Shown here piece by piece: positions 1-64,000 of a stretch of 64,000 nt of DNA; the stretch's first letter is position 1, and the number at the start of each line of letters is the position of its first letter. Origin of the DNA: Pararhizobium gei (GTDB lineage: Bacteria > Pseudomonadota > Alphaproteobacteria > Rhizobiales > Rhizobiaceae). The notes beneath the pieces were generated by a model. The model was not told where the DNA came from, did no database searches, and saw only the letters and a list, made by a program, of their open reading frames with translations. A program made the position numbers and the translations under genes. Location of the stretch: contig NZ_CP119409.1 in the NCBI RefSeq assembly GCF_029223885.1, positions 1,390,001-1,454,000 on the forward strand, written 5' to 3'.

Positions 1-806
1 GCCGATGTCTTCTTTCGGTTGAAATCACCCTCGAGACCGTGGCCGACCGCTTCGTGCAGCATGACGCCGGGCCAGCCCGATGACAGGACGACATCCATCG
101 TTCCTGCCGGCGCATCGATTGCCGTCAGGTTGACAAGCGCCTGCCTAAGGGCCTCGTCGGCGCCACTCTGCCAGGTGCCGGTGGCGAGGAAATCGCCAAA
201 TCCCCTGCGGCCGCCGACGCCGTAGGAGCCGGACTCCTGCCGGTCGCCCTCGCCGACGACGACGGATATGTTGAGACGCGTCATCGGCCGGATGTCGTGC
301 ATGCGTTCGCCGTCGGCGCGCAGGATGTCGATCACCTGCCAACTCGCCGCGATCGAGGCAGTGACCTGCCGGACTTTCGGATCTTTGGCGCGCAGATAGG
401 CGTCGATCTCCGCAAGCAGCGCGACCTTGGCCTCGAAGCTCGGCTCGCCGATCGGGTTTTCGTCTCCGTAGAGGCGTCTGTTGGTCCGCTGCGGAGCCGC
501 CGCATAAGTGCCGGAATAGCCGCGGGTGACGGCGCCCACCGCATCGGCGGCGCGCTTCAGTGCCGACAGCGACAGATCGCCCGAATGCGCATAGCCGACG
601 GCTTCACCCGCCACGGCGCGCAGGCCAAAACCCTGGTCCGTATTGAAGCTGCCGCCCTTGAGACGGCCATTGTCGAAGGACAGGGTTTCAGACTGGCTGT
701 GCTCGATGAACAACTCGCCGTCGTCGGCGCCCGAGAGGGTTTGCGCAAGCACTGCGCGAACCGCGGCTTCGTCACTGTCGAACAGGTTGATGAGATCGGT
801 GTTCAT
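1..806 (-). CDS. tldD: Metalloprotease TldD, 3' part outside window
   Basis: The minus-strand frame opening at the ATG at 806-804 (MNTDLINLFDSDEAAVRAV) stays open to the window edge, giving about 268 of the roughly 470 residues usual for TldD. Near residues 250-260 it carries HEAVGHGLEGDF, the HExxxH zinc-binding signature of the TldD/PmbA (PF01523) metalloproteases. In other bacteria TldD works with TldE/PmbA in peptide maturation and CcdA degradation. It lies upstream of ialB and the cox genes, a common rhizobial order. The C-terminal half is not in the window, so integrity cannot be judged. Confidence 0.93.
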   Translation of the reverse strand, partial: MNTDLINLFDSDEAAVRAVLAQTLSGADDGELFIEHSQSETLSFDNGRLKGGSFNTDQGFGLRAVAGEAVGYAHSGDLSLSALKRAADAVGAVTRGYSGTYAAAPQRTNRRLYGDENPIGEPSFEAKVALLAEIDAYLRAKDPKVRQVTASIAASWQVIDILRADGERMHDIRPMTRLNISVVVGEGDRQESGSYGVGGRRGFGDFLATGTWQSGADEALRQALVNLTAIDAPAGTMDVVLSSGWPGVMLHEAVGHGLEGDFNRKKTS

Positions 807-905
807 GGACGAAGCTCCTCGATTTTCGGCACGCACCCTATTTAGGTGTGGAGGAGGGAGGGGGCAAGCGCATGCGAATATAACCCTTGGCAACGCGCCG
901 GGAGA

Positions 906-1445
906 TCAGGGCAGCGCGTCATATCCGTCGCCGAAGCCCTTCAGGTCCACGGGAATGCCGATGCCCTCTTCCGGCGATTGGAAGACGATGAAGGTTGCAG
1001 TCCCGCCGCTGCGGAAGGTCTTCAGGAGTTCGTCCTCCAGGACGACCTCGGCATAGCAGCCGTCGGAGAAACAACGCACGAAATAGGCGCGCCCGATGTC
1101 CTTGCCATCGACATTGAGGCCAAGACCGTTTGGCAGAAGCACACCGAGCGGCGCCAGCACGCGTAGGATCTTTGCCTTGCGGTCGGCTGTCTTCAGGACG
1201 ACGACGGAAAGACCCACTTCCGGACGGTCCTCGGCAATGACGTTCTGCATCAGGGCGCATTGCTCGGCGGTTGCTCCCGCTGGCTGGTCGCAGACGATCG
1301 ACCATGCCCCGTGATTGGACTTGACGGTGCCAGGAGTTCCCGACTGCTGGGCTCCGGGCTGCTGGGCCGCCGCCTCGAAAGAAAAAAGAGCGGCAGCTAG
1401 GCCGAATGCCGCAACCGGCAACCGGGAAAGAAGGGACACGCCCAT
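906..1445 (-). CDS. Invasion-associated locus B (IalB) family secreted protein
   Basis: The protein is 179 residues from the ATG at 1445-1443 (MGVSLLSRLPVAAFGLAAAL). It has a Sec-type signal peptide ending near FEAAAQ (about residue 28), then a short Q/G/T-rich linker and the IalB-like domain: SNHGAWSIVCDQP, a second Cys in EQCALMQN, and a Cys pair in YFVRCFSDGCYAEV. IalB-family proteins (PF06776) are periplasmic or outer-membrane-associated proteins widespread in alphaproteobacteria; the Bartonella member affects erythrocyte invasion, but the function in free-living species is unclear. The open frame runs further upstream without a stop, but the signal peptide fixes the start here. Confidence 0.88.
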   Translation of the reverse strand: MGVSLLSRLPVAAFGLAAALFSFEAAAQQPGAQQSGTPGTVKSNHGAWSIVCDQPAGATAEQCALMQNVIAEDRPEVGLSVVVLKTADRKAKILRVLAPLGVLLPNGLGLNVDGKDIGRAYFVRCFSDGCYAEVVLEDELLKTFRSGGTATFIVFQSPEEGIGIPVDLKGFGDGYDALP

Positions 1446-1856
1446 GTAAACCTCAAACTTGAGAATCAGTCGGCTATTCTTGAAGTGCGCACACGTAAAT
1501 GAAAAGCCCTGCGCCGTACATTCCAGTCCGTTGTGGCGGAAATGGGGCTTTGCAGCCGGGAACGCCGGACAAACAGCATGCATTGCCCTCCACGGCATGC
1601 CGACATGGCGCGGCGGCCAACTTCCATGGTATGGTTTCGCCGAGGAGATGGAGTTGCAGGTTTCAGCCGTATCTGACGTCCTCGCGGCATGTGATTTCAA
1701 TGAGCATGTGCGAAAAGCATCATTTGCGCAAAAATGCCGCATCCGCTCGAATGGACAGATGTTGCGGCGCTCGTCAAACTGTGGTTTGAAGCGCTTCTGT
1801 ATAGCAGGGATTCTGCGTTCGGTTTGATCCAGATCAAGCGCCCAGGGAGACACATT
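1446..1856. other. Intergenic region between ialB-like gene and coxB
   Basis: These 411 bases separate divergently transcribed genes and should hold the promoters for both. I see no convincing gene: the open frames across it lack family features. A short perfect palindrome TTTGCGCAAA lies at about 1723-1732. The coxB ribosome-binding site AGGGAGA lies near 1844-1850. Confidence 0.5.
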
Positions 1857-4459
<2,603 letters not shown>

Positions 4460-4503
4460 ACAACAGGCGCGCGTGCATCGCGATCTGAAGCTGATTGAAG
4501 CGT

Positions 4504-4534
4504 CGTCATCCTCGGGTCAAACCCGAGGATGACG
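4504..4534. repeat. Perfect palindromic intergenic repeat (14-bp arms)
   Basis: Arms CGTCATCCTCGGGT and ACCCGAGGATGACG are perfect reverse complements separated by CAA. It sits in the 166-base gap between coxA and ctaB. A related but imperfect copy is at 10089-10117. It resembles the short dispersed palindromes common in alphaproteobacterial intergenic DNA and could act as an attenuating hairpin between coxA and ctaB. Confidence 0.7.
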
Positions 4535-4625
4535 TGAGTAAAGAGCCTAAGTACGACAGGCTGTAAGGCCCCAGGATGGCAAAGGGACAGCGGGTTGCCC
4601 AATGTCCTGAAACGGTAGGAAACGC

Positions 4626-5579
4626 ATGACAGTCATCGACAATCACGACGCAATCGGCTCGGAGGGCGGCATCCGTCTCTCGGAGGCGTCTGCGCGCGAT
4701 TTCTTTGAGCTCCTGAAGCCGCGCGTCATGTCGCTCGTGGTGTTCACCGCTCTTGCCGGCATGGTTTTGGGCCCCGGCCACATCAATCCGGTTATCGGGT
4801 TCATCGCGATCCTCTGTATTGCCGTGGGCGCCGGAGCCTCCGGTGCCCTGAATATGTGGTATGACGCCGATATCGACGCGGTCATGAGCCGCACCGCAAA
4901 GCGTCCGATTCCGGCCGGAAAGATTACGCCCGAAGAAGCGCTGTCATTCGGCCTTATCCTGTCTGCCTTTTCTGTGGGCATTCTAGGCGTCGTCGTCAAC
5001 TGGCTGTCGGCAGGGCTGCTTGCTTTCACGATTTTCTTTTACGTCGTGATCTACACCATGTGGCTCAAGCGCTCGACGCCGCAGAACATCGTCATTGGCG
5101 GCGCTGCCGGCGCTTTTCCGCCGATGATCGGCTGGGCCTGCGTGACGAACGGCGTATCGATCGAAAGCGTCGTTCTTTTCCTCATCACCTTTCTGTGGAC
5201 GCCCGCGCATTTCTGGGCGCTGGCCCTGTTCAAGATGCGGGATTACGGCGCTGTCGGCGTGCCCATGATGCCGAATGTCCGCGGCGAGGCGACGACCAAG
5301 AACCAGATTATGATTTACGCCGTTCTGACAGCCGTGATCGGTGTCGTTCCCACGACGCTCGGCTTTGCCAGCACAGTCTACGGCGCCTTCGCGGGCTGTC
5401 TTGGGATCGGTTTTATCTGGTATTCGCTGGGCGTGCTCCGCATGCCGGAGGGTGATGAGAAAATGGTGCCGGCGAAGAAACTCTTTGCTTTCTCCATTCT
5501 TTATCTCTTCGCCATCTTCTCCGCTCTGATGGCCGATCATGTGATCGCCACGCTGTGGTTTGCCGGAAAGGTTTCCTGA
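4626..5579 (+). CDS. ctaB: Protohaem IX farnesyltransferase (haem O synthase)
   Basis: CtaB/COX10 attaches a farnesyl group to protohaem to make haem O, the precursor of haem A for the aa3 oxidase. The 317-residue protein is strongly hydrophobic with multiple membrane helices and carries the UbiA-family motif [19 protein letters not shown] at about residues 76-94 (Asp-rich prenyl diphosphate/Mg site), with a second polar loop containing [12 protein letters not shown]. It overlaps the next small ORF by one base (TGATG), which suggests translational coupling. Confidence 0.96.
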
Positions 5580-5719
5580 TGGAACTTGTGACACTCACCC
5601 AGAACCAGAAGAAGTCGCGCCGCGGCCGTAACATCGCGCTCGGTGTTGTGCTGTTCGCCCTGGTGGTGCTGTTCTACATCGTAACATTGATCAAATTCAG
5701 CAGCGGCATGGTGCAATAG
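5579..5719 (+). CDS. Small single-helix membrane protein of the cox cluster (CoxF-like)
   Basis: A 46-residue ORF starts within the ctaB stop (TGATG) and ends 3 bases before ctaG. It reads [20 protein letters not shown], then a single hydrophobic helix (about residues 19-38) and a short tail ending SSGMVQ. The basic segment followed by one helix matches the small CoxF-type ORFs found between ctaB and ctaG in rhizobial cox clusters. The role is probably in oxidase assembly or stability; that is inferred from position only. Confidence 0.8.
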   Translation: MELVTLTQNQKKSRRGRNIALGVVLFALVVLFYIVTLIKFSSGMVQ

Positions 5720-5722
5720 ATC

Positions 5723-6331
5723 ATGGTGTCCACAGGGAATGCGGATCGGAAGAAGGAGAGAGCGAACGGCGTCATCGTCGCGTCCTGTCTCGCCTTCGTT
5801 TTCAGCATGGTCGGCATGGCCTATGCCGCGGTCCCGCTTTACGATATGTTTTGCAAGGTAACGGGCTATAACGGCACGACGAAACGCGTCGAACAGGCGT
5901 CCGACGTTATCCTCGATAAAAAAATCCGCGTTACCTTCGATGCCAATACGGCGTCGGGTCTGCCCTGGGATTTCAAGCCCGTGCAGCGCGATATCGAGCT
6001 GAAGATCGGCGAGACGGTGCAGGTTGCCTTCGAGGCGACCAATCTGTCGTCGAAGCCGGCGACCGGACAGGCGGTCTTCAATGTCACGCCAATGGTTGCA
6101 GGCGCCTATTTCAACAAGGTGCAATGCTTCTGCTTTACCGAAACGACGCTTCAGCCGGGCGAAAAGATGGATATGCCGGTGGTGTTCTTCGTCGATCCGG
6201 AAATCGTCAAGGCGGCGGAGACCAGAGGCATCAACACGCTGACCCTGTCTTACACGTTCTACGCCCGCGAGCCGTCCAAGCCGATCGCCGGCCTGGTGGT
6301 GAAGCCGGGTGAGACTGACAAGAAACTTTGA
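5723..6331 (+). CDS. ctaG: Cytochrome c oxidase assembly protein CtaG (Cox11)
   Basis: CtaG/Cox11 is a membrane-anchored periplasmic copper chaperone that delivers copper to CuB of subunit I. The 202-residue protein has one N-terminal membrane anchor (about residues 17-38, ending at [19 protein letters not shown], where the Cys is conserved) and the CFCF motif (Cys135, Cys137) that binds Cu(I), followed by [16 protein letters not shown], the family hallmark. It lies 3 bases after the small cox ORF and 62 before coxC. Confidence 0.96.
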
Positions 6332-6393
6332 TGGAGAGCCGTTTTCGGTTCAGCCGGAAGCGACATGAGAAAGACTGATCGGGGATTATCAAT

Positions 6394-7269
6394 ATGGCCG
6401 ATGCGCACCAGAAGAACCACGACTACCATATCATAGACCCGAGCCCCTGGCCGCTTCTGGCTTCGGTCGGCGCTTTCATCATGGCCTTTGGCGGCGTCGG
6501 CTATATGCGGTATATCGCGGGCGGCTCCTTCAAGCTTTTCGGGCTGGAACTGGCCAACCCCTGGGTATTCTATATCGGCCTGGCGCTCGTTCTCTACACC
6601 ATGTACGGCTGGTGGGCGGACACGATCAAGGAAGCGCATGAGGGCCATCACACCCGCGTGGTGTCGCTGCATCTACGCTACGGCATGATCATGTTCATCG
6701 CGTCCGAAGTGATGTTCTTCGTCGCGTGGTTCTGGGCCTATTTCGACGCCAGCCTTTTTGCCGGTGAGGCTATTCAGGCGACGCGCGCCGCCTATACGGG
6801 CGGTCAGTGGCCGCCGAAGGGCATCGAGGTACTCGATCCCTGGCACCTGCCGCTCTACAACACAGTCATCCTGCTCCTCTCCGGAACGACGGTGACCTGG
6901 GCGCACCATGCGCTGCTTCACAACGATCGCAAGGGCCTCGTCAACGGCCTGGCGCTGACCGTTGTGCTCGGTGTCCTGTTTTCCTTCGTGCAGGCCTATG
7001 AATATGCCCATGCGCCTTTCGCCTTCAAGGATTCGATCTACGGCGCCACCTTCTTCATGGCGACAGGCTTCCATGGTTTCCACGTTCTCGTTGGAACGAT
7101 CTTCCTGCTGATCTGCCTTCTCCGCGCACTGAAGGGGGACTTCACGGCCAAGCAGCATTTCGGCTTCGAGGCTGCTGCCTGGTACTGGCATTTCGTCGAT
7201 GTCGTCTGGCTCTTCCTGTTCTTCTCGATCTACATCTGGGGCGGCTGGGGCGCACCGCTCGCGCATTGA
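6394..7269 (+). CDS. coxC: Cytochrome c oxidase subunit III
   Basis: Subunit III (291 residues, seven predicted helices) stabilises the catalytic core of aa3 oxidase. Motifs visible are the N-terminal [45 protein letters not shown] with the conserved Glu, and the C-terminal [16 protein letters not shown]. It closes the core oxidase run and is followed by a terminator-like hairpin. Confidence 0.97.
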
Positions 7270-7294
7270 GTGGTTAATCGATGAAGCAAGTTTG

Positions 7295-7324
7295 AAAGGC
7301 GGGCGCTGTGGCGTCCGCTTTTCT
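7295..7324 (+). terminator. Probable terminator after coxC
   Basis: An imperfect GC-rich inverted repeat (GGCGGGCG, short loop, CGTCCGC) is followed by TTTT about 25-55 bases after the coxC stop. Position and T-run fit an intrinsic terminator separating the oxidase subunits from the DUF983 gene. Confidence 0.55.
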
Positions 7325-7457
7325 CGTTTCCAGGGAATTTTGCGGTCAGCCGGCGACGCGCCTGTGAGCCTAAAGGTCGCGGGCCGGGACATATCCCCTT
7401 AAGGTCGAATGCGCTATTGAACGTCATACCTGAAATTTGACCGAGGACATCAAGACA

Positions 7458-7841
7458 ATGAACCAGGACAGTGCGCATTACCCGCCCGTCGATCCGGTCA
7501 AGGCCGGCATCAAGGGACTTTGCCCGCGCTGCGGACAGGGGAAGCTGTTCAACGGCTTTCTCAAGGTCAGGCCGGAATGCGCAAGCTGCGGCCTCGACTA
7601 TGGCTTCGCCGATTCCGGCGATGGACCGGTGGTCTTCGTCGTCCTGATCGTCGGTTTCATCGTCGTTGGTGCCGCTCTCTGGCTTGATGTCAACTATAAC
7701 CCGCCGATCTGGCTGCATTTCCTGCTCTGGGTGCCGCTCGCCAGCATTTTTACGCTTTTTCTGATGCGCATGCTCAAAGGCATCCTGATCAGTCTCCAGT
7801 TCCGCAACAATGCACGATCCGGTGAGATCAATCGTGACTGA
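7458..7841 (+). CDS. DUF983 family membrane protein
   Basis: This 127-residue protein has an N-terminal zinc-ribbon-like pair, CPRCG near residue 20 and CASCG near 41, with the DUF983 signature GQGKLFNGFLKVRPECASCGL. Two to three hydrophobic helices follow. DUF983 genes commonly lie between coxC and SURF1 in alphaproteobacteria, so a role in oxidase biogenesis is inferred, not shown. The ATG at 7458 is used; an in-frame TTG lies 21 bases upstream. Its end overlaps the SURF1 start. Confidence 0.85.
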   Translation: MNQDSAHYPPVDPVKAGIKGLCPRCGQGKLFNGFLKVRPECASCGLDYGFADSGDGPVVFVVLIVGFIVVGAALWLDVNYNPPIWLHFLLWVPLASIFTLFLMRMLKGILISLQFRNNARSGEINRD

Positions 7842-8574
7842 GTTGGTGCATGCCCCCCGCCGCCGGTTTCGTTTTCTTGCAGGCATGGTCCTGGTCCTCG
7901 TCGCCCTTGCCATCCTGTTGTCGCTCGGCACATGGCAGTTGCAGCGTCTCCACTGGAAGGAAGGCCTGCTTGCCTCCATTGCCGAACGCCGCGCCGCACC
8001 CCCGGCGGACTTAAGCGCCATCGAGGCCTTGGCGGCAGCCGGGGGGGATGTCGATTACCGGACGGTGCGCATCAGCGGCACCTATCTCAACAGCAAGGAG
8101 CGCCATTTCTTTGCGACCTATCGGGGACGCACGGGCTATTACGTCTACACGCCGCTGCAACTGGCCGATGACCGTTTCGTGCTGGTCAATCGCGGCTTCG
8201 TCTCCTTCGAGCGCAAGGAGCCGAACATGCGCAAACACGGCCAATTGACGGGCATGCAGACGGTGACAGGACTGGCGCGGGCGAAGCTTTCCGGCAAACC
8301 ATCCTGGGCGGTGCCGGACAATGACGTGCGAAAGAACATTTTCTACTGGAAAGATCTCGACGTCATGGCATCCAGCGCCGGTCTCTCGACGGATCGCACG
8401 CTGCCGTTCTTCGTCGATGCCGACGCGACCCCCAATCCCGGCGGCATGCCAATCGGCGGCGTCACCCAGTTCGACTTTCCCAACAGCCATCTGCAATACG
8501 CCGTCACCTGGTACGGTCTGGCCGCCGCACTGGCCGCCGTCAGCGCTGTGTTCATTTTCCGGCGAACACGCTAA
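7834..8574 (+). CDS. SURF1 family cytochrome oxidase biogenesis protein
   Basis: SURF1/Shy1 proteins assist haem a insertion into subunit I. The protein (about 246 residues) has the expected two-helix layout: an N-terminal helix (FLAGMVLVLVALAILLSLGTWQLQRL) and a C-terminal helix (VTWYGLAAALAAVSAVFIF), with a periplasmic domain between them. Family motifs are GTWQLQRLHWKE, LVNRGFVSFE and the terminal NSHLQYAVTWYGLA. I chose the GTG at 7834, preceded by GGTGAG and overlapping the DUF983 stop by 8 bases; an ATG at 7810 in the same frame is possible. Confidence 0.92.
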   Translation: MTELVHAPRRRFRFLAGMVLVLVALAILLSLGTWQLQRLHWKEGLLASIAERRAAPPADLSAIEALAAAGGDVDYRTVRISGTYLNSKERHFFATYRGRTGYYVYTPLQLADDRFVLVNRGFVSFERKEPNMRKHGQLTGMQTVTGLARAKLSGKPSWAVPDNDVRKNIFYWKDLDVMASSAGLSTDRTLPFFVDADATPNPGGMPIGGVTQFDFPNSHLQYAVTWYGLAAALAAVSAVFIFRRTR

Positions 8575-8603
8575 GAACCAAGGACCACGATACGGGAGAG
8601 CCC

Positions 8604-8969
8604 ATGTCCATCCTTGCCAACAGTCTCGTTGCCCTGACGGCAATCCTGCATATCGGCTTTCTCGTGCTTGAGATGTTCCTGTGGACGAAGCCGCAGGGTC
8701 TTAAAGTGTTCCGCATGTCGCCGCAACAGGCGGAAGCGACGAAGGTGCTGGCTGCCAACCAGGGGCTCTATAACGGCTTTCTTGCCGCCGGCCTGTTCTG
8801 GTCGCTTGTCGCAACGCCGCCGGAATTTGGGTTGCAGCTCAAGCTCTTCTTTCTTGTGTGCGTGGTCGTTGCCGCTATATATGGCGCATGGTCGGTTCAT
8901 CCGCGCATCCTGCTCGTGCAGGGCGGTCCGGCCATCGCGGCCCTTCTGTTCATTCTGCTGGCATCCTGA
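8604..8969 (+). CDS. DUF1304 family small membrane protein
   Basis: This 121-residue protein is almost wholly hydrophobic, with four predicted helices. Its pattern (HIGFLVLEMFLWTKP, MSPQQAEATKVLAANQGLYNGFLAAGL) is typical of DUF1304. No biochemical function is established. It lies 29 bases after SURF1 and 3 bases before ispH, so it is probably co-transcribed with them. Confidence 0.83.
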   Translation: MSILANSLVALTAILHIGFLVLEMFLWTKPQGLKVFRMSPQQAEATKVLAANQGLYNGFLAAGLFWSLVATPPEFGLQLKLFFLVCVVVAAIYGAWSVHPRILLVQGGPAIAALLFILLAS

Positions 8970-8972
8970 TCA

Positions 8973-9983
8973 ATGACGTTTCCCTCTCTCGCAAAGCAAC
9001 CGATCACCCTGCGCCTTTGCGGGCCGCGTGGGTTTTGCGCCGGCGTCGACCGGGCAATCCAGATCGTCGTTCTGGCGCTGAAGGAGTTCGGCGCGCCGGT
9101 CTATGTCCGCCACGAGATCGTCCACAACCGCTACGTGGTCGAAGGGCTCGAGGCGAAAGGCGCGATCTTCGTCGAGGAACTGGACGAGATCCCGGAGGAG
9201 CATCGCAAACAGCCGGTGGTCTTCTCGGCCCATGGCGTTCCGAAATCGGTGCCGGCCGATGCCGCCAGCCGGAATCTGTTTTACCTCGACGCCACATGCC
9301 CGCTGGTCTCCAAGGTCCACAAGCAGGCCATGCGGCATAACAAGCTCGGCCGCCATGTTGTTCTGATCGGCCATGCCGGCCACCCGGAGGTGATCGGCAC
9401 GATGGGCCAGTTGCCCGAAGGCGCGGTATCTCTGGTCGAGACCATCGAGGATGCGGAGCTTTATACCCCGTCCGATCCCGACAATCTCGGTTTCGTTACC
9501 CAGACGACGCTCTCGGTCGATGACACGGCCGGAGTCATCAAGCGGCTTCACGAACGCTTTCCGAACCTCACGGCGCCGGCGGCCGATTCGATCTGCTACG
9601 CCACGACCAACCGCCAGGAGGCGGTCAAGCAGGCGGCCCCCGGCTGCGATCTGTTCCTGATCGTCGGCGCCCCCAATTCATCCAATTCCAAGCGCCTGGT
9701 CGAGGTCGCGCTCAGGGCAGGGGCCACCAGATCCGTGCTGGTGCAGCGCGCTTCGGAGATCGAGTGGGACAGTCTCGGCGACCTTCGCACTGTCGGACTT
9801 TCCGCCGGCGCGTCGGCTCCGGAAGTGATCGTCAACGAGATTATCGAGGCGTTCCGGGACCGCTATGACATGGTCATCGAGCTTGCCGACACGGTGGAGG
9901 AAACCGAAAATTTCCTGGTCAACCGCGAGCTTCGCCACGTTCCGCTGACCACACAGGACATGGCCTTCGTGAATGGGGAATAG
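8973..9983 (+). CDS. ispH: 4-hydroxy-3-methylbut-2-enyl diphosphate reductase
   Basis: IspH (LytB) performs the last step of the MEP isoprenoid pathway, reducing HMBPP to IPP and DMAPP with a [4Fe-4S] cluster. The 336-residue protein has the three cluster cysteines: Cys22 in [12 protein letters not shown], one near residue 110 in [11 protein letters not shown], and Cys208 in [11 protein letters not shown]. The GHAGHPEV and [11 protein letters not shown] motifs of the substrate pocket are also present. It follows DUF1304 by 3 bases. Confidence 0.97.
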
Positions 9984-10088
9984 GACTTGCGGGCAGACAG
10001 CATGTATCCCCGGTCAAGCGTGATGACGACGATCTTGGGGCTGGTCTTTTCCGCAGCCACCACGTCCGTTGCGGGTGGTCCATGCCTT

Positions 10089-10117
10089 TGTCATCCCGGG
10101 ACTTGACCCGAGGATCG
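10089..10117. repeat. Imperfect palindromic intergenic repeat
   Basis: The sequence GTCATCCCGGGACTTGACCC followed by GAGGATCGA is a degenerate relative of the perfect palindrome at 4504-4534. It lies in the 194-base gap between ispH and thrB, where no gene is visible. Confidence 0.5.
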
Positions 10118-10177
10118 ATAAACTGACAAACCCACTCACCATCCCGGCAGAACCGATCAAACCCGCGAGATCAGACC

Positions 10178-11158
10178 TTGGCAGTTTACACCGACATCAC
10201 CGAAGACGACCTGGGCAAATTTCTCACGGCTTATGATATCGGCACGCTCACCTCCTACAAGGGCATCGCCGAGGGCGTGGAAAACACCAATTTCCTGTTG
10301 CACACCACCAGGGGCTCCTACATCCTGACGCTCTACGAAAAGCGCGTCGATCAGAACGATCTGCCGTTCTTTCTCGGACTTATGCAGCATCTTTCGGATC
10401 GCGGCCTGTCCTGCCCGCTGCCCCTGCCGCGGTCGGACGGAAGGTTTCTCGGCCAGTTGTCGGGCCGCCCTGCCGCGCTGATCTCCTTTCTGGAAGGCAT
10501 GTGGCTGCGCAAGCCGGACGCCGATCATTGCCGCGCGGTCGGCAAGGCGTTAGGCGACATGCACCTTGCCGCCGAGGGCTTCGATATCCGGCGGCGGAAC
10601 GCCCTGTCGGTCGATGGCTGGCGTCCTCTCTGGAACAATTCGCGCGATCGTGCCGACGAGGTGCTGCCCGGCCTGACGAACGAGATCGCGGCTGAGCTGG
10701 ATTTCCTCGAATCCCGTTGGCCGAAGGATTTGCCGGAAGGTGTCATCCATGCGGACCTCTTTCCCGACAATGTCTTTTTTCTTGGTGACCGGCTGTCGGG
10801 CCTGATCGATTTCTATTTCGCCTGCAATGATCTCCTCGCCTATGACATCTCCATCTGCCTCAATGCCTGGTGCTTCGAGAAGGACGGGGCGTTCAACAGA
10901 ACCAAGGGCATGGCGCTATTGTCTGGCTACCAGAGCGTTCGGCCATTAACGGAGAATGAGGTTGCCGCGCTGCCGCTGCTTGCCCGTGGCTCTGCTCTGC
11001 GCTTTTTCCTGACGCGCCTCTATGACTGGCTGACGACGCCCGCCGGAGCGCTGGTGGTGAAGAAGGATCCTCTGGAATACTGGAAGAAGCTGCAGTTCCA
11101 CCGCTCCGTTGCGGATGCTGCGGAATATGGACTGAAACCGTCTGGAGACGAAGCATGA
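10178..11158 (+). CDS. thrB: Homoserine kinase, APH-fold type
   Basis: ThrB phosphorylates homoserine for threonine synthesis. This 326-residue protein is the phosphotransferase (APH/choline kinase fold) type used by alphaproteobacteria, not the GHMP type. Visible are [20 protein letters not shown] at the start, [24 protein letters not shown] (nucleotide loop and Lys), [11 protein letters not shown] (catalytic Asp with Asn) and [10 protein letters not shown] (metal-binding Asp). The start is TTG. It overlaps rnhA by 4 bases, a common rhizobial pairing. The partner enzyme thrC is about 9 kb away at 20468-21865. Confidence 0.95.
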
Positions 11159-11610
11159 AGCATGTCGATATTTTTACGGACGGTGCCTGCTCCGGCAATC
11201 CCGGCCCGGGCGGTTGGGGTGCGGTGCTGCGCCACGGCGATGTCGAAAAGGATCTCTGCGGCGGCGAGGCGGAAACCACCAACAACCGCATGGAACTGCT
11301 GGCCGCGATCACGGCCCTGACATCGCTCAAGACATCGTGCGAGGTCGATCTTTACACCGATTCCAAATATGTCATGGACGGCATCGGCAAATGGATTCAC
11401 GGCTGGAAAAAGAACGGCTGGAAAACCGCGGACAGGAAGCCCGTCAAGAACGGTGAACTCTGGCAGGCGCTGGATGCCGCCAACCAGAGCCATAAGGTCA
11501 CCTGGCACTGGGTCAAGGGCCATGCCGGCCATCCCGAAAACGAACGCGCCGACGAACTTGCCCGCAAGGGCATGGAACCGTTCAAGAAGAAACCGCGCGC
11601 TGTCGTCTGA
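11155..11610 (+). CDS. rnhA: Ribonuclease HI
   Basis: RNase HI cleaves the RNA strand of RNA-DNA hybrids. The 151-residue protein has the full catalytic set: Asp9 in [16 protein letters not shown], Glu47 in NNRMELLA, Asp69 in YTDSKYV and Asp133 in ENERADELA, plus the basic protrusion [20 protein letters not shown]. It starts in an ATGA overlap with thrB. A 10-bp perfect inverted repeat overlaps its stop codon. Confidence 0.97.
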
Positions 11611-11623
11611 CTGGCGCGCGGTT
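11591..11623 (+). terminator. Hairpin overlapping the rnhA stop codon
   Basis: AACCGCGCGC (11591-11600) and GCGCGCGGTT (11614-11623) are perfect complements with a 13-base loop containing the rnhA stop. It is strongly GC-rich but has no good T-run, so termination is uncertain. The next gene converges on it from the right. Confidence 0.45.
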
Positions 11624-11672
11624 CGAACGTCAAACACACTGTCCGGCAGTGGAGCGGACAGCAATCTTGGCG

Positions 11673-12158
11673 TCAGAGCTGATCCAGCATGGCAGCTGCT
11701 GCCGAAACCGTGGCCTGTCCCGGGCTCTCCTCAACATTCAACGACTTGACGATGCCGTCTTCCACCAGCATCGAATACCGTTTAGAGCGCAGGCCGAGGG
11801 TGCCGGCCGAAAGATCGACATCCATGCCCAGCGCCTTGGTGAAGTCGGCATTCCAGTCAGACAGGAAGTGGATCTTGTCCATGCCGCCGGATGCGGTCGC
11901 CCAGGCACCCATGACATGCACATCGTTCACAGCGACAACGGCGATCTCATCGACGCCGCGGGACAGGATGGCGTCGCGGTTTTCCAGGTAACCCGGCAGA
12001 TGGTTCAGCGAGCAGGTCGGCGTGAAGGCGCCGGGAACGGCAAACAGCACGACTTTCTTGCCGGAAAACAGCTGCTCGGTGGTGATCTCGACCGGCCCGT
12101 CGGCAGTCTTTTCCTTGAACGTGGCGGCGGGCAGCTTGTCTCCGACGGAAATTGTCAT
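11673..12158 (-). CDS. Peroxiredoxin, Prx5/AHP-type
   Basis: This 161-residue thiol peroxidase has the Prx5 (redoxin) pattern: KVVLFAVPGAFTPTCSLNHLPGY with peroxidatic Cys49 in PxxxTxxC, then VNDVHVMGAWA and KRYSMLVEDGIVKSLNVEE. It reduces hydrogen peroxide and organic peroxides, probably with glutathione or glutaredoxin. The ATG at 12158 is preceded by AAGGAGTG; the frame extends upstream without family residues. Confidence 0.93.
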   Translation of the reverse strand: MTISVGDKLPAATFKEKTADGPVEITTEQLFSGKKVVLFAVPGAFTPTCSLNHLPGYLENRDAILSRGVDEIAVVAVNDVHVMGAWATASGGMDKIHFLSDWNADFTKALGMDVDLSAGTLGLRSKRYSMLVEDGIVKSLNVEESPGQATVSAAAAMLDQL

Positions 12159-12233
12159 GATGTCACTCCTTGAGGGCGCTTGGGACGGACGGAGCGGCTG
12201 CACTCCGGGATCGGCTGGGAATATAGATTTGCC

Positions 12234-13073
12234 TCAATCAAAGGCAAGCGGCGTTTCCATGCTTTGGCCGCCGGATCGGGCAACCAGGAAAATCGCGCCG
12301 CTTTTGAGATTGCCGCCCTTTGCCGGCGCCCGGAACGGCACTTCCAGCAGGTAGGTGCCAGCCTCTGCGGCAAGCTTCCTCGGCTTGCCGAAGCTGAAGC
12401 CGGGAGGGCCGGCGAGAAAAATCTCGGGCGGGGTTTCAGGCGAAGCCGATGGCGCGACCATTGAGAGGCGAAGCGTTTTTGCTGCCTGATCGAGAGAAGC
12501 GGTCTTGACCCGAAAACCCTCGCTCGGCTGTGCCGGGAGAGCGGCAAACGCATCCTTGATCCGTGCCTCGTCCAAAGGATTCTCCACGTCATTCGCCTCG
12601 AAGGCAAGATCGCCCTGCACGGGGATGCAGATGTCCTTGCAGATACCAAGGAAGAACGAAGCCTTGATCTGCGCCGCTCGCGGCCGGTCTGTTTTCAGGA
12701 GAAGCGGAAAGGCAACCGGCCGATCATAACCCGTATAGCGCACGATGCCGTCGTCGAAGTTTTTCGGTGGGGGGAAGCGCATGCCGGAAAAAACCACACC
12801 GGTGGCCGGGTCGATCGTGATCTGAGGCGGGATGCCGCTCGCGCCTGGTTCCAGCCAATAGGTCTTCCAGCCGGGTTTCAGGCGAATGTCGAGAATGGCG
12901 GGAATGGCACCATCAGGCTTCGGCCGCCCGGCGACGATGCGGATATCGCCACCCTGCGACGTTACCCACTGGCTTCTGGCTGCCGTTGCTGCGGATGCGA
13001 TAAAAAAATACGCGGCAAGACTTGCCACCGCTGCCAAAAGAGTCACACTCGTTCTGAAGGGATGATGTTTCAT
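12234..13073 (-). CDS. DsbD N-terminal-domain-like periplasmic protein
   Basis: A 279-residue protein with an N-terminal signal/anchor (residues 10-32), then a domain like the N-terminal domain of DsbD/ScsB: GWKTYWLEPGASGIPPQI, FPPPKNF and SFFLGICKDICIPVQGDL, with a C-x3-C pair at Cys145 and Cys149. It lacks the DsbD transmembrane and thioredoxin domains, so it is a stand-alone thiol-exchange module, probably periplasmic. Partner and substrate are unknown. It is divergent from the YqgE gene. Confidence 0.82.
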   Translation of the reverse strand: MKHHPFRTSVTLLAAVASLAAYFFIASAATAARSQWVTSQGGDIRIVAGRPKPDGAIPAILDIRLKPGWKTYWLEPGASGIPPQITIDPATGVVFSGMRFPPPKNFDDGIVRYTGYDRPVAFPLLLKTDRPRAAQIKASFFLGICKDICIPVQGDLAFEANDVENPLDEARIKDAFAALPAQPSEGFRVKTASLDQAAKTLRLSMVAPSASPETPPEIFLAGPPGFSFGKPRKLAAEAGTYLLEVPFRAPAKGGNLKSGAIFLVARSGGQSMETPLAFD

Positions 13074-13213
13074 GGCGATGACGCTTATCGCTTTTGGAGT
13101 ATGGTTTAAAGGCGTCCGTTTTCACCTCCGGATCATTTTCTCTTGAGGAAACTGATGAGGCTGGGAAAGGCGGCTGGGAAGCTGGACGAAATCCGACCGA
13201 GAAGGCTAGAGCC

Positions 13214-13816
13214 ATGATAGCGACATTCCAGAAGAAGCGGGAGCGGGGCTTGCTGGACGGTCAGTTTCTGATCGCAATGCCCGGCATGTTCGACAGCACG
13301 TTTGCCCGCACGGTCATTTTCGTCTGCGCCCATTCCAAGGACGGTGCCATGGGCTTCGTACTCAACCGTGCGCAGCCGCTGACCTTTCCGGATGTGCTGC
13401 AGCATCTGCAGATCGTCGATGAAGCAGAGGCTATTCAGCTTCCCTCAAAGGCCCGCAACTTTCAGATCCAGACTGGCGGACCCGTCGAAACCGGCCGCGG
13501 CTTCGTGCTTCACTCCGACGACTATCTCAGCGAATCAAGTATTCCCGTCAGCGACGACATCTGCCTGACGGCGACACTCGATATCGTGCGCGCCATTTCT
13601 CGGGGCGAGGGGCCATCGAAAGCGATGATGATGCTCGGCTATGCTGGCTGGGGAGCCGGCCAGCTGGAAGCGGAGATCGCCAACAATGGCTGGCTCAATT
13701 GCCCGGCAAACGACGAGCTGATTTTCGATCGCGATCTCGGCGACAAATATGACCGGGCTCTGGCGCTGATGGGTGTTTCCCCGGCAATGCTGTCGGTCGA
13801 TGCCGGTCATGCTTGA
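13214..13816 (+). CDS. YqgE/AlgH family protein (DUF179)
   Basis: The 200-residue protein has the YqgE/AlgH signature: [40 protein letters not shown] near the start and later [19 protein letters not shown]. The cellular role is not settled. I chose the ATG at 13214 ([18 protein letters not shown]) because the upstream part of the open frame lacks family similarity. It diverges from the DsbD-like gene. Confidence 0.92.
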
Positions 13817-14030
13817 CCTCGGCCGAACCCGACTTTCCGATCTTTTTGGGAAAATGGCTTCGCCGGAGATGGACCGTTTACCAGACGCTTGCAGCTCAAC
13901 AGCGGGGTGAGAATGGCGCGGGAATGAATTTGTGCCTTGCGCTTCGTTGGCCGGAACCATTTGACGACACCGCCGTTTTCATCGGCGAGGGCAGGATGGC
14001 TATACTGACCCAAAATCAAAGGATCCGACA

Positions 14031-14222
14031 ATGGGAAGCACTTCTGACAAAGTTTCCGGCACGGCCAACAAGGTTGCCGGCAAGGCCAAGCAGGCTGTTG
14101 GCAAGGCGATCGACAATGACAGGCTGAAGGCTGAAGGAAAAGGCCAGGAAGTCAAGGGCAAGGTCCAGACTGCTTCCGGCAAGGCCAAGGACGCCGTCAA
14201 GGGCGCGGTCGATCACATCTGA
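14031..14222 (+). CDS. CsbD family stress protein
   Basis: This is a 63-residue hydrophilic protein made of KVxGxAxxxxGK repeats ([20 protein letters not shown], later [20 protein letters not shown]), the CsbD (PF05532) pattern. Such proteins are induced by general stress and are probably unstructured; the mechanism is unknown. It follows YqgE by 214 bases and likely has its own promoter. Confidence 0.9.
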
Positions 14223-14318
14223 TAATTTCGCCGTCCTTGCCTTACAGGCTAGGATGTGCGCGAGGTGCGCGGATCGACTGTCCTGACGGGTTCAACTGGA
14301 TGGACGATTCTAGCGCCG

Positions 14319-14348
14319 ATGCCCGCTGTGCCCCGTGCCGGCGGGCAT
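14319..14348 (+). terminator. Hairpin downstream of the CsbD gene
   Basis: ATGCCCGC (14319-14326) and GCGGGCAT (14341-14348) form a perfect 8-bp stem with a 14-base loop. There is no strong T-run directly after it. It may end csbD transcription. Confidence 0.35.
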
Positions 14349-14398
14349 TCATCTGTATGGACGTTCGCAGAATTACTTAAATTTTTTACGAGGCATCA

Positions 14399-15475
14399 AT
14401 GAGACTTTTTGCATGCGCGAATTGCGGCAACCCTATTCATTTCGACAATCGTAGCTGCATCAATTGCGGCAGCCGGCTGGGATTCCTGCCTGAGGACGTG
14501 ATGCTTTACGCGCTCGTGCCAGCAAATGATGGCAATTGGCAGGTTTTCAACGGGCACGGCGGCGCGGTTCGGTTCTGCGCCAACGAAGCTGCCGATATCT
14601 GCAATTGGCTGTTGCCGGTACAGGACCACAACATCTATTGCGCGGCATGCCGCCACAATCGTATCGTCCCGGTAACCGACAATGCGGAAGGACTGGCCCG
14701 GTGGCAGAAGATCGGCCAGGCCCAGCGGCATCTGTTTTACTCTCTGCTGCGCTGGAACCTGCCCCATCCCGGCCGCGATGTCGATCCGAATGGCGGTCTG
14801 GTGTTCGATTACCTGGCCGACGAGGTTGATGCCAATGGCAATGTCATCCCGGCCATGACCGGCCACGAAGACGGGCTCATCAGCCTGCGTGCGGCGGAGG
14901 CGAACGACGCCACCCGGGAAAGTGTGCGCGTGTCCATGGGCGAGCCCTACCGGACGCTGCTTGGCCACTTCCGCCATGAGATCGGTCACTTCTACTTCGA
15001 GCAACTGGTGCGCGACGACCAGACCCTGTGGGAGGCCCGATCCCTGTTCGGCGATGAACGCGAGGATTATGCCGAGGCTCTGAAGCGCAACTACGAGCAG
15101 GGACCGCCGGCCGATTGGCAGACCCGGTTCATCAGTACCTATGCCAGCTGCCATCCGGCGGAGGATTTCGCCGAATGCTGGGCGCATTTCTTCCATATCG
15201 TCGACACGCTGGAAACGGCCCGAGCGTTCGGCCTGTCAACCGACCCGCGCCGTCACGGAGACATGGCGACAGAAATTGCTTTCGACCCCTATCGCGCACC
15301 GGACGCCCAGGGGCTCGTCGACGCCTGGGTACCCCTCAGCGTCGCCCTCAACAGCCTCCAGCGCAGCATGGGGCAGCCCGACAGCTATCCCTTCATACTC
15401 TCGCCGCCAGTCGTGGAGAAGCTTAACTTCATCAACAGGCTGATCAGGCGGGCAGGAGAGGGCTACGCTCGGTAG
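14399..15475 (+). CDS. Putative zinc-binding metallopeptidase with N-terminal zinc ribbon
   Basis: The 358-residue protein starts with a zinc ribbon (Cys6, Cys9, Cys20, Cys23) and a second Cys pair in YCAACRHNR. The central part has RHEIGHFYFEQL with the HExxH motif at His193-His197, and later HPAEDFAECWAHFFH, whose acidic or His residues could be the third zinc ligand. The layout matches the putative zinc-binding metallopeptidase family PF15887. No signal peptide is present, so it is cytoplasmic. The substrate is unknown. Confidence 0.87.
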   Translation: MRLFACANCGNPIHFDNRSCINCGSRLGFLPEDVMLYALVPANDGNWQVFNGHGGAVRFCANEAADICNWLLPVQDHNIYCAACRHNRIVPVTDNAEGLARWQKIGQAQRHLFYSLLRWNLPHPGRDVDPNGGLVFDYLADEVDANGNVIPAMTGHEDGLISLRAAEANDATRESVRVSMGEPYRTLLGHFRHEIGHFYFEQLVRDDQTLWEARSLFGDEREDYAEALKRNYEQGPPADWQTRFISTYASCHPAEDFAECWAHFFHIVDTLETARAFGLSTDPRRHGDMATEIAFDPYRAPDAQGLVDAWVPLSVALNSLQRSMGQPDSYPFILSPPVVEKLNFINRLIRRAGEGYAR

Positions 15476-15523
15476 CGGCGATCACGCTGAGACGTTCGAG
15501 GTCTGGAGTTTCACACCACTGCC

Positions 15524-18457
15524 TCACGCCCGTTTCATCAACGGAAACCGCTCCTTGAGCAACCGCTGGATCAAGTCCGGGGCGATCGGCGGGCCGAAGA
15601 GGAAGCTCTGGCCGTAGTCGCAGCCCATCTGGGCGAGCTGAATGGCATCTTCCTCGGATTCGATGCCCTCGGCGACGACCTGCATGTCGAGATCGCGCGC
15701 CATGCCAATGATCGACCGGAGCAGGATCGTGCGCCTGTCCCCCGGATCCCTGACCAGCGCCTTGTCGATCTTGATCGTGTCGAAAGGAAAGCGGGTGAGG
15801 TAGGCGAGCGAGGAGTAGCCGGTGCCGAAGTCGTCCAGTGCCAGCGATAGACCGGCATCCTTCAGCTTTTCCAGAACAAGCCGCGCCTGTTCGGGATTTT
15901 CCATTACGAGCGATTCCGTCAGTTCCACCTTCACCTTTGCCGGATCGCAATGGTTCTTGCTGAGGATTGCTCTCACATCGTCATGCAGGTCGTTGTTAAG
16001 CAGTTGCGCGCTCGACAGGTTGACCGAAACGAAGATCGGCAGATCGCCGGTCTGGATCTGCCATTCCGTCAGGTCGCTGCTTGCCCGCTCGAAGGCAAAG
16101 AGGCCGAGTTGGTGGATCAGGTCGCAATTCTCCGCAATCGGGATGAATTCCGACGGCGAGATGCTGCCGCGTTTCGGATGTTCCCAGCGCATCAGCGCCT
16201 CGAATCCGGCGATTTCGGCGTCCTGAAGGCGCACGATCGGCTGGTAGACGAGGCTGAGTTCCTTGCGCTCGATGGCGCGGCGCAGGTCGTTCTCCAGTTG
16301 CAAACGGTCGGTGCCGGAGGTGCGGAACGCCGGCCGGAAGGGTTCGACACGGTTGCCGCCGGCCTTCTTGGCACGGAACATCGCCAGCTCGGCATCACTG
16401 AGAAGACTTGCCGCATTTTCCTGCTGATCGACCCATGACACGAGACCGACCGAGGCGGTAAGATTGATTTCGCGGTTGCCGAAGTTGAGCGGCACCATGA
16501 TGGCCTTCGACACCGCGTCGGCAAAGTCCGCCACCTTGGCAGGGTCGCGCTCGGACATCAGGATCAGGCCGAACTCGTCGCCACCGAGCCGCGCCAGCGT
16601 GTCCTGCGGCTTGATCAGGCGCCGCAGGCGGCGCGTCAGGGCAATCAGGATATTGTCGCCTGCGGCGATCCCAAGCACGTCGTTGACCTGCTTGTAGCGG
16701 TCGATGTCGATGGTGAGAATCGTCGGGCGCACCCCGGTCGCGCCGGGCGCGAAGGACAGGATGGATTGCAGGCGGTCAAGGAAAATCTGGCGGTTCGGCA
16801 GACCGGTCAGGTTATCGTGCAGCGCATTGTGCAGCAGCCGGTCGATGGAATTCTTCTGCTCGGTAATATCGACGATGGTGCCGACGCAGCGGATGATTTC
16901 GCCGTTGGCGCCGAGAACCGGCCGCGCCCGGATGGACAGCCAGTGATAGTGGCCGTCCTCGGCCCGGATGCGGAATTCGTGGTTCAGCCGCCCCTTGCGA
17001 TGCTCGAGAAGAACGTCGAGCGTTGCCCGGAATCGATCCCGGTCGTCCGGGTGAAGCCGCGGTACCCAGTTGCGGACGGCGCCATGCATGGTGCCCGAGG
17101 CAAGCCCCAACTGCGCGGAAATGTCTGGGATGGTCACGACCCGGTCGCGCGCAACGTCCCAGTCCCAGACGGTGTCCCCGGACCCGGTGAGGGCGAGCGA
17201 CTGGCGCTCCAGATCGGAAAACAGCCCCTGGCTATAGGCGCCACCGGCAAAGGCGTGCTGCATGACCGTGAAGCCGATCAGGAGCACGATGAGCACCAGC
17301 CCGCCGCCGAGCGCCGGCTGCACGATGTCGTTTGCCAGTTGTCCGGTGACCGTCAGCCAGGCGCCGAACAGCCAGACGAGGATCAGGATCCAGGCCGGAA
17401 CGAGAAGAATGGCGCGGTCATACCGGTTGAAGCCGAGATAGGCGATCAGGATGATGCCGGCCGTGCCGGTCAGCGCGAAGGACAGACGGGCAATGCCCGA
17501 CGCGATGGCCGGGTCATAGATCGCCACGCCGAAGAGGAGACCGAGGCCCAGAATCCAGGCAAGCGTCACATAGGAAAGATGCTGGTGCCAGCGATTGAGA
17601 TTGAGATAGGTGAAGAGGAAGATGACGAGACCGGCAGCCAGAAAGACTTCGGTTCCCGCCCGCCATATGCGCTCGTCTCCGGACGTGATGCTGATCAGCT
17701 TGGACAGGAAGCCGAAATCGACGCAGATATAGGCAAGCACCGCCCAGGCCAGCGCCGCCGTCGCCGGCAGCATGGAAGTGCCCTTGACGACGAACAGGAT
17801 GGTGAGGAAAACCGCAAGCAGGCCTGCAATGCCCAGCACGATGCCGCGATAGAGCGTGAAGGCGTTGACCGTATCCTTGTAGGCGTCGGGTTGCCACAGA
17901 TACATTTGCGGCAGGTCGGGGCCTGCCAGTTCCGCGACGAAGGTGATGACCGAGCCGGGGTTGAGCGTGATGCGGAAAACGTCCGCCTCGTCGCTTGCCT
18001 GGCGATCCAGCGCAAAGCCTTCGCTCGGCGTGATCGAAAGAATGCGCTGCGAGCCGAGATCGGGCCAGAACAGCTTGGAATTCACCAGCCGGAAATGCGG
18101 GGCGACGATGACGCGCTCCAATTGCTCTTCAGAAACATTGGCCAGCGCAAAAACAGCCCAGTCGCCCTGGTGATTTTCGGCTGAGGAGCGAACCTCGATG
18201 CGCCGGACGATGCCGTCCGTGCCCGGTGCCGTCGAGACCTGGAAGGCCTCGCCGCGTCCGGTATAGATCTCCGTCGTCGCCGTCAGGTCGAGCGCCGTAT
18301 CCTCACGCGAAATCTTCACCGGTTCGATGGCATGCGCCATCCCGATTCCCAGCAAGCAGATTGCGGTCATCACGGCAGTCAGGAACGCCAGAAGCCTTCC
18401 AGCTGTTGCCAGAAGCCTTCCAGATGTTGGAGGAGACGGCATGCGCTTCACAAACAT
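15524..18457 (-). CDS. Membrane GGDEF-EAL cyclic-di-GMP protein with 7TM sensor and PAS domain
   Basis: A 977-residue protein: N-terminal signal segment (to about residue 43), a periplasmic sensory part (to about 190), seven or eight membrane helices (about 205-410, 7TMR-DISM-like), a PAS fold (about 430-530, HPDDRDRFRATLD), a GGDEF domain with intact RLGGDEF near residue 623, and an EAL domain with intact EAL near 752, NLSSAQL, DDFGTGYSSLAYL and VAEGIES. Both catalytic signatures are complete, so it could make and degrade c-di-GMP. Its start codon immediately follows the stop of the GNAT gene, implying co-transcription. Confidence 0.94.
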   Translation of the reverse strand: MFVKRMPSPPTSGRLLATAGRLLAFLTAVMTAICLLGIGMAHAIEPVKISREDTALDLTATTEIYTGRGEAFQVSTAPGTDGIVRRIEVRSSAENHQGDWAVFALANVSEEQLERVIVAPHFRLVNSKLFWPDLGSQRILSITPSEGFALDRQASDEADVFRITLNPGSVITFVAELAGPDLPQMYLWQPDAYKDTVNAFTLYRGIVLGIAGLLAVFLTILFVVKGTSMLPATAALAWAVLAYICVDFGFLSKLISITSGDERIWRAGTEVFLAAGLVIFLFTYLNLNRWHQHLSYVTLAWILGLGLLFGVAIYDPAIASGIARLSFALTGTAGIILIAYLGFNRYDRAILLVPAWILILVWLFGAWLTVTGQLANDIVQPALGGGLVLIVLLIGFTVMQHAFAGGAYSQGLFSDLERQSLALTGSGDTVWDWDVARDRVVTIPDISAQLGLASGTMHGAVRNWVPRLHPDDRDRFRATLDVLLEHRKGRLNHEFRIRAEDGHYHWLSIRARPVLGANGEIIRCVGTIVDITEQKNSIDRLLHNALHDNLTGLPNRQIFLDRLQSILSFAPGATGVRPTILTIDIDRYKQVNDVLGIAAGDNILIALTRRLRRLIKPQDTLARLGGDEFGLILMSERDPAKVADFADAVSKAIMVPLNFGNREINLTASVGLVSWVDQQENAASLLSDAELAMFRAKKAGGNRVEPFRPAFRTSGTDRLQLENDLRRAIERKELSLVYQPIVRLQDAEIAGFEALMRWEHPKRGSISPSEFIPIAENCDLIHQLGLFAFERASSDLTEWQIQTGDLPIFVSVNLSSAQLLNNDLHDDVRAILSKNHCDPAKVKVELTESLVMENPEQARLVLEKLKDAGLSLALDDFGTGYSSLAYLTRFPFDTIKIDKALVRDPGDRRTILLRSIIGMARDLDMQVVAEGIESEEDAIQLAQMGCDYGQSFLFGPPIAPDLIQRLLKERFPLMKRA

Positions 18458-19069
18458 TCAGTCACTCGAATTCCCGGTTGGAACGCTGTCGCGCGCGAGC
18501 AGCGAAAACATCAGGTGATCCCGCCATTGCCCGTTGATTTTCAGATATTCCCGCAGATAGCCTTCGCGTTGAAACCCGGCCTTTTCAAGGAGCCGGATGC
18601 TTCTCTGGTTCTCGGGAATACAGGCTGCCTCGATGCGGTGCAACTGAAGGCTGGAAAAGATATAGGGAACGGCGAGCCGCACGGCCTTCGCCATATGCCC
18701 CTTGCCTGCATGACGCTCGCCCATCCAGTAGCCGATCATGCAGCACTGCGCGGCCCCGCGGCGGATATAGCCGATGGTCAGCCCTCCGACGAGGGCCTCA
18801 TCGGCGCGGGAAATGATGAAGAGCGGCACGGCCTGACCGGACGCGAACTCCTGCTCGTTTCGGATGACGCGGCTCCTGAAGGCGCTCTCCGTCATCTCGT
18901 CGGCGCGCCAAGTCGGCTCCCAAGGCTCAAGAAAAGCACGGCTATCGCTGCGCAGCCGGTACCACTGGCGGTAGTCGGTGGCTTTCGGCAGCCGAAGGAC
19001 GTGGGTCTCGCCAATGATCTCGACCGGGTCCGGCTGCCGTGACAGAAACCGAAAGACCGATCGCGCCAT
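18458..19069 (-). CDS. GNAT family N-acetyltransferase (RimJ-like)
   Basis: This 203-residue protein starts at the ATG at 19069-19067 (MARSVFRFLSRQPDPVEI). It carries the RimJ/RimL-type GNAT pattern: FLEPWEPTW, then GYWMGERHAGKGHMAKAV (acetyl-CoA loop) and LHRIEAACIPENQRSIRLLEKAGFQREGYLREYLKING. It probably acetylates protein N-termini or small amines; the substrate is not predictable. The open frame continues upstream but that part is not GNAT-like. It ends directly before the GGDEF-EAL start. Confidence 0.9.
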   Translation of the reverse strand: MARSVFRFLSRQPDPVEIIGETHVLRLPKATDYRQWYRLRSDSRAFLEPWEPTWRADEMTESAFRSRVIRNEQEFASGQAVPLFIISRADEALVGGLTIGYIRRGAAQCCMIGYWMGERHAGKGHMAKAVRLAVPYIFSSLQLHRIEAACIPENQRSIRLLEKAGFQREGYLREYLKINGQWRDHLMFSLLARDSVPTGNSSD

Positions 19070-19149
19070 AGAAGTCTCCGCAGTCGCTGAAGTGCCGTCA
19101 TGCGGGAGGGCAGGCCTGTGAAGAGCGCCCACCATCGCTTCGGCAAGGT

Positions 19150-20451
19150 TTAGCCGTTTGCCGCGCGGGCGCGCACCGTGCCGCGAGATAGACCGCCGAT
19201 GATGTCGCCCATAGACGCCAGTTTGTCCACCGGGCCGATAGCGGACAGTGTCGGCACCGTGTCGAAGAACAGACGCCCGGCCAAATCGGTCAGGCGCTCG
19301 ACGGTTATGCCGGACAGGCGCTCCATCAATTCCTCGTTGGGAATAGGGCGGCCGTAGAGCATCATCTGACGGGCGATCTGGCCGGCACGGGCGGCGGGGC
19401 TTTCCTGTCCCATCAGAAGCTGGGCGCGGATCTGCGCACGGGCCCGGTCGATTTCCTGTTGCTCGATGTTCATCGACGACTTGCGTAACTCGTCGATTAT
19501 GACGGGCATCAGTTCCGGCAGGTTTTCGCCGCCGGTCGCCGCGTGAACGCCGAAGATGCCGGTATCGGAAAAGCCCCAATGGAAGGCATAGACCGAATAG
19601 CACAGACCGCGATGTTCGCGCACTTCCTGGAACAGGCGGGATGACATGCCGCCGCCGAGAATGTTGGCAAGAATCTGCGAACAGTAGAAATCGCGGGCGT
19701 GATAGGCCTTGCCCTCGAAGCCGAGCAGCACCTGCGCGTCCATCAGGTCGCGGTCCTCACGCACGTCGCCGCCGGTATAGTGGGCTGTGTCCGCGACCGG
19801 TGCCACGACCGGCTTTTGCGGCAGGCCGGCGAAACGGTCTTCAACCTGTCGCACGAAGCTGTCATGATCAACCGCACCGGCGCCGACCACGAACATGCGA
19901 TCGGTGGTGTAATTGCGGTCGAGATAGCTGCGGATCTGCTCCGGTGTGAAGGACAGGACCGTGTCCGGCGTGCCCAGGATCGGACGGCCGATCGTCTGGC
20001 CGGCGAAGGCGGTTTCGGCAAATTTATCGAAGACGACATCGTCGGGCGTGTCGTTGGCGGCTCCGATTTCCTGCAGGATGACCTGCTTTTCGCGCTCCAG
20101 TTCCTCCTCGTCGAAGGCCGACTCCGTCAGAATATCCGCAAGGATATCGACAGCAAGCGGAACGTCGTCCTGGAGAATGCGGGCGTAATAGGACGTGGTT
20201 TCCGTGGATGTGGCGGCATTGACTTCGCCGCCGACATTCTCGATCTGCTCGGCGATCTCGCGGGCCGTTCGCCGCGCCGTGCCCTTGAAGGCCATATGCT
20301 CCAGGAGATGAGCAATTCCGTGCTCGTCCGCGGTTTCATCCCGGGAACCGGATTTGATCCAGACACCGAGCGCGACGCTTTCGAGATGCGGCATGTTTTC
20401 GGTGACGACGGTCAACCCGGATTGAAGCCGGGTGCACTCAACTTTCATCAT
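19150..20451 (-). CDS. M16 family zinc peptidase (processing-peptidase-like)
   Basis: The 433-residue protein has the inverted zinc motif HxxEH at His48-His52 (GIAHLLEHMAFKGT) and the third-ligand region ELEREKQVILQEI. The C-terminal half carries the glycine-rich loop GGGMSSRLFQEVREHRGLCYSVYAF seen in the beta subunit of mitochondrial processing peptidase and its bacterial relatives. It may start at either of two adjacent ATGs. It lies 16 bases after thrC in the same direction, a conserved alphaproteobacterial pair. Confidence 0.94.
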   Translation of the reverse strand: MMKVECTRLQSGLTVVTENMPHLESVALGVWIKSGSRDETADEHGIAHLLEHMAFKGTARRTAREIAEQIENVGGEVNAATSTETTSYYARILQDDVPLAVDILADILTESAFDEEELEREKQVILQEIGAANDTPDDVVFDKFAETAFAGQTIGRPILGTPDTVLSFTPEQIRSYLDRNYTTDRMFVVGAGAVDHDSFVRQVEDRFAGLPQKPVVAPVADTAHYTGGDVREDRDLMDAQVLLGFEGKAYHARDFYCSQILANILGGGMSSRLFQEVREHRGLCYSVYAFHWGFSDTGIFGVHAATGGENLPELMPVIIDELRKSSMNIEQQEIDRARAQIRAQLLMGQESPAARAGQIARQMMLYGRPIPNEELMERLSGITVERLTDLAGRLFFDTVPTLSAIGPVDKLASMGDIIGGLSRGTVRARAANG

Positions 20452-20467
20452 CTGTCTTTCTGCGTCC

Positions 20468-21865
20468 TTACTTCAGGATGCGTGCGTGCTCGCTGATATA
20501 GGTTTCAACGGCTTTCAGCTCCGGCTCCAGAATATCGAAACGCTCCTCCCTGACCATCAGATCAGCAAGCCACGTTGGAAGCGCCGGGTCAATACCGCTC
20601 GCCGATTTTACTGCGTCGGGAAATTTTGCCGGATGTGCCGTCGAAAGCGTCACCATGGGGGCATTCGGTTTTTCATGCTCGGCCGCAACGAAGACGCCGA
20701 TTGCCGTGTGCGGGTCCAAAAGATATCCGGTCGTGTCCAGGGTCGAGCGGATGGTCATTTCCACCTCTCCTTCCGAGGCGCGGCCGGCCTTGAAGACTTT
20801 GCGGATGGCTTTCAGCGCCTGTTTCTCGATCTCGAAGCCGCCCGATTGTTTCAGGTTCGCCATGGCGCCGCGCACCTTGGAGGCATCGCGGTCATAGGCC
20901 TCGAACAGCAGCCGTTCGAAGTTCGAGGAGATCTGGATATCCATGGAGGGCGAGGTGGTCGCCTTCACGGCGCGCATCTCGTAGCGGCCGGTTTTCAGGG
21001 TGCGGGCAAGAATATCGTTTTCGTTGGTGGCGACGATCAGCCTGTCTATCGGCAACCCCATCTGTTTTGCCACGTAGCCTGCAAAGATATCGCCGAAATT
21101 TCCGGTGGGCACGGTAAAGGAGATTTTCCGGTCCGGTCCGCCGAGTGAAAGCGCTGTCGTGAAATAATAGACGATCTGGGCCATGATCCGGGCCCAGTTG
21201 ATCGAGTTGACGCCGGACAGGGCGACGCGGTCCCGGAAGGCCGTATCGTTGAACATGTCCTTGACGAGGCCCTGGCAGTCGTCGAAATTGCCCTTGATGG
21301 CAATTGCATGGACATTGGCCGCCTTGGAGGTGGTCATCTGATGCTGCTGTACCGGCGACACCTTGCCATGCGGAAAGAGAATGAAGATGTCGGTGCGGTC
21401 GCGGCCTGCAAAAGCGTCGATCGCGGCCCCTCCGGTATCTCCGGACGTCGCGCCGACGATGGTGGCGCGCTCGCCGCGTGTCGTCAGAACATGGTCCATC
21501 AGCCGCGCCAGCAACTGCATGGCAACATCCTTGAAGGCCAGCGTCGAACCGTGGAACAGCTCCATGATGTAAGCATTCGGGCCGGTCTGGACGAGCGGCA
21601 CGATCGCCGGGTGGCGGAAGGTCGCATAGGCCTCATTGATCATCGCCCGGAAAATATCGTCCGGAATTTCGCCGTCGATGAAGGGCGACAGGATGGTGAA
21701 CGCGACTTCCTGATAGGATTTTCCCCGCAATGCACGGATGTCCTTCTTCGAGAAGCTTGGAAAGGACTTCGGCACGTAAAGGCCGCCGTCGCGGGCAAGG
21801 CCGGCCATCAAGGCGTCGCAAAAACCCAGCGAAGGGGCTTCGCCCCGCGTCGAGACATATTTCAC
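20468..21865 (-). CDS. thrC: Threonine synthase
   Basis: ThrC converts O-phosphohomoserine to threonine with PLP. The 465-residue protein shows GSTLAFKDVAMQLL with the PLP lysine (about residue 110), GATSGDTGGAAI and the phosphate-binding NFGDIFAGY. I chose the GTG at 21865-21863 (MKYVSTRGEAP): AAGGA lies about 7 bases upstream of it, whereas the ATG at 21874 has that same sequence directly against it. It completes the threonine branch with thrB. Confidence 0.95.
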   Translation of the reverse strand: MKYVSTRGEAPSLGFCDALMAGLARDGGLYVPKSFPSFSKKDIRALRGKSYQEVAFTILSPFIDGEIPDDIFRAMINEAYATFRHPAIVPLVQTGPNAYIMELFHGSTLAFKDVAMQLLARLMDHVLTTRGERATIVGATSGDTGGAAIDAFAGRDRTDIFILFPHGKVSPVQQHQMTTSKAANVHAIAIKGNFDDCQGLVKDMFNDTAFRDRVALSGVNSINWARIMAQIVYYFTTALSLGGPDRKISFTVPTGNFGDIFAGYVAKQMGLPIDRLIVATNENDILARTLKTGRYEMRAVKATTSPSMDIQISSNFERLLFEAYDRDASKVRGAMANLKQSGGFEIEKQALKAIRKVFKAGRASEGEVEMTIRSTLDTTGYLLDPHTAIGVFVAAEHEKPNAPMVTLSTAHPAKFPDAVKSASGIDPALPTWLADLMVREERFDILEPELKAVETYISEHARILK

Positions 21866-22138
21866 CGTCGTCATCCTTCGTCGTCTGCATGCCAGCCGCG
21901 GCGGAAACAAACCGGCGCTGCTGTGCCCTTTCGGGCGATGCTCGTCACATCTTAACGGATGCTGAAAAAGTGATTTCGGTCGAGAGACTCCAATCGATTT
22001 TTCAATGCGTCGCTGCTATAGACCATCGCCAAGGGTCTTGAAAGGCTCAAGTTGCAGGGGCGGACAACCGGAAAATTCCTTATTTTGCGGTCAGTCAGGC
22101 GCTGCGGCGTACAATCGCAAGGCAGAGGATATAGTCAG

Positions 22139-22690
22139 GTGTTTGGTAAAATCTCCAGCCGTCTTCTCGTAGTTTCACTTCTCGCCGTCGTCGCCGGCTG
22201 CAACAAGACAGATACGGGTGGCGCCATCGATGCCGGCGGAAGCGCCGCAGCGCCGACGCCCGCCGTCGTTCAGGGGGCATGCCCGCAGGTCTATCTGCTG
22301 GAAGGCACCGCCGTTCACCGTTCCTATGCCAAGGGCGCCAAGGACGATCCGACGCAGATCATCTACCAGGCCTCGCTTGCCGACACGACCCGCCAGTGCG
22401 TTCAGAACGAAACCCAGCTCATCATGACCATCGTCGTCCAGGGACGGGTGGTCGCAGGCCCGGCCGGGGGCGCCGGCACGGTCAATCTGCCAATCCGCAT
22501 CGCCGCGACCGATAGCCAGAACACGCTTTATTCCGAGCTGACCCAGTATCCGGTCGATGTTCCCGCCAGCGGGGCGGCGCAGTTCATCTTCACCAAGACC
22601 GATGTCGTCATTCCCGGCGGCGCCGGGACGTTCGCCAAGGTCTATGTCGGCTTCGATGAGGGTCCGGTGAAGGGCAAGAAGACGAAATAG
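22139..22690 (+). CDS. Putative lipoprotein, unknown function
   Basis: From the GTG at 22139 the protein is 183 residues with a lipoprotein signal (KISSRLLVVSLLAVVAGCNK; lipobox VAGC). A linker rich in Gly/Ala is followed by a domain containing ACPQVYLLEGTAVHRSYAKG and a predicted beta-rich region ending KVYVGFDEGPVKGKKTK. Such proteins are widespread in Rhizobiaceae without known function. It is divergent from thrC. Confidence 0.8.
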   Translation: MFGKISSRLLVVSLLAVVAGCNKTDTGGAIDAGGSAAAPTPAVVQGACPQVYLLEGTAVHRSYAKGAKDDPTQIIYQASLADTTRQCVQNETQLIMTIVVQGRVVAGPAGGAGTVNLPIRIAATDSQNTLYSELTQYPVDVPASGAAQFIFTKTDVVIPGGAGTFAKVYVGFDEGPVKGKKTK

Positions 22691-22741
22691 GCGGCAGGAG
22701 CGCGGGAGCCTTCGAAGCTGCCGCGCCCTGTGAAACCGAAC

Positions 22742-23437
22742 TCAGGCCATCAGCGTTTCCGACCATTCCGATAGTGCCGCGATCACGCCCGGAAAGGCGC
22801 TCATCCGGGAAATCACCGTTTCCGCGCCGGCTTCCGTCAGCTTGTCGGCGTGTGACGGATAGGTATGCGAAGCGCCGGTGAAGCCAACGACGCGCATCCC
22901 GGCCGCAACGGCGGCGTGGACGCCGTGAACGGAATCCTCGATCACCAGAACGCGGGACGGATCGACACCGAACTGTTTTGCGCCATGCAGAAAGATGTCA
23001 GGCTTCGGCTTTACACGGTCTTCGCCAAGGTCGCGGGCGGAGTAGATATGCGCCCCGAAATGATCCTTGATGCCCACTTTGGTCAGCATCATCGCCAGCC
23101 GCTTCGACGTGGAGTTGGAGCAGATGCAATGCGGCAGCTTCATCTGCGCCAGCATTGGTTTGACGCCCTCGATGATCTCGACGTCGCTGGAAAGGCGCTG
23201 GTCAAGAATGGCCTCGTTCTTGCTGATGAGGTTGGCCGAAAGCGGGATGTCCGCCTCTTTCTCGATGGCAAGCAGCGTGTTGTGCCACGTCATGCCCGCA
23301 AAACGCTCTGCCATCTCCAGCGTGCTGATCGGATAGCCGGCCTCGGTCAGAAGCCCGGCTTCGACCTCGCTCGCGATGATTTCGGAATCGACCAGAACGC
23401 CGTCGCAATCGAAGATGATGAGGTCAATGCTGGTCAT
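22742..23437 (-). CDS. HAD-superfamily phosphatase (HAD-IA, phosphoglycolate/beta-PGM-like)
   Basis: The 231-residue protein from the ATG at 23437 has motif I FDCDGVLVDSE, motif II in HCICSNST, the lysine of motif III in RVKPKPD and motif IV VIEDSVHGVHAAVAAGMRVVGF. A helical cap follows motif I, as in beta-phosphoglucomutase-like hydrolases. The substrate is probably a sugar phosphate or phosphoglycolate, but it cannot be decided here. Confidence 0.9.
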   Translation of the reverse strand: MTSIDLIIFDCDGVLVDSEIIASEVEAGLLTEAGYPISTLEMAERFAGMTWHNTLLAIEKEADIPLSANLISKNEAILDQRLSSDVEIIEGVKPMLAQMKLPHCICSNSTSKRLAMMLTKVGIKDHFGAHIYSARDLGEDRVKPKPDIFLHGAKQFGVDPSRVLVIEDSVHGVHAAVAAGMRVVGFTGASHTYPSHADKLTEAGAETVISRMSAFPGVIAALSEWSETLMA

Positions 23438-23643
23438 ATCGGGAAATGTCCTTGGGAAAGCCAGAGCCTTGGGGGGTGGCGCCGATGTACACGATGCCGC
23501 CCGAAAGCTCAACCGCCTAGGGTGGGAGGCTGCCATGCGCGAGGCGGCCAGGCAGACCGCCCGGCTTGTTTCGTTGCGATCCGAAGATTAGAAAAGTTGG
23601 CATCACGGCCTGTGCCGTCCCCAAGGATTGCCGTCGAGGCCCC

Positions 23644-25393
<1,750 letters not shown>

Positions 25394-25420
25394 CATCGGC
25401 CAGGCAGGACTCCACTTTGA

Positions 25421-25458
25421 AAAACGCCGCGCGATTCCTAAGGGAGGCGCGGCGTTTT
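25421..25458 (+). terminator. Intrinsic terminator after ccrM
   Basis: AACGCCGCGC (25423-25432) pairs with GCGCGGCGTT (25447-25456), flanked by AAAA on the left and TTTT on the right, 30 bases after the ccrM stop. The flanks make it potentially bidirectional. Confidence 0.8.
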
Positions 25459-25687
25459 CGTGTCGCAAACAACGTTCTGATCAAGCGAAACAGGATATCT
25501 GCAGCCAGTCCCTCCGCTGAAAAGTCGAAATATTTAGAACAATTTAACCATCCCGGATCTAGATTGTCTGCAGGCCGAATGCGTGATCAACCGCGCGACG
25601 GCCAGCGCCAAACCCCCAACGGGAACGGCTATCGCTTTACGGACAGTCTTTTCCCGGTTTCGTACCTTCAGTCCCGGGAAAAGACTT

Positions 25688-25721
25688 AAACGCCCGGACT
25701 CCGAAAGGCGTCCGGGCGTTT
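25688..25721 (-). terminator. Bidirectional hairpin, 11-bp perfect stem
   Basis: AAACGCCCGGA (25688-25698) and TCCGGGCGTTT (25711-25721) form a perfect stem with a 12-base loop. It lies downstream of the RTX-like gene. Another inverted repeat (CTTTTCCCGG with CCGGGAAAAG) lies just to its left at about 25648-25684. The 395 bases between ccrM and the RTX gene hold only such hairpins. Confidence 0.65.
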
Positions 25722-25736
25722 CGCTTTGCAGCCATG

Positions 25737-25763
25737 AAAAAGGCCCCGCCGGCGGCGAGGCCC
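25737..25763 (-). terminator. Intrinsic terminator of the RTX-like gene
   Basis: Read on the minus strand this is GGGCCTCGCCGCCGGCGGGG followed by CCTTTTT: a GC-rich stem and a run of five T. It begins 26 bases after the stop of the RTX-like gene and is the better of the two hairpins there. Confidence 0.75.
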
Positions 25764-25788
25764 TCGATAGTTCGGGCTGGGTCAAGCC

Positions 25789-26850
25789 TCAGAGAATGAA
25801 ATCATCGGCGTACATTGTGGAGACACCGTTGACCTTGATATGGAAGTCGCCGGAGCCGTTGCCGTCCGTATCGCCGGAGATGATGCCGCCGCTGTAGCGC
25901 AGTTCGCCGGCAATTCCATGAAACGACTGGCCGCTGATGAACTTGAAGCTCTGGTTGCCGCTGCTCAGTTCGTTGGCATCGATCGACCTCAGGTCCACCA
26001 GATCGTTCTCGGAGGCGTGGAAATCCTCGATGACATCGCGGTTTGCACCCACGACCGAATCCGACAGCGCATTGAAATCGAAAAGGTCGGCGCCGGTGCC
26101 GCCGTTCAGGTAGTCGATGCCGGAACCGCCGGCCAGAAGGTCGCTTCCGGAGCCGCCGATCAGGTCGTCGTCACCGCTGCCGCCGTAAAGATTGTCATAT
26201 CCGGCGCCGCCGTACAGATCGTCGTTTCCGCCCAAGCCGAAGAGATCGTCGTGACCGCCAAGGCCCTGGAGAATGTTGCGGCCGCTGCTGCCGGTGAGGT
26301 CGTCATTGCCGCGATCCGTGCCGGTCGCGTTCTCGATGCTGATCAGAACTTCGAGGTGACCGGATGTCGTCGAGGCTCGCTGTGCGCCAAGATCGACGGT
26401 TACGCCCTTGCCGCGCTGCGTTTCGTAGCTGTCCTGCAGTTTATAGCTGATCGTATCGGTGCCTGTGCCGCCATTGAAGTAGTTGTCGACACCGACCGAT
26501 TCAAAGCTGTCATTTCCGGCTTCGCCGTAATACCTGCTGGCTTCCGTATCGACCGAAAAGCGGTCGTTGCCGTTGCCGGCCTTGACGATGTCGTAGCTGC
26601 TCGAATCGCCGGCGCGAATATCGGCCACGTAGAAATCGTTGCCGTCGCCGAGGAAAATGTCGTTGCCGCCCTCGTAATAGTTCAGCACGTAATCGTCGCC
26701 GCTGCCGGCTTCGACCGTGTTGAAGCCGCCCAGGCTGTCGGTGCGGTTGAGATAGATGTCATCGTGGCCGTCATAGCCGTAGATGGTGACCTCGGCATAG
26801 CCGTTCTGCTTGATGATATCGTCACCGTTGGTGCCGCGAAGTGTCGCCAT
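25789..26850 (-). CDS. RTX-type calcium-binding repeat protein, likely type I secreted
   Basis: A 353-residue acidic protein without signal peptide or Cys. Several glycine-rich nonapeptides of the GGxGxDxLx type are visible (GLGGNDDLYGGAGYDNLYGG, GGSGDDDLIGGSGSDLLAGG, GGSGIDYLNGGTGADLFDF), forming a calcium-binding beta-roll around residues 195-265; the N-terminal half has looser repeats. The C-terminal part (FDFNALSDSV, EDFHASENDLVDL, ending YADDFIL) matches C-termini of rhizobial type I substrates with the peptidase M10/serralysin C-terminal domain. No ABC/MFP transporter genes are adjacent. Confidence 0.88.
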   Translation of the reverse strand: MATLRGTNGDDIIKQNGYAEVTIYGYDGHDDIYLNRTDSLGGFNTVEAGSGDDYVLNYYEGGNDIFLGDGNDFYVADIRAGDSSSYDIVKAGNGNDRFSVDTEASRYYGEAGNDSFESVGVDNYFNGGTGTDTISYKLQDSYETQRGKGVTVDLGAQRASTTSGHLEVLISIENATGTDRGNDDLTGSSGRNILQGLGGHDDLFGLGGNDDLYGGAGYDNLYGGSGDDDLIGGSGSDLLAGGSGIDYLNGGTGADLFDFNALSDSVVGANRDVIEDFHASENDLVDLRSIDANELSSGNQSFKFISGQSFHGIAGELRYSGGIISGDTDGNGSGDFHIKVNGVSTMYADDFIL

Positions 26851-26960
26851 GATGTCTCGTCCTTATCTCATTGGATGGATCTGATGCAGCGGATCATGGC
26901 CCGGCAAAGGTGAATGATAGCTGAACCAATTGCGGCGATTCGGTGATATAATTGAGGCGC

Positions 26961-27329
26961 TTAGGTTGGGTAATCGGTGACGGTGACGCTGATGATCCTG
27001 CCCCGCCCGTTGAATGTGATCACCTCTTCGCCGCGCCGTTCGAGCTTCATTCCGGTCTTCGTGCTCGTCGCCGCGAGATGCCAGACCGATCGTGACGTAA
27101 AAGCCGATAGGGCCTCGATCCCGCTGTCTTCTGCGACCTGGTCTGGGTATTCCTCGAAATAGCCGCGGAACGCCGCCATGATCGCTGAACGTCCCCGGAG
27201 ATCGCCGACTTTCCCCGAGATGTAGATCGCATCCTCGGCGAAAAAGCTGTCGATCGCGGCAAAGTCCAGCGCGCCGATGGCCGCATGAAAGTCCTGTGTC
27301 AGTTGCACCGGATCGAACATCGCTGTCAT
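26961..27329 (-). CDS. SnoaL/SgcJ-like NTF2-fold protein
   Basis: This 122-residue protein has an NTF2-fold pattern: FHAAIGALDFAAIDSFFAEDAIYISG near the start, then a cone of beta strands (SVWHLAATSTKTGMKLERRGEEVITF) and RGRIISVTVTDYP at the end. Proteins of this type are often small isomerases or binding proteins; no substrate is predictable. It lies 4 bases after the HAD gene in the same direction, in an operon read mutY-HAD-SnoaL. Confidence 0.8.
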   Translation of the reverse strand: MTAMFDPVQLTQDFHAAIGALDFAAIDSFFAEDAIYISGKVGDLRGRSAIMAAFRGYFEEYPDQVAEDSGIEALSAFTSRSVWHLAATSTKTGMKLERRGEEVITFNGRGRIISVTVTDYPT

Positions 27330-27333
27330 GTTG

Positions 27334-27951
27334 TCACACAGTCACGCCATAGGCCAGGAGATCGGCCTGCAGCGTCTGCGGATCGGTAAACTGCACGGCA
27401 TGCCAGCCGGCAGCGCGCGCACCCTCCACGTTGGCCGCGCTGTCGTCGATGAACAAGGTCACGGACGGATCGAGACCGAAATTCTCGGCGTGGGTTCTGT
27501 AGATTTCCAGATCGGGCTTGATCAGCCGCGCCTCTGCGGAAACCGTGACGCCGCGCGGCAATGTGAGAAACGGAAAAAGCTTCAGGGCTTCCTTGAACGT
27601 GTCGGAGGCGAAATTGGTCAGCAGCGTGACGTCATAGCCCTTGGCGATCAGGCTTTCCATGATCGAGACGCTTTCGACATAGGCATGCGGCACCATCTCG
27701 TGCCAGTGCTTGCGGAAGGCGCGGATATTGTCCGCATGGACCGGATGCGCCGATATGAGAAGGTCCTCGGCCTCCCGCCAGTCGCGGCCGCGGTCTTGCT
27801 CCATGTTCCAATCGTGTGTGCAGACATTGGCGAAGAACCACTGGCGCTCCGTGTCGTCCGGTATCATCCGGCTGAACGGAATATGCGGATCGTAATGGAT
27901 CAGCACCTTGCCGATGTCGAAGACGATGTGACGGATCTCGGCGTTTGTCAT
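27334..27951 (-). CDS. HAD-superfamily hydrolase (YihX-like)
   Basis: The 205-residue protein has HAD motif I FDIGKVLIHYD, motif II LLTNFASDTF, the Lys of motif III in ARLIKPDLEIY and motif IV LFIDDSAANVEGARAAGWHAVQF. The FDIGxVL variant and overall length resemble the YihX/epoxide-hydrolase-N-like HAD group, which includes alpha-D-glucose-1-phosphatase. It overlaps the mutY stop by 4 bases. Confidence 0.88.
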   Translation of the reverse strand: MTNAEIRHIVFDIGKVLIHYDPHIPFSRMIPDDTERQWFFANVCTHDWNMEQDRGRDWREAEDLLISAHPVHADNIRAFRKHWHEMVPHAYVESVSIMESLIAKGYDVTLLTNFASDTFKEALKLFPFLTLPRGVTVSAEARLIKPDLEIYRTHAENFGLDPSVTLFIDDSAANVEGARAAGWHAVQFTDPQTLQADLLAYGVTV

Positions 27952-29063
27952 TCCTGTTCTCCTCCTCTAGCAGCGAGAGGCCTGCCATCGAAGGCATGTG
28001 GTATAGCCTGTGCAATCGCTTTTTTCATGACGGTCGGCAGCGCCTGCGCGCTCAGTGAGGCAAGGGGCTCCCACCAGCCGTTTCCCGTTTTGTTCCCGGC
28101 TGCGACATTCGCCCGGTACACCGATAAACGCAACTCGAAATGCGTAAAAACATGCGTGATCGTCCCGCACGGTTCCCAAGGGCCTGCGAAAGGCTGCGCA
28201 TCGATGGACGTCTTTCCGTCGATGCGCGCCGTCCATGGGGTTCCGGGCACCTCCGTCATGCCGCCGAGAAGTCCGGTTTCGGCACGCTTTTGCAGATAGA
28301 CAGCGCCACCCGGGTCGCTTGCCACGAAAGCGGCCCCGACACGCAGCGGTTTCTCCTTTTTAGCCGCCTTGCGCGGAAAATTCTCCGGCTCGGCCGTCCG
28401 GAAGGCCAGACAGACGGCGTTGAACGGACAGAGTGCGCAGGCGGGGCGTCTCGGCGTGCAGATCGTCGCGCCCAGATCCATCATGGCCTGCGCGAAATCG
28501 CCGGGCCTTTGCGCCGGTGTCATCGCCGCCACCAGCGCTCGCATCTGCGGCTTGGCGGCCGGCAAGGGCGTTTCGACGGCATAAAGACGCGAGATCACCC
28601 TCTCGACATTGCCGTCGAGCACCGCGCTCTGCCGGTTGAAGGCGATCGCGGCGACGGCGGCGGCCGTATAGTCGCCAATGCCCGGCAAGGCCTTCAGACC
28701 CTCTTCCGTATCCGGGAAGCGGCCGCCATGGTCGCGCGCAACCGCCTCGGCACATTTCTTCAGGTTCCGGGCGCGGGCATAATAGCCAAGCCCCGCCCAG
28801 GCTTTCATCACCTCTTCCGTGTCGGCCGCAGCGAGATCACGGACATTTGGCCAGAGCGCCAGGAATTTGTGGAAATAGGGTTTGACCGCCTGCACTGTCG
28901 TTTGCTGCAGCATCACTTCCGACAGCCAGACATGATAGGGGTCGGCAACGACGCCCTGCCGTGCCATCGGTGGCGAAACGCGCCAGGGCAAGTCGCGGTG
29001 ATGTCGGTCATACCAGGCAAGAAGCTGGCCGGCGGCGTCGATGGTTTCGAACAGATGCTGCAT
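27948..29063 (-). CDS. mutY: A/G-specific adenine glycosylase
   Basis: MutY removes adenine mispaired with 8-oxoguanine. From the ATG at 29063 the protein is 371 residues, with the helix-hairpin-helix LKALPGIGDYTAAAVAAIAF, catalytic Asp in LDGNVERV, LSEVMLQQTTV, and the iron-sulfur cluster loop C-x6-C-x2-C-x5-C (CTPRRPACALCPFNAVC). The C-terminal NUDIX-like domain (AVYLQKRAETGLLGGMTEVP) recognises 8-oxoG. It is divergent from DUF721 by 87 bases. Confidence 0.96.
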   Translation of the reverse strand: MQHLFETIDAAGQLLAWYDRHHRDLPWRVSPPMARQGVVADPYHVWLSEVMLQQTTVQAVKPYFHKFLALWPNVRDLAAADTEEVMKAWAGLGYYARARNLKKCAEAVARDHGGRFPDTEEGLKALPGIGDYTAAAVAAIAFNRQSAVLDGNVERVISRLYAVETPLPAAKPQMRALVAAMTPAQRPGDFAQAMMDLGATICTPRRPACALCPFNAVCLAFRTAEPENFPRKAAKKEKPLRVGAAFVASDPGGAVYLQKRAETGLLGGMTEVPGTPWTARIDGKTSIDAQPFAGPWEPCGTITHVFTHFELRLSVYRANVAAGNKTGNGWWEPLASLSAQALPTVMKKAIAQAIPHAFDGRPLAARGGEQE

Positions 29064-29150
29064 GATTTGCCGTAGGAGTGATCGGGGTCTATACTTGGCG
29101 GATGGTTCGCCTGCCTTCAAGGCGGAAATCGAAATGCGGAAGCCCTTGTC

Positions 29151-29666
29151 TTGAAGCAACCCTTTAGCCGCCGCGGCGCAGCGCAGATCAGCGAGATCGC
29201 GAACGGTCTGATCGATCCGGTGCTTGCCAAGCGGGCCGGCATCAACACCTTGCTGCTTGGTTCCTGGGACGAGATTGCCGGCGAGGAGTTCGCCGATTGC
29301 ACGCGGCCCGAAAAAATCGCCTGGCCGCGACGCGCCTCTGAAATGGCCGGTAACGGCGGTTACCAGCCCGGAGTCCTCACCGTTGCCTGCGAAGGTGCCC
29401 GCGCGCTGTTTCTCACCCATGCGCAGGGCGAATTGATCCAGCGTATCAACGGCTTCTTCGGCTTTCCGGCGATCAGCCAGATGCGCATCGTTCAAAAGCC
29501 GGTGTCGCCGCCGCAAAAACGCCAACCGAAGCCAAAACCGCTGACGGGTGCGCGCGCTCAGCACCTGGAAGACCTGGTCGGCGGCATCGAAAGCGATGCG
29601 CTGAAGGCGGCGCTGACGCGGCTTGGCACTGCCGTTCTGTCGGCGGGCAAGAAGGAACGGGCTTGA
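29151..29666 (+). CDS. DUF721 (DciA-like) family protein
   Basis: The 171-residue protein starts at TTG 29151 and has the DUF721 pattern: a helical N-terminus then LLGSWDEIAGEEFADCTRPEKIAW and GVLTVACEGARALFLTHAQGELIQRINGFFG. DUF721 includes DciA, which loads replicative helicase in many bacteria; whether this member does so is unknown. A basic Pro/Lys-rich linker precedes the C-terminal helices. It precedes the DsbA-like gene and smc in the same direction. Confidence 0.84.
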   Translation: MKQPFSRRGAAQISEIANGLIDPVLAKRAGINTLLLGSWDEIAGEEFADCTRPEKIAWPRRASEMAGNGGYQPGVLTVACEGARALFLTHAQGELIQRINGFFGFPAISQMRIVQKPVSPPQKRQPKPKPLTGARAQHLEDLVGGIESDALKAALTRLGTAVLSAGKKERA

Positions 29667-29806
29667 AAGGCTTGCGAAAAGCGGTCGGCAATCATCAGCC
29701 GGTCACAATTGTTTGAATTGTGATGAACGTCAGCCCCTTGTCGCGTCGGGCGCGGCAAGTTATCGACCTGATGACCTTTTATTCCTCCCCTTGAGACAGG
29801 TGAACC

Positions 29807-30700
29807 ATGTCCATTTCCAAATTCAGCCCCGTCAAGCGTCTGCTGTCCGGCGTCGCCGTGGCTGCCATCGCCGTCACGCTTGCTGCCTGCAGCGACGAGA
29901 AGAAGGATGCGGCTGCCAAGACGCCGGCTGCTGAAACCGCGGGCGCAGTTGCGCAGACCGAGGGCCAGCCGGCCGGCGGCTCCATGATGGCGGCAACCAA
30001 GACGGAAGTGAAGCCCGCCGACACCATGATGACTTCCTCTTCCATGTCCTCTGCAGCCAAGCCTGCCGATGCCGCATCGGCAGAGGCCGGCCAGACACAG
30101 ATGGCGCAGGCGGCGGCTCCGGAAGCCAAGGCCGATCTGCCGCAGGTTCAGGGCGAGGTCGATGTCGCCAAGCTGATGGAGCCGGGACCGTTGCCGGAAA
30201 TGGCGATCGGCAAGGCCGACGCACCGGTGACGATCGTGGAATACATGTCGATGACCTGCCCGCATTGCGCCGCTTTCCACAACAACAGCTTCGATGCCAT
30301 CAAGACGAAATATGTCGATAGCGGCAAGGTCCGCTTCGTCATGCGCGAATTCCCGTTCGATCCACGCGCGGCGGCGGCCTTCATGCTGGCGCGCTGCGCG
30401 CCTGAAGGCCAGTATTTCCCGATGGTCTCCATGCTGTTCAAGCAGCAGGAAACCTGGGCTGCCGCACCGAACGGCCGGGATGCCCTGCTGCAAATGTCGA
30501 AACTCGCAGGTTTTACACAGGACAGCTTCGAGGCTTGCTTGACGAACCAGAAGCTTCTGGATGATGTGAACGCCACGATGCAGAAGGGCGCGAACGATTA
30601 CAAGGTTCAGTCCACCCCGACCTTCTTCATCAACGGCAAGCAATATTCCGGAGACATGTCGGTTGACACCATGTCGGCCCTTATCGACGCATCGCTCTGA
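29807..30700 (+). CDS. DsbA-like thiol-disulfide protein, lipoprotein with low-complexity linker
   Basis: The 297-residue protein has a lipoprotein-like signal (LLSGVAVAAIAVTLAACSDE), an Ala/Lys/Thr/Met-rich linker of about 100 residues, and a DsbA/thioredoxin-like domain with the active site CPHC (Cys151-Cys154) in YMSMTCPHCAAFHNN and the cis-Pro region VQSTPTFFINGKQY. It is probably membrane-anchored, oxidising periplasmic thiols. An inverted repeat separates it from smc. Confidence 0.9.
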   Translation: MSISKFSPVKRLLSGVAVAAIAVTLAACSDEKKDAAAKTPAAETAGAVAQTEGQPAGGSMMAATKTEVKPADTMMTSSSMSSAAKPADAASAEAGQTQMAQAAAPEAKADLPQVQGEVDVAKLMEPGPLPEMAIGKADAPVTIVEYMSMTCPHCAAFHNNSFDAIKTKYVDSGKVRFVMREFPFDPRAAAAFMLARCAPEGQYFPMVSMLFKQQETWAAAPNGRDALLQMSKLAGFTQDSFEACLTNQKLLDDVNATMQKGANDYKVQSTPTFFINGKQYSGDMSVDTMSALIDASL

Positions 30701-30763
30701 CCCTTCCCGTTTCCAGCAAACGACCGGCGGGCGCGTTGTTGCGCCTGTTGTTGTCTGGAGTGT

Positions 30764-30940
30764 GCGGAGGCTTCCCCCCCTCTGTCACTGCGTGACATCT
30801 CCCCCTCAAGGGGGGAGATCATTCTTTTCCCTCGCCACTCTCCCCCTCACTCTCGTCGTGAGGAGAGCACGGTGCCCGTGGCCAATCTCCCCCCTTGAGG
30901 GGGAGATGTCACGCAGTGACAGAGGGGGGGAAGCCTCCGC
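30764..30940. repeat. Long palindromic intergenic element, perfect 56-bp inverted repeats
   Basis: Bases 30764-30819 and 30885-30940 are exact reverse complements (56 of 56) separated by 65 bases. Each arm contains a small hairpin GTCACTGCGTGAC and a second near-palindrome around CCCCTCAAGGGG. A diverged relative lies at 60176-60301. The architecture is that of rhizobial intergenic mosaic-type elements. It fills the gap between the DsbA-like gene and smc. Confidence 0.9.
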
Positions 30941-30976
30941 ATATTCGGCACTCCGCAGGCGGCAGGGCCTCACCCC

Positions 30977-33900
30977 ATGAAGTTCACAAAGCTCCGTCTC
31001 CTCGGCTTCAAATCCTTCGTCGAACCCTCCGAATTCGTCATCGAGCGCGGATTGACCGGTGTCGTCGGGCCGAACGGGTGCGGCAAGTCCAATCTTGTCG
31101 AGGCGATGCGCTGGGTGATGGGGGAGAACTCCTACAAGAATATGCGCGCGTCGGGCATGGACGACGTCATCTTTTCGGGTTCGGGAAACCGGCCGGCGCG
31201 AAACACCGCCGAGGTCGGCCTTTATCTCGACAATTCCGACCGCACGGCGCCGGCCGCCTTCAACGACAGCGACGAAATTCAGGTGACGCGGCGGATCGAG
31301 CGGGAGAATGGCTCGGTCTACAGGATCAACGGCAAGGAAGCCCGCGCCAAGGATGTGCAACTCCTTTTTGCCGATGCCTCCACCGGCGCGCGCTCCCCAT
31401 CCATGGTCGGCCAGGGGCGCATTGGCGAACTGATCGCGGCAAAACCGCAGGCGCGCCGGCAGTTGCTCGAAGAGGCGGCGGGCATTTCCGGCCTGCACTC
31501 GCGCCGGCATGAGGCCGAACTGCGCATGCGCGGCGCGGAAACGAATCTCGAGCGGCTGGAGGATGTTACTTCGCAGCTTGAAAGCCAGATCGAAAGCCTG
31601 AAGCGTCAGTCACGCCAGGCCAACCGCTTCAAGATGCTGTCAGCCGATATCCGGCGCCATGAGGCGATGATTCTGCATATCCGCTGGGTGCAGGCCAAGG
31701 AGGCGGAGGCCGAAGGCGAAAGCCACCTCAACCAGGCGACATCGCTGGTGGCCGAAAAGGCTCAAAGCCAGATGGAGGCGGCCAAGGCACAGGGAATCGC
31801 CAGCCTGAAATTGCCAGAACTGCGTGAAGGCGAAGCCCGGGCGGCGGCGGCATTGCAGCGTCTGCAGATTGCCAAGGCGCAACTCGAGGAGGACGCAGGC
31901 CGCATCCTGCGCCGTCGCGACGAATTGCAGCGCCGCCTGTCGCAACTCGCCGAGGATATCGCCCGCGAAGAGCGGCTTGTTGCCGACAATGCCGACATTC
32001 TCGCCCGGCTGGACGAAGAAGAGGCGGAACTGCGCGATCTTTTGGCCGAGGCCGGCGATCGGGCGGAGGAGGCCCGCGAGCGGCTGGAGCAGGAAGGCGA
32101 GGCGCTGCAGGAGAGCGAGGCGCGGCTGGCTGTGCTGACATCGGAGCGGGCCGAGGCGCATGCGGCGCGCAACCAGTTCGAGCGAGCCATCCGCGATCTC
32201 TCGGAGCGCCAGTCGCGCCTTGCGCGCCAGCTTGCGGATCAGAACCGCGATCTTGCCGATCTCGACCGGCAGATCTCCGCTCTTCCCGATCCGCAGGAAA
32301 AGCGGGAGCAGGTCGAGGCAACTGAGGCAGCCCTGGAGCGGGCCGAGGCGACGATGTCCGATATTGAGGACGCGCTTGCCGATGCCCGCGGGATGGAGCT
32401 TGAAGCCCGGCCGCCTGTGGATGCTGCCCGCGCGCGGCTGAGCGGGTTGGAGACCGAGGCGCGCACCATCCGGCGCATGCTTTCGGCCACGGCAATTCAG
32501 GGGACTGCGCCGCCCGTCGTCGATGATATCGAAGTTGACCGGGGCTTTGAAGCGGCGCTGGGGGCTGTCCTCGGAGACGACCTCGAATCGCCGCTCGACC
32601 GCCGGGCGCCCGCCCATTGGCGTTTGCCTGGAGATGGCTCGGGCGACCCGCACCTGCCTGTCAGTGCGGTTCCTCTGTTGCAGCATGTCCGCGGACCGCG
32701 GGTTCTTGAGCGCGGCCTGCTCCAGATCGGGATCGTCGAGAGCGACAGTGTGGCGGAAGCGCTTCTGCCGCTGCTCAAAACCGGCCAGCGGCTGGTGACC
32801 CGCGCCGGCGCGGTGTGGCGCTGGGATGGTCATGTGACCGGTGCAGACGCGCCGAGTGCGGCGGCGCTCCGTCTTGAACAGAAGAACCGGCTGGCGGAAC
32901 TCGAAGGTGAAATCGCGACAGCGCAGGATGCGCTGAAGGTTGCAGAAGCGGCCCTCGGCGCCGCAAGTGTCCGCATCCGCACCGAGGACGAGCGCCTGCG
33001 CCTGTCGCGCGACGAACAGCGCATGATCGTCCGCAGACTGGCGGAGGCACGCGAGGCGCTTGCCGCCGCCGAGCGCGCCTCCGGCGATCTCGTGCGCCGC
33101 CGCGCTGTGCTTGCAGAAACCGTCAGCCAGCTCGCTCTGCAAAGCGAGGAGATTGCCGGGCAGATGGAGGCTGCGCGGGACGCGCTGGACAGTGTGCCCG
33201 ATGGGGTTGATCTCGATCGTGCGCTTGCCGGCCAGACCGCGATTGTCGCGACCGACAGGGCGCGGGTCGCGGAAGCGCGCGCGATCAATGATGGGTTGGC
33301 ACGGGAAAACGAAGCCCGCGAGCGGCGGATCCGCACGATTGCCGCGGAGCGCCAGACCTGGGCGGCGCGGGCGAGAAGCGCCGACGAGCATATCGAAACC
33401 CTGCGCGAGCGGGAGAACGAGGCGCGCGACGAGGTCGAGGCTTTGCTCGAAGCTCCCGACGTGTTCGATGACCGGCGCCGGGCCCTTATGAACGAGCTGG
33501 CGAAGGCTGAGCTGACCAGGCGTCAGACAGCCGATCTTCTGGCGATCGCCGAGACGCGGTTGCGCGATGCCGACCGGATTGCGACCACGGCTCTGTCCGA
33601 GCTTGCCGAAACCCGCGAGCGCCGCGGCCGCGCCGAAGAAAGGCTGGTTTCGGCCCGCGAAAAGCGCGTTGAGGTGGAGGCGCGTATCCGCGAGGCTTTA
33701 AGCTGCGCGCCGCACGAGGTTATGCGCCTGACCGGCCTTGCCGCCGATGCGAGCCTTCCCGATATCCGCCAGATCGAGCGGGAACTGGAGCGGCTGAAGA
33801 TCGAACGTGAGCGGCTGGGCGCGGTCAATCTGCGGGCCGAGGAGGAGCAGAAGGAGCTTTCCGACAAGCTGGATGCGATGCTGAAGGAGCGCGAGGACGT

Positions 33901-34441
33901 GATCGACGCGATCCGCAAGCTGCGCTCGGCCATCCAGAGCCTCAACCGTGAGGGCCGGGAGCGGTTGCTGGCTGCATTCGATGTCGTCAACGCCCAGTTC
34001 CAGCGGCTGTTTACCCATCTCTTCGGCGGCGGCACGGCGGAACTGCAACTGATCGAAAGCGAGGATCCGCTCGATGCCGGCCTTGAAATCCTTGCCCGTC
34101 CGCCCGGCAAGAAGCCGCAGACCATGACGCTTCTGTCCGGCGGCGAGCAGGCGCTGACGGCCATGGCGCTGATCTTTGCCGTGTTCCTGACCAATCCCGC
34201 GCCGATCTGCGTGCTCGACGAAGTGGATGCGCCGCTCGACGACCACAATGTCGAGCGCTACTGCAATTTGATGGACGAAATGGCGGCCTCCACGGAAACA
34301 CGCTTCGTCATCATCACCCACAACCCCATCACCATGGCCCGCATGAACCGCCTGTTCGGCGTCACCATGGCCGAGCAGGGCGTGTCGCAACTGGTCTCCG
34401 TCGATCTCCAGACGGCCGAGCAGTTAAGGGAAGCGGTTTAG
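30977..34441 (+). CDS. smc: Chromosome segregation protein SMC
   Basis: SMC is the ATPase core of bacterial condensin. The 1154-residue protein has the N-terminal Walker A ([20 protein letters not shown], about residues 31-50), long coiled coils, a central hinge (about 510-620) and the C-terminal head with the ABC signature [14 protein letters not shown] and Walker B [15 protein letters not shown] followed by FVIITHN. Length and order are normal. No scpA or scpB is adjacent. Confidence 0.97.
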   Translation: [1154 protein letters not shown]

Positions 34442-34467
34442 CGATCTGTTGCTGAGGTTTGGCGTGA

Positions 34468-34496
34468 ATGATATACATCGGAAAAATGTATATCAT
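34468..34496 (+). promoter_or_regulatory. Operator-like palindrome upstream of vapBC
   Basis: ATGATATACAT (34468-34478) and ATGTATATCAT (34486-34496) are perfect 11-bp inverted repeats with a 7-base spacer, ending exactly where the GGAGG ribosome-binding site of vapB begins (34497-34501). VapBC complexes of this type bind such palindromes to repress their own operon. Confidence 0.8.
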
Positions 34497-34506
34497 GGAG
34501 GATGTC

Positions 34507-34737
34507 ATGCAGGTATCGAAATGGGGAAACAGCTTGGCTGTAAGACTGCCCAAGAAACTGGTTGAGGATATGGCGCTTTCAGCCGGCGACGAACTCAAAG
34601 TGGTCGAGGTGGAAGACCGGACGATCGTTGTCGAGAAGGTCGATCGCAAGGCTGAATTCTTGCGGGAAATCGAAAAGTTCAGATGGGAGCTGCCTGCTGA
34701 TTACAAGTTTGATCGCGAGGAGGCGAACGAACGTTGA
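34507..34737 (+). CDS. vapB: Antitoxin, AbrB/MazE-type (VapB)
   Basis: A 76-residue DNA-binding antitoxin from the ATG at 34507, preceded by GGAGG. MQVSKWGNSLAVRLPKKLVED is the SpoVT/AbrB swapped-hairpin motif; the C-terminal half (AEFLREIEKFRWELPADYKFD) would bind the toxin. An upstream in-frame ATG at 34468 lies inside the operator palindrome and is less likely. It overlaps the toxin gene by 4 bases. Confidence 0.92.
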   Translation: MQVSKWGNSLAVRLPKKLVEDMALSAGDELKVVEVEDRTIVVEKVDRKAEFLREIEKFRWELPADYKFDREEANER

Positions 34738-35138
34738 GGGCTTTCTTCGATACCAACATCCTCGTTTATGCATTTTCGACTGATCCGAAACGGGAACAGG
34801 CGAATGCCACGATTGCGGAAGGTGGCGTCATAAGCGCGCAGGTTCTCAATGAACTCACCCATGTTTTTCGCAGGAAGCAAAAAAAAGAATGGCCGGCCAT
34901 CGAGGCCGCGCTGAAATTGATGACATCGCGTCTGGCGGAGATTGTCCCGCTCACCGCCGAACTTCACGCGGCAGCACTCCCCATTGCTCGCGACCACGGC
35001 CTGACCATTTACGACGCCTTGATCGTCGCCGCCGCCATGGAGGCGGGCTGCGACACCCTGTTCAGCGAAGACATGCAGCACGGGCGCACCTTCGACCGTC
35101 TGACGATCCGCAATCCCTTTCTGGGTACGTCTGCCTGA
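34734..35138 (+). CDS. vapC: PIN-domain ribonuclease toxin (VapC)
   Basis: The 134-residue PIN domain keeps the acidic site: Asp6 in FFDTNILVYAF, Glu40 in LNELTHVF, Asp94 in TIYDALIVAAA and Asp113 in LFSEDMQHG. VapC toxins cut tRNA or rRNA sites. It starts with TTG overlapping the vapB stop (TTGA), so the two are translationally coupled. Confidence 0.92.
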   Translation: MRAFFDTNILVYAFSTDPKREQANATIAEGGVISAQVLNELTHVFRRKQKKEWPAIEAALKLMTSRLAEIVPLTAELHAAALPIARDHGLTIYDALIVAAAMEAGCDTLFSEDMQHGRTFDRLTIRNPFLGTSA

Positions 35139-35297
35139 TATGGACATGGAAAGTGCTTCCGGCAAACGGGTCCGTCTTCACTATCGAAAACAACCACCTC
35201 AAAAATGTTGCGTTGCAGCATTTTTCTTGAACCCGTGCGGTTTGGATGCAATGAGTGTACGGTGATCTCGGTGGGAGCCGTAGGGTGGAGAACAGTC

Positions 35298-37964
35298 ATG
35301 ACCAAATGGGTATACACCTTCGGCGGCGGAGAGGCCGAGGGAAATGCCGGCGATAGTCACCGTCTGGGTGGTAAGGGCGCCAATCTGGCGGAAATGTGCA
35401 ATCTGGGCCTGCCGGTGCCGCCGGGGCTGACGATCATCACGGACGCCTGTGCCTGCTATCACGATGGCGGCCGCATCCTACCGGACGATCTCAAGCAGCA
35501 GGTGACCGCCGGCCTGCGCAAGATGGAGGCCGTAACCGGCCGCGCCTTTGGCGATACACAAAAGCCGCTGCTTCTGTCGGTACGCTCCGGCGCCCGGGCC
35601 TCCATGCCCGGCATGATGGATACGGTGCTCAATCTTGGCCTGAACGACCGCACCGTGCAGGCGCTTGGACACGATTCCGGCGATGCGCGTTTTGCCTGGG
35701 ACAGCTATCGCCGCTTCATCCAGATGTATGCCGATGTGGTCATGGGTCTCGATCACGAGGCCTTCGAAGAAATTCTTGAGGACGAGAAGGGCCGGTTGGG
35801 CCACGAGAACGATACCGAGCTTTCCGCCGTCGAATGGCAACACATCATTTCGCTTTACAAGCGGGTGATCGAGGAGGAACTGGGCGAGGCCTTTCCGCAG
35901 GACCCGCAGGTGCAACTCTGGGGAGCGATCGGCGCGGTCTTTTCAAGCTGGATGAACCCGCGGGCCGTCACCTATCGCCACTTGCACAATATCCCCGCAG
36001 CCTGGGGAACCGCAGTCAATGTGCAGGCCATGGTTTTCGGCAATCTCGGTAATACGTCGGCAACCGGGGTCGCCTTCACCCGCAACCCCTCGACGGGCGA
36101 GAACGAGCTTTACGGAGAATTTCTCGTCAACGCGCAGGGCGAGGATGTCGTCGCTGGCATCCGCACGCCGCAGAACATCACCGAAGCCGCCCGCATCGGC
36201 TCCGGCTCCGACAGGCCATCGCTGGAAAAGCTGATGCCGGAAGCTTTCGAGGAGTTCAAGGCGATCTGCCACAGGCTCGAAACCCACTATCGGGACATGC
36301 AGGACCTGGAATTCACCATCGAGCGCGGCACGCTCTGGATGCTGCAGACCCGCTCTGGCAAGCGCACCGCCAAGGCGGCGCTGAAGATCGCCGTCGACAT
36401 GGCCGAAGCCGGCATGATCACGCAGGAACAGGCCGTCTGCCGCATCGATCCCGCTTCGCTCGACCAACTGTTGCATCCGACCATCGACCCGCGGGCAAGG
36501 CGCGACATCATCGGCTCAGGCCTGCCGGCATCGCCGGGTGCGGCGACCGGCGAGATTGTCTTCACCTCGGAAGAGGCGGTGCTGGCCCAGAAGGAAGGCC
36601 GCAAGGTCATCCTCGTGCGCGTCGAAACGAGTCCTGAGGACATTCATGGCATGCACGCCGCCGAAGGCATCCTGACCGCGCGTGGCGGTATGACCAGCCA
36701 TGCGGCCGTGGTGGCGCGCGGCATGGGCATCCCCTGCGTTTCGGGCGCCGGCAATCTGCGTGTCGACGCCCGCAACGAAGTCCTGATCGGCGTCGGTGGA
36801 ACGCTGAAGAAGGGCGAGGTCATCACCATCGACGGCTCCTCCGGCCAGGTGCTGAAGGGCGTGATCCCCATGCTGCAGCCGGAACTCTCCGGCGATTTCG
36901 CCCGAATCATGGCCTGGGCGGATGCCAGCCGCCGCATGACGGTGCGCACCAATGCGGAGACCCCGGCGGACGCCCGTGCGGCCCGCTCCTTCGGTGCGGA
37001 GGGCATCGGTCTCTGCCGCACGGAGCACATGTTCTTCGAGGGTGAGCGCATCAATGTCATGCGCGAAATGATCCTGGCTGCAGACGAGGCCGGGCGGCGG
37101 GCGTCGCTCGCCAGGCTTTTGCCGATGCAGCGCTCCGACTTCAGCGAACTCTTCTCGATCATGCACGGCCTGCCGGTGACCATCCGCTTGCTCGATCCGC
37201 CGCTACACGAATTCCTGCCGAAGACGGATGCGGAAATCGCCGATGTCTCGACCATTCTCGGGCTGAAGGCGGCCGAGCTTCGCCAGCGTGTCGACGCCTT
37301 GCACGAATACAATCCCATGCTCGGCCATCGCGGCTGCCGGCTGGCAATTTCCTACCCGGAAATCTGCGAGATGCAGGCGAGGGCGATCTTCGAGGCGGCT
37401 GTCGAGGCCGCGCGGGAAACCGGAGCGGCCGTGGTGCCGGAGATCATGGTGCCGCTCGTCGGCCTGAAATCGGAACTCGATTATGTCAAAGCCCGCATCG
37501 ACGCGGTGGCGAAAGAGGTGATCGGCGAAGCGGGCATCGAGATCGAATATCTGGTTGGCACAATGATCGAACTGCCGCGTGCAGCCCTGCGCGCCCATGT
37601 CATCGCCGAGAGCGCCGATTTCTTTTCCTTCGGCACCAACGACCTGACGCAGACGACCTTCGGCATTTCCCGCGACGATGCTGCACAGTTCCTCAACACC
37701 TATATCCAGAAGGGAATTGTCGATCAGGATCCCTTCGTTTCGCTTGATTTCGACGGCGTCGGCGAGCTTATCCAGATCGCCGCCGAGCGCGGCCGCCGCA
37801 CCAAGAACGGCCTGAAGCTCGGCATCTGCGGCGAACATGGCGGTGATCCCGCCTCCATCCGCTTCTGCGAGGAAACCGGCCTCGACTACGTCTCCTGCTC
37901 GCCCTTCCGCGTTCCGATCGCGCGGCTCGCGGCGGCACAGGCGGCAATCATCGGCAGGGGATGA
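35298..37964 (+). CDS. ppdK: Pyruvate, phosphate dikinase
   Basis: PPDK interconverts pyruvate, ATP and phosphate with PEP, AMP and pyrophosphate. From the ATG at 35298 (MTKWVYTFGGGEAEGNA, preceded by GGTGGAG) it is 888 residues, the normal length. Visible are the nucleotide-binding N-terminus (LGGKGANLAEMCNLGLPVPPG), the phospho-histidine His468 in GGMTSHAAVVARGMG and the PEP/pyruvate-domain Cys844 in KLGICGEHGGDP. In rhizobia it contributes to gluconeogenesis from C4 acids. Confidence 0.97.
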   Translation: MTKWVYTFGGGEAEGNAGDSHRLGGKGANLAEMCNLGLPVPPGLTIITDACACYHDGGRILPDDLKQQVTAGLRKMEAVTGRAFGDTQKPLLLSVRSGARASMPGMMDTVLNLGLNDRTVQALGHDSGDARFAWDSYRRFIQMYADVVMGLDHEAFEEILEDEKGRLGHENDTELSAVEWQHIISLYKRVIEEELGEAFPQDPQVQLWGAIGAVFSSWMNPRAVTYRHLHNIPAAWGTAVNVQAMVFGNLGNTSATGVAFTRNPSTGENELYGEFLVNAQGEDVVAGIRTPQNITEAARIGSGSDRPSLEKLMPEAFEEFKAICHRLETHYRDMQDLEFTIERGTLWMLQTRSGKRTAKAALKIAVDMAEAGMITQEQAVCRIDPASLDQLLHPTIDPRARRDIIGSGLPASPGAATGEIVFTSEEAVLAQKEGRKVILVRVETSPEDIHGMHAAEGILTARGGMTSHAAVVARGMGIPCVSGAGNLRVDARNEVLIGVGGTLKKGEVITIDGSSGQVLKGVIPMLQPELSGDFARIMAWADASRRMTVRTNAETPADARAARSFGAEGIGLCRTEHMFFEGERINVMREMILAADEAGRRASLARLLPMQRSDFSELFSIMHGLPVTIRLLDPPLHEFLPKTDAEIADVSTILGLKAAELRQRVDALHEYNPMLGHRGCRLAISYPEICEMQARAIFEAAVEAARETGAAVVPEIMVPLVGLKSELDYVKARIDAVAKEVIGEAGIEIEYLVGTMIELPRAALRAHVIAESADFFSFGTNDLTQTTFGISRDDAAQFLNTYIQKGIVDQDPFVSLDFDGVGELIQIAAERGRRTKNGLKLGICGEHGGDPASIRFCEETGLDYVSCSPFRVPIARLAAAQAAIIGRG

Positions 37965-38001
37965 CAGGGCTACAGAATTTCCCGGAAAAAATTTGGCGTC
38001 C

Positions 38002-38028
38002 TGTCGAATCCACCGTAGCCCGTTCGTC
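38002..38028 (+). promoter_or_regulatory. Candidate ECF42-type promoter upstream of the DGPF gene
   Basis: TGTCGA (38002-38007) and CGTC (38025-38028) are separated by 17 bases, matching the -35 TGTCGA and -10 CGWC elements I recall for ECF42 sigma factors. It ends 48 bases before the DGPF gene whose partner sigma gene follows. This suggests autoregulation of the pair. Confidence 0.6.
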
Positions 38029-38076
38029 ATGGAGTGAGGAAGGCAAGACTGGCTTCCGTTTCAAAGGAGAAGCAGA

Positions 38077-38499
38077 ATGCGTGTGATGGTGATGGTGAAG
38101 GCGACGGTGGACAGCGAGGAGGGCGTCATGCCGACGTTGGAACTGTTGGAGGCGATGAGCGCCTTCAACGGGCAACTGGTCGAAGCCGGAATCCTGCTTG
38201 CGGGCGAAGGTTTGAAGCCGTCGTCGCAGGGCAAGCGTGTCGCTTTTGATGGCCCGGGCCGGACCGTCATCGACGGTCCATTCGCCGAAACCCGCGAACT
38301 TGTCGCAGGGTTCTGGCTCTGGCAGGTCAAGGATCTGGACGAGGCCGTGGAATGGGTCAAACGCTGCCCCAATCCGATGTTCGGTCCGAGCGAAATCGAA
38401 ATTCGTCCGGTCTACGAGGCGTCGGATTTCGGCGAGGAGATGACCCCGGGCATGACGGAGCAGCTGGAAATCATGCGCGAGAAGACCTCGGGCGCCTGA
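38077..38499 (+). CDS. YCII/DGPF domain protein
   Basis: This 140-residue protein has the YCII-related fold with the DGPF motif (Asp66-Phe69) in TVIDGPFAETRELVAGFWLWQVKDLDEAVEW. An AAAGGAGAAG ribosome-binding site precedes its ATG. DGPF proteins are the usual genomic partners of ECF42 sigma factors, and the sigma gene starts 53 bases downstream. The biochemical role of the domain is unresolved. Confidence 0.92.
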   Translation: MRVMVMVKATVDSEEGVMPTLELLEAMSAFNGQLVEAGILLAGEGLKPSSQGKRVAFDGPGRTVIDGPFAETRELVAGFWLWQVKDLDEAVEWVKRCPNPMFGPSEIEIRPVYEASDFGEEMTPGMTEQLEIMREKTSGA

Positions 38500-38552
38500 T
38501 ACAGCCGTTGCCCGTGTTGACTCAGGCGAGACTGGCCTTCTAGCCTTGCGGC

Positions 38553-39815
38553 ATGACGGTAACCGAAATCCACAGGGCGATAGAGACCGTGTTCCGCATG
38601 GAGCGGGCTCGGCTGATTGCCGGTCTCGCCCGCATGATGCGCGACATCGATGCGGCCGAGGAACTGGCACAGGAAGCCTTTGTGATCGCCCTTTCCGAAT
38701 GGCAAAAGACCGGCATTCCCCGCAATCCCGGTGCCTGGCTGATGACGGCTGCCAAGCGCCGGGCCCTCGACAGTCTGCGCCGCAGAAAGATGATGGCGCT
38801 GAAACATGCGGAAATCGGTCACACCATCAAGGAGGGCGACGAGACGGCCGTCGATGCAATCGAGGCGGCGATGGACGACGATGTCGGCGACGAACTGCTA
38901 AGCCTGATTTTCACCGCCTGCCATCCGGTCTTGTCTCCACAGCAGCGGACGGCGCTGACGCTGCGGCTGATCGGTGGATTGACCACCTCCGAGATCGCCC
39001 GGGCGTTTCTCTCGAACGAGCCGGCGATTGCGCAACGTATCGTGCGGGCCAAGAAAATGCTTGGCGCAGCCGGTCTCAGCTATGAGGTGCCACGGGGGGA
39101 CGAAAGGACAGCACGCCTCGCCTCGGTGCTCGAAGTCGTCTATCTCATCTTCAACGAAGGCTATGCCGCGACGATGGGTGAGGATCTGGTCCGCCCCGCA
39201 CTCTGTGCCGAGGCCCAGCGCCTCGGGCGCATCCTTGCCGGTCTGATGCCGGATGAGCCGGAAGTTCACGGCTTGCTGGCGCTCATGGAAATCCAGGCCT
39301 CCCGGCTTTCCGCCCGAGCAGGGCCACAGGGAGAATTTGTCCCCCTGACGCAGCAGGACCGCGCCCGATGGGACCGATTGCTGATCCGCCGCGGTCTTGC
39401 CGCGCTGCAACGCGCCGAAGCATTGGGGGGAGAGAATGGCGCCTATGCGCTGCAGGCAGCACTGGCCGCCTGCCATGCAAGGGCGCGCCGGTCGCAGGAT
39501 ACGGACTGGCCACGCATTGCCGCGTTGTACGACAGGCTCGCGGAGGTCATGCCGTCGCCAGTGGTCGGCCTCAACCGCGCCGTCGCGCACAGCATGGCTT
39601 TCGGTCCCGAGACGGGTCTCGCCTGTCTGGATGGCATCGCGCAGGCTGAGATCCTCAGCCAGTACGCACCGCTTCCGGCGGCCAGAGGGGATTTCCTCTT
39701 CCGCGCTGGCCGGCTTGACGAAGCCAGGGTCGCGTTTGAACGTGCGGCAGAACTCACCCGCAATGACCGGGAACGGGAATTCCTGCTGGCCCGCGCTTTG
39801 GCCTGCCGCAATTAA
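38553..39815 (+). CDS. ECF sigma factor, ECF42 group with C-terminal TPR-like domain
   Basis: The 420-residue protein has sigma region 2 (ARMMRDIDAAEELAQEAFVIALSEW, then NPGAWLMTAAKRRALDSLRR) and region 4 (LSPQQRTALTLRLIGGLTTSEIARAFLSNEPAIAQRIVRAKKML). About 240 residues of helical, TPR-like sequence follow (YLIFNEGYAATMGED, LNRAVAHSMAFGPETGL), the hallmark of ECF42, which has no classical anti-sigma factor. The C-terminal domain is thought to control its activity. It pairs with the upstream DGPF gene. Confidence 0.94.
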   Translation: MTVTEIHRAIETVFRMERARLIAGLARMMRDIDAAEELAQEAFVIALSEWQKTGIPRNPGAWLMTAAKRRALDSLRRRKMMALKHAEIGHTIKEGDETAVDAIEAAMDDDVGDELLSLIFTACHPVLSPQQRTALTLRLIGGLTTSEIARAFLSNEPAIAQRIVRAKKMLGAAGLSYEVPRGDERTARLASVLEVVYLIFNEGYAATMGEDLVRPALCAEAQRLGRILAGLMPDEPEVHGLLALMEIQASRLSARAGPQGEFVPLTQQDRARWDRLLIRRGLAALQRAEALGGENGAYALQAALAACHARARRSQDTDWPRIAALYDRLAEVMPSPVVGLNRAVAHSMAFGPETGLACLDGIAQAEILSQYAPLPAARGDFLFRAGRLDEARVAFERAAELTRNDREREFLLARALACRN

Positions 39816-39823
39816 ATTCGTTT

Positions 39824-40078
39824 TCAACGCCTCAGCGTATTCGGCCGGTTCCATCCCCATAGCATCGTGTCGTTGCCGTAGCGGAAAGCGCGGGATTCAG
39901 CCCGGCGGTCGAGTTCCATGCGTTGCAGGCAGGTTGCAAGCGCATCCGTATTGCGGCGGAAGCCATAGGAGAGGCAGGTTTTTTCGTCGACCGAGCGGCG
40001 TTCTTCCGGCGTCATCGTCTGGCAGCCGGCAAGCAGGGCGCCCAGCACGGTGAGAATCAGAATTTTACGGAATTGCAT
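39824..40078 (-). CDS. Small lipoprotein, unknown function
   Basis: An 84-residue protein from the ATG at 40078 has a lipoprotein signal (MQFRKILILTVLGALLAGCQ, lipobox LAGC), then a short polar domain with two Cys (KTCLSYGF, LATCLQRMELDRR). It ends RAFRYGNDTMLWGWNRPNTL. Similar small lipoproteins are found across Rhizobiaceae. It converges on the sigma gene, 8 bases away. Confidence 0.82.
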   Translation of the reverse strand: MQFRKILILTVLGALLAGCQTMTPEERRSVDEKTCLSYGFRRNTDALATCLQRMELDRRAESRAFRYGNDTMLWGWNRPNTLRR

Positions 40079-40116
40079 GATCAAACCTCGTGACATCCAG
40101 CAAGGTTCGATCCCTA

Positions 40117-40524
40117 TCAGATGCGTTGCAGCACATCCACAAAGGCTTCGGCAAAATTCTTTAGGTCAACTGTCGCCTCGTCCGGCTGTTCGACGCGGAT
40201 GGTCGAACCGTCATTGCCAAGACAGGCAAAGATCGTCGCCATCGCCGCCGCGCTGCTCTGCGGGATGCGCAGCACGGCGATGCGGTCGCTATCGGCGATC
40301 AGGCCGGAGGCAGGGAGTTCGAAGAGCAGAACGCCTTCGATTGCCGACGCGGCCCTGCGGACATGATCGGCAAAGCCAGCGGGATCCCCGGAAAAACCGT
40401 CGAGCGACAGTTCGAGTTCCATGAGATCCATGGTCAGATCAAGATTGTCCGCTGGATTTGCATCGGCCAGCGGCTGCGACGCGTGGACGGGAATGGCTGA
40501 CTGAGGGGCATCGGATGACAACAT
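40117..40524 (-). CDS. Hypothetical acidic protein
   Basis: The ATG at 40524 follows GGGAG and gives 135 residues (MLSSDAPQSAIPVHASQPLA). The sequence is acidic, without membrane helices or Cys-rich motifs apart from FACLGNDG, and ends LKNFAEAFVDVLQRI. I do not recognise the family. It is upstream of the small lipoprotein and probably in the same transcript. Confidence 0.68.
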   Translation of the reverse strand: MLSSDAPQSAIPVHASQPLADANPADNLDLTMDLMELELSLDGFSGDPAGFADHVRRAASAIEGVLLFELPASGLIADSDRIAVLRIPQSSAAAMATIFACLGNDGSTIRVEQPDEATVDLKNFAEAFVDVLQRI

Positions 40525-40819
40525 GGGTCGCTCCCTTTCAGACCGCCGCTGTTCGATGTTCCGGCAGTCTTGGAAATGATGACTATCAGACCGGTTCCGC
40601 GCCCCGGAACCGGAACACACATGGTCCCCGTTTTAAAACGTTGATTAACGAGAATGGCGAATTTGCGGCAAAGCGCGCCTGGACGGCCCGGATTGCCGCA
40701 GCTGGCGGCATTTCCTCCGGGATATCGGGCTTTTGACAGGGAAACCGCTTCCCTCCTTTTGCGATGATGCTCTAAACAGAGGACTATTGCCGCAGCCGGC
40801 TAGGGGTTGATTCCGCCAT

Positions 40820-41728
40820 ATGACGATCAAGTACGAGCGCCCGATTTCCATTGCCGCCCGCTGGGCGCGATGGATTGCCCGCTTTGCCTTCGGTCTCTTT
40901 CTGGCGACGCTTCTTGCCCATCGCTTCGGGCCCTTGACCACGCCGAATTTCATCGCGCTCGCCATTTTCTCCGCAGCGCTGTCCGGCATCGCGGTGGTGC
41001 TGGCCGTCGTCGGCTTCGTCAGGCTCTGGCAGGTGGCCGCGGTCGGCGGCATCGCGTCTTTCGTTGCCCTTCTCTACGCCGCCGTTCCGCTGGGCTTTGC
41101 CGTGTACACGACGAGCCAGTATATCGACAAGCCGGCGATCTACGATGTCAGCACCGATACCGTAACGCCGCCACCGTGGATCAGCGAGCCGGATGCGGAC
41201 CAGGGCTGGCTCACGCGTCCTGCGATTGTGACGCCGCAGGACCGCGAAGCACAGATCATCGCCTATCCCGGCCTGACCGGGCGGCGGTATGACGGTGCGC
41301 TCGACCGCGTCTTCCAGGGGGTGAAAAACGTTGCCGAAAAGACCGGCATAGCGGTTACCGGTGAACTGGGCGCCGAGAACGCGCAGGCCGATCTGGAGGA
41401 CATGGCGGTGAAGCCCGCGGATCCCGCCAATGCCGATAGCGAGCCGAACGACGTGCCGATCCCGTTGTCGCGGCCGGAACCGGTGCGGGGCGAGATGACG
41501 CCCGGGCGTCGGTCTTCCGACATCCTGCTGCAGGGCGAGCGCCGCACGCTGATTTTGGGCTTGCGTTTCGATGTTCTGATCCGGCTTCGGGAGGAGGCCG
41601 AGACGACCTTCGTGGACATGCGGGTCGCCTCCCGCTACGGCGCCCACGATCTTGGCCGCAGCGCCCGTTTTGCCGACCAGTTCCTGCATGCGCTCGATGC
41701 CGAATTGCTCGGTATTGCCGGTGATTGA
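40820..41728 (+). CDS. DUF1499 family membrane protein
   Basis: The 302-residue protein has three N-terminal helices (about residues 20-100) and a periplasmic or cytoplasmic DUF1499-like domain (QIIAYPGLTGRRYDGALDRVFQGVKNVAEKTGI, later VRLREEAETTFVDMRVASRYGAHDLGRSARF). A Pro/Asp/Glu-rich insertion of about 45 residues splits the domain. No function is established for DUF1499. Confidence 0.85.
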   Translation: MTIKYERPISIAARWARWIARFAFGLFLATLLAHRFGPLTTPNFIALAIFSAALSGIAVVLAVVGFVRLWQVAAVGGIASFVALLYAAVPLGFAVYTTSQYIDKPAIYDVSTDTVTPPPWISEPDADQGWLTRPAIVTPQDREAQIIAYPGLTGRRYDGALDRVFQGVKNVAEKTGIAVTGELGAENAQADLEDMAVKPADPANADSEPNDVPIPLSRPEPVRGEMTPGRRSSDILLQGERRTLILGLRFDVLIRLREEAETTFVDMRVASRYGAHDLGRSARFADQFLHALDAELLGIAGD

Positions 41729-43426
41729 TCAGGAAAGCCAGCCGTTGTAGCGCACGATCAAGCCGGTCAAAGGGCTCCCGATCTCGACATGAAACCGAAA
41801 CACGCCGTCACGTTCTTCCTCGAAAGTGTCGCCGCCCGGCGCCAGAGACAGGGGCAGCGGAAGGCCGAGAAAACGCCACCCGCGGATCACCAGCCGCAAC
41901 CGGCGCTTCTCGGGAACGAGCGCGATCAACACCCGGAACGGCCCGAAATCCTCGGCAAGCAGCCCTTCGTCTCGTCCGGTCGCTGCCGATTGCACGCTGC
42001 GGAAGGCTCTCTCGCCGAAACGGCGTGTCCACGTCTCGCGGCCTTCGGCGCAGGTAAAGCAAACGCTGACCGGAACGTCGGCCTTCGCCGCCGGAAACCG
42101 GAAAATGGCGGCGGTCAGCCGCGACAAAAGCCCCGTTCCACGCTCCACCCGCGCCCGGCCCCGGACAGTGCGGGTTTCGCCGCTGTCATGCATCGCCGCC
42201 ACGGCTGCGGGCAGCGTATTCCAGCTGCTTGCAAGGACGCGGCGGTAGAGCGGCCTGGCTTGCTCTGCGGCACTGTCCTCGCGGATGCCGGAAAGAATGG
42301 CAAATCGTTCGAAAAGCGGTTCGAAATCGGCGAGCCTCAATTCTCCGGCGGCCGGCCGTGCGCCGGCTGCGGGCGCATGTCCCGCCAGCATCCCGCGGAT
42401 GATGGCTTCCGCCGCCATGGCCGGAATGAAAGGGCCATCCTCTCCCTCGGCGATCAGATGCCAGGATCGCCTGAGCTCTGCGCCCGTCATGCCTGCACCC
42501 GAAACCGTCACGACCATGCCGCCCCGATGTTCGCCGAAGGCGAAAAGCCGCGAGACGCGGTGAAACAGGGGAGCAAGCGGAACCAGGGACGGAACAATGG
42601 CAAGCCGCGGCAGCCATGCGAGGAGACCGAGAAGCCGTTGCAGGATCTGCGGCTCGGTGCCGGCACCGGTGAAGACGGACTGCAATCCGGGCAGGCGCTC
42701 CGGCAGCAGCGCGAGATCGGGGGCATCGGCGAGCACGAAGCGTCGCCGGCGGAGCGGCACGCAGCCGGGCGGCGCGATCGTCATCCCCATTCCGTCCATC
42801 AGGCCGTAGCCGGTCGCGGGCCTGCCGTCCCGCAGAATCTTGATCGGCCTGCCGGCATAGCTTGTCACGGCGCGCACGACATTGAGACCCATCCGCGCCT
42901 TGGGCGAGGGGGCAATGCCGGCGGCGATACCGTCTATCCTCGAAAAGCCGGGCGCAAGCGCCTCCAGCGCGGCGAAGGAGAGGGCCGGAAAGCTGCTGCA
43001 GCCCGACAAGGTGAAGACGCCGCTCTCCTTTGCATCCGTATCGAGTGCTGCAATCCCGGTGACGAAAGCGGTGGCATCGGCCAGATCGAGATAGTGGATT
43101 TTTAGCGCGATGCAGGCGCGCGCCAGCCGGTAGGGATCCGGACCCGTCATCTGGAAGGGTCCGGACGCATCGACAACGAGATCGGGCTTCAGCACCTCCA
43201 GCCTCGCCCCTATGTTGTCCCCCGTCCAGTCGAATGCGAGTCCCGTCGCTTTCGCCTTGCCTCCAAGCGAGGCCGCGAAAGCTTCGGCCTTTTCGCGCGA
43301 ACGCCCGGCAATCAGCAATGCCACACGTGTCTCGTCGCTCAGCAGCCGCGCCAGCCGCCCGCCAAACGTGCCGTAGCCGCCGACAATCAGAAGCGTCAGA
43401 GGGGGCGTGCCACGGGCCGGGTTCAT
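41729..43426 (-). CDS. Saccharopine-dehydrogenase-like NAD(P) protein with C-terminal DUF4166
   Basis: This 565-residue protein begins with a Rossmann fold (LLIVGGYGTFGGRLARLLSD, GRSREKAEAFAASLG, DLVVDASGPFQ) typical of saccharopine-dehydrogenase-like proteins. The last 180 residues resemble DUF4166 (PLYRRVLASSWNTLPAAVAAMHDSGETRTVRGRARVERG, GDTFEEERDGVFRFHVEIGSPLTGLIVRYNGWL). A lipid or small-molecule oxidoreductase role is possible. It overlaps the DCC gene by 4 bases. Confidence 0.85.
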   Translation of the reverse strand: MNPARGTPPLTLLIVGGYGTFGGRLARLLSDETRVALLIAGRSREKAEAFAASLGGKAKATGLAFDWTGDNIGARLEVLKPDLVVDASGPFQMTGPDPYRLARACIALKIHYLDLADATAFVTGIAALDTDAKESGVFTLSGCSSFPALSFAALEALAPGFSRIDGIAAGIAPSPKARMGLNVVRAVTSYAGRPIKILRDGRPATGYGLMDGMGMTIAPPGCVPLRRRRFVLADAPDLALLPERLPGLQSVFTGAGTEPQILQRLLGLLAWLPRLAIVPSLVPLAPLFHRVSRLFAFGEHRGGMVVTVSGAGMTGAELRRSWHLIAEGEDGPFIPAMAAEAIIRGMLAGHAPAAGARPAAGELRLADFEPLFERFAILSGIREDSAAEQARPLYRRVLASSWNTLPAAVAAMHDSGETRTVRGRARVERGTGLLSRLTAAIFRFPAAKADVPVSVCFTCAEGRETWTRRFGERAFRSVQSAATGRDEGLLAEDFGPFRVLIALVPEKRRLRLVIRGWRFLGLPLPLSLAPGGDTFEEERDGVFRFHVEIGSPLTGLIVRYNGWLS

Positions 43427-43878
43427 GCGATGAACCGGCTGCGATGCTCCGGTTGCGGCACGAAACAGGCATCGCGCCGGCCGGCAATGCGGTACCGGTT
43501 TTTCGCCACCAGGTCGTAGAGCGGATCGCGCAGCGGCGGCGGGATGATCTTCAGGACACCGGCGAGGTTATAGGGAAAGCCGAGCCTTGCCGCCATGCGC
43601 AGCGTGCCGTCGAATTTCTGGTGCGCCAAACCGTCTTCGATCAGAAGATTGGTCTCGTAATTGCGGCTGTCGAGCCCGTAATGTCTGTAGAGCGCTTCGC
43701 CGAGCGGCGATTGGGCGGTGATGAAGCGAAAGCGGCCCTGCCGGTCATGCCGCAGCACGAAATTCACCCAGCCCGAACAGAAGATGCATTCGCCGTCGAA
43801 GACGATGATCGGGTGGTCGTCGGCGAAGGCGGGCACGGCCGGGTCGCTGCGATAGCTGTAAGCCGAATTGCCGGTCAC
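43423..43878 (-). CDS. DCC family thiol-disulfide oxidoreductase (DUF393)
   Basis: A 151-residue protein with the family signature FDGECIFCSGWVNFVLRHD, where the first D-G-x-C-x-x-C pair is the redox site, and later RFITAQSPLGEALYRHYGL and AARLGFPYNLAGVLKIIP. It lies in an overlapping operon: MBL gene, this gene, DUF4166 gene, each with an ATGA junction. Coupling suggests a shared pathway, not identified. Confidence 0.92.
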   Translation of the reverse strand: MTGNSAYSYRSDPAVPAFADDHPIIVFDGECIFCSGWVNFVLRHDRQGRFRFITAQSPLGEALYRHYGLDSRNYETNLLIEDGLAHQKFDGTLRMAARLGFPYNLAGVLKIIPPPLRDPLYDLVAKNRYRIAGRRDACFVPQPEHRSRFIA

Positions 43879-44816
43879 GGCTCGGCCCCCGGTGCGAGGC
43901 GAAACAACCCTGTCAGCGCCGGCGGCCCGTCGGTCTCGACATCGCCGCGTTCGACAAGGTCTTCCAGATGCGCCAGCACGGAAAGGGCCGCCGCGCCATG
44001 CAGCCGCACATCTGTCGTGGCGTAAATTGCCGCCACCATGTCGGGGATCGCCCGGTCGCCGGCGCGCAGCCGCTCCAGAATGGCCCGCTCGCGCATGCGC
44101 CGATGCGTTCGCAGCCCGCGCAGGAAGGCCGCCGGTTGCCGGACAGGCCCGCCGTGACCGGGCAGATAAAGCCTGTCGTCGCGCGCCAGCAGTTTTTCGA
44201 GAGACGCCATGTAATCGGTCATCGACCCGTCCGGCGGCGCGACGATCGAGGTCGCCCAGGCCATGACATGATCGGCGGAAAAAACGATGCCGGTCTCATC
44301 GCCGCGGCCGGCCCCACCCAGCGCGAAGGCGGCATGGTTTGCCGTGTGCCCGGGCGTCAGGATCGCTGTCAGCGACCAGCCGTCGCCCTCGATCCGGTCA
44401 CCGTCATCGAGGACCATGTCCGGCGTAAAGTCCATGTCGGAGCTTTCGGCGAAGGGATTGACCTCGCCCTCGTGCAACAGCCGCGCCGCCCGGTGCGGGC
44501 CTTCGGCGACAATCAACGCCCCGGTCGCTTCCTTCAGCCGGCGCGCCAGCGGCGAGTGATCGCGATGCGTGTGGCTGACGGCGATATGGGTGACCTCGCG
44601 CCCACTAAGCGCCGTCATCAGCGCCTGGAAATGCGCCTCGTCCTCCGGCCCCGGATCAATCACCGCCACCGAACGCCCGCCGACGATGTAGCTGTTGGTG
44701 CCATGAAAGGTGAAGGGGCTGGGGTTGTTGACGGTGATCCGCTCGACACCGTCCGCCACCGGGACGGCCTCGCCATACGCCGGCTTGAAATCGAGATCGA
44801 AATCGAGGTCTGCCAT
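43875..44816 (-). CDS. Metallo-beta-lactamase-fold hydrolase (LACTB2-like)
   Basis: From the ATG at 44816 the protein is 313 residues with the zinc motif HTHRDHSPLARRLK (HxHxDH), later GHTANHAAFAL and the distal His in PGHGGPVRQP. The C-terminal helical domain (RERAILERLRAGDRAIPDMVAAIYATTDVRLHGAAALSVLAHL) is as in LACTB2-type hydrolases, some of which are ribonucleases. It heads the overlapping operon with the DCC and DUF4166 genes. Confidence 0.92.
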   Translation of the reverse strand: MADLDFDLDFKPAYGEAVPVADGVERITVNNPSPFTFHGTNSYIVGGRSVAVIDPGPEDEAHFQALMTALSGREVTHIAVSHTHRDHSPLARRLKEATGALIVAEGPHRAARLLHEGEVNPFAESSDMDFTPDMVLDDGDRIEGDGWSLTAILTPGHTANHAAFALGGAGRGDETGIVFSADHVMAWATSIVAPPDGSMTDYMASLEKLLARDDRLYLPGHGGPVRQPAAFLRGLRTHRRMRERAILERLRAGDRAIPDMVAAIYATTDVRLHGAAALSVLAHLEDLVERGDVETDGPPALTGLFRLAPGAEP

Positions 44817-44827
44817 GCGCCGTCTCT

Positions 44828-45124
44828 TCACTTGTACTCGATTTCGATGAAGGACATGAAGTCGCTTCCGGCGTTGACGACATTGTGCTCGACCCCGGCC
44901 TCGCGCCGGTAGGCGGCACCCTTGCCGATATCCACCCGTCGTTCGCCGCCCGGCTCCTCCAGTAGAAAACGGCAGTCGGTCATCGGCACAACGACATAAC
45001 CCATGCCATGCACATGATGCCCGGTATCCGCCCCCGGCTCGAAATCCCAGCGCGTGATCCGTACCATGTCGTCGTCGAGCAGAAGCGTGGATTTGGCAGG
45101 CGGGCGGGCGCGAAAAATGCTCAT
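44828..45124 (-). CDS. Small cupin-domain protein
   Basis: A 98-residue single-domain cupin from the ATG at 45124: DTGHHVHGMGYVVVPMTDC supplies the His metal ligands and AGVEHNVVNAGSDFMSFIEIE the second motif. It lies 11 bases upstream of the MBL gene in the same direction. The substrate is unknown. Confidence 0.88.
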   Translation of the reverse strand: MSIFRARPPAKSTLLLDDDMVRITRWDFEPGADTGHHVHGMGYVVVPMTDCRFLLEEPGGERRVDIGKGAAYRREAGVEHNVVNAGSDFMSFIEIEYK

Positions 45125-45326
45125 GAACGTCTCCGGATTTGAAGGCGAGACTAGAGGGCGGGCAATGGAATGCCAAGCCGTATCCGCAGAGGGCAGGGCA
45201 TCCCGTCCACAGCCATGCCGCATTTGCAAAAATCCGTGCGAACCCCAACTTAAAGATTGTCGCATCCGCGCGGCTTTGCTAAACCGGCTTTCGATTTGGC
45301 CCGGCAATTCTCCGCGCGCCAGATGT

Positions 45327-45400
45327 TGGGGCGTAGCCAAGCGGTAAGGCACTGGTTTTTGGTACCGGCACCCCTGGTTCGAATCCAGGCGCCCCAGCCA
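45327..45400 (+). tRNA. tRNA-Gln (TTG)
   Basis: A 74-base tRNA with encoded CCA. Acceptor stem TGGGGCG pairs with CGCCCCA, discriminator G. The anticodon stem CTGGT/ACCGG encloses loop TTTTGGT with anticodon TTG. The T arm is CCTGG-TTCGAAT-CCAGG. Its last 18 bases are duplicated at 57702-57719. Confidence 0.95.
45383..45400 (+). repeat. Putative attL (3' end of tRNA-Gln)
   Basis: The 18 bases ATCCAGGCGCCCCAGCCA end the tRNA and are identical to 57702-57719. The following base differs (T here, C there). Confidence 0.85.
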
Positions 45401-45508
45401 TACAGTTTAAGTTATTGTTTTTAAATGAAAAACGGTTTTTGAGAAAACGCTAACCGGAACACTTTTCCGGGTCATGCTTCCGTATCAGTTAGACAGCTAG
45501 CCTCAATC

Positions 45509-46156
45509 TCACATCTCGTAGCGGTCCACTGCCTTAGATGCACCCTTTAATTCTTGCCGGGCAAGATTGATCAAAGCTTCCCACGATTCGGAAAGTGCGG
45601 ATGCCTTTCGATCAAGTGCGGCAATTTTTGACATAACCTGTTTGTAGATCTCATCTTCAACCCATCGTTCACCAGACGGTTTCCAAGTCGATCTTCCGCG
45701 ACCGTCAGAGGTATAGAGTCCATAAAACTCGCGATAGAAGGCGCGGGCATCGTTGCAAAAAGCGTCGTAGGCTGCCTGAATGTTCTTGTTGTGAAATGGA
45801 AATATATCGTTCTCGTGCAGAGATATTATCTTTAATATACCATCATAGTCATCTTCATCCATATAGGTCTGAATTGCTTTATTTTTTATAATATAATATT
45901 GATTTTTGTCCATTATACTAATTAGTGAATTTATCTTATCAACGTCGTCCAGTAATACATAGTCGTTTGATTTGCTGTTATTAGACGCGTCGGCAAGCTC
46001 TATGCTCACCCAGGTCATGAGTGACGCAACGAAAAGAATTAGCGCGGCAAAATTGAATTTCGCAAAATCCACTGGCCATTGAACCCATATCAAAGACCCA
46101 ATCACCGTAAGGACCGCGCCGACGCGGGCTATCCTGCTTGGGAATTCCGGCACCAT
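45509..46156 (-). CDS. Two-helix membrane protein, unknown
   Basis: This 215-residue protein begins with two hydrophobic helices (GAVLTVIGSLIWVQWPVDFA and FNFAALILFVASLMTWVSIE, residues about 12-55) and continues as a soluble, acidic, helical domain rich in Asp, Asn, Lys and Ile. The gene is clearly more AT-rich than the core genes, which suggests transfer. No family is recognised. It is the first gene after the attachment site, where an integrase would usually lie. Confidence 0.75.
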   Translation of the reverse strand: MVPEFPSRIARVGAVLTVIGSLIWVQWPVDFAKFNFAALILFVASLMTWVSIELADASNNSKSNDYVLLDDVDKINSLISIMDKNQYYIIKNKAIQTYMDEDDYDGILKIISLHENDIFPFHNKNIQAAYDAFCNDARAFYREFYGLYTSDGRGRSTWKPSGERWVEDEIYKQVMSKIAALDRKASALSESWEALINLARQELKGASKAVDRYEM

Positions 46157-46265
46157 TTTTAAAAACTCGCTTGTTTAGATAGTTGCTATGGCAGTAGCAG
46201 ACTCGGCGTGCTTGTTCAGATTGTATTCAGTAATGTAGAGTTTGTATTGGTATGAGGGGGGTGAA

Positions 46266-46613
46266 GTGACAGATGAAGCTGCCAATCTTTCGACAGTGAT
46301 TGGAACAGTTATTGCTGTTCTACTGTTCGTGGGCGGACTCTGGAGCTACCTCCGGCGCGGTCCTAAGCTATCAATTGAGATTATTCCTCCCAGTCAAAAC
46401 AGGAAGAATAGAACGCTGACAGACCGGACAATCACAGTCTCGGTCTCAAATCACGGCAACGAGCCCGCCCTCATCTCGAAACTTCGACTGCGAGCACTCA
46501 AGCCGCGAAATATGGTTCGTCGGGATGTGACAAATGAGGCGTTGTTTGACGATACAACGCCATGGACGCCGTCCTTTAAACTAATGCCCGGTGATGCGAA
46601 GACGCTGTGGTAG
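46266..46613 (+). CDS. Small membrane-anchored protein, unknown
   Basis: Starting at GTG 46266, after a purine-rich GAGGGGGGTGAA, the protein is 115 residues: a single helix (LSTVIGTVIAVLLFVGGLWS) followed by a beta-rich domain (TITVSVSNHGNEPALISKLRLRAL). A TTG at 46242 in the same frame is an alternative start. No family is recognised; the domain resembles the immunoglobulin-like segments of small anchored proteins only loosely. Confidence 0.6.
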   Translation: MTDEAANLSTVIGTVIAVLLFVGGLWSYLRRGPKLSIEIIPPSQNRKNRTLTDRTITVSVSNHGNEPALISKLRLRALKPRNMVRRDVTNEALFDDTTPWTPSFKLMPGDAKTLW

Positions 46614-46614
46614 G

Positions 46615-46707
46615 CTTACCGATCGGGATGGCCGGTTGCATATGGACGTATTTCTTCCTTATCGGTAAGTTTTGATGGCTTTCACGCTTTTCTTCCTGTA
46701 CGGTAAG
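46615..46707 (+). promoter_or_regulatory. Repeated half-sites upstream of hipBA
   Basis: TTCTTCCTTATCGGTAAG (46652-46669) and TTCTTCCTGTACGGTAAG (46690-46707) are direct repeats agreeing at 16 of 18 positions with a 38-base offset, and CTTACCGAT at 46615-46623 is an inverted copy of the half-site ATCGGTAAG. All lie within 115 bases before hipB. They are candidate HipB operator sites. Confidence 0.65.
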
Positions 46708-46727
46708 GCTGAATACGGAGAATGCTC

Positions 46728-46994
46728 ATGATCCATTCAGCCGCACAATTCGGCGCATTAATTCGCGAGCACAGAAAAAAGCAGGGATGGACACAGACCG
46801 AGCTGGCGGAACGGTGTGGGACCGGTGAACGCTTCATCGTCGATCTGGAGAATGGCAAGCCTAGCTGCCAACTCCAGAAATCCCTCATCGCGGCCCGGAC
46901 GGTTGGGATTGATCTCGGTGACCTGAAAACCGCAGCGCAGCCTGTTATTCCGGAAGCGGATGACGCTCTCGGGCATCTGCCCCGTTTCTCCTGA
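46728..46994 (+). CDS. hipB: HipB-type antitoxin, XRE-family
   Basis: An 88-residue helix-turn-helix protein from the ATG at 46728, whose GGAG lies 7 bases upstream. FGALIREHRKKQGWTQTELAERCGTGERFIVDLENGKPSCQLQKSLIAARTVGIDL is written here only in outline: it is the HTH_3 fold at residues 8-65. HipB represses its operon and neutralises HipA, whose gene begins 11 bases after its stop. Confidence 0.9.
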   Translation: MIHSAAQFGALIREHRKKQGWTQTELAERCGTGERFIVDLENGKPSCQLQKSLIAARTVGIDLGDLKTAAQPVIPEADDALGHLPRFS

Positions 46995-47005
46995 TCAGGC
47001 TCGTC

Positions 47006-48250
47006 ATGACCACCATCTTCTACGAGAGCTTGCCTGTTGCCAATCTCCTCGACCGCGATGGAATTTCGCTAGCCTATGAACCGAGCTGGGAGCAACGCAC
47101 GTCAGCCTTCCCGATCTCGCTAACCATGCCTTTGCGATCCGGCAGCTATGGCGCCGATCGGGTCATGCCGTGGCTTGCCAATCTTCTTCCGGAAACGCAT
47201 CTCTCCGAGATCGGCCAGCGCTTGAAAATTTCACCGCAGGATATTGTCGGTCTGCTGACGCGCCTTGGCCGCGACACCGCCGGAGCGTTTTCGATCGGGG
47301 AACCGCGCCGAGACGGAAATAATTTCCGCGTCGTGCCAGACGAGGCGGCGCTCGAGCGCATTCTGAACGAACTGCCTGAACGGCCCTTTCTGGTTGGCGA
47401 ACAGGGCGTGTCGATGTCGCTCGCGGGCGTTCAAGACAAGCTACCCGTTTACATCGGTGACGACGGCAAGATCGCTATTCCCGTCGATGGCACACCATCC
47501 ACCCATATCCTGAAACCCGACATCAAGCGTCTGGCCGGCAGTGTCCAGAATGAAGCTTTCTGCATGACCCTCGCCAAGCTCTGCGGGCTGGAGACGGCCG
47601 AGGTGACGACCGGACGAGCGGGCAAGCGAGACTACCTGCTGGTCAAACGCTACGATCGCATCGCCGACGGGGAGGGGACGATCCGCCGCATCCATCAGGA
47701 AGATTTCTGCCAGCTGCTGGGCCTGTTCCCGTCGGAGAAATATGAGCGGACCGGACTTGGCCAAAGAGGCGGCGCAACGCTCACGCAGATGTTTGAGGCG
47801 CTGGCGCGTTACGTGTCTCCCGCCGAACGACTGAGGCTGCTCGATGCCGTCATTTTCAACATCCTGATCTGCAACTCCGACTCGCATGCCAAGAACTACT
47901 CGGTTCTCGTCGGTGCAGCCGGAACAGCCAAACTCGCGCCGCTCTATGACCTGATGTGTGCGGCGGTCTACAAGCAGGTTGACCAGTCGCTTCCGCAGCA
48001 GATCGGGGCGAAGCGGAACGCCAACGAACTATATGGGAAGGATTGGCGGCAATTCGCATCGGCCGTTGGGCTGAGCCCCGCTCTCATGACAAGACGAGTC
48101 CAGGAGCTTTCAGGCAGGGTCGTCTCAAACCTCGATCAGGGGTTGGAGCAGGCAAGGCGTTATCCGTCTTTCCACCAAGAGTTCGGGGCGAGCCTCCTGC
48201 TCGCTATACGCAAGAGGTGCCAGCGGATGGAAAGACAGGTCGGCGGCTAG
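47006..48250 (+). CDS. hipA: HipA-type serine/threonine kinase toxin
   Basis: The 414-residue protein follows the HipA layout: N-terminal subdomain (LTMPLRSGSYGADRVMPWLANLLPE), MSLAGVQDKLPVYIGDDG, HILKPDIKRLAGSVQNEAFCM, and the kinase centre NILICNSDSHAKNYSVL with catalytic Asp and Asn, then LAPLYDLMCAAVY. Characterised HipA kinases phosphorylate glutamyl-tRNA synthetase and induce dormancy. All key residues are intact, so this module looks functional in an otherwise decayed island. Confidence 0.95.
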   Translation: MTTIFYESLPVANLLDRDGISLAYEPSWEQRTSAFPISLTMPLRSGSYGADRVMPWLANLLPETHLSEIGQRLKISPQDIVGLLTRLGRDTAGAFSIGEPRRDGNNFRVVPDEAALERILNELPERPFLVGEQGVSMSLAGVQDKLPVYIGDDGKIAIPVDGTPSTHILKPDIKRLAGSVQNEAFCMTLAKLCGLETAEVTTGRAGKRDYLLVKRYDRIADGEGTIRRIHQEDFCQLLGLFPSEKYERTGLGQRGGATLTQMFEALARYVSPAERLRLLDAVIFNILICNSDSHAKNYSVLVGAAGTAKLAPLYDLMCAAVYKQVDQSLPQQIGAKRNANELYGKDWRQFASAVGLSPALMTRRVQELSGRVVSNLDQGLEQARRYPSFHQEFGASLLLAIRKRCQRMERQVGG

Positions 48251-48481
48251 TCGGTTCTCGCCCTGCTCCAGAACTTTGATACGAGACTGACGAACTGGTG
48301 AAGACTTTGTCGGTATCGGCCGCCTCGAGTGTGTGCTCCGCCTTGATGGCTCCGAAAAGTTCTTGCCGGGGTGCGTTTGGATAGAAGTCAGAGGTTTCAG
48401 GCAACGTTGCGAAAGAGTGGCCCTCAAACTGCGATCAAGGCAGGTTTTTCCCAATGATCGAGGAAACGAGTTTGAGACGCG

Positions 48482-48808
48482 ATGCCCGGGCTGAATAAGG
48501 TCCTTGCTTATACAAATCATCCTGACGTGGAAAAGGTACTCGCGGCCATCGAAACGGGCGAGCAACTCACCGTCGCACAAGTCAAGGCAATAATAGGTGC
48601 GACGCCGGCGAAGAAGGCGACTTCCTCCAACGACGTTCTGAACGCCGGTGGGACGGCAGGTCTCCGCAAGGTCGCGGAGATGAAGTACGCTCAGGATGTT
48701 GCGCGGTTTGATGCGCTCATGTCCAGAATCCTAAAGGAGGTGGAGACGGCTCTTGAGCCGTTGGCGCGGGGCCGGGCTGTCATCAAGGTGATCTTCAGGG
48801 AGCCGTAG
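48482..48808 (+). CDS. Hypothetical protein
   Basis: A possible 108-residue protein (MPGLNKVLAYTNHPDVEKVL) with a helical composition and a basic middle (TPAKKATSSNDVLNAGGTAGL). No family is recognised. Its 3' end overlaps the convergent ORF at 48691-49170 by 118 bases, so probably only one of the two is real in full. Confidence 0.4.
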   Translation: MPGLNKVLAYTNHPDVEKVLAAIETGEQLTVAQVKAIIGATPAKKATSSNDVLNAGGTAGLRKVAEMKYAQDVARFDALMSRILKEVETALEPLARGRAVIKVIFREP

Positions 48809-49170
48809 TTTACCGTTGCCGCCATGCGCATGACCTCGTCAATGCTATCGCGGCCCCGCTGAAGGAAGGGCAAGGTGCCGGCTTGAATCTGCGGCTTGCT
48901 CATTTGCCAAAGGAGACCGCTTGGGGGCGGGTCCAAGCATTGCTCTGGCGGATGGGAAGCGTCGAAAGCTAGCCAAACCGTCCGGACTTCGTTCCGTGGC
49001 TTCAGCACGAAGTCGTACCGCTCCTTCGCTTCGCGGCCCATGGTGAGGCGCTCGACAGCGACGATGATGCAGAGCTCGAGGTCGCCGTAGAACCAGCCAC
49101 CGATGAAACCCCGTACGCTGTAGGCCTCATGGCTATCGAGCAGCGTGCGGCATAACAGCTGACGGTCCAT
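48691..49170 (-). CDS. Hypothetical protein
   Basis: A possible 159-residue protein (MDRQLLCRTLLDSHEAYSVR). The N-terminal 90 residues look protein-like (GGWFYGDLELCIIVAVERL, FVLKPRNEVRTVWLAFDASH); the C-terminal part lies antisense to the neighbouring ORF and may be read-through after truncation. No family is recognised. Confidence 0.4.
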   Translation of the reverse strand: MDRQLLCRTLLDSHEAYSVRGFIGGWFYGDLELCIIVAVERLTMGREAKERYDFVLKPRNEVRTVWLAFDASHPPEQCLDPPPSGLLWQMSKPQIQAGTLPFLQRGRDSIDEVMRMAATVNYGSLKITLMTARPRANGSRAVSTSFRILDMSASNRATS

Positions 49171-49652
49171 ATCGTACTCAAAGGTCCCGCCACCGTGCCG
49201 GACTTTTTACGTTTGGGCCTCCGGTCCGACGCGTCTCTCGTTAACCATGCCGGAGTTCTCAGTTCTGGATGCGTTCTTGTCGGCTTGCCGGACCTCAATC
49301 TCCGGGCTATGTCGACAGGGTCAGCAGAAACGCCTGGTTCCGCAGACACTTAGCGGCCCCCGGTGGTGGTGGAACACCCAACGGAGGCCTGACCGGTAAC
49401 CTTCTTCTGAAAGGCCACTGGCTATGTCGACCCTTAACTGCTTCGCTTCCGTATCGGAAGCATCTTCTCCCGTCTCTCCTGTTGAAACTCATCCGTTCCC
49501 GGTCGTTCCGCTGCGCGTCGGTCGCACGTCGTAACCGGACGTCGGATCGCCGCGGCTGGCATCGAATGCGGAAATTGTTTCCGCATGCGCGGACATTTGT
49601 CCGCGGATTTGCCGCGTCTGGCGATCCTGTTTCCCATCAACAGGAGAATTTC
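49171..49652. other. Intergenic region with operator-like dyads
   Basis: These 482 bases show no gene with recognisable features. Near the right end are two adjacent dyads (see 49568-49604) and a good AGGAG site for the next gene. CTATGTCGAC occurs twice (near 49304 and 49422). Confidence 0.5.
49568..49604 (+). promoter_or_regulatory. Tandem dyad operator upstream of the PD-(D/E)XK/AAA/M41 genes
   Basis: GCGGAAA-TTG-TTTCCGC (49568-49584) and GCGGACA-TT-TGTCCGC (49589-49604) are two perfect 7-bp-arm palindromes of the same GCGGANA/TNTCCGC type, centred about 20.5 bases apart, i.e. two helical turns. A weaker third (GCGG-N5-CCGC, about 49603-49615) follows. They end 48 bases before the ATG at 49653. 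Confidence 0.65.
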
Positions 49653-50402
49653 ATGACCACTATGAAACACAATACGACGCCTGCTTACTCAACCGTCGCA
49701 GATGTCGAGGCCCTTCAGTCCCGTTTGGATGCGCTGATCGACGAGATTGTGGGACCGACACTTTCCGCTGACCTGCTTCGTGGTGCGCGTGTCGCCGGCA
49801 TGACGGAGATTGCCACCACCCTTCGCGCCGTGCCGGTCGCAGAAGGACGGCTACTGGAACGCGGCATCGCCCTGATCGCTACCCTGAACGGCGACCTCGT
49901 GGTTCTAACCGGCAACCTGCGCCTGCCTGTCACCAAGGCTGCAACTGAGCTGGTCGAGATGAACGACCCGAAACACTACCGTTCGCTGAGCCTTGATGCG
50001 GACAGCGGCGGTCGCAAGACGTACACGCCGGACCTCTTGATCCTGAACCGCAGGACCGAGGTTGCGCATCTGGTCGACGTGAAGCGAAGCCTCGGCTCCT
50101 ACGAAATCTCACGGATCGCCGAGCTGAAAAACCGTATGCTGGCGGCGGCGCTCGTCGTTCCGGACCTGCTCTATAAAGAGTATCTTCGGCTTCAGACGAA
50201 GGAGGTTTGGGTCGTCATCCTGAACGCCGAGAACCAGCGCAGTGATCTCGAGGGCGGTGTGTGGCCGCTGTCTGACGGCCGACATCGTCTTCGAATGTGG
50301 CGGACTGGACGATACCCTGCTCGCCGAACTGCTGCATCTCACCCTCGGGATCGCTCCGACGCGGTCGCTGAAACGCATGGAAGCCTTGGCACTCGACCTT
50401 GA
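49653..50402 (+). CDS. PD-(D/E)XK nuclease-like protein, 3' end out of frame
   Basis: The ATG at 49653 follows AGGAGAATTTC. About the first 207 residues look genuine: a helical N-terminus, then YTPDLLILNRRTEVAHLVDVKRSL with Pro126-Asp127 and Asp142-x-Lys144, the spacing of a PD-(D/E)XK nuclease core. After residue 207 the frame appears shifted: deleting one G in GACGGCCGAC near 50275 would continue smoothly into DADIVFECGGLDDTLL, which is read in the next frame by the AAA ORF. Either a frameshift fused/separated the two or the genes overlap. The nuclease assignment rests on the motif alone. Confidence 0.6.
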   Translation: MTTMKHNTTPAYSTVADVEALQSRLDALIDEIVGPTLSADLLRGARVAGMTEIATTLRAVPVAEGRLLERGIALIATLNGDLVVLTGNLRLPVTKAATELVEMNDPKHYRSLSLDADSGGRKTYTPDLLILNRRTEVAHLVDVKRSLGSYEISRIAELKNRMLAAALVVPDLLYKEYLRLQTKEVWVVILNAENQRSDLEGGVWPLSDGRHRLRMWRTGRYPARRTAASHPRDRSDAVAETHGSLGTRP

Positions 50403-51477
50403 GGGCCTTTCCATCGACGATCTGACGTTGTCGATCCGGCCGTCGCACGATCTGGAGACAATTCTGACCACGCTTGCCGCGCTCGGTGACCGGGCGCGAA
50501 ACCGCGACGAGGATGATAGAGACGAGGACAGCGTTGGTCGTCACGGTCGCAGCGGCAGGGAGAGCAAGCTGAAAAGCAGGAATGCTGCCTTCAAAGATGC
50601 GGGCAAAGCGTCCTCCTCTCTCGAGGGCGTGGACATCATTCGACCACTTGAGCCGCCTGCTGAAAAGATGCGCACCAGTACAGATGTCGATGGAATGGCT
50701 ATGAGCGGACCGTCGGTCGATAGCAACCTGCACCAATTGCGGATCGAAACATTGTCCGGCTACGGTGAAGCCCGGCAATGGGCACTTGATCTGAAGGACG
50801 ATCTCCAGGTCTGGCGCAAGGGCGGTCTTGGCTGGAGCGAGATGAATACAAAGCTCCTGCTCTCGGGGCCACCGGGAACCGGCAAGACAACCTATGCCCG
50901 AGCGCTGTGCAACACGCTGCAAGTGCCGCTGCTCGTCACCTCGGTTGCGGCATGGCTGGAGCCTGGATATCTCGGCGATGTGTTGAAGCGGATGACGCAG
51001 GCTTTTGAAGCAGCGCGCGCGCATGCGCCGTCGATTCTCTTCATCGACGAGATCGACAATATCGGCAGCCGCAGCGGAGGTCGGCGCGAGCAACACGACG
51101 ACTATTGGCGCTCCCTCATCAACCGGTTGCTCGAACTGCTCGATGGTGCCTGAAAGACCGACGGCGTGATCGTCGTGGCGGCGACAAATTTGCCGGATCG
51201 GATCGATCCCGCCCTGCTTCGGTCGGGCCGGCTGGAAAAGCATGTCGCGATCCCGATGCCTGATACCGAGACGCTGAGCGGCATCCTCGCCCATCATCTT
51301 GCCGCCGATCTCGCTAGTGTTCTGTCGTCAGCGCCGCGCCGAAAATTCATTCGTCACCTGCGTCCACCGACGGCGAAGGACCAAGTTCCGCAGCAGCACC
51401 GGAAAACAGTTGGCGCCCGAAATCCGACCACGGAAAGGGCGCGCCACAATGACCGATATCCAGCACCAACCACATGA
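50242..51477 (+). pseudogene. FtsH-like AAA+ ATPase, interrupted by in-frame TGA
   Basis: The frame from GTG 50242 encodes an acidic N-terminal region and an AAA+ core: Walker A LLLSGPPGTGKTTYARAL, Walker B ILFIDEIDNIGSRSGG, then a TGA at 51151-51153 (LLDGA-stop-KTDGVIVVAATN). After the stop the same frame resumes with the second region of homology and arginine finger (LPDRIDPALLRSGRLEKHV) to a stop at 51477, 29 bases inside the M41 ORF. A CGA to TGA change would explain the interruption. As written, translation ends before the arginine finger, so the ATPase should be inactive. Confidence 0.8.
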
Positions 51478-52177
51478 TGTCCTCCGACCGCTGGCACTGC
51501 TGGCGACAGGTCGAACAGGCGCCGACATCGAACGTGTTGTCCGCGAGGTCCGGCGTAAGGTGCGGCGCGAACAGCGCGTCCTGACCTGGGGTGATCTTGA
51601 GCAGGCTCTGCTGGCCGGCCAGATGCGCATGTCCGATGACCTGCGTTGGCGCACAGCGGTCCACGAGGCGGGGCATGCCATGGCATTCACGCTCACGGGC
51701 ATCGCCGAAGTCGCCACGGCGACGATCGGCATCGACGGTATCGGCCAGGTCGCGAGCCGCCAGAACAGTCATCTGCAGCAGACCGAGGCCTGGCTCCAGC
51801 ACTTTATCCTATGCATGCTCGCCGGTCGCACCGCCGAGCTCCTGGTGTTCGGGGAACCAGTCGCGGGCGCTGGCGGTGGCGACGACAGCGATCTGGCGCG
51901 GTCCACGAACCATGCCTTGGCGGCCGAGACACGCCTTGGCTTCTCCAAGCATCAGCCTCTCGTTTACCACAGCGAGAGCGGGAGCGTCAGCGAGTTGAAC
52001 CTGGACCGGCATCTCACAGAGCGGGTAAACGCGCGGCTGCTCTCAGCAGAGCATGGAGCGCGCGACATGCTGGAGGCGCGGCGCGACGATCTGCTGGCCA
52101 TCGCCACCCGTCTCAACGAGGTCAGGGTCATGACCGGCGATGATGTTCGGCAGATGCTGGCCATCCATGACGGGTGA
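51449..52177 (+). CDS. M41 (FtsH-type) zinc peptidase with AAA lid remnant
   Basis: From the ATG at 51449 (MTDIQHQPHDVLRPLALLAT) the protein is 242 residues. GRTGADIERVVREVRRKVRR corresponds to the AAA lid/sensor-2 helix of FtsH, followed by the M41 zinc motif VHEAGHAMAFTLTG and the third-ligand region GGGDDSDLARSTNHALA. There is no membrane segment. It overlaps the end of the AAA frame by 29 bases, so protease and ATPase core are on separate coupled ORFs, a split FtsH-like arrangement. The peptidase itself is intact. Confidence 0.78.
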   Translation: MTDIQHQPHDVLRPLALLATGRTGADIERVVREVRRKVRREQRVLTWGDLEQALLAGQMRMSDDLRWRTAVHEAGHAMAFTLTGIAEVATATIGIDGIGQVASRQNSHLQQTEAWLQHFILCMLAGRTAELLVFGEPVAGAGGGDDSDLARSTNHALAAETRLGFSKHQPLVYHSESGSVSELNLDRHLTERVNARLLSAEHGARDMLEARRDDLLAIATRLNEVRVMTGDDVRQMLAIHDG

Positions 52178-52642
52178 GGGGCGGCGGGAGTCCGATCGGC
52201 GTGATCCAGAAAATCGATTCCTGTTTGCGCCCGTGCGATTCCGATCTCTCGCAAATCGATTCCGACTACAAAATTATCGATTCCGAGTTCTAAAACTGCG
52301 GTGCTTAAAGGCGGCTAGGTGCTGGACGGTCAAAGCAACGTGCGTCGTTTCACGTCTTATTAGATCGACATGACCTGTCGGCACCTCATGCCGACGTCAT
52401 CCGAATTGTCACGATGCGTATTAAGGTGCCTGCACATCATGACGCATCATCTCAATTTACCCTGCCGCGATTCCGATCTCCACATCCGCGTTGCCAAGCT
52501 CCGGATTTGCGATTCTGCGGCAAACGCCGTTTGCGGGCAACACACTACTGGACAGCAGCTTCGGGATTATTTTTGGCAACCGGTGTTTGTCGCTTGCATA
52601 GCCGACGGTCAGGCTAAGGCTCCACCAACAGGGAGTTATGTT
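52178..52642. other. Non-coding region with 21-bp phased repeats
   Basis: No convincing long gene is seen between the M41 ORF and the ATG at 52643. The left part holds four exactly phased repeats (52213-52296); a second, weaker set is at 52466-52528, with CGATTCC at 52468, CGTTGCC at 52489 and CGATTCT at 52510, again 21 bases apart. A good SD (AGGGAG, about 52631) leads to the next gene. Confidence 0.55.
52213..52296. repeat. Four 21-bp tandem repeats with CGATTCC core
   Basis: CGATTCC occurs at 52215, 52236, 52257 and 52278, exactly 21 bases apart, usually as ATCGATTCCGA. In one frame from GTG 52201 each unit gives a heptapeptide containing (I/C)DS, ending at TAA 52291-52293 (30 residues). 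It could be an iteron-like protein-binding array or a tiny heptad-repeat peptide gene. Confidence 0.75.
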
Positions 52643-52960
52643 ATGCCCAGAGAAACCAAGCAACAGAGGAATGCCAAGCAAATGATCCGCCAGCAGAGAG
52701 TGCGCGAAAAAGCCAGGCTGCGCCGTCGACCAGACAGAGATGATCTGGCGAGGGTGCTGCTCTGGAGAATGATTGAGGTTGCCCGCAAAAAAGATGACTC
52801 TTACCAAGCGCTCGGTAAAGTTCGGGACGTCATCGTCGAACTGCTTGAACGCCAAGGGTTCAATGTCTTTGAAAGCGAAGATGTCTTCCATGAGTTGGCC
52901 GATAGCTATGCGGATGGACTGTTTCCGTTTCGTCCAAAGCGCCATCTGGAAGCAAACTAG
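52643..52960 (+). CDS. Hypothetical basic protein
   Basis: An SD (AGGGAG) precedes the ATG at 52643. The 105-residue product has a very basic N-terminus (MPRETKQQRNAKQMIRQQRV, then REKARLRRRPDRDD) and an acidic, helical C-terminus (VRDVIVELLERQGFNVFESEDVFHELADSY). It could be a small nucleic-acid-binding or antitoxin-like protein; no family is recognised. Confidence 0.6.
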   Translation: MPRETKQQRNAKQMIRQQRVREKARLRRRPDRDDLARVLLWRMIEVARKKDDSYQALGKVRDVIVELLERQGFNVFESEDVFHELADSYADGLFPFRPKRHLEAN

Positions 52961-53327
52961 CTGGCCCTCAACTAAACCCCTTCTGCAAACGCCGTACGGT
53001 ACTAATGGTCGTCTTCCCCCCATTACTTCGCATCACGGCGTTTGCAAAAGAATCGAGAAACCCCGGGTTCTAACATTGGCCAGCTCTCGTATTGCGGTAG
53101 CGAATCTATTCTTACGGGGCACCGATTTGACTACAGGGACACTACCGGATGGACACGCCCTCCTCAACCGATTGAATATCTGGGCGACGTGCATCCTGCC
53201 CGCAGTCAAGCAGGCGGGGATCGGATATGTTGAAGCGACGATTTCTCCCTTTCGGGCAGAGGACAACGATTATGCAATGCGCCCCGGTCGCCAACAGGGC
53301 ATAGAGACCTGCAGTTGCTTTCGTTTC
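52961..53327. other. Intergenic, no gene supported
   Basis: In these 367 bases short open frames exist on both strands (for example minus 53033-53266) but none has an SD, family motif or protein-like composition that I can support. It probably contains decayed sequence beyond the PLD-like gene. Confidence 0.4.
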
Positions 53328-54251
53328 TCAAACTCGGCGAACACTACCGTCGGACCGGACTTCTATAACCGGCGACACAAGCTCAAAATCAGTCGCATCC
53401 TTAGCAAAAGCATTCAGCCTTGTCTGCGACAGCGCTGTGCTCATCAGATGCATGTCTGTTGTTTGATGCCCGCCTTCGGCCGAAAATCCTGCGTCAATTC
53501 CGACACCGCCTCGCTCGGTCAGCAGGTATCTTGCGTGGAAGTCGGCCCCACCGTTCTTCTGCCTCCAGCAAAAAATTGTAACGGCTAAACCTGCTGGTAT
53601 CACCCCATCGAAAAGCGCGACCGCATCTCTCTCAAGTTCCAAAGTGGTAGGTTTGCTATTGTGGTAACGGAAGTGGATTTCGCAGGCTGCGCCCGGGTTA
53701 TCCGCCTTAACGCATGCAAGACAAGCTCTGAGCGTACTTTTGTAGCGCGCGTTGTAGGGGTCGAAAAATGGATCGACGAAAAGGATACGGGCACTGGCGC
53801 GAAGAAACCAATTCAAAGCGGCGGCAATGGGCTCAGCCTCTCGTCACACAGGACTGTCTTGTTTAACCGCAATGAGGACGTCCTGTTCATCGATTTCATC
53901 GACAGTAGCCACTTGAGGATGAGCCGTCGGGTTGTTGTCAGCAATGATAGCATGGAAGGGCACTGCCACGTGTTGGGCGATAGCATTTTGTAACCAGCTG
54001 CCAAGTGCAGGATCATAGGGTCTACCCGAGCGGACAACTTTCGATTGCTTTGCTTCTTTCAACGCGATCTCAAGGCGCGCCCGCTCAATAGGCTTCATTT
54101 GTGCAGCCGAGTTATACACCTCCCGTTCCCACTTCTTCGGGAATCGAGAAATCAGCCGCCCACGATCAAAACCGAATTTTTCGATCAGGTAACGGAAGTT
54201 TTGCCAACTTGAGCCAATTGCCTGAGGCTCCACTGCATATTCGAAAAGCAT
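53328..54251 (-). pseudogene. PLD-like protein, interrupted by in-frame TGA
   Basis: The minus frame starts at ATG 54251 (MLFEYAVEPQAIGSSWQNFR), meets TGA at 53846-53844, and continues in the same frame (REAEPIAAALNWFLRASARI) to 53328, about 307 residues in all. The second half has ARILFVDPFFDPYN and FHARYLLTERGGVGIDAGFS, which resembles a degenerate phospholipase D/HKD half-site; this is a tentative fold call. The start overlaps the ATPase stop (TGATG), so the two formed a coupled pair. CGA to TGA would account for the break. Confidence 0.6.
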
Positions 54252-55431
54252 CAGAAGAGTTCCTCCGCGCGCTCTTCAAAGAAGCCCCTCGGCCAGCGGT
54301 CGATGAAATCTCCCTCGTGGTCAACGCGAAGTGGCCGGAAACGGACGCCCTCATCGGTGCTCTCGACATAGATCACAGCAAGATCATCCGGCGAGAGGCC
54401 TATCATGCCGGGCGGTACTTCATTCTCGCTTGCTTCGCGGATGCGACGCAGGAGTCGCAGCATGATATGCTCGCTATGAGTTTCCACGAGCAGCGTCTTG
54501 CCAGGGCCAAAAATGCTGTCGCTTTTCTGAACTGCCTGGATGAACAGATCGCCCAAGCCGACCTGAATGGCCGGGTGAACATGCAATTCCGGCTGCTCGA
54601 TCGCAAGAATGCCCTGTTGGTTTCGAAGGCAACCGACGATCACCGGGATCATTTGCGATATGCCGACACCGACATCGCTCGGTGCGACGATGATGCCCTT
54701 TTCGAAATCGCGCAGGGCGATTTCGGAACGTCCGCTCAGCGTCGCGTATAGGTCTTGCAACTCTGCAAGGTCGTCTTCGGAAAGTCTGGCCTCAAATAGC
54801 TGGTGGAACCGACTGGGAACCGGAACTTCTTTGAACTGGAACTTCTCAAGCCGATACGCAGTCTTCAGCCGCTCTTCGCCTCCAAGCCACGCATTGACCT
54901 CTTCAATCAGCTTGCCGGAAGGGTCAGTATAGAGCAAGTCCCAAGCTGCAAGGCCTTGCGCCAGCGCGATTCATCTGGTGAGAGGCGCGGGCGATACTGC
55001 CGGCTCGGAATTTCACGTAGCGGACCGATATAAGTCATTGCGCTGAGATAGTCGCGGACGATGCGGATCGGCCCAAGCACAAGTTCGTCCAGCAAAGCGC
55101 TCAAGCCAGCCCTGCGGCGACGCTCAAGTTCGTACTCATTGACCGCAGCGCGCTCCCGTTCCTCAGTCAGTCGAAGGATCGCTGCGCCGGCCATATCGCG
55201 CTGACGAATAAGGCTCTGATCAATCTCAACCAGATCAAGGCCGAGCGGGCGATCCAAGTTCGGCAGCGCGCCGAGGACCGTCTCCACGGCGATCCGGAAC
55301 TCGACAGTCTCGTTTTCGGTCGCGTCTGCGGAGGTTTCACGAGAGAGTTCCCATATCTCATTGCCGATTGGCGTCGAGAATGGATCGTTTAAGTAGCCTT
55401 CTTCTACATCCTCATCCAGTTCATCGAACAC
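54251..55431 (-). pseudogene. DUF3696-type AAA ATPase, truncated and frameshifted
   Basis: Two minus frames make one protein: 55431-54907 (acidic and helical, ending near SRWRKALQL) and 54937-54251, joined smoothly if one base is added in AAGGCCTTGCAG (RKGLAAWDLLYTDPSGK). The second part has the ABC-like ATPase end, GILAIEQPELHVHPAIQ (Walker B) and LLVETHSEHIMLRLLRRI, and the DUF3696 C-terminus WPRGFFEERAEELF. No Walker A is found: in frame there is a TGA shortly upstream of 55431, so the N-terminal third is missing. Similar ATPases occur in anti-phage systems. Confidence 0.72.
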
Positions 55432-55607
55432 TTCCTCAACGAACTCAGCGTCGTCCTCCGGGATGGTTTGTCAATGAGTTTGTGGTGCTGCCAATTTGCG
55501 GGCTGAGTATTGCCTATGGTAATGGGCGCTATATGATTGCCCTCATGGCGTGCAGCGGCCATATACACACCGTCCATACGCGTTGATAGCGGCAACCGTT
55601 CGACAGA

Positions 55608-56522
55608 GTGTGCAGGATGGCATTTATCTCACCGGCCCGGCTCGGGGTCGCCTTTCTTGGACTGGCCGGATTGACCTGTTTTTCCGCGCTGCATCCGTCC
55701 TACGCTCCGCTCTATAAATCCCTGCAACAAAACTATCGTGCCAGCCAAGGGCAAGCCGATTGGCAAATCGGGGAGCGCGAAGAAGCCAAGCGGCAGGACG
55801 CCGAACGTCTAGCACGCGAACAGGAAGCGGAGCGTCAAAAGGCGTCGGTTCTTGACGCCGGGCGCGCGGAGAAGAACAGACAAAGAGTGCGTGCCAACGA
55901 ACTGGCAGGGTTGATCGTGACCACCAGCGAGAGGATCAACGCGCCGTTTCTGGAGTCGAAACCGGAGGTGCAAAAGCAGCAAATCGCACTCAGCGGTTTG
56001 TTCACCCAAGCGCCGGGCGCAACCGTCGTTGGTGACAGTGGCTGGACCATGGCCGATGTCATGGCAAAAAAGCCTTGTTCCGATATCCAGAATTCCTTGA
56101 AAACGGTGTTTCAGACAGACGGTTATATCCGCTATCTGCATTTCCTGTGCCTATACGGGTACTGGCAGGATCAGGGGAGCGACGATGAAAAGCTGTTCTC
56201 CTATATGTGGATCGAAGCAAACCCCACAGGTGCTGAGATTCGCCGTCGTTACCATGTGACCCTGAGCTACGTTCTCTATCACTTGACAGAAATGTGGGAG
56301 CGCCGGTTGCTCGACCGCAATGGAGCGTACTACGGGCGCTCACCGGGGAAACTCGACATCGCCAACTACGACCAGCTTTTCCGCACCCGGTTGCCGGGCA
56401 AAATGGCAAAATCGCTCGTGGGATGGCTTGAAAAACCGCAGATCGAGTTCATCCGCGACAAGTTATACCAACCGTCACTGATTAGAACCCTTGCGCCCAT
56501 TTGCGTCGGCCGATTGACATGA
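55608..56522 (+). CDS. Membrane/coiled-coil protein, 3' end replaced by IS630
   Basis: The protein begins with a hydrophobic segment (LGVAFLGLAGLTCFSALHPS), then a charged coiled coil (about residues 50-95, EAKRQDAERLAREQEAERQK), then a soluble domain (TDGYIRYLHFLCLYGYWQDQ, RRYHVTLSYVLYHLTEMWER). Start is either GTG 55608 or ATG 55617. The native frame runs to about 56465; the last 19 codons to 56522 are read from the IS. Joining 56465 to 57630 restores a frame HEYKVIRIY and a TAA at 57657-57659. Function unknown. Confidence 0.6.
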   Translation: MCRMAFISPARLGVAFLGLAGLTCFSALHPSYAPLYKSLQQNYRASQGQADWQIGEREEAKRQDAERLAREQEAERQKASVLDAGRAEKNRQRVRANELAGLIVTTSERINAPFLESKPEVQKQQIALSGLFTQAPGATVVGDSGWTMADVMAKKPCSDIQNSLKTVFQTDGYIRYLHFLCLYGYWQDQGSDDEKLFSYMWIEANPTGAEIRRRYHVTLSYVLYHLTEMWERRLLDRNGAYYGRSPGKLDIANYDQLFRTRLPGKMAKSLVGWLEKPQIEFIRDKLYQPSLIRTLAPICVGRLT

Positions 56523-57627
56523 TCTTCCATGGTCGTTGCTGGAGGGTTCTCCAAGCGTAGCAGCAGTGGTCGACGATATCCTCGTAGGATTTGAAGACTC
56601 GGTTTGAGAGCCAGTTGTCCCTCATGAACTGCCAGATGTTTTCGACCGGGTTCAACTCGGGCGATTTGGGCGGCAGTGGCAGGATGGTGATGTTTTCTGG
56701 AACGACGAGATTGTTGGACATGTGCCATCCGGCCTGATCCATGATGAGGACGGCGTGTGCATGAACGGCGACGTTGCGGGATATCTCGATCAGGTGCTGG
56801 TTCATGGCATGGGTGTCGCACCACGGCATGACGAGAGCGGCGGCCTTGCCGTGCTTGGGACAGATGGCACCGAAGATATAGGCCGATCGGGTTCGCTGGT
56901 CGTGCGGCGCGGACGGCCTTGAGCCCCGCTTGGCCCAACGACGCGTGATCTTGTTCTTCTGGCCTATCCGGGCTTCGTCCTGGAACCAGATTTCGATTAC
57001 TTTGCCCTTGGCGGGACCTGCGGCGATTTCTGCCACAGCGGCGGGGAAGTTTTTTTAAATGCCTCGGCCGCCTCGGCATCCTGCGCATGATGTCTTGGGC
57101 GAGCCGAGAGCTTGCGATAGCCCATGGCACGCACTTCGCGGCCCAGGGTCTCCTCGCTCACCGAGATGCGGAACTCTTCCCAAATCCATTGCGCCAGATC
57201 ACACAGACGCCAGCGAACGACTCCATCCAGATACGGGGTCGGTCCGCGCTCTATGGCTTGCGCCAAAGCCGTTCGCTGTTCATCGTTCAGGAGAGAAGGT
57301 TTGCCCGGGGCCTTGCCGTTGATAAGGCCGGCGGGACCGCGTTCATTGAAGCGCACCACCCAGTCGCGCACGATCTGAACCGTCACACTGCCAAGCCGGG
57401 CGGCATCGGCGCGTGAGCCGCCATCATAGATCGATGCAAGTGCCAGAAGCCGCCGTGCCTGATCGGCATCGCGTGTCTGCCGAGCCAGAAGCCGCAACCT
57501 GGCTCCGTCGAAGTCCGATCGCAAAGAAATCGCTGAACCCATCACAAACCTCCAGTTTGCATCACAGATTCAGATTCGTTGGCTGCTGGGAATCCCCTTC
57601 AGAGTCATGCTCACTGACGGTTGGTAT
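56466..57627 (-). mobile_element. IS630-family insertion sequence
   Basis: About 1162 bp with terminal inverted repeats ATACCAACCGTCACTGA (56465-56481) and its complement at 57611-57627, 16 of 17 matching. A TA flanks each side (56464-56465 and 57628-57629), as expected for IS630 target duplication. It carries one transposase in two frames. It inserted into the 3' end of the gene at 55608. Confidence 0.88.
56482..57545 (-). CDS. IS630-family transposase, expressed by -1 frameshift
   Basis: The first frame (57545 to 56997) has an N-terminal HTH (SRADAARLGSVTVQIVRDWV) and ends shortly after a run of seven A (57056-57050). The second frame (to 56482) has the DDE residues: Asp in IWFQDEARIGQ, Asp in LIMDQAGWHM and Glu in SPELNPVENIWQF. 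Slipping back one base on AAAAAAAC gives FKKNFPAAVAEI and a product of about 354 residues, the normal length. Such programmed shifts are usual in this family, so it is probably functional. Confidence 0.87.
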
Positions 57628-57701
57628 TACACGAATATAAGGTGATCAGGATTTATTAACCTTCTCAATGGTTTGAAAAAGAGCGGATTTCTTAGCTGGG
57701 T

Positions 57702-57719
57702 ATCCAGGCGCCCCAGCCA
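57702..57719 (+). repeat. Putative attR (18-bp copy of tRNA-Gln 3' end)
   Basis: ATCCAGGCGCCCCAGCCA is identical to 45383-45400 and has no tRNA around it, so it marks the right boundary of the island. Sequence from here to 57887 shows no supported gene. Confidence 0.85.
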
Positions 57720-57887
57720 CACAAAGCAAACTTTCTTGTCCTGGTCCTGCGTCGTCCGTTGCGCGAGGTCTCTTTCCAAGCAGAACCAGCCTTCGCTGTA
57801 CAGGCTGATCTTCGTTGCGGCGCAGCATTGACGACTTTGTTTCCGCTTAGACACAGGCAGGTTGACGCGCTTCAGAACGTCTTTAAA

Positions 57888-57908
57888 CCCGCCGATCCCG
57901 TCGGCGGG
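57888..57908 (-). terminator. Probable terminator of the lipoprotein gene
   Basis: CCCGCCGA and TCGGCGGG form a perfect 8-bp stem with loop TCCCG; on the minus strand it is followed by TTTAAAG. It lies 25 bases after the stop of the gene at 57934. Confidence 0.6.
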
Positions 57909-57933
57909 CCGCATCCATCATCCCTCTAAACCC

Positions 57934-58344
57934 TCAGCCCGCCTTGGCGCCGCCCAGAAATTCCTCGCACCAGCTGGAGCCGCCTGACGCCTTACGGTCG
58001 CCGATGATGCGGATCGAGCGGATGACGTAGTCGGAGGAGACCGTCAGCTGGACGGAGCAGCTCAGGGATTCGGTGCGGGCATTGGCGATCTTCTTGCCCT
58101 TTTTGCCGTCCTTGCCTTCTGCATATTGTGCGGGAATGCTGCGCTTCTTGTAGCCGCCCTTCCAGGCATAGACCGTCGTTTCGCCGCTTGCGACGTCGGA
58201 CTGCGGCGGGCCGAACTGGGCGAAGAAGGTGCCGGCCGGCTGGCCGTTCCAGCGGGATTCGACAGCGTTGCGCGCCGGCCCCACTGTGGTGCATCCGGCA
58301 AGCGCCAGCGCAAGGCCGGCTACGGTCGTCAGGCGGAAATTCAT
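57934..58344 (-). CDS. Lipoprotein, unknown function
   Basis: A 136-residue protein from the ATG at 58344 has a lipoprotein signal (MNFRLTTVAGLALALAGCTT, lipobox LAGC), then RWNGQPAGTFFAQFGPPQSD and a Lys-rich segment (KDGKKGKKIANARTESLSCS). Two more Cys could form a disulfide. The family is a common rhizobial hypothetical. Confidence 0.82.
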   Translation of the reverse strand: MNFRLTTVAGLALALAGCTTVGPARNAVESRWNGQPAGTFFAQFGPPQSDVASGETTVYAWKGGYKKRSIPAQYAEGKDGKKGKKIANARTESLSCSVQLTVSSDYVIRSIRIIGDRKASGGSSWCEEFLGGAKAG

Positions 58345-58675
58345 GCGTCGGATCCCTTTGGCGTTCGTTCTGAAACAAGTGCAACTCAAGGCGGGAGGCG
58401 TCGCGGCCGCCTGAGGTTTCGAACCAGCCTCTAGCGCCAAAGCGCACGAAAGAAAATCGGCACAGGACCTTATAGGCGCATCGGCGCAGATAAAATTTCA
58501 AGCGTTGCCGAAAGGTCCCATCATCGGCGTCTCGATACCCCGCTCATGCCGAAATTCCAGCGGCCGGCTGACCTGTCGTTCCAGCTTTCGTCCATGTTTT
58601 CAGGCGCTTTCGCAGATTCTCCATTTTGCTGCTTGTGGAAAGGACATTGCTGTTCTATAGAGGCGCCGCTGGTCA

Positions 58676-58752
58676 CGGAGTGTAGCGCAGCCTGGTAGCG
58701 CACGTCGTTCGGGACGACGGGGTCGGAGGTTCGAATCCTCTCACTCCGACCA
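58676..58752 (+). tRNA. tRNA-Pro (CGG)
   Basis: A 77-base tRNA with CCA. Acceptor CGGAGTG pairs with CACTCCG. The anticodon stem CGTCG/CGACG encloses TTCGGGA with anticodon CGG. D arm GCGC-AGCCTGGTA-GCGC and T arm GGAGG-TTCGAAT-CCTCT are present. No duplicated 3' end was noticed nearby. Confidence 0.95.
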
Positions 58753-58949
58753 GCTTGATCCCGAAATTCTGTTTTGCCGGCTTTCATGGAAGCCAATGGT
58801 ATGTTCGGTCGGGTGTCGCACAGTTGCCACGCGGCTCGGCAAATATCGGATACCGCCTGTCCGCTGCAAAAGCCGTTTGCGCTCGCGTGTTTCTCCGGTC
58901 TATCATTCCCTTTTAGCCCGCCCGGCCGGGCGGCGGTTGGGATGGCGGG

Positions 58950-59183
58950 ATGGGGACACTTCATTTCAGGGCGGCGCACCTTATCCCTGCGGATATTGAG
59001 GCCTGCGCCAACACGCTTGCCGAACATGTGGCGGGCGTGCATCTGGAGACGGGCGAGTACAGCGTCATGACGATCACGATCGAAGACATCGTTCTCGACG
59101 GCTATCCGGCCGGCGATTATGAGGTCATCGTGCGCCAGAAGCGGCCGCCCGATTTTCTTGAACTCGACGTCGAAGAAGGATAG
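58950..59183 (+). CDS. Small conserved hypothetical protein
   Basis: A 77-residue acidic protein (MGTLHFRAAHLIPADIEACA) ending RQKRPPDFLELDVEEG. It has no membrane segment and one Cys. The ATG at 58950 follows GGGATGGCGGG. I do not recognise the family. Confidence 0.6.
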   Translation: MGTLHFRAAHLIPADIEACANTLAEHVAGVHLETGEYSVMTITIEDIVLDGYPAGDYEVIVRQKRPPDFLELDVEEG

Positions 59184-59312
59184 GCCCGGCGCCTTGCCCT
59201 AAACCGAGACGAGGCGGCTGCCGCTGTTTTCCGTCGACTGCGGCGCTCGCTCTTCTTCCACGCACATCGTATCGCCCATGGCTTTGCGCCGGCAAACAGG
59301 ATTGTCCTTCAT

Positions 59313-59792
59313 ATGTTCGATATTCTCTGGCGCGGCATGGCAATCGGTATCGGCGGTACGGTTCTGATGGATGTCTGGGCCATGCTGCTGTCCCTTTTGC
59401 CCGGCCAGAACCGGCCGAACTGGGCGCCGGTCGGGCGCTGGTTCTGGCACCTGAAAACCGGCACCGTGTTTCACGATAACATTGCCGACGCCGAGCCCTA
59501 TGCGCAGGAACTGGCGCTCGGCTGGATCGGCCATTATGCCGTCGGTATTCTCTACGGGATCCTGCTGGCGGCCATCGCCGGTCCGGACTGGCTTGCCGCT
59601 CCGACCTTCCTGCCCGCATGGATACTCGGTATCGTCACGGTTGGTGCCGGCTGGTTCCTGCTGCAGCCGGGGCTTGGAATCGGCTGGGCCGCGTCGAAAT
59701 TGCCGAACGCCAACACGGTGCGCCTGCTCAACCTCGTCGCCCATACCATCTTTGCGGCCGGCATGTACTGGACCGCGCTTCTCATCCGCTGA
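59313..59792 (+). CDS. DUF2938 family membrane protein
   Basis: A 159-residue protein with about four membrane helices and the DUF2938 pattern: GGTVLMDVWAMLLSLLPG, PVGRWFWHL, HDNIADAEPYAQELALGWIGHYAVGILYG. No function is established. Confidence 0.86.
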   Translation: MFDILWRGMAIGIGGTVLMDVWAMLLSLLPGQNRPNWAPVGRWFWHLKTGTVFHDNIADAEPYAQELALGWIGHYAVGILYGILLAAIAGPDWLAAPTFLPAWILGIVTVGAGWFLLQPGLGIGWAASKLPNANTVRLLNLVAHTIFAAGMYWTALLIR

Positions 59793-59877
59793 GAAGGGCT
59801 GCGGCGAGATCGGGTCGCTTGCCGCGCGTGTCCAACCTGCTATGGCTTTCGCACGCAACGACGTTTGAGGACTAGCC

Positions 59878-60147
59878 TTGAAAAAGATAGACGACCTGCT
59901 TGCCTCCGCCCGCAGCATCCACGACCGCTACAAAGCCGGCCGGATGGAGCGCGAGACCGTGCGCGAATGGGTGCTCGGCCTCGGCGAATATCCGCCGCCG
60001 TTTTATGATCCGATGCGCGAGGCCGCCCTCTGGTTCAAGCCCGTGCGAGACCTCACCGCCGAGGATCTGAAAGTCGCCGATCTGGAAAAGCTTGCGGCGA
60101 TCGCCGATGCCGATAGATCGGGGGATAAGGCTCGTAGTGTAAGCTGA
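59878..60147 (+). CDS. Hypothetical protein
   Basis: An 89-residue helical protein from TTG 59878 (MKKIDDLLASARSIHDRYKA). Composition and codon use look genuine; no family is recognised. It is followed by a palindromic repeat. Confidence 0.55.
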   Translation: MKKIDDLLASARSIHDRYKAGRMERETVREWVLGLGEYPPPFYDPMREAALWFKPVRDLTAEDLKVADLEKLAAIADADRSGDKARSVS

Positions 60148-60175
60148 CGATTATCACAGGGATCGGGGAGGCTTA

Positions 60176-60301
60176 CCCCCTCTGTCGGCGACGCCGACAT
60201 CTCCCCCACAAGGGGGGAGATCAGCCGCGAACGTTGTGTATTAAAGGGAAAAGAATGATCTCCCCCCTTGTGGGGGAGATGTCACGAAGTGACAGAGGGG
60301 G
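60176..60301. repeat. Palindromic intergenic element, diverged copy of 30764-30940
   Basis: The two arms are about 46-48 bases long and share the outer CCCCCTCTGTC and inner CCCCCACAAGGGGGGAGATC parts. They differ in the internal mini-hairpin: GTCGGCGACGCCGAC on the left, GTCACTTCGTGAC (as complement) on the right. Both sequences are self-complementary, so the small stem is preserved despite base changes. Confidence 0.85.
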
Positions 60302-60375
60302 GAAGTTTCCGCAACCTCTGCGATCGCAGCGGTTACCCTGCAGAAGCCTCAGTCCCCGTCCGCGCTTCCGTCTCC

Positions 60376-61914
60376 TCACCCGTCAATCGCGTCGAAAATC
60401 TCGATGGCCTTGCCGGCCGGTACGCGTCGGATTTCGGCTTCCTCGCGGCGGGTTGCGAAGAGCTCGGTCGACATCAGCTGGTCGGCGAGGTCGGCCGGCA
60501 GCGAAAGGATGACTCGGGCGTCTTCGGTATGAATGCCGCCGAGCGAGGAGCGCTTGGCAGTGATCATGCCGCCGGCCACCGTGTTGTTGGTGTCGGGATC
60601 GATCAGGATGAAGGCGCCGGTGGTGCGGTTCTGCTCGTAAGGGTCGAATACGGCCTGCTCGTCGAAGGTCAGATGCACCTTGCCGATGGCGTTCATGGAG
60701 AGACCGTCGGTGTGGTGGTTCCACTTGCCGCTCTTCAGGTCGAGCAGGCTCGACGGCTGGACACTGACGCGCTGCCGGCGCGAGCCGCTTTTCAGCCAGT
60801 AGCGCTTGCCGGGCTGAATACCGTCCGATTGCAGCGCCACCAATTGCGCGTCGAAAGCGAGGCCGGTCTGCGGCTGGCTTTCGAGCGAGACGATCATGTC
60901 GCCGCGTGACACATCGACCTGGCGGTCGAGCACCAGCGTGATCGCGTCTCCGGCCACGGCTGCGTTGCGCACGAGATCGAAGGTAACGATCTTGGTGACG
61001 TTGGCGACCATGCCCGAAGGCAAGATGACGACCGAATCGCCCGGCTTCACCGAACCGCCGGCGACCGTGCCCTGATAACCGCGAAAACTTTCGCCGGGAC
61101 GCGAGACGCGCTGCACCGGCAGACGGAAGCCGACGGTCTGAGCCGAGCGAACGGTCGCCAGTTCCAGCACTTCGACCAGCGTCTGGCCATCATACCATGG
61201 CATCGATGCCTTGCCGTCGTAAACGACGTTTTCGCCCTTCAGTGCCGACATCGGGATGGCGGTGATCTGGCGGACGCCGAGCGACAAAGCCAGTTCGCGG
61301 AATTCGTGGCTGATCTGGTCGAACCGGGCGCGGTCGTAGCCGACCAGATCGAACTTGTTCACGGCCAGAACGAACTGCTTGATACCCATCAGCGAGGCGA
61401 TCGTCGCATGACGGCGAGTCTGCTCAAGCAGGCCGGTGCGTGCGTCGACAAGCAGAATGGCGAGATCGGCGGTAGACGCGCCGGTCGCCATGTTGCGGGT
61501 ATATTGCTCGTGGCCGGGGGTGTCGGCGACGATGAAGGAGCGTTTGTCAGTGGCGAAATAGCGATAGGCGACATCGATGGTGATGCCCTGTTCGCGTTCG
61601 GCCTGCAGCCCGTCGAGCAGCAGCGCGAAATCGGGCAGGCCGAGATCGTTCTGCTTGCCGCTGTCGCGGCGCAAGGTTGCGGCCTGGTCTTCCTTGACGG
61701 CCTTGGTGTCCCAGAGCAGGCGGCCGATCAGCGTCGACTTGCCGTCATCGACACTGCCGCAGGTGATGAGGCGCAGCGGGCGCGTGTCACGCGGCACGCG
61801 CGCGGTCTCGACCGCTGGAAACGTGGTGACGCTGCCGGTCGTTGCTTCAGCTGCGGCTTGTACGCCAGTGTTCTGGGCGCCAGTGTTTTGTGCAATCGCG
61901 GAAACGGTCATCAA
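60376..61914 (-). CDS. cysN: Sulfate adenylyltransferase subunit 1 (GTPase)
   Basis: CysN is the GTPase that powers ATP sulfurylase with CysD. The 512-residue protein has G1 [16 protein letters not shown]3 [12 protein letters not shown] and G4 NKFDLV, then EF-Tu-like domains. The N-terminal 40 residues include a [10 protein letters not shown] repeat. There is no C-terminal APS kinase (CysC) domain, which fits an APS-reductase pathway. It overlaps cysD by 4 bases (ATGA). Confidence 0.95.
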
Positions 61915-62864
61915 AAATATCCTTCACGCTTCTTTTTTTCCATCGAACCGGACTGGTCGCGGTCGATGGCGCGGCCCTGCCGTTCGGAAACCGTGGCGAT
62001 TTCCAGTTCGGCAATGACCTCTTCCAGATTGGTGGCCTGCGAGGGAATGGCGCCGGTCAGCGGAAAATCGCCGAGCGTGCGAAAACGGATCGAACCGTGC
62101 TTGACGGTTTCGCCGGGCAGAAGCTCCAGACGCGGATCTTCCGCAAGGATCATCATGCCGTCGCGCTCCACATAAGGTCGCTCCTTGGCGTAGTAGAGCG
62201 GCACCAGCGGGATGTCTTCCACCTGGATGTAGCGCCAGATATCGACTTCGGTCCAGTTCGACAGCGGAAACGCCCGGACGCTCTCGCCCTTGCGGATCAT
62301 GCCGTTATAGACGTTCCACAGTTCGGGGCGCTGGTTGCGCGGGTCCCAGCGATGGTCGGGCGTGCGGAAGGAATAGATGCGCTCCTTGGCGCGGCTCGCC
62401 TCCTCGTCGCGTCGCGCGCCGCCGAAAGCGGCGTCGAAGCCATGGGCATCCAGCGCCTGGCGAAGGCCTTCCGTCTTCATGATGTCGGTGAATAGCGCCG
62501 AGCCATGGGTAAAGGGCGTGACGTTTTCGGCGGCACCGCGCGGGTTGATATGCTCGATGAAGTCGAGGTCGTACTTCTTGACGATGTCGTTGCGGAACGC
62601 GATCATCTCGGAGAACTTCCAGCCGGTGTTCACATGCAGCAGCGGAAAGGGCACGCGGCCGGGATAAAAGGCCTTGCGCGCCAGATGCAGCAGGACAGAA
62701 CTGTCCTTGCCGACGGAATAGAGCATAACCGGCTTTTCGAACTCTGCCGCCACTTCGCGGAAGATGTGGATCGCCTCGTTCTCAAGGGCCTTCAGATGCG
62801 GGTCGAGCGGTGTCTTTGTGGTCTGCGGATTGTGCAGTTCCGTTTCCGGAAGGGTGCTGGGCAT
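61911..62864 (-). CDS. cysD: Sulfate adenylyltransferase subunit 2
   Basis: CysD makes APS from ATP and sulfate. The 317-residue protein has the PP-loop [20 protein letters not shown] and [19 protein letters not shown], and later [19 protein letters not shown]. It lies 42 bases after cysH and overlaps cysN, forming the operon cysH-cysD-cysN. Confidence 0.97.
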
Positions 62865-62906
62865 TTCAAGTCTCCGGGAGTGTCTGTGATGGCGGGCCTG
62901 CGCGAT

Positions 62907-63680
62907 CTATCGCGCAATGCTGCTGGAAAGAGGGAGCGACGTGGCTTGCGGGATGACCGACGCGGCCTCCGGCACATGCAGGCCGCATTCGCGTGTCTCG
63001 TCGTTTTCCCACCACCAGCGGCCGGCCCGTTCGGGCTCGCCCGGCTTGATGGCGCGCGTGCAGGGTTCGCAACCGATCGACGGGTAACCACGGGCATGCA
63101 GCGGATTGACCGGGATCGCTTCGGCTTCGACATGGGCGCGGATCGCCTCGATATCCCAGTCGGCGAGCACGTTGATCTTGATCAGGCCGCGATCGAGGTC
63201 GGCTTCGGCAAACGGCGTCTCCGCCCGGTTTCCCGACTGACCGCGGCGCAGTCCGGTGATCCAGAAACGCGCTCCTTCGAGCGCGCGCGCCAGAGGCTTG
63301 ACCTTGCGCGCCCCGCAACAGGCATGCCGGGCTTCGATGCTGTCATAGAAACCATTAAGGCCATATTTTGCGGCAAAGGCGTCGATATCGTCCTGCTCGG
63401 GATAGAAACGTTTGATCAGCAGGCCATAGGTCTCTTCGGTTTTGTCGATCAGCGCAACGGTCTCGTTGAAAAGCCGTCCGGTTTCCAGAGTGGAAACCTC
63501 TATATCCAGCCGGGCCGAGCCGATGGCTGCCGTGATCACCTGATCCTCGATGCCAAGGCTTGTCGTGAAGACGGACTTGCCCTCAAGCCCGGCAATCATG
63601 GCAAGCCGCCCGCGCAAATCAATCCCTTGGAGTTGCGCATTGAGCGCTGCGGCGCGATTTTCGAGTGTGTCGGACGTCAT
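62907..63680 (-). CDS. cysH: Adenylylsulfate (APS) reductase, CysH type
   Basis: CysH reduces activated sulfate to sulfite. The 257-residue protein has two Cys pairs, HACCGARKVKPLARAL and GYPSIGCEPCTRAIKPGE, followed by RAGRWWWENDETRECGLH with the catalytic Cys. The paired cysteines bind [4Fe-4S] and mark the APS-using bacterial type, as expected without CysC. It is first in the operon. Confidence 0.95.
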   Translation of the reverse strand: MTSDTLENRAAALNAQLQGIDLRGRLAMIAGLEGKSVFTTSLGIEDQVITAAIGSARLDIEVSTLETGRLFNETVALIDKTEETYGLLIKRFYPEQDDIDAFAAKYGLNGFYDSIEARHACCGARKVKPLARALEGARFWITGLRRGQSGNRAETPFAEADLDRGLIKINVLADWDIEAIRAHVEAEAIPVNPLHARGYPSIGCEPCTRAIKPGEPERAGRWWWENDETRECGLHVPEAASVIPQATSLPLSSSIAR

Positions 63681-63974
63681 GAAGAAGAATCCTGATGTTG
63701 TTGCCTGGGAATATCGCAGCCTTGTGTGACAAAAGACAGAAATACGGATTTCTAAAGTCGATCGATCAGAGCAAATATCTCTCTGAACCGGAAAATTCTA
63801 AGAAAACCTAGTAAATTGATAGATTATTCTCCGGCGATATGACGATCCGGTGTGTAGGGGGTGGGGATGGACGTTCGCGATCAACAAACGGTGAGGGGCC
63901 TTCCTGTTCCTATGCGGCGCTCCAGGTTTCGCCTCACGACCAAACAATTGATTTTGGTCAATCAGGAGAGTGAT
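63681..63974. other. Intergenic region upstream of cysH
   Basis: This 294-base region between cysH and a rightward gene should hold the cys promoter. I see AT-rich sequence near 63740-63840 but no clear regulator palindrome or riboswitch. An in-frame ATG near 63867 could extend the rightward gene. Confidence 0.4.
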
Positions 63975-64000
63975 ATGCCCCATTTTTCCCGCTTCCTCGC
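63975..64000 (+). CDS. Start of an unidentified gene at window edge
   Basis: AGGAG (63965-63969) is well spaced before the ATG at 63975, and MPHFSRFL follows to the window end. Only eight codons are visible, so no identity can be given. Confidence 0.4.

Follow-up and report, generated by a model that had tools for sequence, protein, structure and literature searches.

The window (the whole stretch of DNA that was analysed, 64,000 nucleotides long) carries a rearranged, stop-bearing and decayed copy of a conserved gene cassette, not a working layout of it. In its intact form, the cassette comprises genes for a PD-(D/E)XK nuclease-like protein, an AAA+ ATPase and an M41 peptidase, the last two being encoded on separate chains. 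FtsH-type proteases are taken as single membrane-anchored chains. That the split cassette is conserved is close to certain, and its ATPase and M41 chains very probably make up a two-chain protease. As a whole, the locus is best explained as a decayed copy of a conserved split-protease/nuclease cassette with a presumed role in conflict, a reading that we favour modestly.

Table 1. Features of the window copy, with coordinates in the window, and the gene layout of the intact copy 3 of the same genome.
Feature	Position	Strand	Basis or detail
DUF3102-like gene, broken, three fragments	48482..49155	+	phmmer with L011 and L010 proteins
Palindrome ATGCGGAAATTGTTTCCGCAT, putative operator	49566..49586	.	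both-strand match, one of six in the same genome
Second palindrome CGCGGACATTTGTCCGCG	49588..49605	.	present in copy 2 too
PD-(D/E)XK nuclease-like ORF, 3' truncated	49653..50402	+	family homology up to 50272 (about residue 206)
Catalytic-type motif PD126-127 ... D142-V-K144	50028..50084	+	PD at nt 50028, DVK142-144 at 50076
Junction	50272..50273	.	left about 85%, right 100% identical to copy 2 (mid-ATPase gene onward)
AAA+ ATPase gene remnant, N-terminal part lost	50273..51477	+	in-frame TGA 51151-51153
ATPase motifs	Walker A 50866, Walker B 51037, arginine finger 51211	+	
Lid (later helices) and M41 peptidase chain, open	51449..52177	+	GAD 51509, HEAGH 51662
small2, conserved downstream ORF, 105 aa	52643..52960	+	no Pfam family at 0.01
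Copy 3, gene order			DUF3102-like 401 aa, nuclease 293 aa (P0053), small ORF 106 aa, then ATPase
Copy 3, ATPase P0123			651 aa; 672 aa from upstream start
Copy 3, peptidase chain (lid and M41)			251 aa, starts in GTGA overlap; then small ORF 108 aa

The first-pass annotation had described three consecutive ORFs as one set. The ORFs are present, and the nuclease-like motifs claimed for the first of them are found where they were placed (Table 1); the layout is not intact. Because the nuclease/ATPase junction at 50272 is out of frame and the ATPase gene contains an in-frame TGA, the three ORFs amount to a damaged copy. Past the junction, the nuclease ORF consists of ATPase sequence read out of frame, and the TGA falls downstream of Walker B and ahead of the sensor 1/arginine-finger region. 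The window was compared by BLAST with two further loci of its own genome (G000; 3 contigs, 4.75 Mb). Relative to copy 2 (L010), about 1.6 kb is absent from the window at the junction: the end of the nuclease gene, a small ORF and the part of the ATPase gene that encodes the N-terminal region. The stretch to the left (49186-50272) is only 85% identical to the copy 2 nuclease region, and the stretch to the right (50272-57630; 7,359 bp) is 100% identical to its duplicate in copy 2 at G000:C1 ~3750518-3757876. Pfam identifies a pair of transposase ORFs (DDE_3 and HTH_33) near the far end of this duplicate. Inside the duplicated stretch, at 53328-55431, reverse-strand ORFs in several frames surround an AAA_21/AAA_15/DUF3696 ATPase; they form an apparently broken gene set, possibly left over from a different conflict system.

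The in-frame TGA of the window also terminates the ATPase ORF of copy 2. At this position copy 3 and P0236 are open, with a serine in P0236. In copy 3 (L011, G000:C1:430000-443000), all genes are open. Since intact copies are split too, the separation of ATPase and peptidase is not due to the damage in the window. The DUF3102-like gene, which is open in copy 2 as well (377 aa), matches Pfam DUF3102 weakly in the open copies (19.8 and 18.2 bits, under the cut-off of 24.4). The small downstream protein of copy 3 (L011 3753-4079) gives a weak match of 18.7 bits to a type I specificity model of PADLOC.

When the FtsH model TIGR01241 is aligned with copy 3, the ATPase chain covers 198-344 and the peptidase chain 358-597, with scores (109 and 57.8 bits, respectively) far under the curated cut-off of 600. 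The peptidase chain also matches Pfam PF01434 at 55.1 bits (cut-off 29.9) and contains HEXXH. In the AAA+ core, Walker A, Walker B and the SRH arginines are present and near-invariant in homologues, as are the catalytic residues and the lid GAD motif; this last motif stands on the peptidase chain because the cut falls inside the AAA+ lid. The earlier placement of the AAA+ core on one ORF and of lid and peptidase on another holds in the window, although with a weak match for the lid (14.3 bits), and the lid assignment is clearer in the intact copy 3 with the FtsH profile. A structure model of the ATPase chain contains the core, one lid helix (590-611) and a low-confidence tail with a helix at 633-646; this chain also carries its own N-terminal region of about 400 residues. 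By a simple hydropathy scan, with no topology predictor, no membrane anchor was seen in the intact copy 3, in agreement with the lack of an anchor claimed at first: the highest hydropathy of any 19-residue stretch ahead of the core is 1.71, compared with 2.54 for the ordinary FtsH of the same genome.

The cassette shares with FtsH, Yme1 and AFG3L2 an AAA core that contains Walker A/B and arginine fingers, the lid GAD motif and a HEXXH peptidase with a distal Asp. In contrast to these proteins, it has two polypeptides cut within the lid, no anchor that could be seen, an N-terminal region of its own and a nuclease partner. It was not filed as FtsH, because the single-chain build and the membrane anchor were both looked for and neither was found.

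Intact relatives of the nuclease-like protein are about 293-303 aa long. They contain the PD ... (D/E)xK motif of PD-(D/E)XK nucleases, with the motif residues kept in nearly all homologues (P 64/65, D 65/65, D 66/66, K 66/66). A PDB profile search with this protein against solved structures returned five matches up to an E of 10, the best at 0.32, none of them a nuclease; fold comparison favours a PD-(D/E)XK nuclease fold, short of proof. The cassette protein probably has nuclease activity. Elsewhere, fused soluble FtsH-like genes at L126 and L123 (one of them in the same genome as the window) are preceded by a gene whose product, about 200 aa long, contains the stretch PDF(L/F)V (L126 9943-10542 and 7587-7916; L123 5835-6455; a DUF6634 gene lies downstream in L126). 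This gene has no Pfam match and may be a degenerate nuclease.

To estimate how common the arrangement is, 199 family genomes were searched with a profile of the peptidase chain (A2). Of these, 54 matched at 1e-35, partly through fused soluble proteins, and the neighbourhood was examined for every one of the 53 rows at E <= 1e-49. The order nuclease, ATPase, peptidase with the same split, which the first-pass annotation had proposed to look for in the neighbourhoods of homologues, is intact in many genomes. It had also held that fused homologues or a missing link to the upstream gene would speak against a module. Fused forms do occur, in 7 of these 53 close loci, so that this objection applies in part; 42 loci (30 genomes) are split, a count that includes the window and copy 2, both with a broken ATPase. 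The remaining 4 have no adjacent ATPase core: two of them sit at contig ends, and in one the nearest nuclease belongs to a neighbour some 7 kb off. The link to the upstream nuclease gene was borne out, with this gene present in 34/42 split and 7/7 fused loci. The eight split loci without it include L055, at a contig end, and L091, where a gene is matched weakly by a wider nuclease profile (22 bits, 1.3e-7). At two more of the eight, L087 9100-10635 and L088 4526-6076, a protein of 512-517 aa with a second AAA domain replaces the nuclease upstream.

In the converse search, the nuclease profile (A1) gave 53 rows in 35 of the same 199 genomes, followed downstream by a split pair in 34, a fused ATPase-peptidase in 11, an ATPase only in 1 and nothing in 1; another 5 rows are no more than 3.5 kb away from the end of their contig, and 1 is a fragment that was not fetched. 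With 34 split and 11 fused partners downstream, 45/47 testable nuclease loci thus retain the partnership. In a named set of 28 loci from genome_contigs, 25 have nuclease, ATPase and peptidase in order (with the peptidase frame broken in L025 and L032), L013 and L027 run into contig edges, and L039 keeps the order in broken frames. Some places carry both a named and an unnamed entry (L021/L053, L036/L069 and L027/L116).

The cassette is an accessory module, with the nuclease in 35/199 family genomes, several copies in some of them and often a putative operator of its own. It is carried by some soil bacteria, mostly Rhizobiaceae and close kin; its range is not strictly one family, because one locus, L026, comes from a metagenome bin of Devosia. 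A run of the nuclease profile at 1e-8 on 384 other genomes of the class gave no match, with few candidates scored per genome (at most 6 in the rows shown). A viral origin of the cassette was considered and rejected: no nuclease relatives were found in the viral_contigs or phages searched, and the peptidase chain has no phage match, with two distant relatives in viral_contigs. No paper on a split protease-nuclease cassette was found, in a literature search too thin for calling the cassette unpublished.

The two palindromes upstream of the window nuclease, first described as a tandem operator, are real. The second was not reported in the remaining 14 of 16 printed upstream stretches, besides those of the window and copy 2. 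Across the family, 59 palindromes were counted in 54 nuclease-upstream stretches, a few of which repeat one place, against 8.8 in shuffles. The putative family operator, CGGAAATNNTTTCCG, stands before the nuclease with at most one mismatch in 33/75 rows (0.0 expected from shuffles), or in 30/72 because three rows are repeats (L106, L107 and L116). Its distance ahead of the nuclease profile start is 48-150 bp, mostly 67-84. A search of the window's own genome for the 19-bp operator form, allowing up to two mismatches, gave 14 hits counted by strand; they fall at 8 places, of which six match on both strands. Three of these six lie before nuclease copies, a fourth some 205 bp ahead of the copy 2 DUF3102-like gene, a fifth over an internal ATG near the start of an integrase ORF and the last between two ORFs. 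The exact operator 17-mer occurs in 26/199 genomes, 17 of them among the 35 with the nuclease (Fisher p 3.4e-9), and the reversed 17-mer pattern, used as a control, has no match in any genome listed. Nine genomes have a site and no nuclease hit, and G189 among them has the split protease.

In G116, a site lies 86 bp before an ORF that is 40% identical to the integrase of the window's genome (L147 5231-7150). The latter matches a PHROG integrase at 4e-15; other searches gave Pfam DUF6538 below the cut-off and nothing useful from PDB. Lying 26-29 kb away from copy 3, this integrase gene, with its palindrome, may mark an island edge. The idea that the putative operator defines a regulon was rejected, as many other sites have no clear gene after them.

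Among 11 plasmid records with the nuclease, 8 were opened, and 4 of these 8 have RepABC within about 8 kb of it (within 1.3 kb in three); because they have neighbours in common, the four RepABC plasmids may be one lineage. One of these loci (L138) has an insertion sequence after the ATPase gene. RepABC is also near the nuclease in L034 and L066, which brings the number of such loci to six. A hipB-hipA pair lies directly upstream in the window (46722-48250), and hipBA is found beside the cassette in copy 3, L012, L015, L029, L032 and L052 as well.

Among known systems, IetAS (PADLOC IetA; NCBIfam anti-phage ATPase IteA), an ATPase-protease pair of Agrobacterium that acts in plasmid stability and phage defence, offers the nearest analogy. 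Both systems pair an AAA+ ATPase with a protease, and the ATPase matches the PADLOC IetA models in the core only (72 bits, 1e-20). The protease partner in IetAS is a subtilisin-like serine protease, and to our knowledge IetAS includes no nuclease, whereas the cassette has an M41 partner, a lid part on the protease chain, a nuclease and a putative operator; it was not filed as IetAS because the protease class differs. McrBC gave no sequence match in the PDB profile search and, as far as we know, contains no protease. Searched against PADLOC 2.0.0 at 0.1, neither the nuclease nor the peptidase chain matched any model.

By analogy with IetAS, the cassette could be a plasmid or island stability module, acting through addiction or incompatibility, rather than an anti-phage defence system, a possibility that deserves tentative consideration. 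The repABC neighbours, the hipBA genes, the putative operator at integrase genes in two genomes and the IetA match of the ATPase core would all suit it. However, RepABC is found in a minority of loci, and the serine protease and missing nuclease of IetAS weaken the comparison. A conflict role on a plasmid or island fits as well as defence does.

For the conserved cassette itself, a protease-gated nuclease in mobile-element conflict is a serious contender, though a little less likely than not. Under this model, the ATPase and peptidase chains would be translated together from genes with short start-stop overlaps (52/65 split loci), and the lid half on the peptidase chain would complete the ATPase subunit and its nucleotide site. 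Such ATPase/peptidase pairs may assemble into a cytosolic FtsH-like ring protease, which would set the activity of the nuclease by degrading either the nuclease or an inhibitor. A putative repressor at the operator would couple the cassette to the condition of its island or plasmid, and the nuclease would act on entry of foreign DNA or on disturbance of the element. With the cut where it is, the peptidase chain would have to dock its lid half for ATP to be used and hence for the nuclease to be controlled. The full version, in which a nuclease effector is gated by a cytosolic AAA+ protease with a two-protein ATPase site and a private operator wired to the integrase and replication state of islands and plasmids, is rather unlikely to hold in every part. 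A conserved FtsH-like protease that is divided within the AAA+ lid, apparently cytosolic and tied to a nuclease and to mobile-element control, would show to what extent an AAA+ subunit can be dismantled and yet work; if the model is true, it would provide a two-part protease switchable by supplying the second part. The cassette may also be a conflict system of a new type, concerned with plasmids, islands or phages; it is absent from PADLOC 2.0.0, the sole catalogue searched.

M41 proteases often degrade regulators, and the cassette might accordingly perform ordinary regulatory proteolysis, with the nuclease a bystander or a dead adaptor. Such a role is improbable, given that the nuclease motif residues are kept and that gene order is preserved at nearly every testable nuclease locus.

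The junction between the two chains takes several forms. In 65 distinct split loci, a 4-nt start-stop overlap (frame +2) occurs at 30 and an 8-nt overlap (frame +1) at 22. A DUF6634 gene stands between the halves at 7 (L059, L060, L062, L068, L075, L078 and L081; Pfam PF20339 for L078), and 6 have other arrangements (the window, copy 2, L021, L025, L026 and L030). Overlaps of this kind could indicate that programmed frameshifting or readthrough joins the halves into one chain. However, 4-nt start-stop overlaps are typical of coupled translation, and the variety of junctions, with two overlap frames and an intervening gene, means that they do not reflect one frameshift or readthrough event, and therefore argues for two chains; joining into one chain is very improbable.

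It is scarcely credible that the overlapping ORFs represent a single-chain FtsH-like gene in decay or frameshifted, and the split an artefact, even with a nonsense codon in the window and copy 2, frames broken in a few more loci (L025, L032, L039 and L050) and fused relatives in existence, since the split is the prevailing form at close loci, a whole gene separates the halves in seven, P0177 alone among 120 listed ATPase homologues carries an M41 domain (by a join that reads like a slip at the overlap), and dN/dS is low for both chains. Decay as the source of the split is thus contradicted for the family and holds only for the extra damage of the window copy. In 18 pairs, some of which share a member and some of which have dS > 1, dN/dS is below 1 for every chain. 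Region by region, the 16 split pairs give 0.03-0.36 (nuclease, 15 pairs), 0.14-0.33 (N-terminal region), 0.05-0.14 (core) and 0.07-0.21 (peptidase chain); in L085/L093, one of the two fused pairs, the N-terminal region reaches 0.55.

Among the known systems closest to the cassette are soluble proteins of Rhizobiaceae that resemble FtsH and have ATPase and peptidase fused (mostly 650-800 aa); one is encoded in the window's own genome at G000:C1:2406002. They share the AAA-M41 architecture, most are without the strong N-terminal anchor of FtsH type, and ten fused loci have a DUF6634 neighbour. Unlike the cassette, they are single chains, and a nuclease lies upstream in 12/29 distinct fused rows, a set that includes ordinary FtsH and in which the L103 nuclease is weak. 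A tree of 90 rows was built on the core and lid-peptidase regions, with L008, L010, L025 and L032 left out. All split rows (61/61) and 7 fused rows fall into one group with support of 89/69, and the 22 rows outside it are all fused (21 and ordinary FtsH). Within the group, the fused L083, L085 and L093 join the split L086 at 100/99. By eye, the fused forms inside the split group have from a few to some tens of extra residues at the cut site, as judged against most of the soluble fused proteins outside it. With fused rows nested among split rows, the fusion state has therefore changed more than once, and re-fusion or several splits are possible. One genome (G167; L092, L095 and L096) contains three fused nuclease-associated copies and a lone peptidase ORF.
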